Made by a program: the position numbers and the translations under genes
Shown: piece by piece, positions 1-64,000 of the stretch
How positions within the stretch are numbered: position 1 is the stretch's first letter
Layout of the letters: every line of letters starts with the position of its first letter
Assembly (NCBI RefSeq): GCF_015160855.1
Contig: NZ_CP063373.1
Coordinates: 3,348,001 to 3,412,000 of the forward strand
Direction of reading: 5' to 3'
Source: Streptomyces ferrugineus
GTDB taxonomy: Bacteria; Actinomycetota; Actinomycetes; Streptomycetales; Streptomycetaceae
Length of the DNA: 64,000 nucleotides
The notes under the pieces: generated by a model
Seen by the model: only the letters and a program-made list of their open reading frames with translations
What the model was told of the DNA's origin: nothing
The model's database searches: none

Positions 1-35
1 CACGCAATGGGGGCGTGTGGGCATATGCCTACGCT

Positions 36-66
36 CCCTTCGGGGGTGCGCGCCTTGGCCGAAGGG
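36..66. terminator. Stem-loop upstream of fmt
   Basis: CCCTTCGG (36-43) and CCGAAGGG (59-66) form a perfect 8-bp stem around a 15-nt loop. It lies in the gene-free first 227 bases and probably ends a transcript entering from the left. There is no U-run, which is normal for Streptomyces terminators. I see no gene in 1-227; the open frames there run on into fmt in other phases. Confidence 0.4.
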
Positions 67-227
67 CCGGGTCCACCTGGGGGGATTGCTCGTCGTCGCG
101 GCTGATCCGTCCGTGCGGGGGAATCGGGTGCACGCCTTCCGCTGCCGCCGGGGTGAGCCCCCGCGCACAGCGCACATAGACTTGAGCGCTGCCCAGCCAA
201 CCCCGCCCGAGAGGCCCGTGCCCACCC

Positions 228-1160
228 ATGAAGCTCGTCTTCGCCGGTACCCCCGAGGTCGCCGTTCCCGCTCTGGACGCCCTGATCGCCTCCGGGCGGC
301 ACGACGTGGCCGCCGTTGTCACGCGGCCCGACGCGCCGGCCGGGCGCGGGCGCAGGCTGGTGGCGAGCCCGGTGGCCGAGCGGGCGGAGGAGGCAGGGAT
401 CGAGGTGCTCAAGCCCGCCAAGCCCCGTGATCCCGAGTTCCTCGAACGGCTCAGGGAGATCGCGCCCGACTGCTGCCCCGTCGTCGCCTACGGCGCCCTG
501 CTGCCCCGCGTCGCCCTCGACGTGCCGGCCCACGGCTGGGTCAACCTGCACTTCTCGCTGCTGCCCGCCTGGCGTGGGGCCGCGCCCGTGCAGCACTCCA
601 TCATGGCGGGCGACGAGATCACCGGAGCCTCCACCTTCCTCATCGAGGAAGGGCTCGACTCCGGGCCCGTCTACGGCACCGTCACCGAGGAGATCCGGCC
701 CACCGACACCAGCGGCGACCTGCTGACCCGGCTCGCCCTCGCCGGCGCCGGGCTGCTCGCCGCGACCATGGACGGGATCGAGGACGGCACGGTGAAGGCC
801 GTACCGCAGCCCTCCGAAGGCGTCACCCTCGCCCCCAAGGTCAACGTCGAGGACGCCCGCGTCGACTGGCACGCCCCCTCCCTGCGCGTCGACCGCGTCG
901 TGCGCGGATGCACCCCCGCGCCGGGTGCCTGGACCGTCTTCCGCGGTGAACGGCTCAAGCTCATCCAGGTGCGGCCGGTGCCGGGGCGGGACGACCTCGC
1001 GCCCGGCGAGCTCTCCGTCGGGAAGAACAACGTGTACGTGGGGACCGGCTCGTACGCCGTTGAGCTGCTGTGGGTGCAGGCACAGGGGAAGAAGCCGATG
1101 CGCGCCGCGGACTGGGCGCGGGGCGTACGGATCGGTGACGGGGAGAGCCTCGGGGCGTGA
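228..1160 (+). CDS. fmt: Methionyl-tRNA formyltransferase
   Basis: Transfers a formyl group from 10-formyl-tetrahydrofolate to Met-tRNA(fMet), making the initiator tRNA for translation in the cytosol. The 310-residue length is normal for the family. The N-terminus has the FAGTPE motif (residues 5-10). The Rossmann-like catalytic domain carries the conserved N106/H108 and the [12 protein letters not shown] block (111-122), with the catalytic Asp at D144 in EGLDSGPV. The C-terminal OB-like domain follows. The ATG at 228 has a weak Shine-Dalgarno (GAGAGG about 12 nt upstream). The rRNA methyltransferase rsmB follows 74 bp downstream on the same strand, the usual bacterial fmt-rsmB order, so the two are probably cotranscribed. 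Confidence 0.97.
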
Positions 1161-1234
1161 CCGGCCGTACGCCGGGGTGACCGTGCGACGTAGGCTGGTC
1201 GTACATCTCGTCCAGTATTCCGGAGCACCTTTTC

Positions 1235-2653
1235 GTGAGCGACACCTCCCGTCGGCCCCGCAGAACCGGCAAGCCCTACCGACGGCCCAAGAAGGACCCC
1301 GTCCGCATGCTCGCCTTCGACGCGCTGCGTGCCGTGGACGAGCGGGACGCGTACGCCAACCTCGTGCTGCCGCCGCTGCTGCGCAAGGCGCGGGAGAAGG
1401 GCGACTTCGACGGGCGGGACGCCGCGCTCGCGACCGAGCTGGTGTACGGGACGCTGCGGTGGCAGGGGACGTACGACGCGGTCATAGCCGCGTGTGTGGA
1501 CCGGCCGTTGCGGGAAGTCGACCCGCCGGTGCTCGACGTGCTCAGCCTGGGTGCGCATCAGCTGCTGGGGACGCGGATTCCCACGCATGCCGCGGTGTCG
1601 GCGTCCGTCGAGCTCGCCCGGGTCGTGCTCGGGGACGGGCGGGCGAAGTTCGTCAACGCGGTGCTGCGCAAGGTCGCGCAGGACGATCTCGACGGGTGGA
1701 TCCAGCGGGTCGCGCCGCCGTACGACGAGGATCCCGAGGACCATCTCGCCGTGGTGCACTCGCATCCGCGGTGGGTCGTCTCCGCGCTGTGGGACTCGCT
1801 CGGTGGCGGACGGGCCGGCATCGAGCGGTTGCTGGCGGCCGACAACGAGCGGCCCGAGGTGACACTGGTCGCGCGGCCGGGGCGGGCCACGACCGAGGAA
1901 CTGCTCGGCGAGGAGGCCGCGGTGGCGGGGCGCTGGTCGCCGTACGCCGTGCGGTTGGCCGAGGGCGGGGAGCCCGGGGCCATCGAGGCCGTGCGGGACG
2001 GGCGTGCGGGCGTGCAGGACGAGGGGAGTCAGCTGGTCGCCCTCGCTCTGGCCAACGCTCCGGTCGACGGGCCCGACGAGAGGTGGCTCGACGGGTGTGC
2101 CGGGCCCGGCGGGAAGGCCGCGCTGCTCGGTGCGATCGCCGCCGAGCGGGGGGCCGTGTTGCTGGCCTCCGAGAAGCAGCCGCACCGGGCGGGGCTGGTG
2201 GCCCGGGCGCTGGCGGGCAATCCGGGGCCGTACCAGGTCATCGCCGCCGATGGGACACGGCCTCCGTGGCGCGGCGGGAGCTTCGACCGGGTGCTGATGG
2301 ACGTGCCGTGCACCGGGCTCGGGGCGCTGCGGCGGCGACCCGAGGCGCGGTGGCGGCGACGGCCGGAGGATCTGGAGGGGTTCGCGCCGCTGCAGCGGGC
2401 GCTGTTGCGTTCGGCTCTCGACTCCGTGCGGGTGGGGGGTGTGGTCGGGTACGCCACGTGCTCGCCGCATCTCGCCGAGACGCGGGCCGTCGTGGACGAC
2501 GTGCTCAAGGAGCGGGGTGGGGCCGAGCTGATCGACGCGCGTCCGTTGCTGCCCGGGGTACCGGAGTTGGGGGAGGGGCCCGATGTGCAGTTGTGGCCCC
2601 ATCTGCACGGGACGGATGCGATGTATTTGGCGTTGCTGCGACGGGTGGGGTGA
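1235..2653 (+). CDS. rsmB: 16S rRNA (cytosine-5)-methyltransferase RsmB
   Basis: SAM-dependent enzyme that methylates C967 (E. coli numbering) of 16S rRNA. The 472-residue protein starts with a basic tail. An NusB-like RNA-binding domain follows (about residues 22-160), then a Rossmann methyltransferase with the SAM loop CAGPGGK (288-294). The two family cysteines are present: C359 in DVPCTG (motif IV) and C409 in ATCSPH (motif VI, the nucleophile). The start is GTG at 1235. It lies downstream of fmt in the same orientation. The stop codon is followed at once by four tandem 20-bp repeats that run into the 3' end of the opposing MMPL gene. Confidence 0.95.
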   Translation: MSDTSRRPRRTGKPYRRPKKDPVRMLAFDALRAVDERDAYANLVLPPLLRKAREKGDFDGRDAALATELVYGTLRWQGTYDAVIAACVDRPLREVDPPVLDVLSLGAHQLLGTRIPTHAAVSASVELARVVLGDGRAKFVNAVLRKVAQDDLDGWIQRVAPPYDEDPEDHLAVVHSHPRWVVSALWDSLGGGRAGIERLLAADNERPEVTLVARPGRATTEELLGEEAAVAGRWSPYAVRLAEGGEPGAIEAVRDGRAGVQDEGSQLVALALANAPVDGPDERWLDGCAGPGGKAALLGAIAAERGAVLLASEKQPHRAGLVARALAGNPGPYQVIAADGTRPPWRGGSFDRVLMDVPCTGLGALRRRPEARWRRRPEDLEGFAPLQRALLRSALDSVRVGGVVGYATCSPHLAETRAVVDDVLKERGGAELIDARPLLPGVPELGEGPDVQLWPHLHGTDAMYLALLRRVG

Positions 2654-2660
2654 GCCGGCT

Positions 2661-2740
2661 GATCAATCACCGGAGGGGCTGATCAATCACCGGAGGGGCT
2701 GATCAATCACCGGAGGGGCTGATCAATCGCCGGACGGGCT
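2661..2740. repeat. Four tandem 20-bp repeats at a convergent gene junction
   Basis: Three identical copies of gatcaatcaccggaggggct (2661-2720) are followed by a fourth with two substitutions (2721-2740, ...atcgccggacgggct). The fourth copy supplies the last codons and stop of the MMPL gene on the minus strand. Its reverse complement (CAGCCCGTCCGGCGATTGA) matches a short repeat that I know to be scattered through Streptomyces intergenic regions, where it often encodes a Ser-Pro-Ser-Gly-Asp tail. The tandem copies look like local slippage from that one element. Confidence 0.9.
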
Positions 2741-4867
2741 GATTTCCTCCCGCGCCAGCCTGTGCGGCCACCACACCTTCGGGCCCACGTCCAGGAACAA
2801 CGACGTCACCAGCACCGACCGCACGATGAACGTGTCCAGCAGCACCCCCAGCGCCACCGCGAAGCCGATCTCGGCGAAGGCGACCATGGGCAGGGTGCCG
2901 AGGGCGGCGAAGGTGCCGGCCAGGACCAGACCGGCTGAAGTGATGACCGCGCCGGTGGCGGCGAGGCCCGTGAGGACGCCCCGACGGGTGCCCTGGTGGG
3001 TGGCCTCCTCGCGGATGCGGGTGGTCAGGAAGATGTTGTAGTCGATGCCCAGGGCCACCAGGAAGACGAAGACGAACAGCGGGAAGTCGGTCGTCTCGCC
3101 CGCGTAGTCGAAGAGGTGGCGGAAGGCCAGGGCGCTGATGCCGAGCGCCGCCGCGAAGGACAGGATCACCGTTCCGACCAGCAGCAGCGGGGCCGTCAGG
3201 GCGCGCAGCAGTACGGCGAGGATCAGCATCACCACCGCCAGCACCAGCGGGATGATCAGGATGTTGTCGTGGGTCGTCGCCCGGTCCATGTCCAGGAGGG
3301 CCGCCGTACCGCCGCCCACCTGGGCGTCGGCGTCCGGGACCGCGTGCACGGCGTCCCGTACGCGCTCGACGGTCTGCTTCGCGGCCTCGCTGTCCGCCGG
3401 GGCGGTCATCGTCGCCTCGAAGAGCACCTTGCCGTCGTAGAGCGGTTTCGTGCCCGGCGGCAGGCCCAGGGACTCGGGGACCACGCCCGGTGTGCCGGCG
3501 ACCGCGCGGCCCACCTGCTGTGCCTGCGCCTGGTCGCTGACGATGACCAGGGGGTCGCCGCTGCCGGCCGGGAAGTAGCGCGCGGAGACCTCCTGGCCGG
3601 TGATCGAGTCCGGCTTGTCGGTGAACGCGTCGGCGTTGCTCAGGCCCTCCGCGCGCAACTGGATCAGGCCCAGGGAGCAGATCGCGAGGACCACGGCGGT
3701 GATCGCCCACGTCATACGGGGGCGGCGGGCTATGCCGCGGCCCATGCGCGCCCAGACGCCGCGCTCCTCCGGGTTGTCCGTACCGACGTGCGGGATCACC
3801 GGCCAGAAGATCCAGCGGCCGACGATGACGAGGAGCGCGGGGAACAGGGTCACCATGGCCAGCAGGCCCACCGCCACGCCGATCGCCGCCACCGGGCCCA
3901 GGCCCCTCGTCGAGTTCATCTCCGCCGCCAGCAGCACCAGCATGCTCAGCACGACGGTCGCGCCGGAGGCCAGCACCGCCGGGCCCGCGCGGTGCAGAGC
4001 CAGGGCCATCGCGTCGTGGCGGTCCTCGTGACGGCGCAGTTCCTCTCGGTAGCGGGCCACCAGCAGCAGGGCGTAGTCCGTCCCCGCGCCGAAGACCAGG
4101 ACCGTGAGGATGCCCGCGCTCTGGCCGTTGACCGTCAGGCCCGCGTGTTCCGCCAGCAGATAGATGAAGGCCTGTGCCGTGAACAGGGCGACGATCACGG
4201 AGATCAGGGGGACCAGGAGCAGGGTCGGGCTGCGGTAGGTGAGCAGGAGCATCACGATGACGACCGACATCGCCGCGAACAGCAGGGTGGAGTCGATGCC
4301 CTCGAACGCCTCGGCGAAGTCCGCCGAGGTGCCGCCCGGGCCCGTGATGTGCACGGCCAGTCCGGCGCCGCCCGCGCCGACGATGTCCCGGATGGAGTCC
4401 GCGGCCGGGCCGATGCGCTCCCAGCCCTGCTCGTCCATCGTGATCGGGACCTGGACCTGGGCCGCCCGCGGGTCGGCCTCCCGGTCGAAGACCGGGCCCC
4501 GGGTCTCGGCGCCGCGGATGCCGTGGTCGGTGAGCTGTTTGAGCCGGGCCAGGTCCTCGGTGATCGCGGCCCGGTCCTGCGCCGTGAGGCCGCCGTCGCG
4601 GGCGTAGACGACGATCGCCGGGATCTGCTGCGGCCGGAAGTTCTCGGAGATCTCGAGGACTTGGGTGGACTCCGCGGACCCCGGCAGCCAGGAGGCCGCG
4701 TCGTTGTCCTGCGCGTCGGTCAGCTTCTGGGCGAGCGGTGCCGTCACCAGCAGCACCACCAGCCACAGGACGAGCACGACCCACTTGGAGCGCCGTCCGC
4801 AGACCAGCTGCGCGACGCCCCGCCGCGCCGCCTCCGGCTGCTGCTTCTTCTCCTGGATCCCGGTCAT
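2723..4867 (-). CDS. MMPL/RND family membrane exporter
   Basis: A 714-residue proton-driven exporter of the MmpL type, probably for a lipid or hydrophobic small molecule; the substrate cannot be read from sequence. A first TM helix near residues 27-45 precedes an extracytoplasmic domain. A block of helices follows that contains the GAGTDYALLLVARYREE motif, with the Asp-Tyr pair of RND-type proton relays. The second half repeats this plan, with GIDYNIFLTTR in the matching place. The chosen ATG has a purine-rich GGGGGTGG upstream; starts further upstream would add a Pro/Arg-rich tail unlike the family. The last residues (SPSGD) come from the tandem repeat at 2721-2740. It is divergent from rpe, with no regulator next to it. 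Confidence 0.9.
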   Translation of the reverse strand: MTGIQEKKQQPEAARRGVAQLVCGRRSKWVVLVLWLVVLLVTAPLAQKLTDAQDNDAASWLPGSAESTQVLEISENFRPQQIPAIVVYARDGGLTAQDRAAITEDLARLKQLTDHGIRGAETRGPVFDREADPRAAQVQVPITMDEQGWERIGPAADSIRDIVGAGGAGLAVHITGPGGTSADFAEAFEGIDSTLLFAAMSVVIVMLLLTYRSPTLLLVPLISVIVALFTAQAFIYLLAEHAGLTVNGQSAGILTVLVFGAGTDYALLLVARYREELRRHEDRHDAMALALHRAGPAVLASGATVVLSMLVLLAAEMNSTRGLGPVAAIGVAVGLLAMVTLFPALLVIVGRWIFWPVIPHVGTDNPEERGVWARMGRGIARRPRMTWAITAVVLAICSLGLIQLRAEGLSNADAFTDKPDSITGQEVSARYFPAGSGDPLVIVSDQAQAQQVGRAVAGTPGVVPESLGLPPGTKPLYDGKVLFEATMTAPADSEAAKQTVERVRDAVHAVPDADAQVGGGTAALLDMDRATTHDNILIIPLVLAVVMLILAVLLRALTAPLLLVGTVILSFAAALGISALAFRHLFDYAGETTDFPLFVFVFLVALGIDYNIFLTTRIREEATHQGTRRGVLTGLAATGAVITSAGLVLAGTFAALGTLPMVAFAEIGFAVALGVLLDTFIVRSVLVTSLFLDVGPKVWWPHRLAREEISPSGD

Positions 4868-4911
4868 GGCCACCCCCGTAGCCCGGTGGCCGCCCAGCAT
4901 GGCACGGGCGA

Positions 4912-4933
4912 CCGCGCCCCGTAAGGGGCGCGG
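4912..4933. repeat. Dispersed Streptomyces-type hairpin between MMPL gene and rpe
   Basis: CGCGCCCC (4913-4920) and GGGGCGCG (4925-4932) form a perfect stem closed by a GTAA loop, extended by one flanking C-G pair. This GNRA-capped GC hairpin is a common small element in Streptomyces intergenic DNA. The rest of the 190-bp divergent gap (4868-5058) must hold the two promoters, but I cannot identify them. Confidence 0.55.
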
Positions 4934-5058
4934 GACGGTGACACCTGCGGCTCCGCCGCGCGGGCGCGGCCGGCCACCAGCGGCCCGCGGCGAACATACG
5001 GCCGTTTCCAGCCGGGACCGATGCTGCTCACCCCCGGAGGGCATGGCAGTCTTGGGGC

Positions 5059-5745
5059 ATGGCCGTGCAGATCAACCCCAGCATCCTGTCCGCCGACTTC
5101 GCCCGCCTCGCGGACGAGGCGAAGGCGGTCGAAGGAGCCGACTGGCTCCACGTCGACGTCATGGACAACCATTTCGTCCCGAACCTCACACTCGGTGTGC
5201 CGGTCGTAGAGTCCCTGGCCCGCGCGACGGACACCCCGCTGGACTGCCATCTGATGATCGAGGCCCCCGATCGGTGGGCGCCCCAGTACGTGGAAGCGGG
5301 GGCCTCCTCCGTCACCTTCCATGTCGAGGCCGCCGCGGCCCCGGTGCGGCTGGCCCGGGAGATCAGGGCCAAGGGCGCCCGGGCCGCCATGGCGCTCAAG
5401 CCCGCCACGCCCATCGAGCCGTACGAGGATCTGCTCCCCGAACTCGACATGCTGCTGATCATGACGGTCGAGCCGGGCTTCGGTGGTCAGGCGTTTCTCG
5501 ACATCATGCTTCCGAAGATTCGCCGCACCCGCGAGTTGATCAGCAAGCACGGCCTCGACCTGTGGCTCCAGGTCGACGGCGGTGTCGCGGACTCGACGAT
5601 CGAGCGGTGCGCGGAGGCGGGCGCGGACGTCTTCGTCGCCGGTTCGGCCGTGTACGGGGCGCAGGACCCGGCCGCAGCGGTCCGCGCGTTGCGCGCTCAG
5701 GCGGAGGACGTGACAAAGTCCGCCGCCTGGGCATGCGACCACTGA
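5059..5745 (+). CDS. rpe: Ribulose-phosphate 3-epimerase
   Basis: Interconverts D-ribulose 5-phosphate and D-xylulose 5-phosphate in the pentose phosphate pathway. The 228-residue TIM-barrel has the expected signatures: [10 protein letters not shown] (residues 5-14), [12 protein letters not shown] with the metal and catalytic Asp/His, [17 protein letters not shown] and the second catalytic Asp in QVDGG. Length and motif order are complete. The ATG at 5059 begins MAVQINPS, as in homologues. A SorC-type sugar regulator begins about 100 bp downstream on the same strand, so both may respond to sugar supply, although I see no shared operator. Confidence 0.96.
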
Positions 5746-5847
5746 GCCAAGGGAACGTGAACGGCGCCCATCAGGGCGGATCAAGAGCGCCGGATCTGCA
5801 AGGATGAACGGCGAATCCAGAGTGTGAACAGCAGTGAGGAGATCGCC

Positions 5848-6867
5848 GTGTCGGGTATGTCGGCGGGCCGGTCAGCCATGCGGATGGGACCCGCTGAGCT
5901 GGTGCAGGCGGCGGCCATGGCCCGCCGCTTCTACCTCGAGGGCAAGTCCAAGATCCAGATCGCCGAGGAGTTCGGCGTCAGCCGCTTCAAGGTGGCCCGG
6001 GTCCTGGAGACCGCTCTCGAACGGGATCTGGTGCGCATCGAGATCCGGGTGCCGGCCGAGCTGGACGCCGAGCGCTCGGACGCGCTGCGCGCCCGCTACG
6101 GCCTCAGGCACGCCGTGGTCGTCGAGGCCCCGGCCGAGATCGAGGAGTCTCCCGACCCGGAGAACCTCGGAGAAGTGGCCGCCGACCTGCTCGGCGAGCT
6201 GGTGAACGAAGGGGATGTGCTGGGCCTGGCCTGGGGCCGCTCCACCATCCACATGGCCGCGGCCCTGGACCGGCTGCCGCCGTGCACGGTGGTGCAGCTG
6301 ACGGGCGTGTACGACGCCGGGACCGCCGAGCGCGGCTCCGTCGAGGCGGTACGCCGGGCGGCGCAGGTCTCGGGCGGCGACGCGCACCCCATCTACGCGC
6401 CGATGCTGCTGCCGGACGCGGCCACCGCTCAGGCGCTGCGCCACCAGACCGGGATCGCCCGCGCCTTCGAGTACTTCGACAAGGTCACGGTCGCCTGTGT
6501 CTCCATCGGCTCCTGGGAGCCGGGCATCTCGACGGTGCACGACATGCTCAGCGACGAGGAGCGGGCCCACTACGCCTCGCTCGGCGTCGCCGCCGAGATG
6601 TCCGCGCACCTCTTCGACGCCGAGGGGCGCCGGGTCGGGCGGGACCTGGGGGAGCGGTGCATCACGGTCAAGGCCGACCAGCTCCGCCGTATCCCGGAGG
6701 TCGTCGCGATCGCGGGCGGACAGCGCAAGGCGGCGGCGATCGACGCCGTGCTGCGCTCCGGGCTCGTCACCAGCCTGGTGACGGACACCTCGGCGGCGGA
6801 CTATCTGATGACGGCCGGGCCGACGCCCAAGAACGCGCTCAACCGGGCCGATCCGGACGGAAGCTGA
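5848..6867 (+). CDS. SorC/DeoR-type sugar-binding transcriptional regulator
   Basis: A 339-residue regulator with an N-terminal helix-turn-helix (KIQIAEEFGVSRFKVARVLE, about residues 33-52) and the large SorC-family sugar-phosphate-binding domain after it, which includes LGLAWGRS and VVQLTGVY. SorC proteins are related to the sugar isomerase fold and bind a phosphorylated effector. I chose the GTG at 5848 because GAGGAG (5836-5841) sits 6 nt upstream; an in-frame GTG at 5824 would add eight residues with a poorer site. Its place behind rpe suggests a pentose or polyol phosphate effector, which is inference only. Confidence 0.87.
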   Translation: MSGMSAGRSAMRMGPAELVQAAAMARRFYLEGKSKIQIAEEFGVSRFKVARVLETALERDLVRIEIRVPAELDAERSDALRARYGLRHAVVVEAPAEIEESPDPENLGEVAADLLGELVNEGDVLGLAWGRSTIHMAAALDRLPPCTVVQLTGVYDAGTAERGSVEAVRRAAQVSGGDAHPIYAPMLLPDAATAQALRHQTGIARAFEYFDKVTVACVSIGSWEPGISTVHDMLSDEERAHYASLGVAAEMSAHLFDAEGRRVGRDLGERCITVKADQLRRIPEVVAIAGGQRKAAAIDAVLRSGLVTSLVTDTSAADYLMTAGPTPKNALNRADPDGS

Positions 6868-6951
6868 CAGTACGTCAGTTGCAGGGGGCGGTCGAGCGGG
6901 CCGTCCCCTCGTGCGTTTCGACGATTCCCCTACGACCTGGGCGGTACCGAC

Positions 6952-7257
6952 ATGACGGAGCACGTGGTCACGCTGGACCTCGACGGGGTCATGGACAAGG
7001 CGGGCCTGATGGACCGGTGCGCCCGTGACCTGGAGCTGCCCGACTGGTTCGGCCGCAACTGGGACGCGCTCGCCGACTCCCTCTCCGATCGCACCGTCTG
7101 GCCCGCGGGCGCCGTCGAGCGGGGGCTGGTGGTCGTCGTACGCAACTGGCAACCGTATGCGAAGGCGCGGCCCGAGGAGTGGGTGACCGCGCAGGACGTG
7201 TTCGCCGACGCGGTCGCCCGCGCCTCCTCACTGACCGTGGCGCTCGCCCTCGGCTGA
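6952..7257 (+). CDS. Barstar-family protein
   Basis: A 101-residue protein with the barstar fold signature: an N-terminal strand with the acidic LDLDGV turn, then DLELPDWFGRNWDALADSLSD (about residues 25-45), in which the Asp/Trp/Asn positions match the ribonuclease-binding helix of barstar. Barstar inhibits the secreted RNase barnase by tight binding. No barnase-like RNase gene lies nearby, so this is an orphan inhibitor or a protein that uses the fold for another partner. Orphan barstars are common in Streptomyces. The STAND NTPase starts 88 bp downstream on the same strand and may share its transcript. Confidence 0.85.
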   Translation: MTEHVVTLDLDGVMDKAGLMDRCARDLELPDWFGRNWDALADSLSDRTVWPAGAVERGLVVVVRNWQPYAKARPEEWVTAQDVFADAVARASSLTVALALG

Positions 7258-7344
7258 CGCCGTGCGGTGGCCTGACGGCTCATCAACTCCCGTCACCGGA
7301 TAGGTTCGTGTCCGGCACAGGCAGCGGACGGGAGTCAGCGACGG

Positions 7345-9360
7345 ATGGTGTACCAGATTCCGCCGGAACCGGCGCACTTCGTGGACCGGGACGGGCCGCA
7401 GGACCGGGTGCTCCGGCTCGTCGCGGAGCGGCAGGGGGCGGGGACGCGGTCCGCCGCACGGCCGTTGTGCGTGGCGGTGAGCGGATACGGCGGTACGGGC
7501 AAGACCGAGCTGTCCTTCCGGCTGGCCCGCCGGGTCGCGGAGCACTATCCCGACGGCGTCCTGTACGTCGACCTCGACGACCTGCGCCGGGGCGGCGCCG
7601 TGGAGGTCGCCGACGTCCTGGGCGACCTGCTGCGCTCCCTGGGCGCCGACTGGATCGCCCCCGTCTTCGGGGAGCGGTCACGGCAGTACTGGTCGCTGAC
7701 GCACGGCAAGCGGCTGGTGGTCGTCATCGACAACGCCCGGAGCGGAACCCTGGAGGTCGAACCGCTGCTGCCCGCCTCGGGCGCGAGCCTGGTGATCGTG
7801 ACCAGCCATGGTCCGTTGTACGACCTCCAGGCCGGGGCCGCCGTGGAGCTCCCGTTGGCTCCCCTGACCGAGGCGGACGCGCTGGACCTGCTGGAGAAGG
7901 TGGCCTGCGACGCGCGGCTGGCCGCCGAGCCGGACGTGACGCGTGAGCTGCTCGAGCTGTGCGGCGGACTGCCCGCCGCGCTGCACGTCGCCGGCCGCTG
8001 GCTGCGCCGCCATCCGGGACGGCCGCTGCCCCGGCTGCTGAGCAGGCTCACGGCCGAGCTGAACGACCAGGGCATCCCGATGGTGGAGCGGGTCTGGGAC
8101 GCGGCCTACCGGGCGCTGAGCGACGAGTCCGCACGGTTCTACCGGCTGCTCGCCGGCTTCCCCGGCCCCTCCCTCACCCTCGCGGCGGCCGACGCGCTGC
8201 TCGGCCGCGGGGCCGATGCCGCCGAGGACGCGCTCGACGAGTTGCGCGAGGCCGGGCTGCTGACCGGCGGAGAGCACGACGACGGCCGGGTCCGGCTCCC
8301 CGAGCCGCTGCGGGCGCACGCGCGGCGGCGGGCGGAGGCCGACGGCGACCCCCGGGAGCGGGCCTCGGCGCGGCGGCGGATCGTGCGGTGGTACCTGCGC
8401 CAGGCGCAGCGCGCCGACCTGGTGGCCGCCGGGCCGAGGCTCGCCGTGGCCGCGCGGGTTCCTCACGTGCCCGGCACGCATGACGTGCTGTTCGAGCGCG
8501 ACGGCGACTCCGGTACGAGGGCCGGGCGCCGGGCGTACCAGTGGCTGGAGGCCGAGCGGCACGCGCTGTTCGAGTGCGTCCGCATCGCGTACGCGGCCGG
8601 GGTGGCCGAGGACTGGGGGACGACCGAGGCATGGGCGCTGTGCGAGCCCCTGTGGACCCACTTCCTGGACCACCCGCACTACGCCGACCACATCGACGCG
8701 TTCCGCACGGGCGTGGCGGCGGCACAGCGCGGCGGTGACGTCCGTGCCGTCGTCCGCCTGCGCTGCCAGCTGGCCCGCCCCCTGTGGGAGCAGGAGGACT
8801 TCGAGGCGGCGGAGGAACAACTGACGGCCGCGCTCGATGCCGTACGGGCCGGTCTCGGAGGCTCCGAGCAGGAGCGGAAACTCGCGGCGAGCGCGACCGA
8901 GTTCCACGGGATGCTGCGGGCCGCGCGGGGCGACTGGGCGGCTGCGGCGGCGGACTTCGAGGCATCGGGCGCTGTGCACACGGAGATCCGGAACGCCTAC
9001 GGCGTGACGCTCCAGACCTACCGCCTGGGCGAGGCCCTGTCCCACCTCGGACAACTGCCGCGGGCGGCGGAACTGCTCACGCGTGCGCGTGCCGAGTTCG
9101 CGGCGGGCAACCGGGCGCGCCTCACGGCACGGGCGGAGTTCGCGCTGGCCGGCGTCCTGGCCCGCCTCGACCGGGCCGACGAGGCCCGTGAGCTGTACCG
9201 GGCCGCGTTGGAGGGGACGCGGGGCCGGGGCGGTTCCCGCGACGAGGCACGCGTACTGGACGCACTCGCCGACCTCGACGAGCGGGAGGGACGGGACGCG
9301 GAGGCGCGGGAGCACCGTGCGGCGGCGGTGGCCGCGCGGGAGCGGAGCGGGCTGGGGTGA
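7345..9360 (+). CDS. STAND-type (NB-ARC-like) NTPase with TPR-like C-terminus
   Basis: A 671-residue signal-transduction ATPase. The P-loop is GYGGTGKT (residues 47-54) and the Walker B strand LVVVID lies near residue 130, followed by a winged-helix-like region. The C-terminal half (about 390-670) is alpha-helical with repeated Ala/Leu/Glu-rich 34-residue-like units such as FEAAEEQLTAALDAVRAG, consistent with TPRs. This is the architecture of the AfsR/NB-ARC middle and tail, but there is no SARP or other DNA-binding domain in front and no effector domain. It may act as a sensor that oligomerises on ligand binding. It converges on a GT-B-like gene with a 19-bp gap. Confidence 0.82.
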   Translation: MVYQIPPEPAHFVDRDGPQDRVLRLVAERQGAGTRSAARPLCVAVSGYGGTGKTELSFRLARRVAEHYPDGVLYVDLDDLRRGGAVEVADVLGDLLRSLGADWIAPVFGERSRQYWSLTHGKRLVVVIDNARSGTLEVEPLLPASGASLVIVTSHGPLYDLQAGAAVELPLAPLTEADALDLLEKVACDARLAAEPDVTRELLELCGGLPAALHVAGRWLRRHPGRPLPRLLSRLTAELNDQGIPMVERVWDAAYRALSDESARFYRLLAGFPGPSLTLAAADALLGRGADAAEDALDELREAGLLTGGEHDDGRVRLPEPLRAHARRRAEADGDPRERASARRRIVRWYLRQAQRADLVAAGPRLAVAARVPHVPGTHDVLFERDGDSGTRAGRRAYQWLEAERHALFECVRIAYAAGVAEDWGTTEAWALCEPLWTHFLDHPHYADHIDAFRTGVAAAQRGGDVRAVVRLRCQLARPLWEQEDFEAAEEQLTAALDAVRAGLGGSEQERKLAASATEFHGMLRAARGDWAAAAADFEASGAVHTEIRNAYGVTLQTYRLGEALSHLGQLPRAAELLTRARAEFAAGNRARLTARAEFALAGVLARLDRADEARELYRAALEGTRGRGGSRDEARVLDALADLDEREGRDAEAREHRAAAVAARERSGLG

Positions 9361-9379
9361 GCTCACCGGGGCCGCGGGG

Positions 9380-11140
9380 CTATACCGGCAGCGCGGCCTC
9401 GTCCTCCGTCGCGGGAGCGAGGCGTACGGCGAAGGACCGCTCGCCCAGGGCGCAGGTCAGGGTGCTCGGCGGGCCGTCGGCCTCGGCGGTGACGAGGGCG
9501 GCGTGGACGGCGGAGAGGATCGCCGCCGGGTCGGCGTACACCGGGCCGTCCCGCTCCGGGCAGGGCGAGATGTGGGCGGAGAGCAGCGGGCCGGTGCGGG
9601 TGCGGAGCAGACACTGCGTGGCCGAGACGATCACCGCAGCGGTACGGCGGCCTCCGGGATGGGCGGTCAGGGTGCGGTCGGTCCAGGCGTCCGCGGTCAG
9701 GGTGGTCGCGCCGCCTTGCGCCGTGCCCGGGCGGTCGGCCCTGCGGTGGATGACGGCGGCGCTCTGGAGGTAGCGCCGGTTGGCCGTGCCGGCGTCGGCC
9801 GCGAGGTGGTGCGCCGGGGCGGGCGGGGTCAGGTGGGCCGGGTGGCGGGCCACGTGGATGCGGCCCTGCGCATCGTGGTGGACGCGTACCGCGAAGGCCG
9901 ACGGAGGGGAGGGGGCCGCCGGCGGGGTGGGGAGCAGACGCGGGACGGCGGGGGCGGTCGGGGGTTCCAGGCCGAGGACGGCGTAGAGCTCCTCGCGGAG
10001 CCGGTGGAGGCCGTTGCCCTGCTCGGCGAACGCGGTGTCGGCCACGGCGCGCACGCTGCCCGGGCGGTGGGAGCGGAGCGCCTCCGCGAGGGCGGCCGGG
10101 GCGGCGGAGACGTCGGTGCCGAGGCGGGGGGAACGGTCCAGCAGGGCTGCCATCGGGCTGCCCGGGAGCAGCTCCTCGCCGCCGTCGTAGGCCGCGAGCA
10201 GCGGGCGGTCCAGGGCGGCCGCGTACAGGGCCGCCGAACCGTGGTCGGAGACCAGCACGTCCGCGGCGACGACGACCGAGGCCCACTCCTCGTACGCGGC
10301 GGGCAGGAGCAGGCCCGCCCGGCGCGCCGGCTCCAGGTACTGCTCCAGGTCGAAGGTGCCGAGCCGGACCCGCTCGTTCGGGTGCAGGACGAGGGCGAGC
10401 TGGTACTCGTCGTACGGCAGCACGGCGGCCAGGTCGGCGGGCAGCGACGGGCGGCGCCTGAGCAGTGACTCCGGGCCCCAGGTCGACACGAGCACGACCA
10501 GGCGGCGGGCGCCGGTGCGCAGGGCGGTGCGGAAGTGGTCGCGGCGGTCCGGGGAGGCGGAGTCCAGGAAGCGGTCCAGCAGGGGGTCGCCGACGACCGT
10601 GGCGCGGGCGGCCGCCTCCAGGCTGACGGCGGCCAGCCGGGAGACCTGGCTGGGGTGGGCGAACGCGTACAGGTCGGCGAGGAGAGCGCCGTCGGGCCGC
10701 AGCAGATGAGCGGGGTCGAGGCCGGACGCGGAGTCCGCGGTGCCCTCGTCGGGGAGCGCCTTGTTGAAGCCGGCGCCGTGCGGGAGGAGGACGCGGGGGC
10801 CGCGCAGGGCGTGGAGGTCGCCCTTCGGGCCGGCGGCGAGGACCAGGTCGAAACGGCGGGCCAGGGCCTGGGACCAGGGGAGGGTGCGGGCGCCGGCCCG
10901 CTCTATCGCGGTGAGGGCGTCGAGGGAGAAGTCCGAGCCGGGGACCAGGGTGAAGCAGTGCCGGATGCGCCGGTCACCGGCGAAGACGGGGAGCGTGTCG
11001 AGCAGCCGGTGCAGTGCGTTCTGCGACCGCGCGGCGAACAGCACGCACCGCTCGACGGCGGCAGCGTCAGCTCCGCGATCGCCCGTCGCCCGTCGCCCGT
11101 CGCCCGTCGCCCGTCGCCCGTCGCCCAAGTGTTCGTCCAT
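9380..11140 (-). CDS. GT-B-like hypothetical protein (glycerophosphotransferase-type)
   Basis: I do not know its reaction. The 586-residue product has features of the GT-B fold shared by CDP-glycerol glycerophosphotransferases and UDP-GlcNAc 2-epimerases: a first Rossmann half ending in VLLPHGAGFNK, a second half opening with LVVLVSTWGPES, and the late donor-site segment VLVSDHGSAALY. The C-terminal 150 residues look like a separate, less conserved domain. The ATG at 11140 lacks a clear Shine-Dalgarno. Just after it the gene runs through six copies of a 7-bp repeat encoding a GDGRRAT-type stutter, so the true start could instead lie past the repeat, at a GTG just before LFAARSQN. Confidence 0.72.
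   Translation of the reverse strand: MDEHLGDGRRATGDGRRATGDRGADAAAVERCVLFAARSQNALHRLLDTLPVFAGDRRIRHCFTLVPGSDFSLDALTAIERAGARTLPWSQALARRFDLVLAAGPKGDLHALRGPRVLLPHGAGFNKALPDEGTADSASGLDPAHLLRPDGALLADLYAFAHPSQVSRLAAVSLEAAARATVVGDPLLDRFLDSASPDRRDHFRTALRTGARRLVVLVSTWGPESLLRRRPSLPADLAAVLPYDEYQLALVLHPNERVRLGTFDLEQYLEPARRAGLLLPAAYEEWASVVVAADVLVSDHGSAALYAAALDRPLLAAYDGGEELLPGSPMAALLDRSPRLGTDVSAAPAALAEALRSHRPGSVRAVADTAFAEQGNGLHRLREELYAVLGLEPPTAPAVPRLLPTPPAAPSPPSAFAVRVHHDAQGRIHVARHPAHLTPPAPAHHLAADAGTANRRYLQSAAVIHRRADRPGTAQGGATTLTADAWTDRTLTAHPGGRRTAAVIVSATQCLLRTRTGPLLSAHISPCPERDGPVYADPAAILSAVHAALVTAEADGPPSTLTCALGERSFAVRLAPATEDEAALPV
11080..11126. repeat. 7-bp tandem repeat (CGCCCGT)x6 in the 5' end of a gene
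   Basis: Six perfect head-to-tail copies of CGCCCGT occupy 11080-11121, with a partial seventh to 11126. On the minus strand they lie in codons about 5-20 of the GT-B-like gene. The unit is not a multiple of three, so gain or loss of one copy would shift the reading frame. Confidence 0.95.
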
Positions 11141-11288
11141 TCTATTCGTCGTGTACCTGCCGTGTATCGCGTTTGCGCAGATCGGCGGCGCTTTCGCGGG
11201 TGCGGTCAGGTGCAGCGTGGCGATGGTATCCGGGGCTCCGTCGGCCCTTCCCGCCCCCCGTCTGATGCGGACATGCAGAATGCGTCCC

Positions 11289-11732
11289 ATGAGTGAGTGG
11301 CTGGTCGCGGTTCTCGCCGCGCTGATCGGGGCCGGCGCCGCGCTCGCCGGCAGTGTGATCTCCGCGAGGTCGACGCGCGGGGCGGGGGAGCGGCAGGCCG
11401 AGGCGGCGTTGCACACGCTGCGGCTGACGATCGAGGAGCAGCGCGCCACGCGCGTCCACGACCAGCGCCGTCAGGCCTACGTGCGCTTCCTCGAGGCCGC
11501 CGACGCGGGCGCCCGCGCGGGCAGGGCATGGGAGGGCCAGCCGACCGATCGGCTGGAGCTGGAGCGGGCCTACACCGTCGTACTCCTGGAGGGGCCGGCG
11601 GAGCCGGCGGCCGCTGCCGGTGCCCTGATGCGGTCCCTGCGCGCGGAGCGCGTCGTCCTCGACGAGTTCGACGCGCGCAGGGACGAGTTCCTCGAAGCGG
11701 CGCGGGACGCCCTCGCACGGGAACGCGGCTGA
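11289..11732 (+). CDS. Small membrane-anchored hypothetical protein
   Basis: A 147-residue protein with one N-terminal hydrophobic segment (WLVAVLAALIGAGAALAGSV, residues 3-22) and a highly charged Arg/Glu/Ala-rich helical remainder (about 25-147), probably a coiled coil facing the cytoplasm. No catalytic motif is visible. The ATG at 11289 gives a conventional start; the open frame further upstream overlaps the divergent gene and the 7-bp repeat and is unlikely to be translated. It is divergent from the GT-B-like gene with about 150 bp between them. Similar short 'TM plus coiled-coil' proteins are frequent in Streptomyces and mostly unstudied. Confidence 0.8.
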   Translation: MSEWLVAVLAALIGAGAALAGSVISARSTRGAGERQAEAALHTLRLTIEEQRATRVHDQRRQAYVRFLEAADAGARAGRAWEGQPTDRLELERAYTVVLLEGPAEPAAAAGALMRSLRAERVVLDEFDARRDEFLEAARDALARERG

Positions 11733-11846
11733 CTCTCGGCTTGGAGGTTCCTCCCAGAGGGCCTCTGACCTGCTTGGACGATATGACCGTGCATCGCAAT
11801 CCGGTCAGCATGGGACAATGAAGTACGTGCTCTTCCCCCTGGCTGA

Positions 11847-13331
<1,485 letters not shown>

Positions 13332-13349
13332 TGTCGACGCCCTTGCCCG

Positions 13350-13389
13350 CGGCCCCCGTTGTTCCCTTCGCCGGGAAGATCGGGGGCCG
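13350..13389 (+). terminator. Intrinsic terminator after guaB1
   Basis: CGGCCCCCG (13350-13358) pairs perfectly with CGGGGGCCG (13381-13389), and TTCCC/GGGAA (13362-13366/13373-13377) forms an inner stem. It begins 18 bp after the guaB1 stop, the expected place for a factor-independent terminator. Confidence 0.7.
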
Positions 13390-13508
13390 TTTCGCATGCC
13401 GGGGACAGCAGGTGTCCGATCCCGTGGCTGGAGGGCGGAGAGGCCCTGCGCAATGGTCGAAAGCCGTCCTGCAACGAACACCCACCAAGGCCCGAGGAAC
13501 GCAATGAT

Positions 13509-13548
13509 CTTGCGGCCACGCGCAAGGTTGCTGCATTACAACGGCAAC
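13509..13548. promoter_or_regulatory. Two adjacent TTGC...GCAA inverted repeats, candidate Lrp operator
   Basis: CTTGC-N8-GCAAG (13509-13526) is followed directly by GTTGC-N12-GCAAC (13527-13548). Tandem TTGC/GCAA dyads of this kind are typical of Lrp/AsnC family sites. They lie about 125-165 bp upstream of the amino acid permease start, whose operon ends with an Lrp-type gene. The assignment to that regulator is inference. Confidence 0.4.
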
Positions 13549-13587
13549 GCCGCTCCTCATAGGCTGTCGCCTCGTACGTAGCGTGGC

Positions 13588-13659
13588 GGGGACCCCGCTC
13601 GGTGGGTTCCTGCTGTCACAGGAGTGCCGCCGGTCCCCGTCGCCCTGAGAGGCAGCGAC
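13588..13659 (+). promoter_or_regulatory. Structured mRNA leader of the amino acid permease
   Basis: Three nested perfect helices can form: GGGGACC/GGTCCCC (13588-13594/13632-13638), GGTGG/CCGCC (13601-13605/13627-13631, one G-U pair) and TCCTG/CAGGA (13608-13612/13619-13623). A second hairpin, GTCGC/GCGAC (13639-13643/13655-13659) with an inner CCT/AGG, follows with no gap. It ends two bases before the AAGGAG ribosome-binding site at 13661-13666. This looks like a cis-regulatory RNA, but I cannot match it to a named riboswitch class. Confidence 0.5.
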
Positions 13660-13673
13660 GAAGGAGTCAGCGC

Positions 13674-15143
13674 GTGCTCGACCAAGGCGCACCCCCGCAG
13701 AACCGCAACCGGACAGGCCCACCGTCCCAGGGCCTGGGCGCGCGGCTGATGCGTCGCAAGCCCGTGGAACGCCTGGTCGCGGAGGGTGGCCAGGGCGAGG
13801 GAGGGTCCCTGCGGCGCTCCCTCGGCCTCTGGCAGCTCACCATGATCAGCATCGGTGCCACCCTCGGCACCGGCATCTTCGTCGTCCTCGGCGACGCCGT
13901 CCCGGAGGCCGGTCCCGCGGTCACCCTGGCCTTCGTGACAGCCGGTCTCACGGCGCTCTTCTCGGCCCTGTCCTACGCCGAGCTGGCGGGCAGCATCCCG
14001 GTCGCCGGCTCCTCGTACTCGTATGCGTACGCAACGATGGGCGAGCTGGTCGCCTGGGTCTGCGGCTGGTGCCTGGTGCTGGAGTACGGGGTGTCGGTGG
14101 CCGCCGTAGCCGTCGGCTGGGGCGAGTACCTCAACGAGCTGCTCGACGGGACCATCGGCGTCACCGTCCCGTCCGTGCTGTCCTCCGCGCCCGGCGAGGG
14201 CGGGATCATCAACCTGCCCGCGCTGATCGTCGTCCTGCTGGCGATGGTGTTCCTGCTCGGCGGCGTCCGCGAGTCCGCCCGCGCCAACACCATCATGGTC
14301 GCCGTCAAGATCGCCGCGCTGGTGCTGTTCTGCGCGGTCGGCTTCATGGGCTTCAAGTCCGGCAACTACGAGGACTTCATGCCGCTCGGCATGGCCGGTG
14401 TGAGCGCCGCGGGCGCCACGCTGTTCTTCTCCTACATCGGCTTCGACGCCGCCTCCACCGCCGGTGAGGAGGCCAAGGACCCCAAGCGGGACCTGCCGCG
14501 GGCCATCATGCTCTCGCTGATCATCGTGACGGCCCTGTACGTGCTCGTCGCGGGTGTCGCCGTCGGCGCCTGGAACTGGACCAAGTTCGAGGGCTCCGAG
14601 GCCTCCCTCGCCGCGATCATGAACGATGTCAGCGGCCAGACCTTCTGGGGCACCCTGCTCGCCCTCGGCGCGGTCATCTCCATCGCGAGCGTCGTGCTGA
14701 CGGTGCTCTACGGCCAGACCCGCATCCTCTTCGCGATGTCCCGCGACGGCCTGGTGCCGAAGGCGCTCGGCAAGGTCGACCGGAAGACCGGCACCCCGCG
14801 CCTGAACACCGTCCTGGTGTCCCTGTTCTGCGGTGTCCTCGCCGCCCTCATCCCGCTGGGCAAGCTCGTCGACGCCACCAGCATCGGCACGCTGTTCGCC
14901 TTCGCGCTGGTCAACATCGCGGTGATCGTGCTGCGCGTGAAGCGTCCGGAGCTCGAGCGCACGTTCAGGGTGCCGTTCGGGCCGGTGCTGCCGGTGCTGG
15001 GCTTCCTGTTCTGCGCGTACAACATGTTCAGCCTGGACACCGTCACCTGGGTCGTCTTCGGGTTCTGGATGGCCGCCGGTCTCGTGTTCTACTTCGTGTA
15101 CGGCTATCGCCGTTCCCGTCTCGCCGTGCCAGAAGTGAAGTGA
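13674..15143 (+). CDS. APC-family amino acid permease (CAT-like)
   Basis: A 489-residue integral membrane amino acid/proton symporter of the APC superfamily. The consensus LTMISIGATLGTGIF on TM1 carries the Gly-rich unwound substrate site, and 12-13 hydrophobic segments follow; FFSYIGFDAAST on TM6 and the TM8-TM9 loop with FAMSRDGL match the cationic amino acid transporter (YfnA/CAT) branch. The substrate is probably a cationic or small neutral amino acid. GTG at 13674 is chosen because AAGGAG (13661-13666) lies 7 nt upstream. It is followed after 10 bp by an Lrp-type regulator, so the two form an operon. Its leader is highly structured. Confidence 0.92.
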   Translation: MLDQGAPPQNRNRTGPPSQGLGARLMRRKPVERLVAEGGQGEGGSLRRSLGLWQLTMISIGATLGTGIFVVLGDAVPEAGPAVTLAFVTAGLTALFSALSYAELAGSIPVAGSSYSYAYATMGELVAWVCGWCLVLEYGVSVAAVAVGWGEYLNELLDGTIGVTVPSVLSSAPGEGGIINLPALIVVLLAMVFLLGGVRESARANTIMVAVKIAALVLFCAVGFMGFKSGNYEDFMPLGMAGVSAAGATLFFSYIGFDAASTAGEEAKDPKRDLPRAIMLSLIIVTALYVLVAGVAVGAWNWTKFEGSEASLAAIMNDVSGQTFWGTLLALGAVISIASVVLTVLYGQTRILFAMSRDGLVPKALGKVDRKTGTPRLNTVLVSLFCGVLAALIPLGKLVDATSIGTLFAFALVNIAVIVLRVKRPELERTFRVPFGPVLPVLGFLFCAYNMFSLDTVTWVVFGFWMAAGLVFYFVYGYRRSRLAVPEVK

Positions 15144-15153
15144 ACCACCCGCA

Positions 15154-15606
15154 GTGCTGAACGATCTCGACGAACGCATCGTGCACGCCCTCGCCGAGGA
15201 CGCCCGCCGCTCCTACGCGGACATCGGGCAACTGGTCGGCCTGTCCGCGCCCGCCGTGAAGCGGCGCGTGGACCGGCTGCGTGCGACCGGGGCCATCACC
15301 GGGTTCACCGTACGGGTGGATCCGTCGGCCCTCGGCTGGGAGACGGAGGGGTTCGTCGAGATCTACTGCCGGCACAACACCTCGCCGGAGACCATCCGGC
15401 GGGGGCTGGAGCGGTACCAGGAGGTCGTGGCCGCGTCTACCGTCACCGGGGAGGCGGATGCGGTCGTGCAGGTTTTCGCCTCTGACATGCGGCATTTCGA
15501 GCGGGTGCTCGAGCGGATCGCCGGGGAGCCGTTCGTGGAGCGGACCAAGTCGGTGCTGGTGCTTTCGCCTTTGTTGCGGCGGTTTTCTTCTGGGTCGCCT
15601 ACGTAG
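15154..15606 (+). CDS. Lrp/AsnC family transcriptional regulator
   Basis: A 150-residue regulator with an N-terminal helix-turn-helix (SYADIGQLVGLSAPAVKRRV, residues 20-39) and a C-terminal ligand-binding (RAM/ACT-like) domain with the ASTVTGEADAVVQV core. Lrp-type proteins form octamers and respond to amino acids. It begins 10 bp behind the permease stop and is almost certainly cotranscribed with it, so its likely role is to couple permease expression to amino acid supply, perhaps through the TTGC/GCAA dyads upstream of that gene. GTG start. The last codons overlap the end of the opposing gene by 8 bp. Confidence 0.9.
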   Translation: MLNDLDERIVHALAEDARRSYADIGQLVGLSAPAVKRRVDRLRATGAITGFTVRVDPSALGWETEGFVEIYCRHNTSPETIRRGLERYQEVVAASTVTGEADAVVQVFASDMRHFERVLERIAGEPFVERTKSVLVLSPLLRRFSSGSPT

Positions 15607-16018
15607 TGCTTTGTCTGCAGGTCGGTGGGGGCTGGTCGCGCAGTTCCCCACGCCCCTGTGGGGCGCGTTTGCGGACCCTTCTCAGCATGTGCCGTACGAC
15701 CAGTGCATGGCCTCCCGTGCCTATGACCAGCCGCCGGTAGAGGGTGCCCGCCCGGCCGGGGAACCTTGCCCGGGTCTGGGCCGTCAAGCGCGTGTGTCCC
15801 GAGGTCGCCTCGTCCAGATGGAAGATCAGCGCGTACGTCGAGAAGGGGTGGTGGCCGACCAGGGCCAGTTCGTGGCCCGGGGTCGACACCGCCACCCGGA
15901 ATCCGCGTGCGCCGTGCATCAGGGCGTCCAGCTCGCGCCAGACGGCGGCGGCGTTCGCCTCGACGGTCGTCGTGTGTTCGTCGATGAACGGCAGGGTGGG
16001 GATCTCGGTGGCGTCCAT
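15599..16018 (-). CDS. Hypothetical protein, possibly SRPBCC-like
   Basis: A 139-residue protein I cannot place firmly. The body (residues 1-115) has alternating strands and a C-terminal helix with ARFPGRAGTLYRRLVIGTGGHALVVRHML, which resembles the end of small START/SRPBCC-fold proteins (DUF2867-like) that bind hydrophobic ligands. No catalytic residues are evident. The last 20 residues are encoded by a dispersed repeat and are probably not functional. It lies between the Lrp gene (8-bp convergent overlap) and the GntR regulator on its own strand. Confidence 0.65.
   Translation of the reverse strand: MDATEIPTLPFIDEHTTTVEANAAAVWRELDALMHGARGFRVAVSTPGHELALVGHHPFSTYALIFHLDEATSGHTRLTAQTRARFPGRAGTLYRRLVIGTGGHALVVRHMLRRVRKRAPQGRGELRDQPPPTCRQSTT
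15624..15665. repeat. Dispersed Streptomyces intergenic repeat
   Basis: The stretch read on the minus strand as GGGGCGTGGGGAACTGCGCG and on through CCAGCCCCCAC is a small element scattered between genes in Streptomyces genomes (known to me from other genomes). Here it overlaps the 3' end of the minus-strand gene at 15599-16018 and encodes its last, Gln/Pro-rich residues, like the repeat at 2721-2740 does for the MMPL gene. Confidence 0.6.
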
Positions 16019-16096
16019 ACCCGCAATCCTGGGCGCCGGCCCTCGCGGCGGCCTCCTCCGTCAGGCGGAGCCGGGTAGCCGTTCGGCGGAGGCCGG

Positions 16097-16837
16097 TCAG
16101 TCGGCCGTCTTGCGGGCCAGCGCGTTGTTGCCGATCGAGTTGTGCACGCTGAAGCTCACCGCGTCCGAGCGGTAGCGGTCGTCCGACCACTCCACGGGCC
16201 GGCCCTCGCGCGTCGTCGTCACCCGCCGCACCCTCAGCAACGGGCTCGTGCGGCGGATGCCCAGCAGCTCGGCGTCCCGCGCCCCCGCCGCCACGGCGTC
16301 GATGACATGCTCGCCGTAGGCGAAGACCAACCCCGTGTCCTCGTAGAGCCGTTGAGTCACGGAGGCGCAGTCGGGCTCGATCGGCTCGACGGCCGGGGAG
16401 ATCCAGTCGGCGTACACGGTCCGCTCCAGCAGCACCGGCTCGCCGTCCAGTCCGCGCACCCGCAGGACGTGCAACACCGGGGTTCCGGCGCTCAGTTGGA
16501 GGCGGACCGCGTCCTCCTTCGTCGCCGGGCGGTACTCCTGCGTCACCACGTGCCCCGTCGCCTCCCGGCCCATCGCCCGCGCCCACTGGGCGAAGCTGCG
16601 CAGCTCCGCGAAGCTCTGGCTGCGGCGGCTGGCCAGCACCACGCGGCGGGCGCCCTGGCGGGAGCCGATGAGGCCCTCGGCGGTCAGGGCGGCGACGGCC
16701 TGCCGGACCGTGCCGCGCGAGACGCCGTAGTGGGCCGCGAGGTCGGTCTCGGCGGGCAGCAGGCTGCCGACCGTGTACTCCTCGCGGTCGATCGCCCGGC
16801 GCAGTTCGTCGGCGATCTCCTCGTGTCGCGCCGTCAT
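16097..16837 (-). CDS. GntR/HutC-family transcriptional regulator with UTRA domain
   Basis: A 246-residue repressor: winged helix (about residues 5-72, including YGVSRGTVRQAVAALTAEGL) and a C-terminal UTRA ligand-binding domain that ends with WSDDRYRSDAVSFSV. UTRA regulators usually bind a small metabolite that relates to the genes they control. The ATG at 16837 is preceded by GAGGGGAAGC, a good ribosome-binding site. It is divergent from the ABC/phosphatase operon, and the 238-bp gap contains the perfect inverted repeat at 17001-17018, so it is the likely regulator of that operon. The order GntR, binding protein, two permeases and ATPase recalls phosphonate loci of the phnR-S-T-U-V kind. Confidence 0.92.
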   Translation of the reverse strand: MTARHEEIADELRRAIDREEYTVGSLLPAETDLAAHYGVSRGTVRQAVAALTAEGLIGSRQGARRVVLASRRSQSFAELRSFAQWARAMGREATGHVVTQEYRPATKEDAVRLQLSAGTPVLHVLRVRGLDGEPVLLERTVYADWISPAVEPIEPDCASVTQRLYEDTGLVFAYGEHVIDAVAAGARDAELLGIRRTSPLLRVRRVTTTREGRPVEWSDDRYRSDAVSFSVHNSIGNNALARKTAD

Positions 16838-17000
16838 GCTTCCCCTCTGAGTCGGTTGCTGTGCACAGCGTGACCAGCCTAATCGAGATCGTCCGGTGCT
16901 CCGTGTCAGCCGGGAGTGTGCCAGGAGTGTGCACGAATTCAGGGCGGAGGCTTTCGCCAGTGTTAACGAACGTGTCACCATCGGCGGGCCTACTGGGGCC

Positions 17001-17018
17001 AACTTGTTCAGACAAGTT
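17001..17018. promoter_or_regulatory. Operator for the GntR/HutC regulator
   Basis: AACTTGTTCAGACAAGTT consists of two 7-bp half sites (AACTTGT/ACAAGTT) around TCAG. Its central TTGTnnnnACAA resembles the GTCTAGAC-type operators of HutC/UTRA regulators. It lies 58 bp before the binding-protein start codon and 164 bp before the regulator start, where a repressor of the operon should bind. Confidence 0.65.
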
Positions 17019-17075
17019 CGAGACCTTTCCTGGGCAAGATCCTCCCGCACCCTCGCGCGTCCCCCTGGAGCAACC

Positions 17076-18233
17076 GTGTCCGTCTCCCTGCCGAGAACCG
17101 CCGCCCGCGGCGGTGCCCTCGCCGTCGTAGCCGCGCTCGCCCTGAGCGCCTGTGGCGCCGCCCCCGACAACGCCTCCACCACCGCCGACGGCAAGAGCGC
17201 CGCCACCGCCACCTCCGCAGCCGACTTCGGCGGCATGGACAAGCTGGTCGAGGCGGCGAAGAAGGAGGGCACGCTGCACGCCATCGCGCTGCCCCGCGAC
17301 TGGGCCAACTACGGCGCCCTCATCGACGGGTTCCAGAAGAAGTACGGCATCAAGATCGAGGTCGAGAACCCCGACGGCTCCAGCCAGGACGAGATCAACG
17401 CGGTGACCTCGAGGAAGGGGCAGGACCGCGCCCCCGATGTCCTCGACCTCGGCAGCTCCTTCGCGATCAGTGCCGCCCAGCAGGGACTGCTCGCGCCGTA
17501 CAAGGTGCGGGCCTTCGGCGACATCCCCGAGGAGCAGAAGGACGCGCAGGGACGCTGGTTCAACGACTACGGCGGCTACATCTCCATCGGCTGTGACGCC
17601 AAGCGGGTCAAGGAGTGCCCGAAGACCTTCGCCGACCTGCTGAAGCCGCGGTACAAGGGACAGGTCGCCCTCAACGGCAACCCCACCAAGTCCGGCGCGG
17701 CCTTCGCCGGCGTGTACGCGGCCGCCCTCGCCGGCGGCGGCTCCTTCGACGACATCCAGCCCGGCGTCGACTTCTTCGCCAAGCTGAAGAAGAACGGCAA
17801 CTACACGCCCGTCGAGGCGACCCCGGCCACCGTCGAGAAGGGCGAGACGCCGATCACCCTCGACTGGGACTACCTGAACGCCGGGTACGCCGAGGAGTTC
17901 AAGTCCAAGGGCGTCGACTGGCAGGTGTCGGTGCCCAGCGACGGCAAGTTCTCGCAGTACTACTCCCAGGCCATCAACAAGGACGCCCCGCACCCCGCGG
18001 CCGCCCGCCTGTGGCAGGAGTACCTCTACAGCCCCGAGGGCCAGAACCTGTGGCTCAAGGGATTCGCCCGGCCGGCGCTGATGACCGCCATGGAGAAGGC
18101 CGGCACCCTCGACAAGACGGCCGCGGCCAAACTGCCCGAGGTCTCCGGGACGCCCTCCTTCCCGACCGAGGCCCAGCAGAACAAGGCCAAGACGGTCCTC
18201 GGGCAGGGCTGGGCGAAGGCCGTCTCCGGATGA
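17076..18233 (+). CDS. ABC transporter substrate-binding lipoprotein
   Basis: A 385-residue extracellular binding protein of the iron/spermidine/phosphonate type (extracellular solute-binding class 1-like). The signal peptide ends in the lipobox LSAC (Cys about 25), so it is anchored as a lipoprotein. The mature part has the typical KEGTLHAIALPRDWANYG opening and ends in a segment with SPEGQNLWL. GTG at 17076 has GGAG (17067-17070) in place; the upstream open frame would put 60 odd residues before the signal peptide. The ATGA overlap with the permease gene shows cotranslation. The substrate is unknown; the phosphatase/phosphodiesterase at the end of the operon suggests an organophosphate. Confidence 0.9.
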   Translation: MSVSLPRTAARGGALAVVAALALSACGAAPDNASTTADGKSAATATSAADFGGMDKLVEAAKKEGTLHAIALPRDWANYGALIDGFQKKYGIKIEVENPDGSSQDEINAVTSRKGQDRAPDVLDLGSSFAISAAQQGLLAPYKVRAFGDIPEEQKDAQGRWFNDYGGYISIGCDAKRVKECPKTFADLLKPRYKGQVALNGNPTKSGAAFAGVYAAALAGGGSFDDIQPGVDFFAKLKKNGNYTPVEATPATVEKGETPITLDWDYLNAGYAEEFKSKGVDWQVSVPSDGKFSQYYSQAINKDAPHPAAARLWQEYLYSPEGQNLWLKGFARPALMTAMEKAGTLDKTAAAKLPEVSGTPSFPTEAQQNKAKTVLGQGWAKAVSG

Positions 18234-19123
18234 CGGCCACCGCCGTACGGGTCGACACGGCGCCCGCCGCCGCGGTGCGGCGGCGCCGGTCGCTCGGCTG
18301 GCTCGCCGTCGTCCCGCTGCTCGTCCTCACCGCGCTCGCCTTCGGGCTGCCCGCCCTGGCCATGCTGAACGGCGCCTTCAGCGTCAAGGACCCGGCCACG
18401 GGGGCGACTTCGTACAGCGCGGAGAACCTGACGGCCTCGCTGCAGGGCGCCTACCTCACGGCCCTGCTCGGCAGCGTCAAGCTGTCCGCCGTCTCCGCCG
18501 CGCTCGGGGCGCTGTTCGGTCTGCCGCTCGCCCAGGCCGTGGTGACCTCCCGCTTCCGCGCGCTGCGCGAGGCCGTGCTCACCGCGTCCGGGGTGCTGGC
18601 CAACTTCGGCGGTGTCCCGCTGGCCTTCGCCTTCGTCGCCACGCTCGGCAACGCCGGTGTGCTGACCCGGCACCTGGGCCTGACGGACAAGGGCTGGGAC
18701 CTCTACAGCTTCTGGGGACTGGTCCTGGTCTACCTGTACTTCCTGATCCCGCTGATGGTGCTGACCATCACCCCCGCCCTGGAGGGGCTGCGCGTCCAGT
18801 GGCGCGAGGCCGCGCAGAACAACGGCGCCACCACCGTGCAGTACTGGCGGCACGTGGCCCTGCCCGTCCTGCTGCCCACGCTGCTCGGCGGGTTCGTCCT
18901 GCTCTTCGGCAGCGCCTTCGCCGCGTACGCCACCGCCGCCGCCATGGTGGGCAGCTCCGTCCCGCTGGTCACCCTGCAGATCGCCGACGCCCTCTCCGGC
19001 AACGTCCTGGTCGGGCAGGAGAACGTGGCGCTCGCCCTCAGCCTCGACATGGTCCTGGTCGCCGGACTCGTCATGGCCGTGTACCTGCCCCTGCAACGAC
19101 GGAGTGCGCGATGGCTCGCCTGA
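18230..19123 (+). CDS. ABC transporter permease (first subunit)
   Basis: A 297-residue membrane permease with six predicted TM helices and the EAA coupling motif region (EAAQNNGATTVQYWRHVALP, about residues 195-214) that docks on the ATPase. The N-terminal helix begins after a short Arg-rich leader. Family resemblance is to PotB/CysT-like permeases of the spermidine, iron and 2-aminoethylphosphonate transporters. It starts at the ATG overlapping the binding-protein stop (ATGA). It overlaps the next permease gene by 13 bp. It pairs with that permease to form the transmembrane channel. Confidence 0.9.
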   Translation: MTATAVRVDTAPAAAVRRRRSLGWLAVVPLLVLTALAFGLPALAMLNGAFSVKDPATGATSYSAENLTASLQGAYLTALLGSVKLSAVSAALGALFGLPLAQAVVTSRFRALREAVLTASGVLANFGGVPLAFAFVATLGNAGVLTRHLGLTDKGWDLYSFWGLVLVYLYFLIPLMVLTITPALEGLRVQWREAAQNNGATTVQYWRHVALPVLLPTLLGGFVLLFGSAFAAYATAAAMVGSSVPLVTLQIADALSGNVLVGQENVALALSLDMVLVAGLVMAVYLPLQRRSARWLA

Positions 19124-19923
19124 ACCTGTGGCGGTGGGGCGTGCTCGGCCTCGCCGGGCTGTACTTCCTGGTGCCGCTGGCCGCGTCGGTCGTCTTCACG
19201 GTCGACGTGCCCGGCCGGGGCCTCACCTTCGACGCCTACACCCGGATCTTCTCCACCGAGGGCTTCGTCTCCAGCCTGCTGCTCTCGCTGGAACTGGCCG
19301 CCGCCACCATCGCCCTGGTCCTGCTGCTGATGGTGCCCGCCATGGTCGCGCTGCGGCTCGGCGCGCCCCGGCTGCGGCCGGTCGTCGAGATCGTCTGCTC
19401 GCTGCCACTGGTGGTGCCGCCGATCGCGTTCGTCGCCGGGATCGGCACGGTCCTCAAGTGGGGGCCCGAGCACCTCTCGCGCACGCCGCTGTTCCAGACC
19501 TTCGTCGCGATCCAGAACCCTCACTTCCCGTTCGTGCTGGTCCTGGCCTACGTCGTGATGGCATTGCCGTTCGTGTACCGGGCCCTGGACGCCGGGCTGC
19601 GCGCCGTCGACGTCCGCACCCTCGTCGAGGCCGCCCGCAGCTCCGGCGCCGGCTGGCCGCAGGCGCTCGCCCAGGCGGTGCTGCCCAACCTCCGAGGCGC
19701 CCTGCTCAACGCCTCCTTCCTCACCCTCGCCCTGGTGCTCGGCGAGTTCACGGTCGCGCAGCTGCTGGGCTTCCAGCCGTTCGCGGTGTGGATCGTGAAC
19801 GTCAGCGGCTCACAGGCCCAGCTGTCCGTGGCCGTGTCCGTGCTGAGCCTGCTCGTGACCTGGGTGCTGCTGCTCGTGATCGCCGGCTTCGGCGGCCGTA
19901 CCCGTACTACCTCCCGGGGATGA
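19111..19923 (+). CDS. ABC transporter permease (second subunit)
   Basis: A 270-residue PotC-like permease with six TM segments and the coupling motif EAARSSGAGWPQALAQAVLP (about residues 171-190). The ATG at 19111 is in a different frame and overlaps the end of the first permease gene by 13 bp; the coding frames of both stay intact. The ATPase gene begins 3 bp after its stop. With the first permease it makes a heterodimeric channel. Confidence 0.9.
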   Translation: MARLNLWRWGVLGLAGLYFLVPLAASVVFTVDVPGRGLTFDAYTRIFSTEGFVSSLLLSLELAAATIALVLLLMVPAMVALRLGAPRLRPVVEIVCSLPLVVPPIAFVAGIGTVLKWGPEHLSRTPLFQTFVAIQNPHFPFVLVLAYVVMALPFVYRALDAGLRAVDVRTLVEAARSSGAGWPQALAQAVLPNLRGALLNASFLTLALVLGEFTVAQLLGFQPFAVWIVNVSGSQAQLSVAVSVLSLLVTWVLLLVIAGFGGRTRTTSRG

Positions 19924-19926
19924 ACC

Positions 19927-20982
19927 ATGACCACGATCGAGAACGCCGCGACCGTCGAATTCCGTGGACTCAGAAGGGAGTTCGGGCCGACCGTCGCTCT
20001 CGACGGCCTCGACCTGACCGTCCGGCCGGGTGAGCTGATCGCCCTGCTCGGCCCGTCCGGCTGCGGCAAGACCACCGCCCTGCGGATGCTCGCCGGCTTC
20101 GAACACCCCGACTCGGGCGAGGTGTTGGTGGACGGCGAGGACGTCACCCGGGTCCCGGCCCACCGCCGGGACGCCGGCATGGTCTTCCAGTCCTACAGCC
20201 TCTTCCCGCACCTCGACGCACTCGACAACGTCGCCTTCGGACTGCGGATGCGGAAGATCCGCACGGCCGAACGGCGGGCGCGTGCCGCCGAGTTGCTGGA
20301 GATGGTCGGCCTCGCCGACAAGGGCGGGCGGTTCCCGCACCAGCTCTCCGGCGGCCAGCAGCAGCGCATCGCCCTGGCCCGGGCCCTCGCCCTGCGCCCG
20401 CGCGTGCTGCTCCTCGACGAGCCGCTGTCGGCGCTCGACGCCAAGGTGCGGCTGACGCTCCGCGAGGAGATCCGGCGGCTCCAGCGGGAGCTCGGCATCA
20501 CCACCCTCTTCGTCACCCACGACCAGGAGGAGGCCCTGTCCATGGCCGACCGGGTCGCCGTCATGCGCTCCGGACGGCTCGAGCAGTGCGCTGCCCCGGC
20601 CGAGCTGTACGGCCGCCCGGCCACCGCCTTCGTCGCCGAGTTCGTCGGCACGATGAGCCGGATCCCGGGCAAGCTCGTCGAGGACGGCGTGGAGGTGCTG
20701 GGACGGCGGCTGCCCGTCGACGGCGACGTGCCCTCGGCCTCCGAGGCCGATGTGCTGGTGCGGCCGGAGGCCGTGGAGGTCCGCGCCGACGACGCCTCCG
20801 ACGCGCGCGTCGTCGCCACGGCGTTCCTCGGCGCCACCACCCGGCTGACCGTACGGCTCCCCGACGGCACCGAGGTCAAGGCCGACCTGCCCGCCCACGA
20901 GGGCGCCGCGCTGGGCGCCGGGGCCGCGGTGAGCGTGTCGCTGCCGGAGCGGCCGGTACTGGTGGCCGAACGTAGCCGCTGA
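19927..20982 (+). CDS. ABC transporter ATP-binding protein
   Basis: A 351-residue ATPase of the PotA/FbpC/CysA class. Walker A is GPSGCGKT (residues 42-49), the signature LSGGQQQR lies near 139-146, Walker B is VLLLDEPLSALD, and the switch His is in FVTHDQEEA. A TOBE-like C-terminal regulatory domain (about 245-351, VLVRPEAVEVRA) is present. All catalytic residues are intact. It energises the two permeases encoded upstream and is followed after 45 bp by the HAD/EEP fusion gene in the same orientation. Confidence 0.93.
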   Translation: MTTIENAATVEFRGLRREFGPTVALDGLDLTVRPGELIALLGPSGCGKTTALRMLAGFEHPDSGEVLVDGEDVTRVPAHRRDAGMVFQSYSLFPHLDALDNVAFGLRMRKIRTAERRARAAELLEMVGLADKGGRFPHQLSGGQQQRIALARALALRPRVLLLDEPLSALDAKVRLTLREEIRRLQRELGITTLFVTHDQEEALSMADRVAVMRSGRLEQCAAPAELYGRPATAFVAEFVGTMSRIPGKLVEDGVEVLGRRLPVDGDVPSASEADVLVRPEAVEVRADDASDARVVATAFLGATTRLTVRLPDGTEVKADLPAHEGAALGAGAAVSVSLPERPVLVAERSR

Positions 20983-21027
20983 CCCCCGTACGACCCACCG
21001 AACCCCCCACGCGAGAAAGAGACGACC

Positions 21028-22449
21028 GTGACTCGACTCCCGCTCCAAGCCGTCCTGTTCGACATGGACGGCACGCTCGTCGACACCGAGCGACTGTGGT
21101 GGGAGGCGGTGGAGCGGGTCGCCGGCCGGACCCTGACCGAGGCGGACGAGCCGGACGTGCTCGGCCGGCCCGTCGAGCACACCGCCCACTGGCTGGCCGC
21201 GGCCACCGGCGCACCGGCCGCCGCCCTGGCCGACACCCTCCACCGCGAGTTCGCCGACGCCGTCCGCGCCGGCATCGTCCCGCGCCCCGGCGCCCTCGAC
21301 CTGCTCGACGCCCTGGCCCGCGACGGCATCCCCACGGCCCTGGTCACGGCGTCGCCCCGAGCCGTCGCCGACACCGTCCTCGAAGCCCTCGGCGCGAGCC
21401 GCTTCGCGGTCTCCGTCACCGCCGACGACACCGACCGCACCAAGCCCGCCCCCGACCCGTATCTGGCCGCCTGCCACATCCTGGGCGTCGACCCGGCCGG
21501 GTGCGTCGCCGTCGAGGACACCGCGACCGGTGTCGCCTCCGCCGAGGCCGCCGGGTGCACGGTGCTCGCGGTGCCCTCGCTCGCGCCCATCGAGGCGGCG
21601 CCCGGACGGACCGTCGTGGCGGGCCTGGAGGGCGTGACCCCCTCGGCGCTGCGCTCCCTGCCGCCGCACCGCCTCCGCGTCATGACCTGGAACCTCTGGT
21701 ACGGCGGCACGAAGATCCACGACCACCGGGCCAAGCAGCTCAAGGTCATCGCCGAGACCGGCGTGGACGTGGTCGGACTCCAGGAGACGTACGGCACGGC
21801 GGCGCAGGAGCTCGCCGACGCCCTCGGCTGGTATCACCACCGAGCGGGGGAGAACCTCGGCGTCATCAGCCGGTACCCGATCACGGCCCGCTTCGGGGAC
21901 CCGGACGTCGGGTTCTACGGGGCGGCCGGTGTGCGGGTCCGCGTGCACGAGGGGGCCGAGGCGGACGTATGGACGGTCCATCTGGACTGCCAGGAGTACG
22001 GGCCCTATGTGACCGACGGTGATCCGACCGCCCACGAGGACGTGCGCCTCGCCCAGATGCGGGACGTGCTCGGCCGCGTCGACGACACCGTGCCCGTCGT
22101 CCTCGTCGGCGACTTCAACAGCCCCTCCCACCTCGACCGGCCGGACGTCGAGTGGCCGGTGACGAAGGCCGCCGAGGACGCGGGGCTGCGCGACTCCTAC
22201 CGCGAGGCCCACCCTGATCCGACCGCCCGTCCCGGCCACACCTGGTCGCCGGTCCACCCCGTGCACGAGGACGGCAGCGGGCGCCCGGAGCCGCAGGACC
22301 GGATCGACTTCGTCCTGCACCGGGGCCTGCGGGTGCTCGGCTCCGAGACGTACGTCAGCGGTCACCCGCGCCCGTGGCCCGACGTCGAGCACAACGAGTG
22401 GCCGTCCGACCACGCGGCCGTGATCACCACATTCTCCCTGCGCGAATGA
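21028..22449 (+). CDS. Fused HAD phosphatase and EEP phosphodiesterase
   Basis: A 473-residue two-domain hydrolase. Residues 1-205 are a beta-phosphoglucomutase-type HAD phosphatase: FDMDGTLVDTE (nucleophile motif), VTASPR (motif II), KPAPDPYLAA (motif III Lys) and VEDTATGVASAEAAG (motif IV). Residues 213-473 are an endonuclease/exonuclease/phosphatase (DNase I-like) domain with TWNLWYGG, GLQET, VHLD, VGDFNSPS, RIDFVLHR and PSDHAAV, so all metal and catalytic His/Asp positions are present. Neither half has a signal peptide. Coupled to an ABC importer, it could cleave an imported phosphodiester and then remove the phosphate. GTG start with GAGAAAGAGACGACC upstream. The exact substrate is unknown. 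Confidence 0.88.
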   Translation: MTRLPLQAVLFDMDGTLVDTERLWWEAVERVAGRTLTEADEPDVLGRPVEHTAHWLAAATGAPAAALADTLHREFADAVRAGIVPRPGALDLLDALARDGIPTALVTASPRAVADTVLEALGASRFAVSVTADDTDRTKPAPDPYLAACHILGVDPAGCVAVEDTATGVASAEAAGCTVLAVPSLAPIEAAPGRTVVAGLEGVTPSALRSLPPHRLRVMTWNLWYGGTKIHDHRAKQLKVIAETGVDVVGLQETYGTAAQELADALGWYHHRAGENLGVISRYPITARFGDPDVGFYGAAGVRVRVHEGAEADVWTVHLDCQEYGPYVTDGDPTAHEDVRLAQMRDVLGRVDDTVPVVLVGDFNSPSHLDRPDVEWPVTKAAEDAGLRDSYREAHPDPTARPGHTWSPVHPVHEDGSGRPEPQDRIDFVLHRGLRVLGSETYVSGHPRPWPDVEHNEWPSDHAAVITTFSLRE

Positions 22450-22569
22450 GCCGGATCCGCCTACCATCGATGCCATGACCTGGCGACATTGATCCACCAG
22501 CCGTGCCTCCCGAGGGCCGCCTCGGACGCCGTACCCCCGGCGTCCGAACAGTCCCTGCGGGAAGGCCTC

Positions 22570-23766
22570 ATGACACTCTCACCTGCACGCGTGCCCGCCA
22601 CCGGTGTCCGGCGGCTGACGACCACGCTGTACGGCTACTCGTTCCTCGACGACTTCGTCCTGCTCTACCCGGTGTACGCGCTGCTGTTCGCCGACACCGG
22701 CCTGTCGCTGTGGCAGATCTCCTCCCTGTTCGCCCTGTGGTCGGTCACCGCGGTGGTCCTTGAGGTGCCCTCGGGCGCCTGGGCCGACACCGTGTCGCGT
22801 CGCCGGCTGCTGTGGATCGGCCCGCTGCTCACCGCCGTCGGCTTCGCGCTGTGGGTGGTCGTCCCGTCGTACTGGGCCTTCGCGGCCGGCTTCGTCCTGT
22901 GGGGCGCCGGCGGCGCGCTCGGCTCCGGTGCGCTGGAGGCGCTGGTGTACGACGAGCTGGACCGGCTCGGCGCCGCCGGGCGGTACGCGCGGATCATGGG
23001 CCGGGCCCGGGCCGCCCGGCTGCTGGGCACCGTGGCCTCCATCGGCCTGGCGGGGCCCGTGTTCGCCCAGGGCGGCTACCGGGCCGTCGGTGCCGCGAGC
23101 TTCGTGGCCTGTGTGCTGACCGCCGCCATCGCGACGCGGTTCCCCGAGCACCGGATGCGGGCGGAGACCTCCGACGACGGCTGGGCGACGACCCTGCGGA
23201 CCGGACTCGCCGAGGTCCGCAGGGACCGTACGGTGCGTGGCGCTCTGCTGCTGATCCCCGCCGTGGCCGCGGTGTGGGGCGCGCTCGACGAGTACACCCC
23301 GCTGCTGGTCCGGGACATCGGGGTGGCCGAGGCGACGGTGCCCTACCTGATCATGCTGATCTGGGCCGGCGTCACCGCCGGCAGCCTTCTGACCGGACCG
23401 GCCGAGCGCCTCGGCACGACCGGGCTCGCGGCGCTGCTCGCGGGCGCCGCACTCGCCCTGGCCGTCGGTGCCGCGGCCCGCTCACTGGCCGGCATCGCCC
23501 TGGTGAGCCTCGCCTTCGCCGGGTTCCAGCTGGCCGAGGTGCTCGCCGACGTCCGCCTCCAGCACCGTATCGACGAGTCCCGCCGGGCCACCCTCACCTC
23601 CGTGGCGAGCCTGGGCACGGAGCTCGCCACGGTGGCCACATTCGGCGGGTACGCGCTGCTCGGCACGGACGCGGCACACAGCACGGTCTTCGCGGTGCTC
23701 GCGGTGCCCTATCTGGTGACGGCCCTGGCGCTGGTCAGAGCTCGGGCTGCCACGGCACGACCGTGA
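22570..23766 (+). CDS. MFS transporter
   Basis: A 398-residue major facilitator protein with 12 TM segments. The A-motif loop after TM2 appears as PSGAWADTVSRRRLLW. The overall pattern resembles drug or small-molecule efflux carriers of the type in which the second half is short-looped. The ATG at 22570 has GGGAAGG a few bases upstream; the open frame begins 81 bp earlier, but its extra residues are polar and unlike a first TM helix. Downstream it overlaps the convergent secreted-protein gene by 32 bp. It is 120 bp behind the HAD/EEP gene and need not belong to that operon. Confidence 0.85.
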   Translation: MTLSPARVPATGVRRLTTTLYGYSFLDDFVLLYPVYALLFADTGLSLWQISSLFALWSVTAVVLEVPSGAWADTVSRRRLLWIGPLLTAVGFALWVVVPSYWAFAAGFVLWGAGGALGSGALEALVYDELDRLGAAGRYARIMGRARAARLLGTVASIGLAGPVFAQGGYRAVGAASFVACVLTAAIATRFPEHRMRAETSDDGWATTLRTGLAEVRRDRTVRGALLLIPAVAAVWGALDEYTPLLVRDIGVAEATVPYLIMLIWAGVTAGSLLTGPAERLGTTGLAALLAGAALALAVGAAARSLAGIALVSLAFAGFQLAEVLADVRLQHRIDESRRATLTSVASLGTELATVATFGGYALLGTDAAHSTVFAVLAVPYLVTALALVRARAATARP

Positions 23767-24277
23767 AGTCGCCCGTCCCCTTCGCGACCTTCTCGAAGGG
23801 GGCGGAGCTCACGCACCTGGGCGGCTCGCCGCCCGCGCCGGGGCGGCCCGTGGCGGCCCAGCTGTAGCCGAGACGGTCGTGGCGGCCGAGGTCGTGGACG
23901 GTGACCCCGACCCGCTTGCCCTTGGCGCCCGGCAGGTCGGAGTCGGTGATGACGCCGGAGACCACGGCGACCTTCCCGCCGGTGACCACGCAGTCGACCT
24001 CGGCCCTCGCCCAGGCGCCCCAGTCGTTCAGATAGTGGCTGAACTCGAAGGTGCCGGTGGCCTTCGTCGGGTCGTCGCCGTCCTTCGCCGCCAGATGCGC
24101 GTCGAACAAGAACGTGATGTCGTCCCCGGCCGAGCGGTACAGCTTGGCCGTGCCGGTGACCGCGGCGGCCTCGCGCTGCCGCGGCCCGTCCGTCGCGGTG
24201 GCGGCGGGGCCGACCGTTCCGGCGGTGAGCAGCAGCAGCGCACAGCACAGCACGACGGTCTTCGTACGGCGGTTCAT
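23735..24277 (-). CDS. Secreted hypothetical protein
   Basis: A 180-residue protein with an N-terminal signal peptide (basic MNRRTK, hydrophobic VVLCCALLLLTAGTVG, cleavage probably after ATA near residue 28). The mature part is about 150 residues and looks like an all-beta domain with two Cys (in AEVDCVV and PPRCVSS) that could form a disulphide. I recognise no enzyme motif. The ATG at 24277 follows a GGAAAGGACCACC stretch, a good ribosome-binding site. It is divergent from davA. The 3' end overlaps the MFS gene by 32 bp on the other strand. Confidence 0.8.
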   Translation of the reverse strand: MNRRTKTVVLCCALLLLTAGTVGPAATATDGPRQREAAAVTGTAKLYRSAGDDITFLFDAHLAAKDGDDPTKATGTFEFSHYLNDWGAWARAEVDCVVTGGKVAVVSGVITDSDLPGAKGKRVGVTVHDLGRHDRLGYSWAATGRPGAGGEPPRCVSSAPFEKVAKGTGDFTVVPWQPEL

Positions 24278-24433
24278 GGTGGTCCTTTCCGCAGGTCAAC
24301 CGGACAGCCACCACTCTCGCGGCGGGGCGCCCCGGCCACATCGCACCGAGGACGGGACCGCGCCTCCGCCGCACGGCGGGGACACCCGTGCGCCCCTCCG
24401 CTCCGGGGAGGACGCGACCTCCGCCGGAGGGCG

Positions 24434-24493
24434 CGCAACGAATCGCCGCCGGACCCGTGGCCGACGCAACGAACCGCTCACCGGCGCGCAACG
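24434..24493. promoter_or_regulatory. Three CGCAACG direct repeats upstream of davA
   Basis: CGCAACG occurs at 24434-24440, 24465-24471 and 24487-24493; the first two extend to CGCAACGAAYCGC. Spacings of 31 and 22 bp are close to three and two helical turns, so they may be operator iterons. They lie in the 308-bp gap 24278-24585 between the secreted-protein gene and davA, which otherwise shows no gene. Confidence 0.4.
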
Positions 24494-24585
24494 GCTCCTT
24501 CTTGTCCGCCCTCGTCAGCCGCCCGTACCGTCTACATGGCCCCAAGTGGTCCCCCTCCGCCCCCTCCGCCCGGTGAGGAACACGC

Positions 24586-25374
24586 ATGCGCACCGCCCTG
24601 CTCCAGAGCTCCGGCCGCCCCGGCTCGACCGTCGAGAACCTCAAGGTCCTCGACGAGGCCGCCGGCCGTGCCGCCGCCGCGGGCGCTGGGCTGCTGGTGA
24701 CGCCGGAGATGTTCCTGACCGGGTACGCGATCGGCGACGACATCGCCCGCCTCGCCGAGCCCGCCGACGGCGACTGCGCGGACGCGATCGCCGAGACCGC
24801 GACGCGGCACGGCCTGGCGATCGCCTACGGCTACCCCGAGCGGGCCGGCGAGAGCGTCTTCAACTCCGCCCAGCTGATCTCCGCCGACGGCACCCGGCTC
24901 GCCAACTACCGCAAGACCCACCTCTTCGGCTGCTTCGAGCGCGACCACTTCACGCCGGGCGACCAGCAGATCGTCCAGGCCGAGCTCGGCGGCCTCCGGG
25001 TCGGCATCCTCATCTGCTACGACGTCGAGTTCCCGGAGAACGTCCGCGCCCACGCCCTCGCCGGCACCGACCTGCTGCTCGTCCCGACGGCGCAGATGCA
25101 CCCGTTCCAGTTCGTCGCCGAGTCGATGATCCCGGTACGGGCCTTCGAGAACCAGCTGTACGTGGCGTACGTCAACCGGGTCGGCCGGGAAGGGGAGTTC
25201 GAGTTCGTCGGGCTCTCCACGCTCGCCGGGCCCGACGGAGTCGCCCGCACCCGCGCGGGCCGCGACGAGGAACTCGTCCTCGCCGACATCGACCCCGTCC
25301 TCCTCGCCGCCTCCCGCGAGGCGAACCCGTATCTGAAGGACCGCCGCCCCGGTCTCTACGGGTCCCTCGTCTGA
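24586..25374 (+). CDS. davA: 5-aminopentanamidase (delta-aminovaleramidase)
   Basis: A 262-residue carbon-nitrogen hydrolase with the complete Glu-Lys-Cys triad: E41 (PEMFLTGY), K110 (NYRKTHLF) and C144 (LICYDVEFPEN). Length and blocks follow Pseudomonas DavA closely (for example EMFLTGYxIG, YGYPERxG, YRKTHLFG). DavA hydrolyses 5-aminovaleramide to 5-aminovalerate and ammonia, the step after lysine 2-monooxygenase. The monooxygenase homologue lies directly downstream (46-bp gap, same strand), which makes this assignment much firmer than nitrilase family membership alone. Cytosolic; ATG at 24586 follows GAGGAACACGC. Confidence 0.87.
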   Translation: MRTALLQSSGRPGSTVENLKVLDEAAGRAAAAGAGLLVTPEMFLTGYAIGDDIARLAEPADGDCADAIAETATRHGLAIAYGYPERAGESVFNSAQLISADGTRLANYRKTHLFGCFERDHFTPGDQQIVQAELGGLRVGILICYDVEFPENVRAHALAGTDLLLVPTAQMHPFQFVAESMIPVRAFENQLYVAYVNRVGREGEFEFVGLSTLAGPDGVARTRAGRDEELVLADIDPVLLAASREANPYLKDRRPGLYGSLV

Positions 25375-25419
25375 ATCCCCCAGCCTTCCCAGCAGCACTC
25401 GCAAGGAGTCCGTACCCCC

Positions 25420-27120
25420 ATGACGTCCATGGTGCCCAACGCCGTCCAGCACGCCGACGAGCAGCAGCCGCCGATCACCATGTTCGGCCCGGACTTCCCG
25501 TACGCGTACGACGACTTCCTCGCCCACCCGGCGGGGCTCGGCCAGATACCGGCGACCGAGCACGGCACCGAGATCGCGGTCATCGGCGGCGGCCTCTCCG
25601 GTGTCGTCGCCGCGTACGAGCTGATGAAGATGGGCCTCAAGCCCGTCGTGTACGAGGCCGACCGGATCGGCGGCCGGCTGCGCACCGTGGGCTTCGACGG
25701 CCCGGGCACCGAGGGCCTCAGCGCCGAGATGGGCGCGATGCGGTTCCCGCCGTCCTCCACGGCGCTCCAGCACTACATCGACCTGGTCGGGCTCAAGACC
25801 AGCCCCTTCCCCAACCCCCTCGCCGAGGCGACGCCTTCGACCGTCGTCGACCTCAAGGGCGAGTCCCACTACGCCGAGACGATCGACGACCTGCCGCAGG
25901 TCTACCGCGATGTCGCCGACGCCTGGAACAAGTGCCTCGAAGAGGGCGCCGACTTCTCCGACATGAACCGTGCGATGCGCGAGCGGGACGTGCCGCGCAT
26001 CCGCGAGATCTGGTCGAAGCTCGTCGAGAAGCTCGACAACCAGACCTTCTACGGCTTCCTCTGCGACTCCGAGGCCTTCAAGTCCTTCCGGCACCGCGAG
26101 ATCTTCGGCCAGGTCGGATTCGGGACGGGAGGCTGGGACACCGACTTCCCGAACTCCATCCTGGAGATCCTGCGGGTCGTCTACACCGAGGCCGACGACC
26201 ACCACCGCGGCATCGTCGGCGGCTCCCAGCAGCTGCCGGTCCGCCTCTGGGAGCGCGAGCCGGAGAAGATCGTCCACTGGACCCACGGCACATCGCTCGC
26301 GAGCCTGCACGAGAACGGCGCGCCGCGCCCGGCCGTGACCCGGCTGCACCGCGCCGCCGGCAACCAGATCACCGTGACCGACGCCGACGGCGACATCCGC
26401 ACCTACAAGGCGGCCATCTTCACCGCCCAGTCCTGGATGCTGCTGTCGAAGATCGCCTGCGACGACTCGCTCTTCCCGATCGACCACTGGACGGCGATCG
26501 AGCGCACCCACTACATGGAGAGCTCGAAGCTGTTCGTGCCCGTCGACCGGCCGTTCTGGCTGGACAAGGACGAGGAGACCGGCCGTGACGTCATGTCGAT
26601 GACGCTGACGGACCGGATGACGCGCGGCACCTACCTCCTCGACGACGGCCCGGACAAGCCCGCGGTGATCTGTCTGTCGTACACCTGGTGCGACGACAGC
26701 CTGAAGTGGCTGCCGCTGTCCGCGCACGAGCGGATGGAGGTCATGCTGAAGTCGCTCGGCGAGATCTATCCCAAGGTCGACATTCGCAAGCACATCATCG
26801 GCAACCCGGTGACGGTCTCCTGGGAGAACGAGCCCTACTTCATGGGCGCGTTCAAGGCCAACCTGCCCGGCCACTACCGCTACCAGCGGCGCCTGTTCAC
26901 CCACTTCATGCAGGACCGGCTGCCCGAGGACAAGCGGGGCATCTTCCTCGCCGGCGACGACATCTCGTGGACGGCCGGCTGGGCCGAGGGCGCCGTCCAG
27001 ACCGCGCTCAACGCGGTCTGGGGCGTGATGCACCACTTCGGCGGCACGACCGACGCGACCAACCCCGGTCCGGGCGACGTCTACGACGAGATCGCCCCGG
27101 TCGAACTGCCCGAGGACTGA
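25420..27120 (+). CDS. davB: Lysine 2-monooxygenase (flavin amine oxidase family)
   Basis: A 566-residue FAD enzyme. The dinucleotide motif VIGGGLSGVVAAYE (about residues 54-67) and GGRLR (84-88) bind FAD. Long stretches recall Pseudomonas DavB: FGPDFPxAxDD near the start, AYELMKxGLKPVVYEA, GQVGFGTGGWDxDFPNS, SMTLTDRxTRGTYL and GIFxAGDDxSWT. DavB oxidatively decarboxylates L-lysine to 5-aminovaleramide with O2. With davA it converts lysine to 5-aminovalerate. The genes for the next steps (aminotransferase, glutarate semialdehyde dehydrogenase) are not in the window. A good AAGGAG ribosome-binding site (near 25400) precedes the ATG. Related tryptophan monooxygenases are less likely because of the pairing with davA. 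Confidence 0.87.
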   Translation: MTSMVPNAVQHADEQQPPITMFGPDFPYAYDDFLAHPAGLGQIPATEHGTEIAVIGGGLSGVVAAYELMKMGLKPVVYEADRIGGRLRTVGFDGPGTEGLSAEMGAMRFPPSSTALQHYIDLVGLKTSPFPNPLAEATPSTVVDLKGESHYAETIDDLPQVYRDVADAWNKCLEEGADFSDMNRAMRERDVPRIREIWSKLVEKLDNQTFYGFLCDSEAFKSFRHREIFGQVGFGTGGWDTDFPNSILEILRVVYTEADDHHRGIVGGSQQLPVRLWEREPEKIVHWTHGTSLASLHENGAPRPAVTRLHRAAGNQITVTDADGDIRTYKAAIFTAQSWMLLSKIACDDSLFPIDHWTAIERTHYMESSKLFVPVDRPFWLDKDEETGRDVMSMTLTDRMTRGTYLLDDGPDKPAVICLSYTWCDDSLKWLPLSAHERMEVMLKSLGEIYPKVDIRKHIIGNPVTVSWENEPYFMGAFKANLPGHYRYQRRLFTHFMQDRLPEDKRGIFLAGDDISWTAGWAEGAVQTALNAVWGVMHHFGGTTDATNPGPGDVYDEIAPVELPED

Positions 27121-27135
27121 GCCGGGGCGGGGCCG

Positions 27136-28065
27136 TCAGATCCCGGCGGCCCGCACCGCCTCGTACACCTCGGCGGCGACGTCCTTGAGTTCCTGGGCGT
27201 CGCGTGCCTGGCCCTGGAGCTCGAAGAAGAACTCCTCGAGGCCGTCCACGGCATGCGCGGCCAGGTCCTCGACGATCTGCTCGACGCTGCCCTGGAACGC
27301 CGAGCGGTCGGCGCCGTCGTACGCCTTGGGGGTGTACTGGGCGTTGACCCGGACCACGGACCGGATCGGCTCGGTGCGTCCGCGTTCGGCCGCGAGGTCC
27401 TGCAACTGCCGCCACTGCGCGGCGAGTTGCTCGGCGCCCATGGCGATCGGCATCCACCCGTCGAGGCGGTCGACGAGCCGGGTCATCGCCTTCTTGCTGT
27501 TGCTGGGCACCAGGATCGGGATCGGCCGGGCGGGCTTGGGCGCGACCACGGCCGAGGCGACCTTGGAATGGCGGGTCTCGTAGGACACCGGGTCCGGGCC
27601 CCACACGGCCCGGCACACGTCGATCACCTCGTCGAGGGCCTTGCCCCGCTCCTCGAACGGCGCCACGCTCGCCGCCGCGTACTCGTCGAGGGACCACCCG
27701 GTGCCGAAGCCGGCCACGACCCGGCCGCCGCTCGCCGCGTCCAGCGTGCCCAGCGCCTTGGCGAGCTGGAACGGGTTGTGCAGCGGGGCGACCAGAACGC
27801 TGGTGCCGAGCCGGGCGCGCTCGGTCGCCGACACCGCCAGGGTCAGGGTCACCAGGGGGTCGGGGACGCCGCGGTACATCTGAGGCCACGGCATCCCCTC
27901 GATGCCGTACAGGCCCTGGGTCTGGGGTTCCGGGAACAGGGCCCGCTCATAGACCCACAGGCTCTCGTAACCGATCCGCTCGGCCGTGCGCGCCACGTCC
28001 GGCACGTCGCGGCCGATGTCGTACTGCTGTGCTTGGGGAAGGCTGAGCCCCAGCCGAATGGGCAT
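27136..28065 (-). CDS. LLM-class F420-dependent oxidoreductase
   Basis: A 309-residue TIM-barrel of the luciferase-like monooxygenase superfamily, probably using coenzyme F420 as in most actinobacterial members (family knowledge, not shown directly). The N-terminus (MPIRLGLSLPQAQQYD) and the segments RIGYESLWVYER, LGTSVLVAPLHNPFQLAKALGTLD and GRVVAGFGTGWSLDEY are typical. The substrate is unknown. AAAGGAGCG lies just upstream of the ATG at 28065. It converges on davB with 15 bp between the stops. The upstream region has a TTGACG hexamer and two phased direct repeats. Confidence 0.88.
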   Translation of the reverse strand: MPIRLGLSLPQAQQYDIGRDVPDVARTAERIGYESLWVYERALFPEPQTQGLYGIEGMPWPQMYRGVPDPLVTLTLAVSATERARLGTSVLVAPLHNPFQLAKALGTLDAASGGRVVAGFGTGWSLDEYAAASVAPFEERGKALDEVIDVCRAVWGPDPVSYETRHSKVASAVVAPKPARPIPILVPSNSKKAMTRLVDRLDGWMPIAMGAEQLAAQWRQLQDLAAERGRTEPIRSVVRVNAQYTPKAYDGADRSAFQGSVEQIVEDLAAHAVDGLEEFFFELQGQARDAQELKDVAAEVYEAVRAAGI

Positions 28066-28088
28066 CCGTACGCTCCTTTGCGTCGGTC

Positions 28089-28133
28089 CGTCACAGATTC
28101 TGGGCGGCTCGTCACAGACGGTTCAATCGTCAA
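28089..28133 (-). promoter_or_regulatory. Promoter and paired direct repeats of the LLM oxidoreductase gene
   Basis: On the minus strand a TTGACG hexamer (28133-28128) is followed by two exact copies of TCTGTGACG (plus-strand 28110-28118 and 28089-28097), 21 bp apart, i.e. on the same face of the helix. The second copy lies about 25 bp before the start codon. This looks like a promoter with a downstream operator. The regulator is unknown. Confidence 0.45.
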
Positions 28134-28184
28134 CTTAGCCCGAGTACCCGCGGGGGGCGGGTGTACCGCGCGGTGTGGCCGAGA

Positions 28185-28871
28185 TCAGTCCGCCAGTGGC
28201 GTGAGCAGCATGCGTCCCGCGAACCCCACCGCCGCGTCCAGCCGCTCGGTGAACCCCTGCGCGACGTCCGGGAGCCCGCGCAGCGCCCACAGCGCCCGCG
28301 CCGCCGACCAGGTGGCGTCCCGGGCCCGCTCCAGGCTCCACGAGCCCAGCAGATGGGTCAGCGGGTCGGCGATCTGGAGCAGATCGGGGCCCGGCATCAG
28401 ATCTTCGCGGATGCGCTCCTCCAACGAGACGAGGAGATCACCCACCCGGTCGAACTCGTCCTCCAGCTCGACGGGTTCGCAGCCGAGGCTACGACAGGCG
28501 TCCACCACGGCGAGCGCCAGATCGTGGCCGATGTGCGCGTTGATGCCCGCGAGCGCGAACTGCAACGGCCGTACCCCCGGATGCCGGCGCATCTGGAACA
28601 GCGGCCGCCAGCAGGCGGGCGGGCGACGCTCGTCCTCGGCCGCCGCCACGGCCGCGAGATACCGCTCCGCGAACCGCACGTCCAGCGTGATCGCCGCCCG
28701 CGCGTCCGGGAACCGGGCGCCGTCGACGTGCCGGTCGACCTCCTCCGTGACGGTGAGGTAGACGCGGTTGAAGACGGCGACGCCGTCACGCTCGGGCAGG
28801 GTCGCGTCGAGGGCGCGCATACGGGAGATGACGGCGTCCACGGCTGTGGTGAATTGTTCGCATTGCGCCAT
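28185..28871 (-). CDS. DUF5995 family protein
   Basis: A 228-residue, largely alpha-helical protein recognisable as the DUF5995 family by its N-terminal LPERDGVAVFNRVYLTVT segment and the His-rich middle GINAHIGHDLALAVVDAC (about residues 128-145). The conserved His, Asn and Asp positions suggest a metal-dependent or iron-containing helical bundle, but no activity has been assigned. It stands alone between the LLM gene (same strand, about 120 bp away) and the divergent GH6 gene. The ATG at 28871 is the natural start. Confidence 0.8.
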   Translation of the reverse strand: MAQCEQFTTAVDAVISRMRALDATLPERDGVAVFNRVYLTVTEEVDRHVDGARFPDARAAITLDVRFAERYLAAVAAAEDERRPPACWRPLFQMRRHPGVRPLQFALAGINAHIGHDLALAVVDACRSLGCEPVELEDEFDRVGDLLVSLEERIREDLMPGPDLLQIADPLTHLLGSWSLERARDATWSAARALWALRGLPDVAQGFTERLDAAVGFAGRMLLTPLAD

Positions 28872-28972
28872 GGGGGCAATGTCCCAGCTTTAGGCTGGCC
28901 GCGCTGTCGGCGGGCCCGGCGCTTCCCCAGAACGGGGGAACGCGCTCGCTGTGGGGGAGGGGGAGCAGGACC

Positions 28973-30178
28973 GTGCCAGGCTTACGTGCCCAGCGACGGG
29001 CCGCGCGCAGGGCCGAGCGCAGGAGGGCGGCCCGGCGCGGCGCCATGGTGGTGGCGGCCTCGGTCGTCGTCGCCGTCGGCGCGGTGACCGGGACGCTGTC
29101 GGCGCTCGACGACACAAGGCCCACCGACGAGGCGGGGCCGCCCCGGGTGACCCGCTCGCCGAGCCTGGACTCCCTGCCGCTCCCGCCGTCCGCCTCCCCG
29201 TCGGCCCCACGGTCGCCCTCGCCGACGTCCGTCTCGCCGACCCCCACGCCGAAGCGGAGCACCGCCACGCCCTCGCCGGCCGGCACCGAGCGGAAGCAGC
29301 GGACGGCCGTGGCGTCCCCCCGCCTCTACCGCCACCCCGACTCCCAGGTGCTGGAGTGGGTCCGCGACAACCCCGCCGATCCGCGCCACGCCGTCATCCA
29401 GTCCCGTATCGCCGCCCAGCCGGCCGCGGTGTGGTTCGCCGACTTCACGCCGGACACCATCACCGCCCGGGTCCGCGCGGTCACCTCCGGAGGGTCGGCG
29501 CTGGGGCGGGTGCCGGTCGTCGTGCCGTACGCGATACCGGACCGCGACTGCGGCGGCTACTCCGAGGGCGGGGCGCCGAGCCTTGACGCCTACGACGCCT
29601 GGATCGACCGGTTCGCCGCCGGGCTCGGCTCCGGCGACGTCATCGTCGTCCTGGAGCCCGACTCCATCGCCCAGTCCGAATGCCTCTCCGCCGGTGCCCG
29701 CGCCGACCGCTTCGCCTCCCTCGCCCGCGCGGGCCGCGTCCTCAAGGAGGCGAACCCCAAGGCGCGCGTGTACTACGACGCCGGGCACTCCGGCTGGAAC
29801 GCGCCCGGCAAGCAGGCGGAGCTGCTGCGGCAGGCCGGCGCCGCCTCGACCGCGTCGTCCGACGGCGTCTTCAGCAACGTCTCCAATTTCCACACCACAG
29901 CCGACGAGATCGCCCACGACCGTCAGGTCCTCGACGCCCTCGGCGGCCCCGCCTCGCTCGGCGCCGTCATCGACACCAGCCGCAACGGCGCCGGGGCCCC
30001 GGCCGACGGCGAGTGGTGCGACCCCGCCGGCCGCAAGCTGGGCCGGGCACCGACGACGGCGACCGGCGAGGCGCGGATCGACGCCTACCTGTGGGTGAAG
30101 CTGCCGGGGGAGTCGGACGGCTGCAAGGGGAAGCCGGGGACCTTCACGGCGTCGTACGCCTACGACCTGGCGCGGTGA
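28973..30178 (+). CDS. Glycoside hydrolase family 6 protein (cellulase-like), membrane-anchored
   Basis: A 401-residue GH6 enzyme. An Arg-rich N-terminus and a hydrophobic segment (MVVAASVVVAVGAVTGTLSAL, about residues 25-45) act as signal or anchor; a Pro/Ser/Thr linker follows to about 108. The catalytic domain has the GH6 signatures VPYAIPDRDCGGYSEGG (proton-network Asp and Cys), VIVVLEPDSIAQ (catalytic acid Asp) and VIDTSRNGAG, ending with WVKLPGESDGC. GH6 enzymes invert beta-1,4-glucan bonds as endoglucanases or cellobiohydrolases. There is no cellulose-binding module. No CebR-type operator is visible upstream. GTG start at 28973 following GGGGGAGCAGGACC. Confidence 0.92.
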   Translation: MPGLRAQRRAARRAERRRAARRGAMVVAASVVVAVGAVTGTLSALDDTRPTDEAGPPRVTRSPSLDSLPLPPSASPSAPRSPSPTSVSPTPTPKRSTATPSPAGTERKQRTAVASPRLYRHPDSQVLEWVRDNPADPRHAVIQSRIAAQPAAVWFADFTPDTITARVRAVTSGGSALGRVPVVVPYAIPDRDCGGYSEGGAPSLDAYDAWIDRFAAGLGSGDVIVVLEPDSIAQSECLSAGARADRFASLARAGRVLKEANPKARVYYDAGHSGWNAPGKQAELLRQAGAASTASSDGVFSNVSNFHTTADEIAHDRQVLDALGGPASLGAVIDTSRNGAGAPADGEWCDPAGRKLGRAPTTATGEARIDAYLWVKLPGESDGCKGKPGTFTASYAYDLAR

Positions 30179-30199
30179 CCCCGGCCGTGACGTCCCTGG

Positions 30200-30210
30200 T
30201 CCGTAAGGGT
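30200..30210 (+). promoter_or_regulatory. TCCGTAAGGGT motif upstream of the molybdopterin oxidoreductase gene
   Basis: This 11-mer shares TCCGTARGG with two sites in the divergent promoter of the nearby two-component system and glycosyltransferase operon (34729 and 34766). It lies about 45 bp before the start codon at 30254. It may be a binding site for the local response regulator; this is inference from three occurrences. Confidence 0.35.
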
Positions 30211-30253
30211 TCGTTTGTTCCGCCACGGCCGCGCGCCGGGTGGGATGGAGGGC

Positions 30254-31390
30254 ATGAAACTGCGTGTCTCCCCACCGGTGTTCCGCGGCAGACTGCATGA
30301 CGCCCGCACGGCGACCGTGCTCGGCCGCTGGCTGGGACCGGCGTTCGTCGTCTGCTTCGCCACCGGTCTGATCAGCCACTTCATGCAGCACCCGCCGGGC
30401 TGGCTGGCCAACGACATCCCGAGCCGCCCCGCCTGGGGATACCGGCTCACCCAGGGCCTGCACGTCGCCTCCGGCATCGCGGCGATCCCGCTGCTGCTGG
30501 CGAAGTTGTGGACGGTGTATCCGCGGTTGTTCCAGTGGCCGCCGTTCACGTCGGTCAAGCACGTCCTGGAGCGGCTGTCGGTCGCGGTGCTGGTGGCCGG
30601 CGCCGTCTTCGAGCTGGCGACCGGGCTGCTCAACGCGGCCCAGTGGTACCCGTGGCCGTTCTCGTTCGTGCCGGTGCACTATGCGGTGGCGTGGGTGGTC
30701 GTCGGGGCGCTGGTGCTGCACATCGCGGTCAAGGCACCGGAGATCAGGGCGCACTGGACCCGCCGGTCGCCGGGGACGCTCGCCCTGCCCGCGCAGGACG
30801 GCCCCGACCGGCGTTCGCTGCTGGCCGCGGTGGGTGCGGCCGTGGGGGCCGTCACGCTCACCACCGTGGGGCAGTCGTTCACCCCGCTGAAGGACTTCCT
30901 GCTGTTCGCGCCCCGGCACCCGGACGAGGGGCCGCAAGGGCTGCCGGTCAACCGGACCGCCGCCGCGGCCGGCGTCGGCCGGATCGCCGACGAGGAGTAC
31001 CGCCTGGTGGTGGCCGGACCGCGGCCGTACACCGTGACGCTGGACGAGCTGCGCGCGCTGCCGCAGCACGAGGTGGAGCTGCCGATCGCGTGTGTGGAGG
31101 GCTGGAGCAAATCGGCGCGCTGGACCGGCGTACGCGTCGTGGACCTGCTGGAGCGCGCGGGCGCGCCGACGCGGGCGCGGGTGCGCGTGGTGTCGCTGCA
31201 ACTGCGCGGCGGATACCGGGTCTCGGAGATGGGGCACGAACACGCCGGCGATCCGCTGACGCTGCTCGCCCTGCGGCTGAACGGCGAGGAACTCGACCCC
31301 GACCACGGCTATCCGGCGCGGCTCATCGCCCCCAACCGGCCGGGTGTGCTGCAGACCAAGTGGGTCGGCCGGCTGGAGGTGCTGGCATGA
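30254..31390 (+). CDS. Membrane molybdopterin-dependent oxidoreductase (sulfite-oxidase fold)
   Basis: A 378-residue fusion of a cytochrome b561-like membrane part and a sulfite-oxidase/YedY-type molybdopterin domain. Residues 25-165 hold four TM helices with His at 42, 70, 142 and 156 that could ligate haem b. Another hydrophobic segment (188-206, after an Arg-Arg pair) leads into the Mo domain, whose molybdenum-ligating Cys is C280 in PIACVEGWSKSARWTG; RLIAPNRPGVLQTKWV near the end matches the family. It could move electrons between the membrane and an external substrate. GGAGGG (30247-30252) precedes the ATG. It overlaps the next gene by 4 bp (ATGA). Confidence 0.88.
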   Translation: MKLRVSPPVFRGRLHDARTATVLGRWLGPAFVVCFATGLISHFMQHPPGWLANDIPSRPAWGYRLTQGLHVASGIAAIPLLLAKLWTVYPRLFQWPPFTSVKHVLERLSVAVLVAGAVFELATGLLNAAQWYPWPFSFVPVHYAVAWVVVGALVLHIAVKAPEIRAHWTRRSPGTLALPAQDGPDRRSLLAAVGAAVGAVTLTTVGQSFTPLKDFLLFAPRHPDEGPQGLPVNRTAAAAGVGRIADEEYRLVVAGPRPYTVTLDELRALPQHEVELPIACVEGWSKSARWTGVRVVDLLERAGAPTRARVRVVSLQLRGGYRVSEMGHEHAGDPLTLLALRLNGEELDPDHGYPARLIAPNRPGVLQTKWVGRLEVLA

Positions 31391-31797
31391 AGGCGCTGCG
31401 GGTGGCGGTGGGCCTGGCCGGTGTGGCGCTCATGGGCGTCGGGGTGTCCCTGCTGACGGAAGTCCGGGCCCTGTGGGACGTGTTGGTGTGGCTCGGCGGG
31501 GCGGTCGTCCTGCACGACGCGGTGATCGCCCCGCTGGTGCTGCTGGCCGGGCTGCTGCTGGTGCGTGGCGGCCTGCGCGGGCCGGTCCGCGGCGCCCTCC
31601 TGGTCGCGGGCGCGCTGACGGCGGTGGCACTGCCAATGCTGCTCCGTCCGGGGAGGACGGCCAACCCGTCGGTGCTGCCGCTGGACTATCCGCGCAACTG
31701 GCTGATCGCGCTGGTGACGGTGGCCGCGGTGGCGGGGTTCTGGGTGGCCGTGCGGGGGTTGGTGGGGAGGGGGCGTCGGCCGTCTGATGATGGGTGA
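31387..31797 (+). CDS. Small membrane protein, partner of the oxidoreductase
   Basis: A 136-residue protein with four hydrophobic segments (about residues 5-24, 29-58, 64-82 and 100-125) and no known motif. It is translationally coupled to the molybdopterin oxidoreductase (ATGA overlap), so it is probably an accessory or electron-transfer membrane subunit, although no haem-binding His pattern is obvious. The last 20 codons (GFWVAVRGLVG...) belong to the first unit of the tandem repeat that continues downstream, so the present C-terminus may have been altered by that repeat. Confidence 0.8.
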   Translation: MKALRVAVGLAGVALMGVGVSLLTEVRALWDVLVWLGGAVVLHDAVIAPLVLLAGLLLVRGGLRGPVRGALLVAGALTAVALPMLLRPGRTANPSVLPLDYPRNWLIALVTVAAVAGFWVAVRGLVGRGRRPSDDG

Positions 31798-32127
31798 CGC
31801 CTTTCCTCTGGCCGTCCGGCTGGGGTGTCTTGCGGGTGTTTTACGGGTTGCGGACGGGTGGGTCGGGGTGGTGCGGTGGCGGGGTTCTGGGCGGCTGTGC
31901 GGGGGTTGGTGGGGTGGGGGTGCCGGCGGTCTGATGGTGGGTGACGCCTCTGGCCGTTCGGTGGGGTGTCTTGCGGGTGTTTACGGGTTGTGGACGGGTG
32001 GGTCGGGGTGGTGCGGTGGCGGGGTTCTGGGTGGTTGTGCGGGGGTTGGTGGGGTGGGGGTGCCGGCGGTCTGATGGTGGGTGACGCCTCTGGCCGTTCG
32101 GTGGGGTGTCTTACGGGTGTCTTACGC
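31731..32127. repeat. Tandem ~140-bp repeat, three copies
   Basis: Unit starts are marked by GGCGGGGTTCTGGG at 31731, 31878 and 32018, giving periods of 147 and 140 bp; the third unit fades out near 32127. The second and third units are nearly identical (shared blocks include GGGTGACGCCTCTGGCCGTT and GTGCGGTGGCGGGGTTCTGG), while the first is more diverged and contains the end of the small membrane-protein gene. The 379-bp gap 31798-32176 holds little else. The G-rich plus strand is strongly skewed. It codes for nothing convincing. Confidence 0.9.
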
Positions 32128-32176
32128 GTCGCGGACGGCCCCGTCAGCGCGGTGGGTGGCCGCCTAGCGTGACCGG

Positions 32177-32806
32177 ATGCGATCCTTCCGTACCCTTCGC
32201 GTGATGGCCGTGGTGACGGCCGCTCCGCTGCTGCTGGCCGCCGCGGGGGTGATACATCCCCGGCATCTGACGGCGACGACGGCAGACGACTGGGCGGGAC
32301 TGCACATCGTCCTGCTGCCTGTCTTCCCCTTCCTCGTGCTCGGACTGCTGGTCCCCTTGTGGGGCAGGCCGCGGCGCGATGCGGAGGGGGCACTGACGGT
32401 GCTCTCCTGGGCCGGATCCCTGTGCTTCGCCGCGTACTACTCCGGCCTGGACGCGGTGGCCGGCATCTCCGCCGGCACCGTGGTGGAACACGGCGTCCGC
32501 GGGGCGGCCGGACGACTGTTCGCCACCGGCGACGAGTTGGGGCGGATCGGGGTGTACGGGCTGGCCGTGGCCTCGCTCGCGACCTGCGCGGTGCTGTGGC
32601 GACGGCACGGGGTGCGGGTGCTGCCGGGTGCTGTCGTGCTGCTCGCCGCCTGTTGGTCGTTCGTCGACAGCCACATCTTCTGGCCGAGGGGCGTGTACAC
32701 CATGGTCGGCTTCGCTGTGGCGTTCGCCCTGCTGACGGTGGCGGGGGCGCACCGCCCCGCCGAGGACGCGCGGACGGCGGGAAGCCCTCGTCGGAGCCGG
32801 GCATGA
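32177..32806 (+). CDS. Integral membrane hypothetical protein
   Basis: A 209-residue protein with six likely TM helices (first segment VMAVVTAAPLLLAAAGVI, residues 9-26; others near 42-60, 70-88, 123-140, 148-165 and 172-190). A motif of note is the conserved-looking GVIHPRHL just after the first helix and DSHIFWPRGVY before the last one, with His residues that could bind a metal or haem. I cannot name the family. It starts with ATG at 32177 behind the tandem repeat and is on the same strand as the oxidoreductase pair. Its stop is 35 bp from the end of the convergent histidine kinase gene. Confidence 0.75.
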   Translation: MRSFRTLRVMAVVTAAPLLLAAAGVIHPRHLTATTADDWAGLHIVLLPVFPFLVLGLLVPLWGRPRRDAEGALTVLSWAGSLCFAAYYSGLDAVAGISAGTVVEHGVRGAAGRLFATGDELGRIGVYGLAVASLATCAVLWRRHGVRVLPGAVVLLAACWSFVDSHIFWPRGVYTMVGFAVAFALLTVAGAHRPAEDARTAGSPRRSRA

Positions 32807-32841
32807 CGTGGCCCGGCCCTCGGCGCTGTTCCCCGGCCTGA

Positions 32842-33954
32842 TCAGAAGGCCGCCGGCAGATGCACCTCGAACCGGCAGCCGCCCGGTACGTTGCTCACGG
32901 CCGCGCGCCCCTGATGGGCCTCCACGATGCCGCGCACGATGGCCAGCCCGAGCCCCGCGCCGGCCGGCGGCGTCCGGGCGTCGGTGCCGCGCCAGCCGGT
33001 GTCGAAGACCCGGGGGAGGTCCTCCGGGGGGATGCCGCCGCAGCCGTCGGTCACCGACAGCACGACCCGGTCGGCCGTCCGGCGCGCCGCCACGGCGACC
33101 GTGCCGTCGGCGGGCGTGCGGCGGATCGCGTTGACCAGCAGGTTGGCCAGGACGCGGGACATCTCACGACCGTCCACCTCCACCGGCACGGGTTCGACCC
33201 CGTCGCCCACGAGCCGTACGCCGTGTTCCCTGGCCAGGGCGTCGACGCCGGAGATGGCGTCGCCGACGAGGTCGTAGACCGACATCCGGGCAGGGGACAG
33301 CGTGAGCACACCGGCCTGGATGCGGGAGAGTTCGAACAGGTCGCTGACCATGGCGCTCATCCGGCCGACCTCCGTACGGATGCGGGTGTGGTAGACGCGC
33401 GGATCGGCGACCATGCCGTCCTCGAGGGCCTCGGTCATCGCCTGCAGACCGGCCAGCGGGGTGCGCAGGTCGTGGGAGATCCAGGCGACCAGTTCGCGCC
33501 GTGAGGCCTCCAGGGTCCGCTCCCGTTCCCGGGAGGCGGCGAGCTTGGCGCTGGTCGCGGCCAACTGACGGCTGAGCTCGGCGAGTTCGGCGGTGGGCGC
33601 GGCGGTGGGCGGGCTGAAACTGCCGTCGTCCCCGAGGGCGCGGGTGGCCTCGGCCAGCTCCCGGCTGCCCTTCACGACACTGCGGCCCAGCAGCAGGGCC
33701 ACGGCCAGCGAGACGACGGCGGCCATGAAGCACACCGTCGTCACCACCCACAGGTCGTGGTCGGACAGGAACATCGCCCACGACACGAGCAGGGTTCCGG
33801 CGAGCATCGCCGCCACGGTGACGGCGGCGACCACGGCCAGGGACACGGCGACGGACCGGTTGCGCAGCGCCCGCAGGACCGCGACGCCCAGCAGCCCGGC
33901 GCCCGCCGCGCCGATCGCCGAGAGGAGCGTGATGAGAAGCACGTCAGTGACCAC
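32842..33954 (-). CDS. Sensor histidine kinase
   Basis: A 370-residue sensor with three TM helices (about residues 5-28, 36-60 and 68-90), virtually no extracytoplasmic domain, a HAMP-like linker (90-140), the phosphoacceptor His H161 in SHDLRTPLAG and a HATPase_c domain with the N box (NLLVNAIRRTP), G1 (DGCGGIPPEDLPRVFD) and G2 (GAGLGLAIV). The lack of an outer sensor domain suggests that it senses through the membrane, as in intramembrane or redox-sensing kinases. Its GTG start lies inside the end of the response-regulator gene (11-bp overlap), so the pair is cotranslated. It may control the flanking oxidoreductase and glycan genes. Confidence 0.92.
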   Translation of the reverse strand: MVTDVLLITLLSAIGAAGAGLLGVAVLRALRNRSVAVSLAVVAAVTVAAMLAGTLLVSWAMFLSDHDLWVVTTVCFMAAVVSLAVALLLGRSVVKGSRELAEATRALGDDGSFSPPTAAPTAELAELSRQLAATSAKLAASRERERTLEASRRELVAWISHDLRTPLAGLQAMTEALEDGMVADPRVYHTRIRTEVGRMSAMVSDLFELSRIQAGVLTLSPARMSVYDLVGDAISGVDALAREHGVRLVGDGVEPVPVEVDGREMSRVLANLLVNAIRRTPADGTVAVAARRTADRVVLSVTDGCGGIPPEDLPRVFDTGWRGTDARTPPAGAGLGLAIVRGIVEAHQGRAAVSNVPGGCRFEVHLPAAF

Positions 33955-34669
33955 GGCCGGCCTCGCCCTCTTGCGGCAGGGGAGCGTCGAAGCGGTAGCC
34001 GAGACCCCACACGGTGCTGATCAGTCGAGGCTGGGCCGGGTCGTCCTCGACCTTCTCGCGCAGCCGGCGCACATGCACGGTGACGGTCGACAGATCGCCG
34101 AACTCCCACCCCCAGACCCGCTGCATCAGCTCCTCCCGGCTCGTGGCCTGCCCGGGGTGCCGGAGGAAGAACTCCAGCAGGTCGAACTCCCGGATCGTGA
34201 GGGCGAGTTCCGCGCCGTCGCGGGCGGCGCGCCGGGCGGTGGGGTGCAGCGCGAGCGGCCCGGCCCGCAGCCATGGCTCCGGCTGCTCGGCCCGGACGGA
34301 CGTGGCCGCGCCGGCCCGGCGGAGCACGGACTCGACCCGCAGCACCAGTTCCCGGGGGCTGAACGGCTTGGTGACGTAGTCGTCCGCGCCGACCTCCAGG
34401 CCGAGGACGCGGTCCTCCTCGTCGCCCCGTGCGGTCAGCATGATCACCGGGAGCGGGCCGGCGGTCCGGATACGGCGGCAGACCTCCAGCCCGTCCATGC
34501 CGGGCAGCATCAGGTCCAGCACCACGAGGTCGGGTGGCAGGGCGGAGGCCTGGGCCACCGCGGTCGGGCCGTCGGCGGCCACGTCGACGCTGAATCCCGC
34601 CCGGTCCAGATAGCCGGCGACCACCTCGGAGACGGTCGGATCGTCGTCCACGACGAGTATGTGTTTCAT
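33944..34669 (-). CDS. OmpR-family response regulator
   Basis: A 241-residue regulator. The receiver domain has the acidic DDD triad (residues 8-10), phosphoacceptor D52 in LVVLDLMLPG, T79 and K101 in VTKPFSPREL. The C-terminal winged helix (about 130-232) includes LTIREFDLLEFFLRHPGQ and STVTVHVRRLREKVE. It is encoded ahead of its histidine kinase and divergently from the glycosyltransferase operon. The start at 34669 (MKHILVVDDD) is typical; the longer open frame upstream reads into the opposite gene. TCCGTARGG motifs in its promoter region may be its own sites. Confidence 0.93.
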   Translation of the reverse strand: MKHILVVDDDPTVSEVVAGYLDRAGFSVDVAADGPTAVAQASALPPDLVVLDLMLPGMDGLEVCRRIRTAGPLPVIMLTARGDEEDRVLGLEVGADDYVTKPFSPRELVLRVESVLRRAGAATSVRAEQPEPWLRAGPLALHPTARRAARDGAELALTIREFDLLEFFLRHPGQATSREELMQRVWGWEFGDLSTVTVHVRRLREKVEDDPAQPRLISTVWGLGYRFDAPLPQEGEAGRGH

Positions 34670-34727
34670 CTGACCGAGTCTCACGGCAGGAGAGCGCCGC
34701 GATCGGAGGCTGCGCGCGACGTCAGTG

Positions 34728-34775
34728 ATCCGTAAGGTCATGGGATCCCTTTTGTCTGTTTTATATCCGTAGGGT
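34728..34775. promoter_or_regulatory. Two ATCCGTARGGT repeats in the divergent promoter of the response regulator and GT2 genes
   Basis: ATCCGTAAGGT (34728-34738) and ATCCGTAGGGT (34765-34775) differ at one position and lie 37 bp apart in a 104-bp divergent gap. The second copy touches the GT2 start codon. A related TCCGTAAGGGT precedes the molybdopterin oxidoreductase gene at 30200. Confidence 0.4.
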
Positions 34776-35502
34776 GAGTGAGGTGATCGAGACTTCCCCC
34801 TCCTCCGTGGACGTCGTGCTCCCCTGCCTCGACGAGGCCGAGGCCCTGCCGTGGGTGCTGGAACGGATCCCGCCCGGCTGGCGCGCGATCGTCGTCGACA
34901 ACGGTTCCACCGACGGCTCTCCGGACCTCGCCCGCAGTCTGGGGGCGCATGTGGTCCATGAGCCGCGGCGCGGCTTCGGCGCCGCCTGCCACGCGGGCCT
35001 GACCGCCGCCACGGCCGACGTCGTCTGCTTCTGCGACTGCGACGCCTCCCTCGACCCCGCACTGCTGCCCACCGTGGCCGGCCCCGTCCTCGACGGTTCC
35101 GCGGACCTCGTGCTCGGCCGTCGCCGGCCCACCGCCCGCGGCGCCTGGCCACTGCACGCCCGGCTGGCCAACCTGGAGTTGGCCCGTCTCGTCCGCCGCC
35201 GCACCGGCCTGCGCCTGCACGACCTGGGCCCGATGCGCGCGGCCCGCCGGGAGTCCCTGTCGGCCCTGGGCCTGACCGACCGGCGCTCCGGCTATCCGCT
35301 GCAGATGGTGACGCGCGCCGCCGACGCCGGCTGGCGGGTGGCGGAGACCGACGTGCCCTACCTGCCTCGTACCGGCCGCTCGAAGGTCACCGGCACCTGG
35401 CGCGGCACCTGGCAGGCCGTACGCGACATGCGGGCCGTCCTCGCCGAGCAGCCGCCCGCCGCCCCCGCCCCCGCCCCCGCCCTCGCGGGAGGCGCCCGAT
35501 GA
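34774..35502 (+). CDS. Family 2 glycosyltransferase
   Basis: A 242-residue GT-A glycosyltransferase: VDVVLPCLDEAEALPWVL (about residues 10-27) opens the nucleotide-sugar fold, VVDNGSTDGSPDLA and the acidic CDCDASLDP (metal site) follow, with RRTGLRLHDLGPMRA and QMVTRAADAGWRVAETDVPY in the acceptor half. Such soluble GT2 enzymes resemble dolichyl/polyprenyl-phosphate sugar synthases without the C-terminal TM helices. The start could also be the GTG at 34783. It opens a four-gene operon with DUF2064, methyltransferase and GT87-like genes, joined by 4-bp overlaps, except where a strong internal ribosome-binding site precedes the methyltransferase. Confidence 0.9.
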   Translation: MSEVIETSPSSVDVVLPCLDEAEALPWVLERIPPGWRAIVVDNGSTDGSPDLARSLGAHVVHEPRRGFGAACHAGLTAATADVVCFCDCDASLDPALLPTVAGPVLDGSADLVLGRRRPTARGAWPLHARLANLELARLVRRRTGLRLHDLGPMRAARRESLSALGLTDRRSGYPLQMVTRAADAGWRVAETDVPYLPRTGRSKVTGTWRGTWQAVRDMRAVLAEQPPAAPAPAPALAGGAR

Positions 35503-36155
35503 ACTCCCTCCGTATGAACGCCGGTTCGCTCACCGTGCTGGTCATCGCGAAGGAGCCGGTGCCCGGCCGGGTCAAGACCCGCCTCACCCCGCCGTACACC
35601 CCGCGGGAGGCCGCCGCCCTGGCCGAGGCCGCCCTGACCGACACGCTCCACACCGTGCTCCGGGTCCCCGCCCGGCGCCGGATCCTCGTCCTCGACGGCA
35701 CCCCCGGCCCCTGGCTGCCGCCCGGCTTCGAGGTCGTGCCCCAGACGTCCGGCGGCCTCGACGAGCGCATCGCCGCCGCCTTCGAACTCTGCGACGCCGG
35801 CCCGGCGTTGCTGGTCGGCATGGACACCCCGCAGTTCACCGCCGACCTGCTGGCCGAGGTCGGCCGCGACGGGTACGACGCCTGGTTCGGCCCGGCCGCC
35901 GACGGCGGATTCTGGGCCCTGGGCCTGACGGACCCGTCCCGCGCCGGGGCCCTCGTGCGGGGCGTCCCGATGTCCACCGACCGCACCGGGGCCCTGCAAC
36001 GCCGCAGGCTCACGGAGGCGGGGCTGACGGTCCGTGACCTGCCGCCGCTGCGTGACGTGGACACCGCCGCCGACGCCGCCTCGGTGGTCGCCGGCTGCCC
36101 GCCCGGATCCCGCTTCGCCGCCGCCATGGCCCGGCTCGCGGAGCCCGTCCGATGA
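35499..36155 (+). CDS. DUF2064 (TIGR04282-like) nucleotidyl/glycosyltransferase-fold protein
   Basis: A 218-residue protein of the DUF2064 family, related to GT-A nucleotidyltransferases. It shows the conserved VIAKEPVPGRVKTRL (residues 13-27), DERIAAAFEL, LVGMDTPQF and DAWFGPAADGGFWALGL. Family members often occur next to GT2 genes, and the pair has been linked to sugar activation or arsenosugar-type chemistry in some bacteria, so the reaction here stays open. ATG at 35499 overlaps the GT2 stop. GGGAGG lies about 8 nt upstream. A second ATG at 35514 is possible. Confidence 0.85.
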   Translation: MNSLRMNAGSLTVLVIAKEPVPGRVKTRLTPPYTPREAAALAEAALTDTLHTVLRVPARRRILVLDGTPGPWLPPGFEVVPQTSGGLDERIAAAFELCDAGPALLVGMDTPQFTADLLAEVGRDGYDAWFGPAADGGFWALGLTDPSRAGALVRGVPMSTDRTGALQRRRLTEAGLTVRDLPPLRDVDTAADAASVVAGCPPGSRFAAAMARLAEPVR

Positions 36156-36235
36156 GCGGCACGGCGCACGGGACGCGCACAGCCGTCGCCGGGCGGACCG
36201 AGCCGGCGCAGCGAACCAGGCCGGAGGAGAACCTC

Positions 36236-37075
36236 GTGCACGCCACGCTGCCCTCCCATCTCCAGCGGCCCGCGCACGCGGAGCGCACCGACCGCCGCAC
36301 GCCCGTCGACGCGGGCAGGCCCTGGACGGACGACCCCTACGACCGGGCCCTGCGCACCGGCCGCGGCCCGCTGTACCTGCGCCGCATGGCACCGCACACC
36401 GACGGGGCGGCCGAACTGCTGCCGCTGGACGTGGAGCGCTTCTGCGCCCCGCCCGACGCCGCCGACACCCGTGTGCTGCACCAATGCACCGGCCCCGTCC
36501 TGGACGTCGGCTGCGGTCCGGGACGCCTGGTGGCCGCCCTGGCGGACCGGGGGATGACGGCGCTCGGCGTGGACGTCAGCCAGGCCGCCGTCGCCCTGAC
36601 CCGCCGCCGAGGCGGAGCCGCCCTGCAGTGCTCCGTCTTCGACCCGCTGCCCAGAGAAGGCCGCTGGGACACGGTCCTGCTGATGGACGGCAACATCGGC
36701 ATCGGGGGCGACCCGACGGCGCTGCTCGCCCGCCTGCGTGAGCTGCTCCGCCCCGGCGGGTGCCTGCTGGCCGAGGCCGCGCCGCAGGACGTGGACGAAC
36801 GCCTCACCGTCCGCGTCGAGGACGCCCACGGCCGTCACGGACGCCCCTTTCCCTGGGCCCGCGTCGGCACCACCGCCCTGCTGCACGCCGCCGACGCCAC
36901 CGGATGGATCCTCACCGGCCGGTGGACGACCGACGACCGCCCCTTCCTCGAACTCCGCCGCCCGAACGCGGAGTTCGACGCCGGAGGTCCCCTGCGACGC
37001 GGAGGGGCCGCACGCCCCGCACGCCCCGGAGGGACCGTACGACCCACGCCCCACGGAGGGCCGCACCGCCCATGA
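36236..37075 (+). CDS. SAM-dependent methyltransferase
   Basis: A class I methyltransferase with the SAM loop VLDVGCGPGRLVAALADRG in the first third of the protein, followed by the acidic GVDVSQAAV strand and LLMDGNIGIGG. The start is uncertain: the GTG at 36236 has a near-perfect GGAGGAG (36223-36229) 7 nt upstream and gives 279 residues; an ATG at 36152 overlaps the previous stop (ATGA) but would add 28 low-complexity residues. The substrate is not evident; a lipid-linked or sugar intermediate fits the operon. It is coupled by ATGA overlap to the GT87-like gene. Confidence 0.82.
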   Translation: MHATLPSHLQRPAHAERTDRRTPVDAGRPWTDDPYDRALRTGRGPLYLRRMAPHTDGAAELLPLDVERFCAPPDAADTRVLHQCTGPVLDVGCGPGRLVAALADRGMTALGVDVSQAAVALTRRRGGAALQCSVFDPLPREGRWDTVLLMDGNIGIGGDPTALLARLRELLRPGGCLLAEAAPQDVDERLTVRVEDAHGRHGRPFPWARVGTTALLHAADATGWILTGRWTTDDRPFLELRRPNAEFDAGGPLRRGGAARPARPGGTVRPTPHGGPHRP

Positions 37076-38559
37076 CCGACGTCGCCGCCTCGCACCGGCA
37101 GCAGCACCCCGGGCCCGACGCCGCACCCCCGTCCCCGCGCCCCTCCGCACGGAGTGCTCGCCTCCGCGTCGCCGTGATCGCGGCCCTGCTCGCCGCCCTG
37201 ACCGCCGTTGTCGTCGGCACCCTCCAGGCCGGCGACACCGGCCGCCTGCTGGCCGGATACGGCGTCGCCTGGGCCCTGTTCGCCGCCGCCGTGTGGGCCG
37301 TACGCAAGGTCCCGGCCCGTGCCGCGACCGTCCTCGTCCTCGTCGGCTCGGCCGCGATCGCCCTGGCCGGGCTCACCGCGCAGCCGCGCACCAGCAACGA
37401 CATGTACCGCTACGCCTGGGACGGCCGCGTCCAGGCCGCGGGGATCTCCCCCTACGCCCACCCGCCCGCCGCACCCGAACTCGCCCATCTGCGCGACCCG
37501 TGGCTGTTCCCCACACAGGAAGCCTGCGAGGGCTCGGGGCTCACCCACATGAGCAGCGGCCTGTGCGTCCGTATGAACCGGCCCGCCGTCCCCACCATCT
37601 ACCCCCCGGTCGCCGAGGGCTGGTACCTCGCCGTGCACACGCTGTCCCCGCCGGACAGCCGCCACAAGCCGCTCCAGGTCGGCGGCGCCGTCCTCGCCTT
37701 CGGCACGACCCTCGCCCTGCTCCACGTCCTGCGCCGGCGCGGCGACCCCCGGCGCGCCCCGGCCCGGGCCGCGCTGTGGGCCTGGTGCCCGGCGGTCACC
37801 CTGGAAGCGGTCAACAACGCCCACATCGACACCCTCGGCGTCCTGTTCGTCGTCCTCGCGCTCGGCACCGCCACCGCGGGGACCCGCCGTGGCGCACTGC
37901 TCGGCGCCGCGATCGCGGTGAAGCTGCTGCCCGTCCTCGCCCTGCCCGGCGCACTGTCCGGACAGCGCGGCCCGGCCCGCGTCCTGCGCGTCGCCGCGGC
38001 CGCCGTCGCCGTCGTGGCCCTCGCGTACCTGCCCTACGTCGTGGCCTCCGGCGCGGGCGTCCTCGGCTACCTGCCCGGTTACCTCCACGAGGAGGGCTAC
38101 GAACCCGGCCACGTACGCCGCTTCGCCCTGCTGCGGCTCCTGCTGCCGGACGCGGCCGCCGGAGTGACCGCGGCCGCGCTGCTGGCGCTGACCGGCCTGT
38201 ACGTGTGGTGGCGCGGGGACCCGGCCCGGCCCTGGCGCGGCGCCCTGCTGCTCACGGGCGTCGCCCTGCTGCTCTTCTCCCCGAACTACCCCTGGTACTC
38301 CCTGCTCGTGATCGCCCTCGTGGCCCTGGACGGCCGCTGGGAATGGCTGGCCGTCAGCCTCGCCGGCACCGCCCTCTACCTCGTCGGCGGCCTCCTGCCC
38401 GGCTTCCCCCTCCAGGCCTGGGCCTACGGCACCGCGGCCATCGTGATCGCGGCCGGCGCCTGGCTGCGCTTGGGTGGGGCACGCCGGATCCGGGTGCGCG
38501 GCAGCAGCCGCTCGACCGCTCGTTCCTGGGGCCGGACGCGGGCCGATCAGGGGTGCTGA
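37072..38559 (+). CDS. GT87/GT-C-like polyprenol-phosphate mannosyltransferase
   Basis: A 495-residue integral membrane GT-C type glycosyltransferase with about 12 TM segments. The first outside loop has the catalytic-type NDMYRYAWDGRVQAAGISPY, the signature of DUF2029/MptB-like mannosyltransferases that use polyprenyl-phosphate mannose on the outer face of the membrane. Further conserved-looking parts are TIYPPVAEG, AVNNAHIDTLG and LLFSPNYPWY. Together with the upstream GT2, DUF2064 and methyltransferase genes it suggests assembly of a modified cell-envelope glycan. The ATG at 37072 overlaps the methyltransferase stop and has GGAGGG upstream. The C-terminal 20 residues are Arg/Ser-rich. Confidence 0.85.
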   Translation: MTDVAASHRQQHPGPDAAPPSPRPSARSARLRVAVIAALLAALTAVVVGTLQAGDTGRLLAGYGVAWALFAAAVWAVRKVPARAATVLVLVGSAAIALAGLTAQPRTSNDMYRYAWDGRVQAAGISPYAHPPAAPELAHLRDPWLFPTQEACEGSGLTHMSSGLCVRMNRPAVPTIYPPVAEGWYLAVHTLSPPDSRHKPLQVGGAVLAFGTTLALLHVLRRRGDPRRAPARAALWAWCPAVTLEAVNNAHIDTLGVLFVVLALGTATAGTRRGALLGAAIAVKLLPVLALPGALSGQRGPARVLRVAAAAVAVVALAYLPYVVASGAGVLGYLPGYLHEEGYEPGHVRRFALLRLLLPDAAAGVTAAALLALTGLYVWWRGDPARPWRGALLLTGVALLLFSPNYPWYSLLVIALVALDGRWEWLAVSLAGTALYLVGGLLPGFPLQAWAYGTAAIVIAAGAWLRLGGARRIRVRGSSRSTARSWGRTRADQGC

Positions 38560-38576
38560 AGCTCCGCCCGGACCGG

Positions 38577-39788
38577 TCAGGGCCGTGGGTCGGGTACCGC
38601 CGCGTCCGGCTTGCTGACCTTCGGGCGGTCGCGGTCGCCCGCGCGCAGGACGCCCGCGAAGATGGCGAGTCCGGACGCCAGCAGGGTGACCAGGCAGAAC
38701 GACACCATCAGGCTGGTCGCCTGGGCGATCCCGCCGATCGCGCTCGGGGCGATCAGACCCGAGGTGTACGTGATCGTCGCGACACCCGCGATGGCCAGCG
38801 AGGGGTTGGGGCCGCTGCGGCCCGCCGCCGCGAAGCACAGCGGCACGACCACGGCGATGCCCAGACCCAGCAGCGCGAACCCGGTCATCGCCAGGGCCGG
38901 CCGGTCCGACACGACGATGAGCAGCCCGCCGAGGGTGGCGAGGATTCCGCTGAACCGGACCGTGCGCACCGCGCCGTAACGGTCCACCACCTTGTCGCCG
39001 GCGAGCCGGGCGATCGCCATGGTGAGCGTGAAGCCGGTCGTGCAGGCCGCCGCGAGACCGGCCGAGGTGTCGAGCTGGTCCCGGAGATACACCGCCGACC
39101 AGTCCAGGCTCGCGCCCTCCGCGAAGACCGCACAGAACCCGACCGCGCCGATGAGCAGCGCGGACCTGGGCGGCAGCGCGAACCGGGGCGGCGGCTCCTC
39201 GTCCTCGGCGGGCTGCAGGTCGAGCACCCACCGGCAGGCCGCCACCCCGAGAAGCGTGAGCGTCACCGCCGCGAGCGCGTGGTGCAGCCGGGCGTCCGAG
39301 CCCAGGTGCGCCGCGAGCGTGCCGGCCGCCGAGCCGGTCAGGGCGCCCGCGCTCCACATGCCGTGCAGGCCCGACATGATCGACCGGTCGAGGCGGTTCT
39401 CGACCTCGACGCCGAGCGCGTTCATCGCCACGTCCGCCATGCCCGCCGTGGCGCCGTAGACGAACAGGGCCAGGCACAGGGTCAGCAGGTTGGGGGCCAG
39501 GGAGGGCAGGATCAGGGCGAGCGTCCACAGGGCGATCAGTCCGCGCAGGGCGTTCCGGGCGCCGAAGCGGTGGCTGATGCTGCCGGCCAGCGGCATCGCC
39601 AGGGACGCGCCGAGCGCGGGGAAGGCGAGCGCGAGGCCCAACTGCCCGGCGCTGACCCCGGCATGGTCCTGGATCCACGGCACGCGCGTCGCGAACGAGC
39701 CGGTCACGGCACCGTGCACGGCGAAGACGGCGCCCACGGCGTACCGGGCACGCCTGACTTCGCGCAGGTCGTAGACCATCCCACTCAT
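38577..39788 (-). CDS. MFS transporter
   Basis: A 403-residue 12-TM major facilitator of the fucose-permease/YbjJ-like branch (opening RYAVGAVFAVHGAVTGSFATRVPWIQD, which resembles that branch). Loops with SHRFGARNALRG after TM2 and DKVVDRYGAVRTVR in the middle are the repeated A-motifs. The substrate is probably a sugar or small polar compound. It is divergent from a ROK-type regulator, and a strong inverted repeat lies between them, so it is the likely target of that repressor. ATG at 39788; an internal ATG three codons on is possible. It converges on the GT87-like gene with an 18-bp gap. Confidence 0.88.
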   Translation of the reverse strand: MSGMVYDLREVRRARYAVGAVFAVHGAVTGSFATRVPWIQDHAGVSAGQLGLALAFPALGASLAMPLAGSISHRFGARNALRGLIALWTLALILPSLAPNLLTLCLALFVYGATAGMADVAMNALGVEVENRLDRSIMSGLHGMWSAGALTGSAAGTLAAHLGSDARLHHALAAVTLTLLGVAACRWVLDLQPAEDEEPPPRFALPPRSALLIGAVGFCAVFAEGASLDWSAVYLRDQLDTSAGLAAACTTGFTLTMAIARLAGDKVVDRYGAVRTVRFSGILATLGGLLIVVSDRPALAMTGFALLGLGIAVVVPLCFAAAGRSGPNPSLAIAGVATITYTSGLIAPSAIGGIAQATSLMVSFCLVTLLASGLAIFAGVLRAGDRDRPKVSKPDAAVPDPRP

Positions 39789-39834
39789 TGTGCGGCCCCT
39801 CCGGTCCTCGCTCTGTGCTCGGGTCGGGCGTAAA

Positions 39835-39857
39835 CTATCAGGGACCCTGCCTGATAG
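39835..39857. promoter_or_regulatory. Inverted repeat operator between MFS and ROK genes
   Basis: CTATCAGG (39835-39842) and CCTGATAG (39850-39857) are perfect 8-bp half sites separated by 7 bp. The dyad is the only AT-rich island in the 150-bp divergent gap and lies 47 bp from the MFS start codon. Autoregulated repression of both genes by the ROK protein is the simplest reading. Confidence 0.7.
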
Positions 39858-39938
39858 ATAGGGGATTTCCGGGCCGGTGGTCGCTGCCGAACTCCCGGCC
39901 GCGTACGGCCCGGCCCCGCCATCTGGAAGGATCCCGGC

Positions 39939-41213
39939 ATGCCCGCATCCCCGAGCACCGCCCGGGCCATCAACGACCGGCTCGCCCTACGACTGCTCCA
40001 GCAGGAGGGTCCGTTGACGGCGGGTCAGCTCAAGCAGCTGACCGGACTGTCCCGGCCGACCGTCGCCGACCTCGTCGACCGCCTCACGGACGCCGGCCTG
40101 ATAGCGGTCGTCGGCGAGGCCGGCGAGCAGCGGCGCGGGCCGAACGCCAAGCTGTACGGCATCGTCGCCGACCTCGCCCAGCTGGCGGCGCTGGACGTCC
40201 GTACCGAGGGCCTCTCCGTGGTCGTGTCCGACCTGGTCGGGGCCGTGCTCGCCGAGGCGTCGGTGCCGATCGCCGGTGACAGCGGGACCGGGCCCGCCGT
40301 GGAGCAGGCGGTGACGCTGGTGGAACGGGTCGTGAAGGAGGCGGGGGCGGACCGGCTCCACACGGTGGGCATAGGCGCCCCGGGCCTGATCGACCCGGCG
40401 AGCGGTGAGCTGCGTGACTCCACCGGCCTGCCGGAATGGCACCGCCGCCTGGTCGCGACGCTTCAGGAACGGCTCCCCGAGGCCCGCGTCACCGTCGAGA
40501 ACGAGACCAACCTCGCCGCCCTCGCCGAACAGCGCGACGGCGTCGCCCGCGACCGGGACACCTTCGTCCTGCTGTGGCTGGGCCATGGCACCGGCGCGGC
40601 CGTGGTCCTCGACGGCGCCCTGCGCCGCGGCGCCTCCGGCGGCACCGGCGAGATCGGGTTCCTGCCGGTGCCGGGGACGGTGGGGCTGCCGTCGGCGGTG
40701 GACTGCGAGGGCGGGTTCCACTCACTGGCCGGGTCGGCGGGGATCGTGGAGCTGGCGGGGGCGTACGGGTTCACCGTCGAGGGCGCGTCCGTGCGCGAGC
40801 CCGTTGCCGCGGAGGTGGTGGGGGAGGCGGTGGCGCTGGTCGCGGAGGCGAGCGGCGGGGAAGCGGGAGGTGGCCCGCCGGACCCCGACGGTCCGACGGC
40901 CGCAGCAGCGCCCGTCCCCCGTGACGCGGCCTCCGCCGCCCGCTTCCTCGACGCCCTCGCCGACCGCCTCGCCATCGGTGTCGCCTCCGTCGTCGCCATC
41001 CTCGACCCTGGCTGTGTGGTCCTCGGCGGGGAGGTCGGACAGGCCGGCGGGGAGCCGCTGGCCGCACGGGTGGAGGAGCGGATCCGCCGGATGTCACCGC
41101 TCGCCACCGTCGTACGGCCCAGCGGCCTGGGCGGCGGCGCCGTCCTGCGTGGGGCACTGCTCACGGCGCGCGACGCGGCCCAGGAGGAGCTGTTCGCGCC
41201 GCCCGACCGCTGA
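39939..41213 (+). CDS. ROK-family transcriptional regulator
   Basis: A 424-residue regulator: N-terminal winged helix (LTAGQLKQLTGLSRPTVADLVDRL, about residues 26-49) and a ROK kinase-like sugar domain. The ROK core includes LHTVGIGAPGLID, VENETNLAALAE and the GHGTGAAVVLDG phosphate-type loop. The usual zinc-binding Cys cluster (CxCGxxGCxE) is replaced by a shorter segment with a single Cys (SAVDCEGGFHSLAG), as in many actinobacterial ROK repressors. A Gly/Pro-rich insertion interrupts the end of the domain (about 298-325). It probably controls the divergent MFS gene in response to a sugar. Confidence 0.9.
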   Translation: MPASPSTARAINDRLALRLLQQEGPLTAGQLKQLTGLSRPTVADLVDRLTDAGLIAVVGEAGEQRRGPNAKLYGIVADLAQLAALDVRTEGLSVVVSDLVGAVLAEASVPIAGDSGTGPAVEQAVTLVERVVKEAGADRLHTVGIGAPGLIDPASGELRDSTGLPEWHRRLVATLQERLPEARVTVENETNLAALAEQRDGVARDRDTFVLLWLGHGTGAAVVLDGALRRGASGGTGEIGFLPVPGTVGLPSAVDCEGGFHSLAGSAGIVELAGAYGFTVEGASVREPVAAEVVGEAVALVAEASGGEAGGGPPDPDGPTAAAAPVPRDAASAARFLDALADRLAIGVASVVAILDPGCVVLGGEVGQAGGEPLAARVEERIRRMSPLATVVRPSGLGGGAVLRGALLTARDAAQEELFAPPDR

Positions 41214-41239
41214 CCGTCCCGGCAGAAGCCCCGGCCGTG

Positions 41240-41575
41240 CCGCGCATGATCGGTCAGTCGCCTCCCACCCCCCGGCCCCGCGGCTCCCCGGCCCGAGCAA
41301 CACCCGACTCGCGCTGCGAACCATTGGCTGGGCGCCTCGTCCACCCTGGGCTGTCGCTTTGGTGGGGGCGTGGGGCGGGTTGTGGGTCGTCGGTCGGTCG
41401 TCCTGCCTGCTCCTGGGCTGTCGCTTTGGTGGGGAGTCCTGAGGCGGGTCGTGAGTCGTCGGTCAGTCGCCCTTCCCGCCCTTGGACCGCCGCCCCGGCG
41501 GGAAGCCTCGGGGTCGGGCTGCGAGACGCCGGTCAGACGCCGCGACCACCCCCGGACCGCCGCCCCAGGAACTCC
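41240..41575. repeat. Degenerate ~70-bp tandem repeat downstream of the SDR gene
   Basis: Copies can be followed by GTCGGTCGGTCG (41389-41400), GTCGTCGGTCAGTCGCC (41456-41472) and ACGCCGGTCAGACGCC (41526-41541), and by CCTGGGCTGTCGCTTTGGTG at 41345 and 41412 (67-bp period). A shorter GGTCAGTCGCC stands at 41252. The right-hand copy overlaps the last codons of the SDR gene. The 319-bp gap 41214-41532 holds these repeats and no gene. Confidence 0.7.
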
Positions 41576-42288
41576 TCGAAGGTCCCCTTGCCCACGGCAT
41601 GCTCCGGTGCCAGATGGCCTCCCGAGCGGAAGCCCTGGTACCCCTTGCCCCACAGCGGCACCTTCACGACGAGTCGCTTGCGGCCGGTCGCCTTGAGGTA
41701 GGCGCGGGCCAGGGAGTCGAAGGTTCGCACCTCGGGGCCGCCCATGTCCTCGACCCGCCCCGCCGGAGCCGCCACGGCCAGCTCGGCGAGCCGGTCAGCG
41801 ACCTCCGCCACCTCGATGGGCTGGTCCTTCACATGGGCCGGGAGCAGCATGACCGGCAGCTTGGCCATGGCCCCCAGCACCCGCGCCACCAGGTCGTGGA
41901 ACTGCGTCGCACGCAGCACGGTCCAGCCCAGCCCCGACTCCTCGACCAACTGCTCCACGGCGAGCTTGGCCTTGTAGTAGCCGAACGGCACGCGGTCGAC
42001 GCCGACGATCGAGATGTAGACCAGATGCCGTACGGCCGCCCTCCGCGCCGCCGCGATCAGCTGCCGTGCCGCCTCCTCGTCCCCGCCACCCGGCGAGCTC
42101 GCGCAGTGCACGATCGTGTCCACGCCCGCCAGCGCCTCGTCCAGACCGGGACCGCCCTTGCGCAGATCGACGGCGTACGGCTGGGAGTGCCGGCTGAGCA
42201 CCCGCACCTCGTGCCCGTCCGCGCGCAGCCGCTCGGTGACGAGCCGGCCGAGCGTGCCGGTGCCGCCGGTCACCAGGATCGTGGTCAT
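41533..42288 (-). CDS. NAD(P)-binding epimerase-like protein (NmrA/SDR), partner of an ECF41 sigma factor
   Basis: A 251-residue atypical short-chain dehydrogenase. The dinucleotide loop is VTGGTGTLGRLV (residues 6-17). IVHCASSPGG and the active-site-like Tyr-Lys of GYYKAKLAVEQL follow, and the C-terminal part (FRSGGHLAPEHAVGKGTFEEF) resembles NmrA-like oxidoreductases. ECF41 sigma factors are regularly encoded beside a carboxymuconolactone decarboxylase, oxidoreductase or epimerase (the 'COE' partners); this gene lies 91 bp behind such a sigma gene, and a matching promoter lies between. It is therefore the likely target of that sigma factor. Confidence 0.87.
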   Translation of the reverse strand: MTTILVTGGTGTLGRLVTERLRADGHEVRVLSRHSQPYAVDLRKGGPGLDEALAGVDTIVHCASSPGGGDEEAARQLIAAARRAAVRHLVYISIVGVDRVPFGYYKAKLAVEQLVEESGLGWTVLRATQFHDLVARVLGAMAKLPVMLLPAHVKDQPIEVAEVADRLAELAVAAPAGRVEDMGGPEVRTFDSLARAYLKATGRKRLVVKVPLWGKGYQGFRSGGHLAPEHAVGKGTFEEFLGRRSGGGRGV

Positions 42289-42346
42289 GCTGTTCAGTCC
42301 CTTCGGGCGCCGGGCACTCCCGGTTGGAGCGCCCCTCGTCAGCTGA

Positions 42347-42374
42347 GACCGAGTACCCCGTGCGAAATGTGACA
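42347..42374 (-). promoter_or_regulatory. Candidate ECF41-dependent promoter
   Basis: On the minus strand TGTCACA (42374-42368) matches the published ECF41 -35 element exactly. CGGTC (42351-42347) follows a 16-bp spacer and is one inserted base away from the -10 consensus CGTC. It starts 6 bp past the sigma factor stop codon and points at the epimerase-like gene. Confidence 0.65.
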
Positions 42375-42379
42375 GCCCG

Positions 42380-43267
42380 CTATGCCCGCGCGAGCTGACG
42401 GCGTACGAAGTCCAGCTTGTCCGGGTTCATCACGGCCCGCGCATGCGTGATCAGGCCGTCCCGCAGCTCGAACGCCGCGACCCAGAGCAGCGTGTCCCCC
42501 GCCCACGCGGCCAGCGCGATCGCACCGTTGATCTCGACAGCCGCGACGTCCACGCCGGCCAGGAACTTCTGTGTCACGCCCAGCACGAAGCGGGACACCT
42601 TCTCACGGCCCTCGACCGGCCGCCGGGCCGCCGACACCTTGCCACCGCTGTCGCTCGACCAGACCACGTCGGCCGCCAGCAGCTTCTCCAGCCGGGCCAG
42701 ATCACCGTCCCGTGCCGCTGCGACGAAGGACGCGACGAGTTCCTCCTGCCGCTCGGGACTCGACTCGAACCGCGAGCGCGGCTCACCCACCCGCTGGACC
42801 GCCCGCCGGTAGAGCTGGCGGCAGTTCGCCTCGGTCAGCTCCAGCGCCTCGGCGATCTCCCGGTGGCCGTAACCGAACGCCTCCCGCAGCACGTACACCG
42901 CCCGCTCGGTCGGTGTGAGCCGCTCCAGGAGCACCAGCATCGCCAGGGACACGGCGTCCCGCTGCTCGGCGGACTCCAGCGGCCCCAGCGTGCCGTCCGA
43001 GGTGATCACCGGCTCCGGCAGCCAGGGGCCCACGTACTGCTCGCGCCGGGCCCTCGCGGAGGTCAGCCGGCTCAGGCAGAGGTTGGTGACGACCTTGGCG
43101 AGCCAGGCCGCCGGATGCTCGATCCCGTCGCGGTCGGCGCCGCTGAAACGCAGATACGCGTCCTGGACGGTGTCCTCGGCCTCCTCGGCGGAGCCGAGCA
43201 TGCGATACGCGAGGCCGAACAGCCGGGAACGGTGGGTCTCGAACTCTTCGGCGATCGCGGTCGTCAT
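42380..43267 (-). CDS. sigJ: ECF41-type RNA polymerase sigma factor (SigJ-like)
   Basis: A 295-residue extracytoplasmic-function sigma factor with sigma-2 (about residues 8-75, SAEEAEDTVQDAYLRF) and sigma-4 (about 115-165, ALELTEANCRQLYRRAV). A SnoaL-like C-terminal domain follows and in ECF41 proteins acts as a built-in regulator. The family's diagnostic WLPEP (in VGPWLPEPV, linker) and a DGGGK-like SDSGGKVSAA in the C-terminal domain are both present. No anti-sigma gene is needed or seen. The ATG at 43267 has GGGTGAGGGC upstream and is preferred over an ATG 57 bp earlier. The upstream region contains a chitinase-type promoter that may drive it. Confidence 0.9.
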   Translation of the reverse strand: MTTAIAEEFETHRSRLFGLAYRMLGSAEEAEDTVQDAYLRFSGADRDGIEHPAAWLAKVVTNLCLSRLTSARARREQYVGPWLPEPVITSDGTLGPLESAEQRDAVSLAMLVLLERLTPTERAVYVLREAFGYGHREIAEALELTEANCRQLYRRAVQRVGEPRSRFESSPERQEELVASFVAAARDGDLARLEKLLAADVVWSSDSGGKVSAARRPVEGREKVSRFVLGVTQKFLAGVDVAAVEINGAIALAAWAGDTLLWVAAFELRDGLITHARAVMNPDKLDFVRRQLARA

Positions 43268-43400
43268 GCCCTCACCCTGCCAGAGCGCCGTCGGCACGAA
43301 GGTGGGGGACCCGGCGGCGGGCAAGGGCCGTCGTCACCGCCGCCGGGTCGTCTGCGGGGGCTCCACTGGAAGAGGGGTCCGAGGACGAGGAGGTTCCCGC

Positions 43401-43443
43401 ACCCTAGAGAGGACTAGACCACAGCGTCAATAGGTACGGACCA
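43401..43443 (-). promoter_or_regulatory. Chitinase-type promoter with DasR-like site, orphan
   Basis: Minus strand: TTGACG (43430-43425), 18-bp spacer and TAGGGT (43406-43401). Two 12-bp direct repeats TGGTCCGTACCT (43443-43432) and TGGTCTAGTCCT (43421-43410) overlap it. The second resembles the DasR operator (13 of 16 bases over 43408-43423). Layout and sequence are nearly the same as at the real chitinase promoter at 61052-61092, yet the first gene downstream is the ECF41 sigma gene, 134 bp away. Confidence 0.7.
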
Positions 43444-43587
43444 GCATCAATGCCATTTCCATGGAAGGCAGTTGGGTGCGCCGGGGGCGGCCGTGGAAGT
43501 CCAGCGAGGGAGCCTGTGAGGCAACCCACACCCTTCGCCTGTATGGACATCGATCAGGCGTGGCACACTGGCCCTGTACCAGAAGCA

Positions 43588-43714
43588 GCGCACTCCGGGG
43601 TCGGTGAAAGTCCGAACCGGCGGTTACAGTCCGCGACCCGGTCGCCTCCAGCGGCCGGTTGACCAGGTGAAATTCCTGGACCGACGGTTAAAGTCCGGAT
43701 GGGAGGCAGTGCGC
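43588..43714 (+). ncRNA. FMN riboswitch (RFN element)
   Basis: The aptamer is unmistakable: P1 GCGCAC (43588-43593) with GTGCGC (43709-43714), and in between the conserved GTCGGTGAAAGTCCGAACC, GGTTACAGTCC, GGTTGACCAGGTGAAATTCC, GACCGACGGTTAAAGTCCGG and ATGGGAGGCAGTGCGC blocks. FMN binding turns down expression of riboflavin biosynthesis or transport. It sits 149 bp before ribE and should control the whole ribE-ribM-ribBA-ribH operon. Confidence 0.97.
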
Positions 43715-43742
43715 GGCGGGCGGGCATTCATGCGCGCCGCCG
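43714..43742 (+). promoter_or_regulatory. Expression-platform hairpin of the FMN riboswitch
   Basis: CGGCGG (43714-43719) pairs with CCGCCG (43737-43742) and GCA/TGC closes an inner TTCA loop. It begins on the last base of P1, so the two helices compete or stack. It has no U-run, so it may be a GC-type terminator or part of a longer switch that reaches the ribE ribosome-binding site. Confidence 0.5.
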
Positions 43743-43862
43743 TACCGGTTCGTCCATGAGGCGAGCCCTGTCCGGCGTCGCCCCGGTGCTCTCGCTCGTA
43801 CATTCTGTCGTCATCGACAGGCCCCGGAGTCCGTGCCCGAATGAGGCAGGAGGACCCGGGAA

Positions 43863-44480
43863 GTGTTCACCGGAATCGTCGAAGAGCTGGGCGAGGTCAC
43901 CGCCGTCGAGATCCTCGACGACGCCTGTCGCTTCCGAGTGCGCGGCCCCGTCGTCACCGACGGCGCGAAGCACGGCGACTCCATCGCGGTGAACGGCGTC
44001 TGCCTCACGGTCGTCGACCACGAGGGCGACGAGTTCACCGCCGATGTCATGGCCGAGACCCTCAACCGCTCCAGCCTGGGCGTCCTCACCGTCGGCTCCC
44101 GCGTCAACCTGGAGCGCCCCACCGCCGTGGGCGCGCGCCTCGGCGGGCACATCGTGCAGGGCCACGTCGACGGCACCGGCGAGGTGCTGGAGCGCAAGCC
44201 CTCCGACAACTGGGAGATCGTGAAGGTCTCGCTCCCCGCGGACCTGTCCCGGTACGTCGTCGAGAAGGGCTCCATCACCGTCGACGGCATCAGCCTGACC
44301 GTGGTCGACGCCGGCCCCGACTACTTCACCGTCAGCCTCATCCCCACCACCCTCGATCTGACCACCCTGGGCCACAAGCAGCCCGGCGACCCGGTCAACC
44401 TGGAGGTCGACGTCATCGCCAAGTACGTCGAGCGGATGCTGGGCGACCGGATCTCCTCCGAAGGGGCGGCGGGCCGGTGA
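43863..44480 (+). CDS. ribE: Riboflavin synthase (alpha subunit type)
   Basis: Catalyses dismutation of two 6,7-dimethyl-8-ribityllumazines to riboflavin, the last step of the pathway. The 205-residue protein has the invariant N-terminus MFTGIVEE and two homologous beta-barrel halves, each with a [16 protein letters not shown] motif (about residues 43-50 and 141-148) and a [13 protein letters not shown] segment. All lumazine-binding features are intact. GTG at 43863 has AGGAGG about 13 nt upstream. First gene of the FMN-riboswitch operon. The stop overlaps the ribM start (GTGA). Confidence 0.96.
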
Positions 44481-45118
44481 ACTCGCTGAACTCCGAGGCC
44501 TTCGCCCTGTTCGGCCAGCACATCCTCTGGTCGGACATGGTCGGCAACCTCTTCGGTCTCGCCGCCCTCGCCCTCGGCTGGCGGCGCTCCATATGGACCT
44601 GGCCCGTGCAGTTCCTCGCCGGCCTGATCCTCTTCGGCGCCTTCTTCGGCCATCTGACCGGCAGCGCCGGCAAGCAGGCGATCGTCATGCTCGTCGCCCT
44701 GTACGGCTGGTGGCAGTGGCAGCGCGGCAAGGACCAGGGGGCGGACGGCCACATCAGCGTCCGGTTCGCCACCTGGCGCGAGCGCGGGGCGATGGCCGCC
44801 GCGGCCGCCGTGGGCACCGTCTCGGTGGCGCTGCTCTTCGAGGCGTACCCGACCCTGTCCTGGGACCCCTGGCCGGACGCCTACATCTTCGTCGGCACCG
44901 TCGTCGCCATGTACGCCCAGGCGCGCGGCATGGTCGAGTTCTGGTTCGCCTGGCTGCTCGTCGACCTGGTCGGCGTGCCCCTCAACTTCGCCAACGGCTA
45001 CGCCTTCTCCGGCTTCGTCTACGTCATCTACGGCGCACTCGTCCTGTGGGGCATGCGCGACTGGTGGCTGCGCTCCCGCAACGACGCGCGGCCCGTCCTG
45101 GAAGGAGCGCCGGCATGA
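44477..45118 (+). CDS. ribM: Riboflavin transporter RibM (PnuC family)
   Basis: A 213-residue membrane protein with about seven TM segments and the PnuC fold: [29 protein letters not shown] near the start, [11 protein letters not shown] in the middle and [17 protein letters not shown] later on. PnuC members take up nicotinamide riboside, but the copies inside actinobacterial riboflavin operons (RibM/PnuX, studied in Corynebacterium and Streptomyces davaonensis) import riboflavin. The place between ribE and ribBA and the FMN riboswitch support that function. GTG start in the GTGA overlap with ribE. It overlaps the ribBA start by 4 bp. Confidence 0.9.
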
Positions 45119-46470
45119 CCGCGGCACCGATTCTGTACAGCACCGAGGGCGTCGAGGACCTCACGCTCGACCCGATCGAGCGGGCCATCGCCGACATCGC
45201 GGCCGGCCGCCCGGTCGTGGTCGTCGACGACGAGGACCGGGAGAACGAGGGCGACCTCGTCATCGCCGCCGAGCACGCGACCCCCGAGATCGTCGCCTTC
45301 ATGATGAGCGAGTGCCGCGGCCTGATCTGCGCGCCCATGGAGCCCGAGGAGCTGGACCGGCTCGAACTGCCGCAGATGGTCGCGGACAACACCGAGTCGA
45401 TGAAGACCGCCTTCACGGTCTCCGTGGACGCCTCCGCCGCCCACGGTGTGACCACGGGCATCTCGGCCTCCGACCGGGCCACCACGCTGCAGCTCCTCGC
45501 GAGCGGCAAGGCGGAGCCGTCGGACCTCGTCCGCCCCGGCCACATCTTCCCGCTGCGCGCCCGGCCCGGTGGCGTGCTGGTCCGCGACGGCCACACCGAG
45601 GCCGCCGTCGACCTCGCCCGGCTCGCCGGCCTGCGCCCGGCCGGCGCCATCGTCGAGATCGCCGGCGAGGACGGCGAGATGCTGCGGCTGCCCGAGCTGA
45701 TCCCGTTCGCCCGCAAGCACGGCCTGACCATCGTCTCCATCGAGGACCTGATCGCCTACCGCCGCGACGCCGAGCGCCCGCAGCCGGTCGAGCGGCAGCC
45801 GGTCCAGCAGGAGCCGGCCCCGGCCGCGCCGCCCACCGTGCGCCGCGAGGCCGAGGTCCACCTGCCCACCGCCCACGGCGCCTTCACGGCGTACGGCTAC
45901 CGATCCACCGCCGACGGCGTCGAGCATGTCGCGCTCGTGCACGGCGAGATCGGCGACGGCGAGGACGTCGTCGTCCGCGTGCACTCCGAATGCCTCACCG
46001 GGGACGTCTTCCACTCCCTGCGCTGCGACTGCGGCCCCCAGCTCCGGGCGGCCCTGGAGCGCATCCAGGACGAGGGCCGCGGCGTCGTCGTCTATCTGCG
46101 TGGACACGAGGGCCGCGGCATCGGCCTGATGTCCAAGCTGCGCGCCTACGAACTCCAGGAGCGCGGCCGCGACACCCTGGACGCCAACCTCGAACTGGGC
46201 CTGCCCGCCGACGCCCGCGACTACGGCGCCGGCGCACGGATCCTGGCCGACCTCGGCGTGCGCAGCGTGCGCCTGCTGACCAACAACCCCGACAAGACCG
46301 CCGCCCTGCTCGGCCACGGCATCGAGGTCACCGAGCGGGAGCCGATGCCCGTGACCGCGGGCGAGCACAACCTGACCTACCTGCGCACCAAGCGCGACCG
46401 GATGGGGCACGACCTGCCCTGGCTGGACGCCGCCCCCGAGGCCGCGCTGTCCCCCTGCACCAACCAGTAA
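45115..46470 (+). CDS. ribBA: Bifunctional DHBP synthase/GTP cyclohydrolase II
   Basis: A 451-residue bifunctional enzyme. Residues 1-205 make 3,4-dihydroxy-2-butanone 4-phosphate from ribulose 5-phosphate ([10 protein letters not shown] for metal and substrate, AHGVTTGIS and RDGHTEA). A Pro/Gln-rich linker (about 218-240) leads to GTP cyclohydrolase II, which opens the pathway from GTP. This half has [20 protein letters not shown] with the three zinc Cys, [10 protein letters not shown] and LLTNNPDK. Both halves look complete. ATG at 45115 overlaps the ribM stop and has GAAGGAG upstream. Fourth-position gene ribH begins 25 bp after the stop. Confidence 0.96.
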
Positions 46471-46495
46471 GAGCACACCGAGGAGACTCAAGAAC

Positions 46496-46981
46496 GTGAG
46501 CGGCAAGGGCGCACCGGAGCTGTCCGTACGCAATGTGGGCGACCTGCGGGTCGCGGTCATCGCGGCACAGTGGCACGAGAAGGTGATGGACGGACTGGTG
46601 GACGGCGCCCTGCGCGCCCTGCACGACCTGGGGATCGACGAGCCGACCCTGCTGCGGGTCCCCGGCAGTTGGGAGCTGCCGGTGGTCGCCAAGGTCCTCG
46701 CGGGCCGCGGCTACGACGCGATCGTGGCCCTCGGCGTCGTCATCCGCGGCGGCACCCCCCACTTCGAGTACGTCTGCCAGGGCGTGACCCAGGGCCTGAC
46801 CCAGGTCTCGGTCGAGACCGGCGTCCCGGTCGGCTTCGGCGTGCTGACCTGCGACACCGAGGAGCAGGCCCTGGACCGGGCCGGTATCGAGGGGTCCACC
46901 GAGGACAAGGGGCACGAGGCGGTGACCGCGGCGGTGGCCACCGCCGCGACTCTCCGCTCAGTATCTGAACCGTGGCGCTAG
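46496..46981 (+). CDS. ribH: 6,7-dimethyl-8-ribityllumazine synthase
   Basis: Condenses 5-amino-6-ribitylamino-uracil with dihydroxybutanone phosphate to give lumazine, the substrate of RibE. The 161-residue protein has the family motifs [12 protein letters not shown] (about residues 23-34), [22 protein letters not shown] with the catalytic His and [11 protein letters not shown]. It normally assembles as a pentamer or 60-mer. GTG at 46496 with GAGGAGACTCAAGAAC upstream. It closes the riboflavin part of the operon; hisE begins only 34 bp later. Confidence 0.95.
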
Positions 46982-47015
46982 GTGGACCGGCACTACGCGT
47001 AAAGTGGGCGCCACC

Positions 47016-47288
47016 ATGTCCAAGAAGACGTTCGAGGAGCTCTTCACCGAGCTCCAGCACAAGGCCGCAAACGGCGACCCCGCCACCTCCCGCACCGCCG
47101 AACTCGTCGGCAAGGGCGTCCACGCCATCGGCAAGAAGGTCGTCGAGGAGGCCGCCGAGGTCTGGATGGCCGCCGAGTACGAGGGCAAGGAAGCGGCAGC
47201 CGAGGAGATCTCCCAGCTGCTGTACCACGTCCAGGTGATGATGGTCGCCCGCGGGATCTCCCTGGACGACGTCTACGCCCACCTCTGA
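47016..47288 (+). CDS. hisE: Phosphoribosyl-ATP pyrophosphohydrolase
   Basis: Second step of histidine biosynthesis: hydrolyses phosphoribosyl-ATP to phosphoribosyl-AMP. The 90-residue all-alpha MazG-like protein has [20 protein letters not shown] (about residues 40-59), with the Glu residues that bind Mg2+, and [14 protein letters not shown]. The ATG at 47016 gives [10 protein letters not shown] as usual for Streptomyces; a GTG four codons earlier is less likely. It is 34 bp behind ribH and 48 bp before hisG on the same strand. The separation of hisE-hisG from the main his operon is usual in Streptomyces. Confidence 0.95.
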
Positions 47289-47336
47289 GCACCACCGCCC
47301 CGCACACCGTAAGAGCGAACGAAGGAAGCCGACCTC

Positions 47337-48188
47337 ATGCTGCGCATCGCCGTCCCCAACAAGGGTTCACTGTCCGGCCCTGCGGCGGAGATGCTGCATG
47401 AGGCCGGCTACCAGCAGCGGCGCGAGTCCAAGGAACTGCGGATCGTCGACCCCGAGAACGACGTCGAGTTCTTCTACCTGCGCCCCCGCGACATCGCCAT
47501 CTACGTCGCCTCCGGCCAGCTCGACATCGGCATCACCGGGCGTGACCTGCTGATCGACTCCGGCGCCAACGCCGAGGAGATCCTGCCGCTCGGCTTCGCC
47601 CGCTCCACCTTCCGCTTCGCCACCAGGCCCGGCACCGTCGGCGACGACCTGGCGGACCTCAACGGCAAGACCGTCGCCACCTCCTACGAGGGCATCGTCG
47701 CCAAGCACCTCGCCGACAACGGCATCGACGCCTCCGTCGTCCACCTCGACGGCGCCGTCGAGACCGCCATCCAGCTCGGTGTCGCCCAGGTCATCGCGGA
47801 CGTCGTCGAGACCGGCACCTCGCTGCGCAACGCCGGACTGGAGGTCGTCGGCGAGCCGATCATGAAGTCCGAGGCCGTCGTCATCCGCCGCACCGGCGCG
47901 GACGGCGAGGAGCCCAAGGTGCAGCAGTTCCTGCGCCGCCTCCAGGGCGTCCTGGTCGCCCGGACGTACGTGATGATGGACTACGACTGCCGCGTCGAGC
48001 AGCTCGAGAACGCCGTCGCCCTCACCCCGGGCCTGGAGTCCCCGACCGTCTCGCCGCTGCACAACGAGGGCTGGGTCGCCGTCCGTGCGATGGTCCCCGC
48101 CAAGGAAGCCCAGCGCATCATGGACGACCTGTACGACATCGGCGCCCGGGCCATCCTGACCACGGCCATCCACGCCTGCCGTCTGTAG
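47337..48188 (+). CDS. hisG: ATP phosphoribosyltransferase (long form)
   Basis: First and feedback-controlled step of histidine biosynthesis, joining ATP and PRPP. At 283 residues it is the long HisG form: two periplasmic-binding-protein-like catalytic domains (start MLRIAVPNKGSLSG; DIGITGRDLL; VVHLDGAVETAIQLGVAQVIADVVETG) followed by the regulatory ACT-like domain (about 210-283) that binds histidine and contains LESPTVSPLHNEGWVAVRAM. The short-form partner HisZ is therefore not needed. It lies directly behind hisE and ahead of the PH-domain gene (11-bp gap). Confidence 0.96.
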   Translation: MLRIAVPNKGSLSGPAAEMLHEAGYQQRRESKELRIVDPENDVEFFYLRPRDIAIYVASGQLDIGITGRDLLIDSGANAEEILPLGFARSTFRFATRPGTVGDDLADLNGKTVATSYEGIVAKHLADNGIDASVVHLDGAVETAIQLGVAQVIADVVETGTSLRNAGLEVVGEPIMKSEAVVIRRTGADGEEPKVQQFLRRLQGVLVARTYVMMDYDCRVEQLENAVALTPGLESPTVSPLHNEGWVAVRAMVPAKEAQRIMDDLYDIGARAILTTAIHACRL

Positions 48189-48199
48189 AGAGCACTGCG

Positions 48200-48655
48200 A
48201 TGTCCGAACTGCCTGCCCTTCCCGTCACGTTCCGGCCGGGCCGCACCCGGGCCGTCCTGCTCACCGCGGGCGCCGCGATCTTCGTCGTCATCACGGCGGT
48301 CGCGCTGCTCCTGGAGAAGCTCGGCCCGGGGGAGCGCCTCAGCTTCATCCTCACCGGCGCGCTGATGTTCGGCGCGCTGGCCATGCTGGCGCGCGTGAGG
48401 GTCGTCGCCGACGAGTCCGGCGTCACCGTGGTGAACATCGCCACCAAACGCCGTCTGGACTGGGCCGAGATCCTCCAGGTGAACCTCCGCCCGGGTGACC
48501 CCTGGGTGTTCCTCGATCTCAGCGACGGCACCAGCCTGCCCGCGCTCGGCATCCAGCCGGGCATCGCCAAGCAGCGCGCCATCGCCGACGCGCGCACCCT
48601 GCGGGCGCTCGCCGAGGCCCGTGCCATCAGGGAGCCCGAGGACCATGAGGGCTGA
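48200..48655 (+). CDS. Membrane protein with bacterial PH domain
   Basis: A 151-residue protein with two TM helices (about residues 18-38 and 47-66) and a C-terminal bacterial PH-like domain of the PF10756 kind (VRVVADESGVTVVNIATKRRLDWAEI... DPWVFLDLSDG). Similar proteins follow hisG in other Streptomyces; the function is unknown. It begins 11 bp after the hisG stop and probably rides on the rib-his transcript. A strong hairpin 70 bp downstream ends the unit. Confidence 0.85.
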   Translation: MSELPALPVTFRPGRTRAVLLTAGAAIFVVITAVALLLEKLGPGERLSFILTGALMFGALAMLARVRVVADESGVTVVNIATKRRLDWAEILQVNLRPGDPWVFLDLSDGTSLPALGIQPGIAKQRAIADARTLRALAEARAIREPEDHEG

Positions 48656-48725
48656 CTCGGACGGCCATCGGGCGCACAGGGAGACGTTCACCCTGACGTA
48701 AATCGCGATGTCTTGATTAATCTGT

Positions 48726-48756
48726 TGGCGGAGGCGTTTTCGTGGCGCCTCCGCCA
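48726..48756 (+). terminator. Terminator of the rib-his transcription unit
   Basis: TGGCGGAGGCG (48726-48736) pairs perfectly over 11 bp with CGCCTCCGCCA (48746-48756) around a 9-nt loop. It lies about 70 bp after the PH-domain gene and has no U-run. Confidence 0.75.
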
Positions 48757-48856
48757 CTGATGTTCCGACCTGAAGTTCCAACCGGTCTTCAGAGGCCCCC
48801 TGCTACCCGAGGAGTGATTCCCTCCAGCGATGGACGGATCGTCCTGTAGTACCTGC

Positions 48857-48885
48857 GCCGCCCCCTCCCGACATACCGGGGCGGC
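48857..48885 (+). promoter_or_regulatory. Hairpin over the ribosome-binding region of the first CNNM gene
   Basis: GCCGCCCC (48857-48864) pairs perfectly with GGGGCGGC (48878-48885); the stem ends 6 bases before the ATG at 48892 and hides the only purine-rich stretch there. An upstream CTGAAG/CTTCAG dyad (48770-48775/48787-48792) lies in the same 136-bp leader. It could set low or regulated translation. Confidence 0.4.
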
Positions 48886-48891
48886 GGCATC

Positions 48892-50217
48892 ATGAGCATC
48901 CCCCTGCTGCTCCTGGCAGCCGCGTTCCTCCTGATTCTCGCCAACGGCTTCTTCGTGGCCGCCGAGTTCGGCCTGGTCACGGTCGAGGCGACGGACGCCG
49001 AGAAGGCCGCCGCGGAAGGCGACCGACGGGCCCGCCGGGTCGTCGAGTCGCTCAAGGAACTGTCCTTCCAGCTCTCCGGCACCCAGCTCGGCATCACCAT
49101 CACCTCCCTCGTGGTCGGCATGCTCGCCGAACCGGCGCTGGCCGACCTGCTGGGCGGCCCGTTCACGGCGATCGGCGTCCCCGAGGGCGCGGTGTCCGGT
49201 GTCGCCGTGGTCGTCGGCATGCTGCTGGCCTCGGCCGTGCAGATGGTGATCGGCGAACTCGTGCCCAAGAACTGGGCGGTGTCCCGGCCGATGCAGGTCG
49301 CGCGCTTCGTCGCCGGCCCGCAGCACGTCTTCGCACGGCTGTTCCGCCCGGTGATCGCCGCGCTGAACTCCGTCGCCAACCGCCTCGTCCGCGCGCTGGG
49401 CATCGAGCCCGCCGAGGAGCTGGCCTCCGCTCGCACCCCCGGCGAACTCGTCTCCCTGGCCCGGCACTCCGCCCAGGCCGGCGCCCTCGAACAGGACACG
49501 GCGGATCTCTTCGTACGGACCCTGTCGCTCGGCGAGCTCACCGCGCAGCACGTCATGACCCCGCGCGTGAAGGTCAGCGCGCTGCAGTCGTCGGCCACCG
49601 CCGAGGACGTGGTGAACCTGACCCGCGCGACCGGTCTGTCCCGCTTCCCGGTCTACCGGGAGAAGATCGACGAGATCGTCGGCATGGTCCATCTGAAGGA
49701 CGCCCTGGCGATCCGTTCGGGTGAACGTCTGCGCACCCCGGTCGGCCGTATCGCCCGCCCCGCGCTGCTGGTCCCCGAGACCCTGCCGGTCCAGCCGCTC
49801 CTCGCCCAGCTGCGCAGTGAGCAGCCCATCGCCGTCGTCGTCGACGAGTACGGCGGCACGGCCGGCGTGGTCACGCTGGAGGACATCGTCGAGGAGATCG
49901 TCGGCGAGGTCCGCGACGAGCACGACGGCCAGGACCTGCCGGAACTCGCCGCCGCCCCGCCGGAGGACGGCCGCCCGGCGTGGGACGCCGACGGCAGCTG
50001 CCGAGTCGACATCCTCCAGCGCATAGGACTCGACGTGCCCGAGGGGCCGTACGAGACCGTCGCCGGACTGGTCGCCGACCTGCTCGGGCGCATCCCGGCC
50101 GTCGGCGACAAGGCGGAGCTGCCGGGCTGGCGGCTGTCGGTGCGCCGGGTCGGCCACTACCGCGCCGAGCGCGTCCGCCTGGTGCGGACCGGGGCCGTGG
50201 TGGAGGTCGCCCGATGA
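48892..50217 (+). CDS. CNNM/CorC-type membrane protein (hemolysin family)
   Basis: A 441-residue member of the CNNM/CorC family of magnesium (or cobalt) transport-related proteins. A DUF21 transmembrane domain (about residues 1-190, opening PLLLLAAAFLLILANGFFVAAEFGLVTVEA) is followed by two CBS domains (about 205-325, with VMTPRVKVSAL and VVDEYGGTAGVVTLEDI) and a C-terminal CorC_HlyC domain (about 345-435, DGSCRVDILQRIGLDVPEG). It overlaps the second CNNM gene by 4 bp (ATGA), so the two are expressed together. The leader holds a hairpin over the ribosome-binding region. Confidence 0.9.
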   Translation: MSIPLLLLAAAFLLILANGFFVAAEFGLVTVEATDAEKAAAEGDRRARRVVESLKELSFQLSGTQLGITITSLVVGMLAEPALADLLGGPFTAIGVPEGAVSGVAVVVGMLLASAVQMVIGELVPKNWAVSRPMQVARFVAGPQHVFARLFRPVIAALNSVANRLVRALGIEPAEELASARTPGELVSLARHSAQAGALEQDTADLFVRTLSLGELTAQHVMTPRVKVSALQSSATAEDVVNLTRATGLSRFPVYREKIDEIVGMVHLKDALAIRSGERLRTPVGRIARPALLVPETLPVQPLLAQLRSEQPIAVVVDEYGGTAGVVTLEDIVEEIVGEVRDEHDGQDLPELAAAPPEDGRPAWDADGSCRVDILQRIGLDVPEGPYETVAGLVADLLGRIPAVGDKAELPGWRLSVRRVGHYRAERVRLVRTGAVVEVAR

Positions 50218-51302
50218 GCGTGCTCCAACTCGTCTTCGCCGCACTGCTCGTGCTCGCCAACGGCTTCTTCGTCGGCGCCGAGTTCGCCCTCGTCTCGGTC
50301 CGCCGCAGCCAGATCGAACCGCTCGGCACCGCACGGGCCCGCAAGGTTCTGTACGGCCTGGAGCGGCTGCCGGAGATGATGGCGGCGGCCCAGTTCGGCA
50401 TCACCGTCTGCTCGCTGACGCTCGGCGCGGTCGCGGAGCCCACGGTGGCGCACCTGCTGGAGCCGCTGTTCGAGTGGATCCACCTTCCGGACGGCATGAT
50501 CCACCCGCTCACCTATGTCATCGCGCTCGCCGCGGTGGTCTTCTTCCACCTGGTCATCGGCGAGATGCTGCCGAAGAACCTGGCGATGGCGGCGCCGGAG
50601 AAGGTCGCGCTGTGGCTCAGCCCCGGCCTGGTCTACTTCGCCCGCTTCTGCCGGCCGATCACCGTGGCCCTCGGCGCCGTCGCCCAGGCCATCCTGCGGC
50701 TGTTCCGTGTCGAGCCGAAGGACGAGGTCGAGGCGGTGTTCACCAGCGAGCAGCTCAACCGGCTCGTCGAGGACTCCGGCCAGGCCGGTCTGCTCGACCC
50801 GGAGGAGCAGGAGCGCCTGGAGGACGCCCTGGAGCTGGGCTCCCGCCCGGTGACGGATGTGCTGCTCAAGCGCGAGTCCCTGGTCACCGTCAGCCCCTCG
50901 GTCACCCCCGGCCAGATCGTCGCGCTCACCGCCCGCACCGGGTACTCCCGCTTCCCGGTGGCGGCGGAGACCGGCGCCTTCATGGGCTATCTGCATGTGA
51001 AGGACGTACTGGACCTGGAGGAGTCGGAGCGCGCGGTGCCCCAGCAGGTCTGGCACCCGATGACGACCCTGCGCTCCGAACTCCCCCTGGACGACGCCCT
51101 GACGGTGATGCGCCGCGCCGCGACCCATCTGGCCCAGGTGGCCGACGCGTCCGGCAAGGTCCTGGGTCTCGTCGCCCTGGAGGACGTACTGGAACTCCTG
51201 GTGGGCGAGGTACGGGATCCGGCGCACCGGGAGTTGCCGGAGGTGCGGGTCACGGCGCCGCGACTGAGCAGCGGGGAGCCGGAGGGGGCGTTGGCGGGGT
51301 AG
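50214..51302 (+). CDS. CNNM/CorC-type membrane protein, short paralogue
   Basis: A 362-residue paralogue of the previous gene: DUF21 domain (LVLANGFFVGAEFALVSVRR near residues 12-31, GEMLPKNLAMAAPEK around 121-135) and a CBS pair (about 210-330, YSRFPVAAETGAFMGYLHVKDVL, ALEDVLELLVGEVRDP). It lacks the C-terminal CorC_HlyC domain of its partner and ends soon after the second CBS domain. This long/short pairing suggests a heteromeric transporter. ATG at 50214 overlaps the stop of the first gene. Confidence 0.9.
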   Translation: MSVLQLVFAALLVLANGFFVGAEFALVSVRRSQIEPLGTARARKVLYGLERLPEMMAAAQFGITVCSLTLGAVAEPTVAHLLEPLFEWIHLPDGMIHPLTYVIALAAVVFFHLVIGEMLPKNLAMAAPEKVALWLSPGLVYFARFCRPITVALGAVAQAILRLFRVEPKDEVEAVFTSEQLNRLVEDSGQAGLLDPEEQERLEDALELGSRPVTDVLLKRESLVTVSPSVTPGQIVALTARTGYSRFPVAAETGAFMGYLHVKDVLDLEESERAVPQQVWHPMTTLRSELPLDDALTVMRRAATHLAQVADASGKVLGLVALEDVLELLVGEVRDPAHRELPEVRVTAPRLSSGEPEGALAG

Positions 51303-51363
51303 CAAGTGCCCGGCGCTGGTGCGGGCAGGTGGCTGGATCGCCCGCCCGCGCCGGCTCCGCCTT

Positions 51364-53229
51364 CTACGTGGCCGACGGATCCTGCGGACCCCTGCCCGAC
51401 AGCACTTCCCCATACGCCTGCATCAGATCCGGCAACCGAAGTGTCGACAAGTCGTCCCTCGTCAACGCCCCCGGATAAGTCGTCAACCGCAGATCCCGGT
51501 ACGCACAGCTCTTCTCGTACAGCGTCCGCAGGAACCGCCCGTTGCCCAGCTCGTCGATCCACCCCTGATCGACCACGTGCCCGGCGATCGACCGCAGCTC
51601 CTCCAGCGCCTCCTCGTCCCACACGTCCCCGTTCTCCGCGGCCAGCACCTCGCCGATCGAGGTGAGCTCAAGAGGCCGGTACGACGGGAAGTCCACCCGG
51701 GTCGTGAAGCGCGAGGACAGACCGGGGTTCGCGGCCAGCAGCCGGTCCATGCCCTCGGGATAGCCGGCGAGGATCACCACCAGGTGGTCCCGGTTGTCCT
51801 CGGCCCGCTTCAGCAGCACCTGAAGGGCCTCGTCGCCGTACGCGTCGCCCTTGCCGTAGCCGGTGTTGGACAGGGAGTACGCCTCGTCCACGAACAGCAC
51901 GCCACCGAGCGCGGAGTCGATGAGTTCGTTGGCCTTCACGGCCGTCTGGCCCAGATACTCGCCGACCAGATCGGCCCGCTGGGCCTCCACGAGATGGTCG
52001 CCGCCGAGCAGCCCGAGGGCGTAGAAGACCCGGCCCAGGATGCGCGCGACCGTGGTCTTGCCGGTGCCCGAGGGGCCGGAGAAGACGAAGTGCCGTTTCG
52101 GCGGCTGCACCGGCAGCCCCTGCCCGGCCCGCAGCCGGGCCATGTTCAACTGGGCGGACAGCGCCTTGACCTGGCGCTTGACGGGCTCGAGCCCCACCAT
52201 GCGCTCGAGCTCGGCGAGCGCCTCCTCGAGTAACTGCGGATCGGTCGGCCCGGCGGGCAGCGGCTGCGACGGTACGCCCGTCTTCTGGCGCACCGCCGGA
52301 TCCACCGCCGACGACAGCGGCCCGTTCGGCGGCAGGTCCGGGTCGGACAGCTTCAGGTCCCGGCCCTCGGTGCCGAACAGCGGGTCCAGCCCGTCGGTCC
52401 CGTCGCCCATGTCCCCGCCGAACCCGGTGAGCGTGATCGCCGCGAGGTCGGTCGGGTCGTCGTACCCGTCGCCCTCGGCGATGGCCGCGAGCCGGGCCGA
52501 GGTGTCCATGAAGGCGGGGTCGACGCGATGCACGGCGCGGTACAGGGGGAGCGCGGCCGCCGACCGGCCCGTGCCCTCGTGCGCCCGCGCCAGCCAGTAC
52601 CGCAGCTCCTTGCGCTGCGGCTGCTCACTGCGGCACCGCATCAGCGCGGCCGACAGCAGGGGCTCGGCCTGCCCGTACATCTCCAGCCGCACCCGCGCCA
52701 TGCCGCCGAACAGGCCGGCCTCGATGCCGAGCATCGGATCGTCGAGCAGCGGGTCGGTGTGGCGTACGAGCTGCTCCCAGTCCTTCACCAGATACGCGCG
52801 GCAGGCGTGCAGGAAGCGGACCTGGTGGTCGGTGTCCACGGGCGGGAGCCCGGCGAGCGCCCGGTCCAGCTCCGGGACGTGCCGGCCGTCCAGCCAGTGC
52901 GAGGCGTGCGCCAGCAGCAGATCGCGGGGGCTCTCCAGCACCGGCTGCACCCACCAGCCCAGCCAGTACCAGGAGTTGAGCGTGCGCCGGTGCCGGGCGC
53001 GCTGCTCCCCGAAGCGCTCCCGGTGCCGGAACATCCGCAGCAGCGCCGTCGTCGTGTCGACGCGCAGCGCGTGCAGGCCGAGCCAGCCGTCGGCCATCCC
53101 GGGATCGATCCGCACCGCGGTGCGGAACTCCTCCTCCGCCTGCGGATACGCCCCCATCGTGTAGGCATCCACACCTCGCAGCCAGGCGAGGTCGGCCGGG
53201 GCCTCGGGGCCCTGCGTGCCGAAGTCCAT
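51364..53229 (-). CDS. CbxX/CfqX-type AAA+ ATPase with helical-repeat N-terminus; TTA codon
   Basis: A 621-residue AAA+ protein. Residues 1-280 form TPR-like helical repeats (for example GAYPQAEEEFRTAVRIDPGM, residues 17-36). A Gly/Asp/Pro-rich linker leads to the AAA+ module with Walker A GPSGTGKT (385-392), Walker B GVLFVDEAYSL (about 437-447) and a conserved sensor/arginine-finger region NPGLSSRFTTRVDFP. The same plan is found in EccA of type VII secretion and in rubisco activase CbxX, but no ESX genes lie nearby. Codon 333 is TTA (52233-52231 on this strand), so translation should depend on bldA tRNA-Leu. I recall the S. coelicolor homologue as a known TTA gene. Confidence 0.88.
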   Translation of the reverse strand: MDFGTQGPEAPADLAWLRGVDAYTMGAYPQAEEEFRTAVRIDPGMADGWLGLHALRVDTTTALLRMFRHRERFGEQRARHRRTLNSWYWLGWWVQPVLESPRDLLLAHASHWLDGRHVPELDRALAGLPPVDTDHQVRFLHACRAYLVKDWEQLVRHTDPLLDDPMLGIEAGLFGGMARVRLEMYGQAEPLLSAALMRCRSEQPQRKELRYWLARAHEGTGRSAAALPLYRAVHRVDPAFMDTSARLAAIAEGDGYDDPTDLAAITLTGFGGDMGDGTDGLDPLFGTEGRDLKLSDPDLPPNGPLSSAVDPAVRQKTGVPSQPLPAGPTDPQLLEEALAELERMVGLEPVKRQVKALSAQLNMARLRAGQGLPVQPPKRHFVFSGPSGTGKTTVARILGRVFYALGLLGGDHLVEAQRADLVGEYLGQTAVKANELIDSALGGVLFVDEAYSLSNTGYGKGDAYGDEALQVLLKRAEDNRDHLVVILAGYPEGMDRLLAANPGLSSRFTTRVDFPSYRPLELTSIGEVLAAENGDVWDEEALEELRSIAGHVVDQGWIDELGNGRFLRTLYEKSCAYRDLRLTTYPGALTRDDLSTLRLPDLMQAYGEVLSGRGPQDPSAT

Positions 53230-53504
53230 CACGTCCCCCACAAACCGTGCCCCCGTCGGTTGACCGGCCGCCCGCCCGCCGGCCACCTTGATCGAACGGC
53301 CGTACCGTGGACCGGAGTTGCAACGGTGCGCAGAGCAGCCGTCCGTAGGTCGCACCGAGGGCATCGTACCTGCGAGGGAGGGGCCCGCCCCAGGGTGCCG
53401 CACCGGCCGTTTGGCGAGGTGGGAGCAGATCCGGGGGAGCGCGCTCGGTGACCGAGGGTGAGCAAATCGCGCCTCTCGGCGCCCGGAAAAAGGGGGTGAG
53501 GGCA

Positions 53505-53577
53505 GAACGAAGCCCCCGATCACGGGGGAACAACCGGGGGCTTCGCGTCTTCGGGCGGTCTCGAATGACCGCACATT
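53505..53577 (-). ncRNA. Candidate small RNA or attenuated leader
   Basis: On the minus strand a promoter-like TTGACC-17 bp-TTACGT (53610-53582) would start a transcript near 53577. It would contain a hairpin GCGGTC/GACCGC (53571-53566/53559-53554) and a perfect 11-bp terminator stem CGAAGCCCCCG/CGGGGGCTTCG (53545-53535/53518-53508) with a C-rich 16-nt loop (TTCCCCC). The RNA would be about 70 nt. It lies in the 430-bp gap 53230-53659 upstream of the TTA-containing AAA+ gene, so it could also be an attenuator of that gene. Confidence 0.45.
53508..53545 (-). terminator. Strong stem-loop between uridine-kinase-like and AAA+ genes
   Basis: Perfect 11-bp stem CGAAGCCCCCG/CGGGGGCTTCG with a 16-nt loop, 115 bp downstream of the uridine-kinase-like stop. 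It should end that transcript or the small RNA proposed here. Confidence 0.7.
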
Positions 53578-53659
53578 GAGAACGTAAGTCCTGTACGGCC
53601 CCCGGGTCAAGCCGAGTTGAGGCACTCCGGGAACTTGGCCGACGGGGTTCTTCACAAGT

Positions 53660-54328
53660 TCAGCACATTGCCGATGGGTCGTCACCCTGTGTGATGAGCT
53701 GGTCCGGTCCAACGGTCCCGGCAGGCCCAGGAACCACCTCATATCCCATTCCGCACTGTCGAACCAGAAGGTCGGCGAAGGGCCTGGAAGGGTCGTCGGC
53801 GAAGTGTCTGCGCTCCGCCCTGACCCAGCGGTCCCAGAACTCCCGCTGCTCCTCCCCGTCCCGTGAACGCCCCCGGGCCCAGGAGTCCTCGTGCGGCAGC
53901 TCCATCCAGGCCAGCTCGGCGAGATACGGACGCAGCGCGCGGCGGCCGGCGCCGACGCCCTCGATGACGATCACCGGGGCGGGCGGCAGGGGCAGCGGCG
54001 GTCCGAATCGGCGGGCCCGCCAGTCGTAGGGGGTGTAGTGGGCGGTCTCGCCGCGCGCGAGCGGTGCGATCACCTGGGTCAGCAGGCGCTCGGTCCACTC
54101 GAACAGCTCGTCGTGGCTGGCGATGTCGTCGAGGTGCAGCACCGGGGCGTCGTCCAGTGCCCGGGCCAACTGCCCGGCGAACGTGGACTTTCCGGAGCCG
54201 GCGTGCCCGTCGACGCCGATCAGGCGGACGGGGCCGCAGGACGGGGGGAGACGGCGGAGCCGGGTGGCGAGGACGTGAATCGTTTTTCCCGAAAGCGAAG
54301 CGGAGGTGGGCATATTTCGTTGGAACAT
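53660..54328 (-). CDS. Uridine-kinase-like P-loop protein
   Basis: A 222-residue P-loop kinase related to uridine kinase/phosphoribulokinase. The Walker A is GVDGHAGSGKST (about residues 38-49); LHLDDIASHDELFEWTERL (about 70-88) follows the lid-side base-binding region, VIVIEGVGAGRRAL carries the Walker B, and DRWVRAERRHFADDPS is the typical C-terminal part. In Streptomyces such proteins are annotated uridine kinase, but true substrate is not shown. The start may be the ATG at 54328 or at 54313. It is divergent from the TTA-containing gene at 54523; the gap of 194 bp is comparatively AT-rich. Confidence 0.85.
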   Translation of the reverse strand: MFQRNMPTSASLSGKTIHVLATRLRRLPPSCGPVRLIGVDGHAGSGKSTFAGQLARALDDAPVLHLDDIASHDELFEWTERLLTQVIAPLARGETAHYTPYDWRARRFGPPLPLPPAPVIVIEGVGAGRRALRPYLAELAWMELPHEDSWARGRSRDGEEQREFWDRWVRAERRHFADDPSRPFADLLVRQCGMGYEVVPGPAGTVGPDQLITQGDDPSAMC

Positions 54329-54522
54329 TCTAGTAGCGGGTGAAAGCGGATGCGGCGACGAGAAGAGAAAAGGTGTCGCTTTGAACTAGCCGGCCGCTGT
54401 CCGCAATGTTGCCGAAAAACTCCGGCCACCACAGTGAAATCGACGTTCCGGTTGAGGCCCACGCTGAGTAGGGTGCCTGGTGCGCAACTGTGGGATGACG
54501 CAACGGGGATGGGCTGGGACGC

Positions 54523-55476
54523 ATGGCCGCGGGGTTATTCGAAGGGCAGTATGTGTGGCATCCGGCGGCCGACGACCGCGTGCTGGCGAGCGTATGCGTC
54601 GATGTCCGGGCCGGGCGCTATCTGAGCGCGCGCGACGCCCTGGCCGAAACCCGCGGCGACTTCCGGCTGCGGGCCCACCGCTCCCTGGTGCTCGCCTCGG
54701 AGGCCGCCGACTCCGACCTCGTCGAGCGCTGGCTGGCGGAGGAGCCCGGCCCCGAGGCCGCGCTGATGTGGGCGCGGGTCGCCGTGCTGCGGGCGCTGCG
54801 CGCGGCCGACGCGCGTGACCCGCGCACCGAGGCGCTGGAGCGGATAGCGCTGGCCGCCTGCGACCGGGCGGCGACGGAGGGCGGCGCCGATCCCACGCCC
54901 TGGGTGGCCAAGCTGGCCATGGCCCGGCTGCACCGGCTGCGCGAACAGGCGCCGCGCGGACTGCTGACCGCACCGCCCGGACCGTGGCGCCTGTTTGCGC
55001 ACGTCCTCTCGCTCGACCCCTGGCACCGCGAGGCCCACCATCGCTTCCTGGCCACTTTCTTCCCCCGCTACGGCGGCTCCGTGACCGCCGCCTGGGACGT
55101 CGCCGCCTTCCTCGGCCAGCGCGCGCCCGCCGACTCACCGCTGCGCCTGCTTCCGCTGGTCGCCCTCGTCGAGTGCTACGACCCCACCCAGCTGCTCGCC
55201 GACCGGGTCTGGGAGCAGCCGCAGTGGCGCGCGACCGCGCTGGCGATCCACCACAACTGGCTGCCCACGGTGGCCGGCTATCCCTTCACTCCGGTCCTGG
55301 ACCTGGCCTACCTCGCGCATGCCCTGGTCATGGCCGGGTGCGAGACGCAGGCGCGCGCCGTCTTCACGGCGATGGGCCCCTACGCCTCGCGCATGCCCTG
55401 GTCCGTCTTCGGCGACCCGGCCGAGCAGCTGTCCCGGGCGCGCCGCGCCTGCGGACTGCCCGTACCGACCGCCTGA
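54523..55476 (+). CDS. Hypothetical helical protein with an early TTA codon
   Basis: A 317-residue protein rich in Ala, Leu and Arg, predicted almost all alpha-helical with repeat-like units (for example DALAETRGDFRLRAHRSLVLAS; HVLSLDPWHREAHHRFLATF), reminiscent of TPR solenoids. I recognise no enzyme motif. Codon 5 is TTA (54535-54537), the position at which TTA codons most strongly gate expression through bldA tRNA, so production is probably restricted to late growth or sporulation. It is divergent from the uridine-kinase-like gene and lies one gene away from the other TTA gene of the window. The permease gene follows after 37 bp and may be cotranscribed. Confidence 0.85.
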   Translation: MAAGLFEGQYVWHPAADDRVLASVCVDVRAGRYLSARDALAETRGDFRLRAHRSLVLASEAADSDLVERWLAEEPGPEAALMWARVAVLRALRAADARDPRTEALERIALAACDRAATEGGADPTPWVAKLAMARLHRLREQAPRGLLTAPPGPWRLFAHVLSLDPWHREAHHRFLATFFPRYGGSVTAAWDVAAFLGQRAPADSPLRLLPLVALVECYDPTQLLADRVWEQPQWRATALAIHHNWLPTVAGYPFTPVLDLAYLAHALVMAGCETQARAVFTAMGPYASRMPWSVFGDPAEQLSRARRACGLPVPTA

Positions 55477-55513
55477 CGGACCGCCACCCCCCACCGAGAG
55501 AAAGGTCCGGCCC

Positions 55514-57055
55514 GTGCCACAACGGATATCCGCACCGCGCGCCCGAGCGCGCGGGGGAGCGGATCCGATCGCGCTCGACGATGACGCCACGCTGCATGCG
55601 ATGGGTTATCCGAGAAAACTCACACGGCGCTTTCAGGCGTTCGACAACTTCGCCATCTCGTTCACCATCATCAACATCATCTCGGGTATCTTCTCGGGCT
55701 TCGGGTTCGGTCTGAACGCGGGCGGCCCGAGCATTCTCGTCTTCGGCTGGATCGGCGTCTCCGTCATGGTGCTCTTCGTGGGAGCAGCGATGGCGGAAGT
55801 CGCCTCGGCCTATCCGACGAGCGGTGCACTGTATTTCTCCGCCGGGAAACTCGCCAAACGGCACAAGGGCGCCTGGTCCTGGTACACCGGCTGGCTGAAC
55901 TTCGTGGGCCAGGTCGGCGGCACCGCCGCCACCGGGTACGCCGCCGCCACCTTCATCCAGGCCTTCATCGCCCTCCAGTGGCCCTCGTACGAGGCGACCG
56001 GCCACCGCACGGTGCTGATCACGGCCCTGATCATCGTGGTGCAGGGGCTCGCCAACACCTACACCGTGCAACTGGTCGCCGTACTGAACCGGATCTCCGT
56101 GTGGTGGCTGCTCAGCGGACTCGTGGTGATCGTGACCGCCCTGATCGTGATTCCCGATCACCATCAGCCGGCTTCCTACGTCACGCATTTCGCCAACAAC
56201 ACCGGTTTCACCAGCGCCCTTTACGGCGGGATGCTCGGACTGCTGGTGACGAGCTGGACCTTCACCGGCTTCGACGGCAGTTTCCACATGTCGGAGGAAA
56301 CGGTCCGCGCGACGGTGAACGCGCCGAAGGGGATCACCCGGGCGATCGGATACTCGGCAATCGCGGGACTGCTGCTGATGCTCGCATTGGTCTACAGCAT
56401 TCGCGATGAGGACCGGGTGGCGAGTGCCGACGCACCGCCCGTGCAGATCCTGATCGACGGCCTCGGCGTGGGCACCGCCAAGGTGCTGCTGCTGATCGTG
56501 ATCGGGGCGATGCTCTTCTGCGGCCTGGCCAATCTCACCAGCAACACCCGGCAGATCTTCGCCTTCTCGCGGGACGGCGCGATGCCCGGCTCCCGCTGGT
56601 GGCACTCGGTCTCGCCGCGCACCCGCACGCCCGTCAAGGCGGTGTGGCTGGCCGTCTGCTGCTCACTGGCGCTCGTGATGCCCGGCTGGTGGTCGCACAC
56701 GGCGTTCACGGCCATCGTCAGTGTCAACGTGGTCGGGCTGTTCCTCGCCTACGCCGTGCCGATCCTGCTGAGGCTGCGGCTCGGCGACGAGTTCCAGCCG
56801 GGCCCCTGGCACCTGGGCCGCTGGGGCAGGCCGGTCGGGATCGTCGCGGTGACCTGGATCGTGCTCAGCAGCGTGCTGTTCATGCTGCCGCAGTCCGCGC
56901 CGGTGACCGTCGACTCGTTCAACTACGCGCCGGTCGCCCTGGCCGTCGTCCTGGCAGTGGCCACGGCGTGGTGGTTCACCACCGCCCGGCGCCGCTTCCA
57001 CGGCCCGGTCAGCTACGGCCGTCCCGACGAGGTCGCGGCGATGGACCTGGTCTGA
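55514..57055 (+). CDS. APC-family amino acid/GABA permease
   Basis: A 513-residue APC transporter of the amino acid/choline (GabP/UGA4/BAT1-like) branch, with 12 TM segments. TM1 reads NFAISFTIINIISGIFSGF; GWIGVSVMVLFVGAAMAEVASAYPTSGALY is the diagnostic TM2-TM3 region, and NTRQIFAFSRDGAMPG the loop after TM8. Such carriers bring in GABA, choline or aromatic amino acids. GTG at 55514 follows GAGAAAGG (55497-55504) by about 10 nt. It starts 37 bp behind the TTA-containing gene. An unusually long hairpin terminator begins 15 bp after its stop. Confidence 0.9.
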   Translation: MPQRISAPRARARGGADPIALDDDATLHAMGYPRKLTRRFQAFDNFAISFTIINIISGIFSGFGFGLNAGGPSILVFGWIGVSVMVLFVGAAMAEVASAYPTSGALYFSAGKLAKRHKGAWSWYTGWLNFVGQVGGTAATGYAAATFIQAFIALQWPSYEATGHRTVLITALIIVVQGLANTYTVQLVAVLNRISVWWLLSGLVVIVTALIVIPDHHQPASYVTHFANNTGFTSALYGGMLGLLVTSWTFTGFDGSFHMSEETVRATVNAPKGITRAIGYSAIAGLLLMLALVYSIRDEDRVASADAPPVQILIDGLGVGTAKVLLLIVIGAMLFCGLANLTSNTRQIFAFSRDGAMPGSRWWHSVSPRTRTPVKAVWLAVCCSLALVMPGWWSHTAFTAIVSVNVVGLFLAYAVPILLRLRLGDEFQPGPWHLGRWGRPVGIVAVTWIVLSSVLFMLPQSAPVTVDSFNYAPVALAVVLAVATAWWFTTARRRFHGPVSYGRPDEVAAMDLV

Positions 57056-57069
57056 CGGGCTGTCATCGG

Positions 57070-57105
57070 CCCCGGTGCACACCGCGGCGGCGGTGCGCAC
57101 CGGGG
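57070..57105 (+). terminator. Terminator of the APC permease gene
   Basis: CCCCGGTGC (57070-57078) pairs with GCACCGGGG (57097-57105), and CACCGC/GCGGTG (57080-57085/57090-57095) continues the stem after one A-C mismatch: a 15-bp near-perfect hairpin with a 4-nt loop. The remaining gap to 57303 shows no gene. Confidence 0.85.
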
Positions 57106-57303
57106 GCCCGGCTCGCTCATCTCGCCCCTCCTGTAAGGGGGTTGGGGCCGCCGGGCACCCGTTCCGACGCCAGTGGTCGACACCAATATTCGTAGCCACG
57201 CCAGGGGGCCGAAGTGCTGGTAGCGGCCGCCCTGTGGGGTCATAGTTGGCGGACAGCCGTGCACAGGAGCCGCCCGACTCGGACACCTGGGGGTCTTCCG
57301 CCC

Positions 57304-58662
57304 ATGAGCAGCGCCGAACAGCCGTCCCGCAGAACCGTCCTCGCCGCCGCGGTCGTCGCGGCCGTGGCGGGCGGCGCGAGCCCGGCGGCCGCCGCCGACG
57401 AGCCGGCCGATGCCGTCACCGACACCCCGGCCCGCACCGTCGACAACCGCGCCTGGACCACGTACGCCGACTGGCGCACCGGCACCGCGAACGGCACCCG
57501 TACCGTCGCCGGCAAGCGCCCCGGCATCGTGATCGCCACGCCCGCCGGCACCACCGACTACACGGACCCGCACACCGGCCGGACCGCCCGCTGGGAGTAC
57601 GCGACCTGGACGTCCCCCGTCCACCGCCTCTCCGTCCCCGCGACCGAGGCGATCGCCTCCTGGAACGCCCACACCCCCGAGGGCACCTGGCTCCAGATCG
57701 AGCTGCGGGGCACGTACTCCGACGGCACCGCCACCCCCTGGTACGTGATGGGCCGCTGGGCCGCGGGCGACCAGGACATCCGCCGGACCTCGGTGGACGA
57801 CCAGAGCGACGGCAGGAGCAGCGTCTGGACCGACACGCTCGCCATCGACGACCCGGCGACCGGGCTGCGCCTCACCGCATACCGGCTGCGGCTGACCCTG
57901 TACCGCGAGCCCGGTACGAAGCTCACCCCCAGGGTCTGGCGGGTCGGCGCCATGGGCTCCGACGTCCCCGACCGCTTCACCGTCCCGGCCTCCACCCCCG
58001 GCCTCGCCCGGGAGCTGATCGTCCCGCGTTACTCGCAGGAGATCCACATCGGCCAGTACCCGGAGTACGACAACGGCGGCGAGGCCTGGTGCAGCCCCAC
58101 CTCCTCGCAGATGATCGTCGAGTACTGGGGCGCCCGGCTCACCCCCGAACAGCTGGCCTGGGTCGACCCGTCGTTCGCGGACCCGCAGGTCTGCCACGCG
58201 GCCCGGTTCACCTTCGACCACCAGTACGAGGGCTGCGGAAACTGGCCGTTCAACGCCGCCTACGCGGCCACCTTCGAGGGCCTGCAGGGCGTCGTCACCC
58301 GGCTCGGCTCGCTCACCGACGTGGAGAGGCTGATCGCGGCGGGCATCCCGGCCATCACGTCCCAGTCCTTCCTGGAGTCGGAGCTCACCGGGGCGGGGTA
58401 CGGCACCGCCGGGCATCTGATGACCGTCATCGGCTTCACCGCCGACGGCGACGTGATCGCCAACGACCCGAACTCACCGAGCAACGAGGCGGTGCGGCGC
58501 GTCTACCAGCGGCGCGAGTGGGAGAACATCTGGTTGCGGACCAAGCGGTACAACGCCCAGGGCAAGGTGGTCTCCGGGACCGGAGGCGTCTGCTACCTCT
58601 ACTTCCCGGCGCGTCCGACCCCGGGCCAGCGGGCCGCGCTCGCCGCCGTGGGGGTGCGCTGA
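57304..58662 (+). CDS. Secreted C39-like peptidase (Tat signal)
   Basis: A 452-residue exported protein. The N-terminus has a twin-arginine-type signal (SRRTVLAAAVVAAVAGG, about residues 8-24), cleaved probably after AAA near 32. The first half of the mature protein (to about 240) is a beta-rich domain; the second has a C39-like peptidase domain with the catalytic-type Cys in NGGEAWCSPTSSQMIVEYW (about residue 264) and the His in GYGTAGHLMTVIGF, followed by Asn/Asp in VIANDPNSPSN. C39 enzymes cleave or bind peptides; here it is free and extracellular, not joined to an ABC exporter. ATG at 57304, the residues before it do not suit a signal peptide. Confidence 0.85.
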   Translation: MSSAEQPSRRTVLAAAVVAAVAGGASPAAAADEPADAVTDTPARTVDNRAWTTYADWRTGTANGTRTVAGKRPGIVIATPAGTTDYTDPHTGRTARWEYATWTSPVHRLSVPATEAIASWNAHTPEGTWLQIELRGTYSDGTATPWYVMGRWAAGDQDIRRTSVDDQSDGRSSVWTDTLAIDDPATGLRLTAYRLRLTLYREPGTKLTPRVWRVGAMGSDVPDRFTVPASTPGLARELIVPRYSQEIHIGQYPEYDNGGEAWCSPTSSQMIVEYWGARLTPEQLAWVDPSFADPQVCHAARFTFDHQYEGCGNWPFNAAYAATFEGLQGVVTRLGSLTDVERLIAAGIPAITSQSFLESELTGAGYGTAGHLMTVIGFTADGDVIANDPNSPSNEAVRRVYQRREWENIWLRTKRYNAQGKVVSGTGGVCYLYFPARPTPGQRAALAAVGVR

Positions 58663-58723
58663 GCGGGCGGACGTGAGGAACGTCTCTGCCGCACGGGCCG
58701 CTCGCGGTGGCAGGGTGGGGCAC

Positions 58724-58864
58724 ATGACCGCGCACTCCGCCATCGCCGCCCGGGTCCGCACCGGCGGTCCCGAGGGAGACGGCCCGAAGATCGTCGAGCA
58801 CATCATGGGCTGGACCCTCGTCGTGGTCGTCGCGATGCTCGTCACTCAGCTCGGCCTGTTGTGA
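58724..58864 (+). CDS. SCO1431-family small membrane protein
   Basis: A 46-residue protein that matches, from memory, the small Streptomyces family named after SCO1431: a polar N-terminal half (AARVRTGGPEGDGPKIVEHI) and one C-terminal TM helix (MGWTLVVVVAMLVTQLGLL, residues 28-46). No function is known. The ATG at 58724 has GGGTGGGG upstream. It lies between the peptidase and TetR genes, in the same order as I recall for S. coelicolor. Confidence 0.8.
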   Translation: MTAHSAIAARVRTGGPEGDGPKIVEHIMGWTLVVVVAMLVTQLGLL

Positions 58865-58898
58865 CCTGACACACATTGAGCCGCTTGTCGGACATATG

Positions 58899-59009
58899 TC
58901 GACCCTGTTGTTCAAAAGTCCTGTCAAAGTCGACCAGACTCGAACGAGCAGTCGGTGAAGGTCTGCCATACTGCGGATGTCCCGCCGCCCGTTGAAACAA
59001 CAGGGTCGA
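58899..59009. promoter_or_regulatory. Long-range 14-bp inverted repeat around the TetR promoter and ribosome-binding site
   Basis: TCGACCCTGTTGTT (58899-58912) and AACAACAGGGTCGA (58996-59009) are exact reverse complements, 83 bp apart. The right arm contains the AGGG that serves as ribosome-binding site for the TTG start at 59012. A GACATATGTC palindrome (58891-58900) abuts the left arm. These could be two operator halves for DNA looping or, if both are transcribed, an mRNA stem that hides the start site. Confidence 0.65.
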
Positions 59010-59011
59010 AA

Positions 59012-59671
59012 TTGAATATTAGTCAACAGCGCGACGCGGCCCGTCCCCGGGCTCGCGGCACCGAACGCTCGGTGGCGCGCCGTGCCGAACTCATCGCCAT
59101 CGGGCGGAAGCTGTTCGCCGACACGTCGTACGACGCGCTCTCCATGGACGACATCGCCCGCCAGGCCCATGTCGCCAAGGGGCTCATCTACTACTACTTC
59201 CAGTCCAAGCGCGGCTACTACCTGGCGATCATCCAGGACTCCGTGGCCGACCTGGTCACCTATGCGGCGAGCGGCATCGAACTGGAGCCGGTGGACCGGG
59301 TCCACCGCACCATCGACAGCTATCTGCGCTACGCCGAGCACAACCAGGCCGCCTACCGGGCCATCGTCAGCGGCGGTGTGGGCTTCGACACCGAGGTGCA
59401 CGCGATCCGGGACGGCGTGCGCGAGGCGATCGTCGCGACCATCGCCGAGGGGGCGTACGGCCGCACCGACATCGCCCCGCTGGCCCGCATGGGCCTGCTG
59501 GCCTGGGTGTGCAGCGTGGAGGGCGCCACCCTCGACTGGATGGACCACCCCGAGCTGCCCCGGGACACCATGCGCGAACTGCTGGTCAGGACGCTCGGCG
59601 GCGCCATGCGCGCCATCGAGGAACTGGACCCCGACTACCGGGCCCCGGAACCGGCTCGCCGGGACGACTGA
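59012..59671 (+). CDS. TetR-family transcriptional regulator
   Basis: A 219-residue TetR-type regulator. The helix-turn-helix spans about residues 35-60 (LSMDDIARQAHVAKGLIYYYFQSKRGYY), preceded by a basic RARGTERSVARRAELIAIG arm. The ligand-binding C-terminal domain is typical of fatty-acid- or lipid-responsive TetR proteins (DYLRY-like SYLRYAEHNQAAYRAIVSGG). I start at the TTG at 59012 because AGGG lies 6 nt upstream; a GTG at 58955 would add 19 residues without a good site. The neighbouring acyl-CoA dehydrogenase could be a target, but the chitinase gene lies between. It converges on the chitinase gene. Confidence 0.85.
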   Translation: MNISQQRDAARPRARGTERSVARRAELIAIGRKLFADTSYDALSMDDIARQAHVAKGLIYYYFQSKRGYYLAIIQDSVADLVTYAASGIELEPVDRVHRTIDSYLRYAEHNQAAYRAIVSGGVGFDTEVHAIRDGVREAIVATIAEGAYGRTDIAPLARMGLLAWVCSVEGATLDWMDHPELPRDTMRELLVRTLGGAMRAIEELDPDYRAPEPARRDD

Positions 59672-59688
59672 CCCCGGACGGGCCCCAG

Positions 59689-59717
59689 GGGGCGGAGGTC
59701 TCGTGGCCCTCCGCCCC
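59689..59717. terminator. Bidirectional terminator between TetR and chitinase genes
   Basis: GGGGCGGAGG (59689-59698) and CCTCCGCCCC (59708-59717) form a perfect 10-bp stem with a 9-nt loop in the 64-bp convergent gap. Confidence 0.75.
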
Positions 59718-59735
59718 GTGCCCCCGTGGGACCGG

Positions 59736-60980
59736 CTAGTCGATCGCCTTGATCAGCTCACCGTTCGCCGTGTCCCCGCTCAGTTCCCAGAAGAACGTTC
59801 CGCCGAGGCCCTGCTGGTTCTTGTACGTCATCTTCGTCGCGATGGTCGCGGGGGTGTCGTAACTCCACCAGTCGCTCCCGCACTTGGCGTACGCGGTGCC
59901 GCCCACCGTGCCGGTCGCCGGGCACTTGGACCTGAGCACCTTGTAGTCCTCGATGCCGGCCTCGTAGGTGCCGGCAGCCGCCCCCGTCGCCGTGCCGCCG
60001 GGCGCCGACTGGGTGACGCCGGTCCAGCCGCGGCCGTAGAAGCCGACGCCGAGCAGCAGCTTGGACGAGGGGATGCCGAGGCCCTTGAGCTTGGCGATGG
60101 TCGCCGAGGAGTGGAAGTCCGCCTTCGGGATGCCGGAGTAGGAGTTCAGCGCCGAGTGCGGAGCCGTCGGTCCGGTCGCGTCCCAGGCGCCGAAGAAGTC
60201 GTACGTCATCGGGTTGTACCAGTCGACGTACTGCGCCGCGCCCGCGTAGTCCGCCGCGTCGATCTTGCCGCCGCTCGTCGCGTCGGCCGTGATCGCCGCG
60301 GTGACCAGGTTGCCGGAGCCGAACTTGGCGCGCACCGCCGACATCAGGTTCCGGAACGCCTCCCGCCCGCTGGTGTCACAGGTGGCGCCGCAGGCGTTCG
60401 GGTACTCCCAGTCGATGTCGATCCCGTCGAAGACATCCGCCCACCTGGAGTTCTCGACCAGGTCGTAGCAGGACTGGGCGAACGCGGCCGGGTCGCGCGC
60501 GGCCTCGCCGAAGCCGCTCGACCAGGTCCAGCCGCCGAAGGACCACAGGACCTTCAGCCCCGGGTGCCTCTTCTTCAGCTCGCGGAGCTGGTTGAAGGTG
60601 CCGCGCAGCGGCTGGTCCCAGGTGTCGGCGACGCCGTCCACGGACTCGGCCGCAGTGTAGGTGCGTTCGGTCGCCGCGAAGGAGTCGCCGATCGCGCACT
60701 TGCCGCCGGTGACATTGCCGAAGGCGTAATTGATGTGGGTGAGCTTCGCGGCCGAGCCCGACGTCTCGATGTTCTTGACGTAGTACTCGCGGTCGTAGGT
60801 GCCCCATTCGGTGAAGTAGCCGATGACCTTGGAGCCCGCGGCGAGCCGGGGCTTCGCGGCCGTGGGGGTGTCGGCGGTGGCGGTGCCCGCGCCGGCGAGC
60901 AGCCCGGCGCCGAGGACGGCCGCGCACGCGGCGGACACGAGCGCCCGCAGCCGGATGCGCGGGCGGTGCGAGATGTGCAT
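59736..60980 (-). CDS. Secreted GH18 chitinase
   Basis: A 414-residue family 18 chitinase. A signal peptide (RALVSAACAAVLGAGLLAGAGTATA, about residues 12-36) is followed at once by the catalytic TIM barrel, with SFGGW (147-151) and the catalytic DGIDIDWEYP (185-194, acid E192). Further substrate-site features are YNPMTYDFFGAWD and GVGFYGRGW. There is no chitin-binding module. It hydrolyses chitin to chitooligosaccharides outside the cell. The promoter has the typical direct repeats and a DasR-like site, so it should be induced by chitin and released by N-acetylglucosamine metabolites. By order it corresponds to ChiD of S. coelicolor (recalled, not computed). Confidence 0.94.
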   Translation of the reverse strand: MHISHRPRIRLRALVSAACAAVLGAGLLAGAGTATADTPTAAKPRLAAGSKVIGYFTEWGTYDREYYVKNIETSGSAAKLTHINYAFGNVTGGKCAIGDSFAATERTYTAAESVDGVADTWDQPLRGTFNQLRELKKRHPGLKVLWSFGGWTWSSGFGEAARDPAAFAQSCYDLVENSRWADVFDGIDIDWEYPNACGATCDTSGREAFRNLMSAVRAKFGSGNLVTAAITADATSGGKIDAADYAGAAQYVDWYNPMTYDFFGAWDATGPTAPHSALNSYSGIPKADFHSSATIAKLKGLGIPSSKLLLGVGFYGRGWTGVTQSAPGGTATGAAAGTYEAGIEDYKVLRSKCPATGTVGGTAYAKCGSDWWSYDTPATIATKMTYKNQQGLGGTFFWELSGDTANGELIKAID

Positions 60981-61051
60981 CGGGTGTCTCCTCGTGGGGG
61001 AGAGGGGAGCATGCTCCGATTGGCATGAACGCGCTGATGCGTTGACCCGTC

Positions 61052-61092
61052 ACCGTAGGAGGACTAGACCAGTACGTCAATGGTTCGGACCA
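61052..61092 (-). promoter_or_regulatory. Chitinase promoter with direct repeats and DasR-like operator
   Basis: Minus strand: TTGACG (61080-61075), 17-bp spacer, TACGGT (61057-61052). Two 12-bp direct repeats TGGTCCGAACCA (61092-61081) and TGGTCTAGTCCT (61071-61060) overlap the -35 and spacer, as known for Streptomyces chi promoters. Read on the plus strand, 61058-61073 has a perfect right half of the DasR operator (CTAGACCAGT). Confidence 0.8.
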
Positions 61093-61315
61093 ATTTCGGG
61101 ACCGTGGATAACTTGCCGGATACTCTTTTGAGTGAGCGGTCGTTAACTGGTGACGCGATGCCTCCGATCGGGCATACTCACAGCGCACAGCCGCTGGTCA
61201 GCAGCTTCCGAGACCCGGGAATGCGAGCATCGGCCCGGCACCAGTGAGACCCCGGCGCAGCCGCCCCACCCAAGGCGGATGTGCGCCGATGTGCCCGACA
61301 GGGAGGATCGTCGCC

Positions 61316-62488
61316 ATGCCCGACCGCGCCCCGCAGCCGGTGGACCGTCAACTGCCCACGGACGAGGCCCGGGATCTGCTCTCGCTCGTCCGCGACATCG
61401 CGCAGCGCGAGATCGCCCCGAAGGCGGCCGAGGAGGAGGACGCCGGACGCTTCCCGCGCGAGGTCTTCACCCTGCTCTCCGAATCCGGACTGCTCGGCCT
61501 GCCGTACGACGCCGAATACGGCGGCGGCGACCAGCCATACGAGGTCTACCTCCAGGTCCTCGAAGAGCTCGCCGCGGCCCGCCTCACCGCCGGCCTCGGC
61601 GTCAGCGTGCACACCCTCGCCTCCTACGCCCTGGCCACCTACGGCACCAAGCAGCAGCAGGTCGAGCACCTTCCCGCGATGCTCGGCGGCGGGCTCCTCG
61701 GCGCCTACTGCCTCTCCGAGCCGTCGTCGGGCTCGGACGCGGCCTCGTTGCGTACGAAGGCCGTGCGGGACGGCGACGACTGGGTGATCACCGGCACCAA
61801 GGCCTGGATCACTCATGGCGGCATCGCCGACTTCTACACCGTCATGGCCCGCACTGGCGAGGACGGCCCGCGCGGGATCACCGCCTTCCTGGTGCCCGGG
61901 GACGCGGCCGGCCTGAGTGCGGCGGCGCCCGAGAAGAAGATGGGCATGAAGGGATCGCCCACGGCCCAGGTCCACTTCGACGGCGTGCGGGTGTCCGACG
62001 ACCGGCGGCTCGGCGACGAGGGCCAGGGCTTCGCCATCGCCCTGTCCGCGCTCGACTCCGGCCGGCTCGGCATCGCGGCCTGCGCGATCGGCGTGGCACA
62101 GGCGGCGCTCGACGAGGCGGTGGCGTACGCGACCGAGCGCCGGCAGTTCGGCAAGCGGATCGCCGACTTCCAGGGACTGCGCTTCATGCTCGCCGACATG
62201 GCGACCCAGATCGAGGCCGGCCGTGCGCTGTACCTCGCGGCGGCACGGCTGCGTGACGCGGGTCGGCCGTTCGCCAAGCAGGCGGCGATGGCCAAGCTGC
62301 ACTGCACCGACGCGGCGATGAAGGTCACCACCGACGCCGTCCAGGTCCTCGGCGGGTACGGCTACACCGCGGACTTCCCGGCCGAGCGCTATATGCGCGA
62401 GGCCAAGGTCCTGCAGATCGTCGAGGGCACCAACCAGATTCAGCGGATGGTCATCGCCCGTCACCTAGCTGGTCCCGAGGGACGCTGA
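61316..62488 (+). CDS. Acyl-CoA dehydrogenase
   Basis: A 390-residue FAD enzyme that introduces the alpha-beta double bond in acyl-CoA. N-terminal helical domain (about 15-125), beta domain with the FAD signature AYCLSEPSSGSDAASLRT (about 130-147) and ITGTKAWITHGG, and C-terminal helical domain with RRQFGKRIADFQGL and QVLGGYGYTADFPAERYMREAK. EGTNQIQRMVIAR near the end is the segment that carries the catalytic base in short/branched-chain members. GGGAGGA (61301-61307) precedes the ATG at 61316. The chain-length preference is not evident. Its 3' end overlaps a small opposite-strand gene by 38 bp. Confidence 0.93.
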   Translation: MPDRAPQPVDRQLPTDEARDLLSLVRDIAQREIAPKAAEEEDAGRFPREVFTLLSESGLLGLPYDAEYGGGDQPYEVYLQVLEELAAARLTAGLGVSVHTLASYALATYGTKQQQVEHLPAMLGGGLLGAYCLSEPSSGSDAASLRTKAVRDGDDWVITGTKAWITHGGIADFYTVMARTGEDGPRGITAFLVPGDAAGLSAAAPEKKMGMKGSPTAQVHFDGVRVSDDRRLGDEGQGFAIALSALDSGRLGIAACAIGVAQAALDEAVAYATERRQFGKRIADFQGLRFMLADMATQIEAGRALYLAAARLRDAGRPFAKQAAMAKLHCTDAAMKVTTDAVQVLGGYGYTADFPAERYMREAKVLQIVEGTNQIQRMVIARHLAGPEGR

Positions 62489-62702
62489 ACTGGCCGTGTT
62501 TCACCGTCGGCGCCGCGAGCCGGATCCACTCCGGGTCGTGGCGCCCCGGCAGCGTGCGGCCGCGGTCGGCCCACATGCGCATCAGGGCCTGATAGATCGG
62601 CGGATCCGACTGCTGCGGGGGTGCCGGCGGCTGAAGCGTTCCTGCGGGCCGGGGAACGAAGACGCGGCGCTGGGGCCCGGTCCCGTAGTAGGTGTGGGGC
62701 AT
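62451..62702 (-). CDS. Small hypothetical protein
   Basis: An 83-residue polar protein rich in Pro and Arg (MPHTYYGTGPQRRVFVPRP at the start; YQALMRMWADRGRTLPGRHD in the middle). No TM segment, signal or known motif. I consider it real because a short, well-defined frame with a normal ATG starts in the free gap and the middle has helix-like structure, but it overlaps the acyl-CoA dehydrogenase gene by 38 bp at the 3' ends. It could be a small regulatory or structural protein. Confidence 0.6.
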   Translation of the reverse strand: MPHTYYGTGPQRRVFVPRPAGTLQPPAPPQQSDPPIYQALMRMWADRGRTLPGRHDPEWIRLAAPTVKHGQFSVPRDQLGDGR

Positions 62703-62842
62703 ACCAGGGCAACGCGGAGGTGGTGGGACAAGTCACCGTCAGTCGGATTCGGCCGTGAGTTCGCCGGCGTCCGGCTCCCCCTCTGGCCACTTGCCCGCGC
62801 CTGACGTACCGTCAGCCCAGCCCGCCTCCAGGGAGGTTTGCC

Positions 62843-63946
62843 GTGGCCGACGACGACCGACCGGTACCGCTCGACGAGTACCCGGTGCACCAGGTGCCCC
62901 TGTCCATGAAGCACGTCGCGACCGGCGACCGGAACGCCTACGACCGCTGCATCTTCCACGTCCTCGACCACCAGGGGCGGGCCCTGCTCATCCTCGGCCT
63001 CGGGGTCTACCCGAACGTCGGGGTGATCGACGCCTACGCGACCCTGCGGGTGGGCGACACCCTGCACGCCGTACGGGCCTCGGACGCGCTCGGCGACGAC
63101 CGGATGCGGCTCGTCGTCGGACCGCTGCGGATCGAGGTCGCCGAGCCACTGCGCCGGCTGCGGTTGGTCTGCGACGACGACGCGCTGTCGTACGACCTGG
63201 CCTGGACCGCCGACTTCCCCGCGCTGTGGGAACCCCATCACGTCCAGCGCCGCGGGGACCGGCTCACCCTCGAAGGGCGGCGCTTCGTGCAGGCGGGGAG
63301 CGTGGCGGGCGTGATCCGCGCCGCCGGTGAGGAGTTCCGGGTCGACGCCGGCGAGTGGACCGGCACGCGTGACCGCAGCTGGGGCGTGCGGCCCATACCG
63401 GGGGAGGAGGGCGGGCGGCTCGCCGAGGAGCATCCGACCGAGGGCTTCCACTGGATCTGGTGCCCGGTGCGCTTCGAGGACCGGTTCCTGATGGTGATCG
63501 TCCAGGAGGACGCGGACGGACACCGCTCACTGAACGAGGCAACCCTGGTCCGCCCCGGCCACCGCGACCGCCAACTCGGCTGGCCCCAGCCCGAGATCAC
63601 CTACCGTCCGGGCACCCGCCACCCCGAACGCGCCCTTATCCACCTCGGCGACGTCCGCAAGCCGCGGGAACTGGAGGTGGAGATCCTCACCTCCTCCCCG
63701 CTCGCCGTCGGCGCCGGCTATCCGCCCGCCGACGACTGGCAGCACGGCACATGGCGGGGACGCGGCTGGACCGACCGCCGCACCTACGACCTCACCGAGG
63801 CCCACCCCCTGGCCGCGTACGGCGTCACCGACCACGCGGCCCGCTTCCGCCTGGACGGGCGGACCGGCCACGGCATCTTCGAGCACGGCTCGTTCGGGCG
63901 GCACGACCCGAGCGGCTTCACGGACTTCAAGTCGGTCGCACCGTAG
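62843..63946 (+). CDS. Hypothetical protein, lipocalin-like (hydroxyneurosporene synthase/AttH-type) fold suspected
   Basis: A 367-residue cytosolic protein with no signal peptide, rich in Arg, Asp and Trp and predicted mostly beta. Repeated patterns such as LRIEVAEPLRRLRLVCDDDALSYDLAWTADFP and FRVDAGEWTGTRDRSWGVRP are typical of tandem lipocalin-like domains in the CrtC/AttH group, in which a GxRDxSWG-type strand is conserved; this is resemblance only. GGAGGTTTGCC lies before the GTG at 62843. The next gene begins 10 bp after its stop, so they form an operon that leaves the window. Confidence 0.75.
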   Translation: MADDDRPVPLDEYPVHQVPLSMKHVATGDRNAYDRCIFHVLDHQGRALLILGLGVYPNVGVIDAYATLRVGDTLHAVRASDALGDDRMRLVVGPLRIEVAEPLRRLRLVCDDDALSYDLAWTADFPALWEPHHVQRRGDRLTLEGRRFVQAGSVAGVIRAAGEEFRVDAGEWTGTRDRSWGVRPIPGEEGGRLAEEHPTEGFHWIWCPVRFEDRFLMVIVQEDADGHRSLNEATLVRPGHRDRQLGWPQPEITYRPGTRHPERALIHLGDVRKPRELEVEILTSSPLAVGAGYPPADDWQHGTWRGRGWTDRRTYDLTEAHPLAAYGVTDHAARFRLDGRTGHGIFEHGSFGRHDPSGFTDFKSVAP

Positions 63947-63956
63947 GGGGTTCGAG

Positions 63957-64000
63957 ATGGCAGCGACGGCACCCCGCCCGCGCACCACCACCCGCGATCC
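63957..64000 (+). CDS. Start of an unidentified gene cut by the window edge
   Basis: ATG at 63957 with GGGGG about 8-12 bp upstream opens a frame without stop to the last base (first residues MAATAPRPRTTTRD). It begins 10 bp behind the preceding stop on the same strand, so it is probably the second gene of that operon. Too little is visible to name it. Confidence 0.5.
   Translation, partial: MAATAPRPRTTTRD

Follow-up and report, generated by a model that had tools for sequence, protein, structure and literature searches.

A near-fixed TTA codon in a Streptomyces gene encoding a predicted TPR-like protein, and the pairing of that gene with an amino-acid permease gene

GlnK is a cytosolic regulator encoded in an operon with its transporter, AmtB. 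In Streptomyces, UUA-containing polycistronic messages are reduced in the absence of bldA, according to PMC2000904, which also describes SCO6638-SCO6637, a two-gene unit in which the upstream gene has an in-frame TTA and polarity is expected to affect the second gene. The locus described here shares that arrangement, but it joins a TPR-like protein to an amino-acid permease and its bldA dependence is putative. The likeness to GlnK-AmtB, a soluble partner encoded by its transporter, is an analogy only, as GlnK is a PII protein whereas the protein studied here is a predicted alpha-solenoid. Positionally conserved TTA codons are few in Streptomyces, section 17 of PMC10327506 giving 11 orthogroups at 50% or more. 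Both that paper and PMC4255298 scored TTA codons across species, as was done here. The word "permease" is absent from the main text of PMC4255298, and no hypothetical protein with a TTA at codon 5 is named in section 17 of PMC10327506. The term searches made in an open-licence library found no link between the bldA switch and amino-acid transport.

An earlier note on the window (the whole 64,000-nucleotide stretch of Streptomyces ferrugineus DNA analyzed) had placed TTA codons in two genes lying one gene apart, one encoding an AAA+ protein and the other a helical protein, here called HEL. Both codons are where the note put them, codon 333 of the 621-residue AAA+ ORF and codon 5 of the 317-residue HEL ORF, and a kinase-like gene separates the two genes. 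The same genome also encodes a bldA-type tRNA-Leu (anticodon TAA).

Table 1 Coordinates of the features discussed, in window positions
Feature	Position	Strand	Basis or remark
AAA+ protein with EccA1-like N domain, 621 aa	51364..53229	-	Profile matches; near-universal in sampled Streptomyces
AAA+ TTA codon 333	52231..52233	-	TTA in 37/86 and 45/79 loci
Kinase-like P-loop protein without TTA, its gene separating AAA+ from HEL	53660..54313	-	Weak matches only
TGAGTARGGTG block, possible -10 promoter region	54465..54475	+	Upstream of HEL, by eye
HEL, 317-aa predicted TPR-like alpha-solenoid protein	54523..55476	+	First gene of proposed operon
HEL TTA codon 5	54535..54537	+	Codon listing and start check
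APC-superfamily amino-acid permease, 513 aa	55514..57055	+	Pfam AA_permease_2, E 3.9e-63; conserved partner of HEL
Secreted C39-like peptidase	57214..58662	+	Pfam

The HEL start at 54523 is supported by the N-terminal residues, which align as protein without gaps across 45 orthologues despite numerous synonymous differences, whereas the DNA 5' of the start is divergent as judged by eye. HEL has its TTA in frame within the translated part, as is required of a bldA-dependent TTA gene. A start at GTG 54553, which would leave the TTA outside the gene, was rejected because the residues before it are conserved as protein. Some HEL records have 307-308 residues, the length expected from that GTG, and in one orthologue (L020) AAG replaces the start ATG. 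The TPR-like helices claimed for both products find support. HEL is predicted to be a TPR-like alpha-solenoid from a structure model with pLDDT 92.4 and pTM 0.90 (a first model had pLDDT 72), and fold searches with both models returned generic TPR/solenoid matches only. No Pfam TPR model matched the HEL of the window above cut-off; a remote paralogue in the same genome (L127, the same gene as in L248) passes the TPR_19 cut-off with 27.2 versus 25 bits. Some HEL records are called "DUF4034" in UniRef; this name was set aside, as it is backed neither by Pfam nor by any paper that we could find.

Conservation of the codon was scored in a genus sample of 199 Streptomyces genomes, 45 of which have an HEL orthologue, and in an overlapping set of named loci, the best 80 of 172 Streptomyces loci. 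Codon 5 is TTA in 76 of these best 80 loci. Among the 45 genus-sample orthologues it encodes Leu in 33, and 32 of the 33 use TTA (32/45 overall). A TTA at any position was found in 39 of the 45, at seven positions all inside the first 92 codons. Locus L185 has CTG at codon 5, yet has TTA at codon 82. TTA was also more frequent in 40 HEL paralogues than in flanking genes, whether counted by gene (13/40 versus 10/163, p = 3e-5) or among Leu codons (16/1328 versus 10/6092, p = 9e-7), both tests ignoring phylogeny. The conservation of codon 5 is above background and not a matter of chance, and a TTA kept this far above background makes bldA control of HEL, as earlier proposed, likely. Because positionally conserved TTA codons are rare in Streptomyces, the near-fixed codon of HEL suggests that late expression of this gene is important.

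The constant neighbour of HEL is the amino-acid permease gene, not that of the AAA+ motor. The permease gene follows on the same strand after a gap of 37 bp, and its product scored 214.3 bits against Pfam AA_permease_2 (cut-off 27) and 403.8 bits against NCBIfam TIGR00907 (2A0304), under the cut-off of 598.3. A permease adjoins HEL in 79 of the best 80 named loci and in 14 of the 15 orthologues that lie away from AAA+, the single miss in each case being a contig end. In 40 paralogue loci hand-picked from the listed matches (HEL at about 27-44% identity, three loci in the window's own genome), a permease HMM found the partner in 37 and Pfam added a 38th (38/40). All of the top 30 loci from an order-wide search, orthologues and the window among them, have it as well (30/30), and a class-wide set gave 11 pairs in 28 loci, or 11 of the 13 loci at HEL E <1e-50 (12 with L308, the place of L248). 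Distant HEL relatives (HMM E weaker than 1e-30) gave 0/15 by the permease HMM, and L145 combines a good HEL match with no permease by HMM. Note that the HMM can overlook some permease types, so the HMM-based pair counts are lower bounds, and its zero matches over 400 kb of this genome are a weak control, given that it misses at least the L248 type. Divergence of HEL and of the permease is correlated (Mantel r 0.82, 0/2000 permutations) across 50 pairs, three of the 53 input loci (L145, L248 and L250) having been dropped for lack of an HMM permease; contact and vertical co-inheritance are not separable by this correlation. TTA is absent from HEL in 6/45 orthologues and 27/40 paralogues, and thus bldA gating would be common among the pairs but not integral to pairing. 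The permease itself contains a TTA in 5 of the 40 paralogue loci (L134, L234, L238, L242 and L243).

We favor, with a probability of about 0.62, the explanation that HEL and the permease gene form a bldA-gated two-gene operon in which HEL would act as a cytosolic partner, either adaptor or regulator, dedicated to the permease, and that the AAA+ gene is a neighbour whose separate TTA is less well conserved and would not supply HEL's motor. The UUA at codon 5 would make HEL translation dependent on the bldA tRNA, and polarity or mRNA destabilization could gate the permease as well. The pair would thus appear late, during aerial growth or stationary phase; judged from sequence, its conserved rare codon probably turns the pair on late in development. 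Co-transcription, bldA dependence, physical contact of HEL with the permease, the substrate and the timing are what we infer, whereas the TTA conservation, the pairing with its correlated divergence and the lack of association between the two TTAs are observed. The pair may also be a movable unit that, in one clade, has the kinase-like gene on one side and the C39 peptidase gene on the other, in a locus otherwise conserved. Thirteen loci lacking an HEL orthologue were mapped, and in 12 of them a C39 homologue (recognized by eye from its N-terminus) comes directly after the kinase-like gene; the HEL-permease pair thus looks like an insert. At the 13th such locus (L100) the kinase-like gene was not called. 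The pair would connect the bldA switch with amino-acid transport, and a class of hypothetical proteins gains a testable role as permease partners.

Could the codon be a neutral relic of shared ancestry on short branches? The TTA5 loci come mostly from a single clade, and HEL residues 1-7, modelled at low confidence, are probably disordered, which would put the codon-5 position under little structural constraint. We nevertheless consider a relic very unlikely, as the same genomes lack the AAA+ TTA333 far more often (kept in 45/79 of the best 80 named loci, against 76/80 for TTA5; discordant loci 31 versus 1, McNemar p = 1.5e-8), TTA5 survives at 76% identity (L035, L036 and L229), and fresh TTAs arise at different early positions in orthologues and paralogues. 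The proposal of the earlier note that the AAA+ protein is a motor and HEL its client or adaptor, the two co-gated by bldA, fared worst. Both products are TPR-like, both genes have TTA above background, 79 of the best 80 named loci have both, and HEL-permease paralogue pairs lie <10 kb from AAA+ in three genomes (G050, G153 and G030). The claimed gene order is kept within a large clade: of the 44 genus-sample HEL orthologues besides that of the window, 29 adjoin AAA+ and 15 lie elsewhere. Across all 86 AAA+ loci, TTA was nominally more frequent beside HEL (any TTA, 22/30 versus 28/56, p = 0.04; TTA333, 18/30 versus 19/56, p = 0.02). However, this association disappears when the comparison is limited to AAA+ genes with 91% or more identity to the window's own (TTA333 in 17/28 with HEL versus 19/32 without, p = 1), and hence the shared rare codon fails to tie HEL to the motor; a tree-based independent-pairs test had two supported contrasts and no power. 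Moreover, the AAA+ gene is matched in 195/199 genomes versus 45 with HEL orthologues, TTA5 persists at L035, L036 and L229, where the stretch covered contains no AAA+ gene, transcription is divergent with the kinase-like gene between, and it is the permease that constantly adjoins HEL. A module based on the shared TTA was therefore rejected as the least probable of the readings, and the HEL-permease pairing redirects the motor-and-client idea.

Compatible with the HEL-permease operon is the reading, to which we give even odds, that the AAA+ gene works on its own under bldA control and that the pair happened to be inserted alongside, the two TTAs being functional but unrelated. The 86 AAA+ loci scored (29 other HEL-adjacent loci, 56 hand-picked from the listed matches, and the window) have TTA at nine alignment positions, with any TTA in 50 loci and TTA333 in 37. 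SCO1434, a "Secreted AAA ATPase", has TTA in 8/13 genomes (Table 2 of PMC4255298). The AAA+ gene is probably its orthologue, judging by the annotation and by gene order; a named sequence tying the two was not found. On the other hand, TTA333 changed 18 times on the tree of the 86 loci and its substitutes are varied (CTG, CTC, TTG and CTA), as under weak or no selection, and the proposed bldA control of AAA+ has weaker sequence support than that of HEL. The longest AAA+ ORF starts at 53742, which would make the TTA codon 504, but homology favors 53229. That the AAA+ protein is the EccA of an ESX/T7SS encoded at a distance seems unlikely to us. The EccA-like design noted earlier stands, with Pfam T7SS_EccA1_N at 60.8 bits (cut-off 27) and EccA1 as the closest solved relative (E 8.7e-66); an ESX gene, EccB, is present in this genome 4.4 Mb away, and EccB is matched in 179/199 genomes. 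The protein shares an AAA core, lid and EccA1-like N domain with EccA1, CbbX and SpoVK, but falls under all three NCBIfam equivalog cut-offs (T7SS_EccA, 320.4 versus 466.65 bits; CbbX, 196 versus 459; SpoVK, 231 versus 423) and occurs without an EccB match. With ESX scored by EccB alone, all 20 genomes lacking EccB have an AAA+ match (E<=1e-60), which in G092 is present as two weaker matches; the best reading is that the AAA+ gene does not need EccB.

Extending the HEL-permease operon to a whole class is tentative and falls somewhat short of even odds. In that extension HEL proteins would be Streptomycetales TPR-like solenoid subunits, each serving one APC permease, with many pairs repeatedly bldA-gated as a developmental switch of amino-acid uptake or recycling; as part of the same joint proposal, the class would comprise three permease groups, with the partner on either side and TTAs that come and go early in HEL.

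The two TTA genes are not the only ones among the called genes, as had been claimed. In a GH6 glycosidase ORF (28973-30178), which follows an apparent ribosome-binding site, the fourth codon is TTA; its close orthologues L310 and L311 also have TTA, and L312 has TTG. ORF 2723-5044 has TTA at codon 41, probably 5' of the true start. In 464 kb of this genome (a 400-kb sample plus the window), 21/347 ORF calls contain TTA, the caller being crude and some starts too early. From this fraction, the chance of a second TTA gene within two genes on either side is about 22% by arithmetic, and the proximity of the two TTA genes is thus unremarkable alone. The kinase-like gene has TTA in 0/79 of the best 80 named loci.

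The TGAGTARGGTG block upstream of HEL recurs in many orthologues, as judged by eye. A scan for candidate BldD boxes upstream of HEL gave 24/108 regions at 8/10 versus 16/540 shuffles at 8 or more, the sequences being related. The candidate site coincides with this conserved block, for which the sequence in the window has a score of 7.

Both TTA leucine codons from which the earlier note had proposed a bldA-gated module are in frame and located where it reported them, one being codon 333 of the AAA+ gene (TTA333; best start 53229, 621 aa) and the other codon 5 of HEL, the gene of a TPR-like helical-repeat protein (TTA5; start ATG 54523, 317 aa). They are not the only ones among the called genes, as had been thought, because a GH6 glycoside hydrolase ORF has TTA at codon 4, a codon common to two close orthologues (L310 and L311) and replaced by TTG in a third (L312). 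The 9.96 Mb genome also encodes a tRNA-Leu with anticodon TAA. A crude ORF caller gave 347 genes for 464 kb of this genome, of which 21 contain TTA, so two TTA genes lying one gene apart are unsurprising, and conservation rather than proximity is the informative test.

Features of the region, with positions in the window
Feature	Position	Strand	Remarks
tRNA-Pro(TGG), 90 nt	27294-27383	+	ARAGORN; within a called opposite-strand ORF
GH6 glycoside hydrolase ORF	28973-30178	+	Third TTA gene, TTA at codon 4
FMN riboswitch	43586-43716	+	98.7 bits; precedes ORF at 43863
Two tandem CNNM/CorC-like membrane protein genes	48892-51302		Beside AAA+ gene
AAA+ gene	51364-53229	-	TTA333 at 52233-52231
Kinase-like gene	53660-54313	-
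HEL	54523-55476	+	TTA5 at 54535-54537
APC-superfamily permease	55514-57055	+
C39-like peptidase gene	57214-58662	+

HEL orthologues (at least 67% identity) are present in 45 of the 199 Streptomyces genomes sampled, counting the source genome. Their N-termini align gap-free at the protein level and differ by many synonymous changes in the DNA, whereas the sequence upstream of the start is divergent as judged by eye, indicating that TTA5 is translated; in one orthologue (L020) AAG replaces the start ATG. Of the 45, 33 have leucine at codon 5, encoded by TTA in 32. Counting all positions, 39 of the 45 carry TTA; it occupies seven different sites, none beyond codon 92. In a second set, the best 80 of 172 named loci, with species partly the same as those of the genus sample, codon 5 is TTA in 76, TTG in two, and CTA and CTG in one each. 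Where codon 5 is CTG, codon 82 is TTA, and one TTA5 locus has an additional TTA at codon 207. The neighboring kinase-like and permease genes carry TTA in 0 and 2 of 79 of these loci, respectively.

The AAA+ gene is matched (E ≤ 1e-60) in 195 of the 199 genomes, mostly as one copy. TTA333 is kept less well than TTA5. Of 86 sampled loci 37 have it, as do 45 of 79 in the second set, where 31 have TTA5 without TTA333 and one the reverse (McNemar p = 1.5e-8). On a tree of the 86 genes TTA333 requires 18 changes. From annotation and gene order, SCO1434 is presumably the same gene as the AAA+ gene. Table 2 of PMC4255298 gives SCO1434, a "Secreted AAA ATPase", as having TTA in 8 of 13 genomes.

The earlier note took the shared codon to suggest that HEL works with the AAA+ motor, perhaps as client or adaptor. 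Over all 86 AAA+ loci the TTA comparison with and without HEL is nominally significant (p = 0.02-0.04). When only AAA+ genes with 91% or more identity to that of the window are compared, 17 of 28 beside HEL and 19 of 32 without it have TTA333 (p = 1), suggesting that the nominal association is a clade effect; a tree-based pair test on the 86 genes had no power. TTA5 is retained at three loci (L035, L036, and L229) with no AAA+ gene within the fetched stretch. Joint function therefore gains no support from the shared codon. The AAA+ protein, described in the earlier note as EccA-like without an ESX cluster, scores above the Pfam EccA1 N-domain cut-off (it reaches none of the NCBIfam EccA, CbbX, and SpoVK cut-offs), and the genome does encode an ESX gene, EccB, 4.4 Mb away. 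With EccB as the sole ESX marker, 179 of 199 genomes are positive. All 20 genomes lacking an EccB match keep an AAA+ match (two weaker matches in G092), so the AAA+ gene is independent of EccB. The four genomes without a detected AAA+ gene are EccB-positive and have fragmented or incomplete assemblies.

Gene pairing suggests that the real partner of HEL is an amino-acid permease, an APC-superfamily member (Pfam AA_permease_2, E 3.9e-63) encoded 37 bp 3' of HEL on the same strand. The permease follows HEL in 79 of the best 80 loci and in 14 of 15 orthologues away from the AAA+ gene, the sole miss in each case being a contig end. At 12 of 13 mapped AAA+ loci without HEL the kinase-like gene is directly followed by a C39-like peptidase homologue (identified by eye), which makes HEL-permease look like a movable two-gene insert; at the 13th (L100) the kinase-like gene was not called. 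HEL paralogues (about 27-44% identity) have a permease within 1 kb on the same strand in 37 of 40 chosen loci. In a 38th (L248) the permease was recognized by Pfam, leaving one clear exception (L145) and a weak match (L250). All 30 best loci of an order-wide search, orthologues and the window included, are paired. Class-wide, the permease HMM paired 11 of 28 loci, comprising 11 of 13 strong HEL matches (12 counting L308) and none of 15 weak ones, which probably belong to the wider TPR-like superfamily. Run over 400 kb of the source genome, this HMM gave no match, although it overlooks at least one type of permease. Three permease groups pair with HEL, one lying upstream of it, and HEL and permease distances correlate (r = 0.82, 50 pairs, 0 of 2000 permutations). 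Term searches within one library of open-licence papers turned up none on this type of pair.

TTA is enriched in the wider family by statistics that ignore relatedness of loci, in that 13 of 40 paralogues carry it versus 10 of 163 genes flanking them at these loci (p = 3e-5), and it makes up 16 of 1328 versus 10 of 6092 leucine codons (p = 9e-7). Fourteen of the 16 TTA codons lie no further than codon 100 of the domain, at differing positions, so TTA seems to have been repeatedly gained, yet it is far from universal.

The best-supported reading is a UUA-gated HEL-permease operon; we infer its structure as an operon, its need for bldA, when it is expressed, what the permease carries, and the contact between the two proteins. 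The two genes would form one operon in which the UUA at codon 5 would limit HEL translation to periods when charged bldA tRNA is plentiful. The permease would be limited likewise through polarity from that codon, and HEL would be a cytosolic adaptor or regulator of the permease. Section 24 of PMC2000904 provides a precedent for reduction of UUA-containing polycistronic messages.

At three loci (L144, L137, and L251, in genomes G050, G153, and G030) HEL paralogue-permease pairs not orthologous to that of the window are found no more than 10 kb from the AAA+ gene, the vicinity of which is a possible insertion hotspot. The L248 pair (C1:3082538) is a second one in the source genome, with a permease of another type; its HEL gene also has TTA, as codon 113 when counted along the longest frame. 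The ARAGORN tRNA-Pro(TGG) has no Rfam entry at the gathering threshold and is probably false. A TGAGTARGGTG block (54465-54475) recurs by eye upstream of HEL, also at several orthologues located away from the AAA+ gene, and is a possible -10 element.
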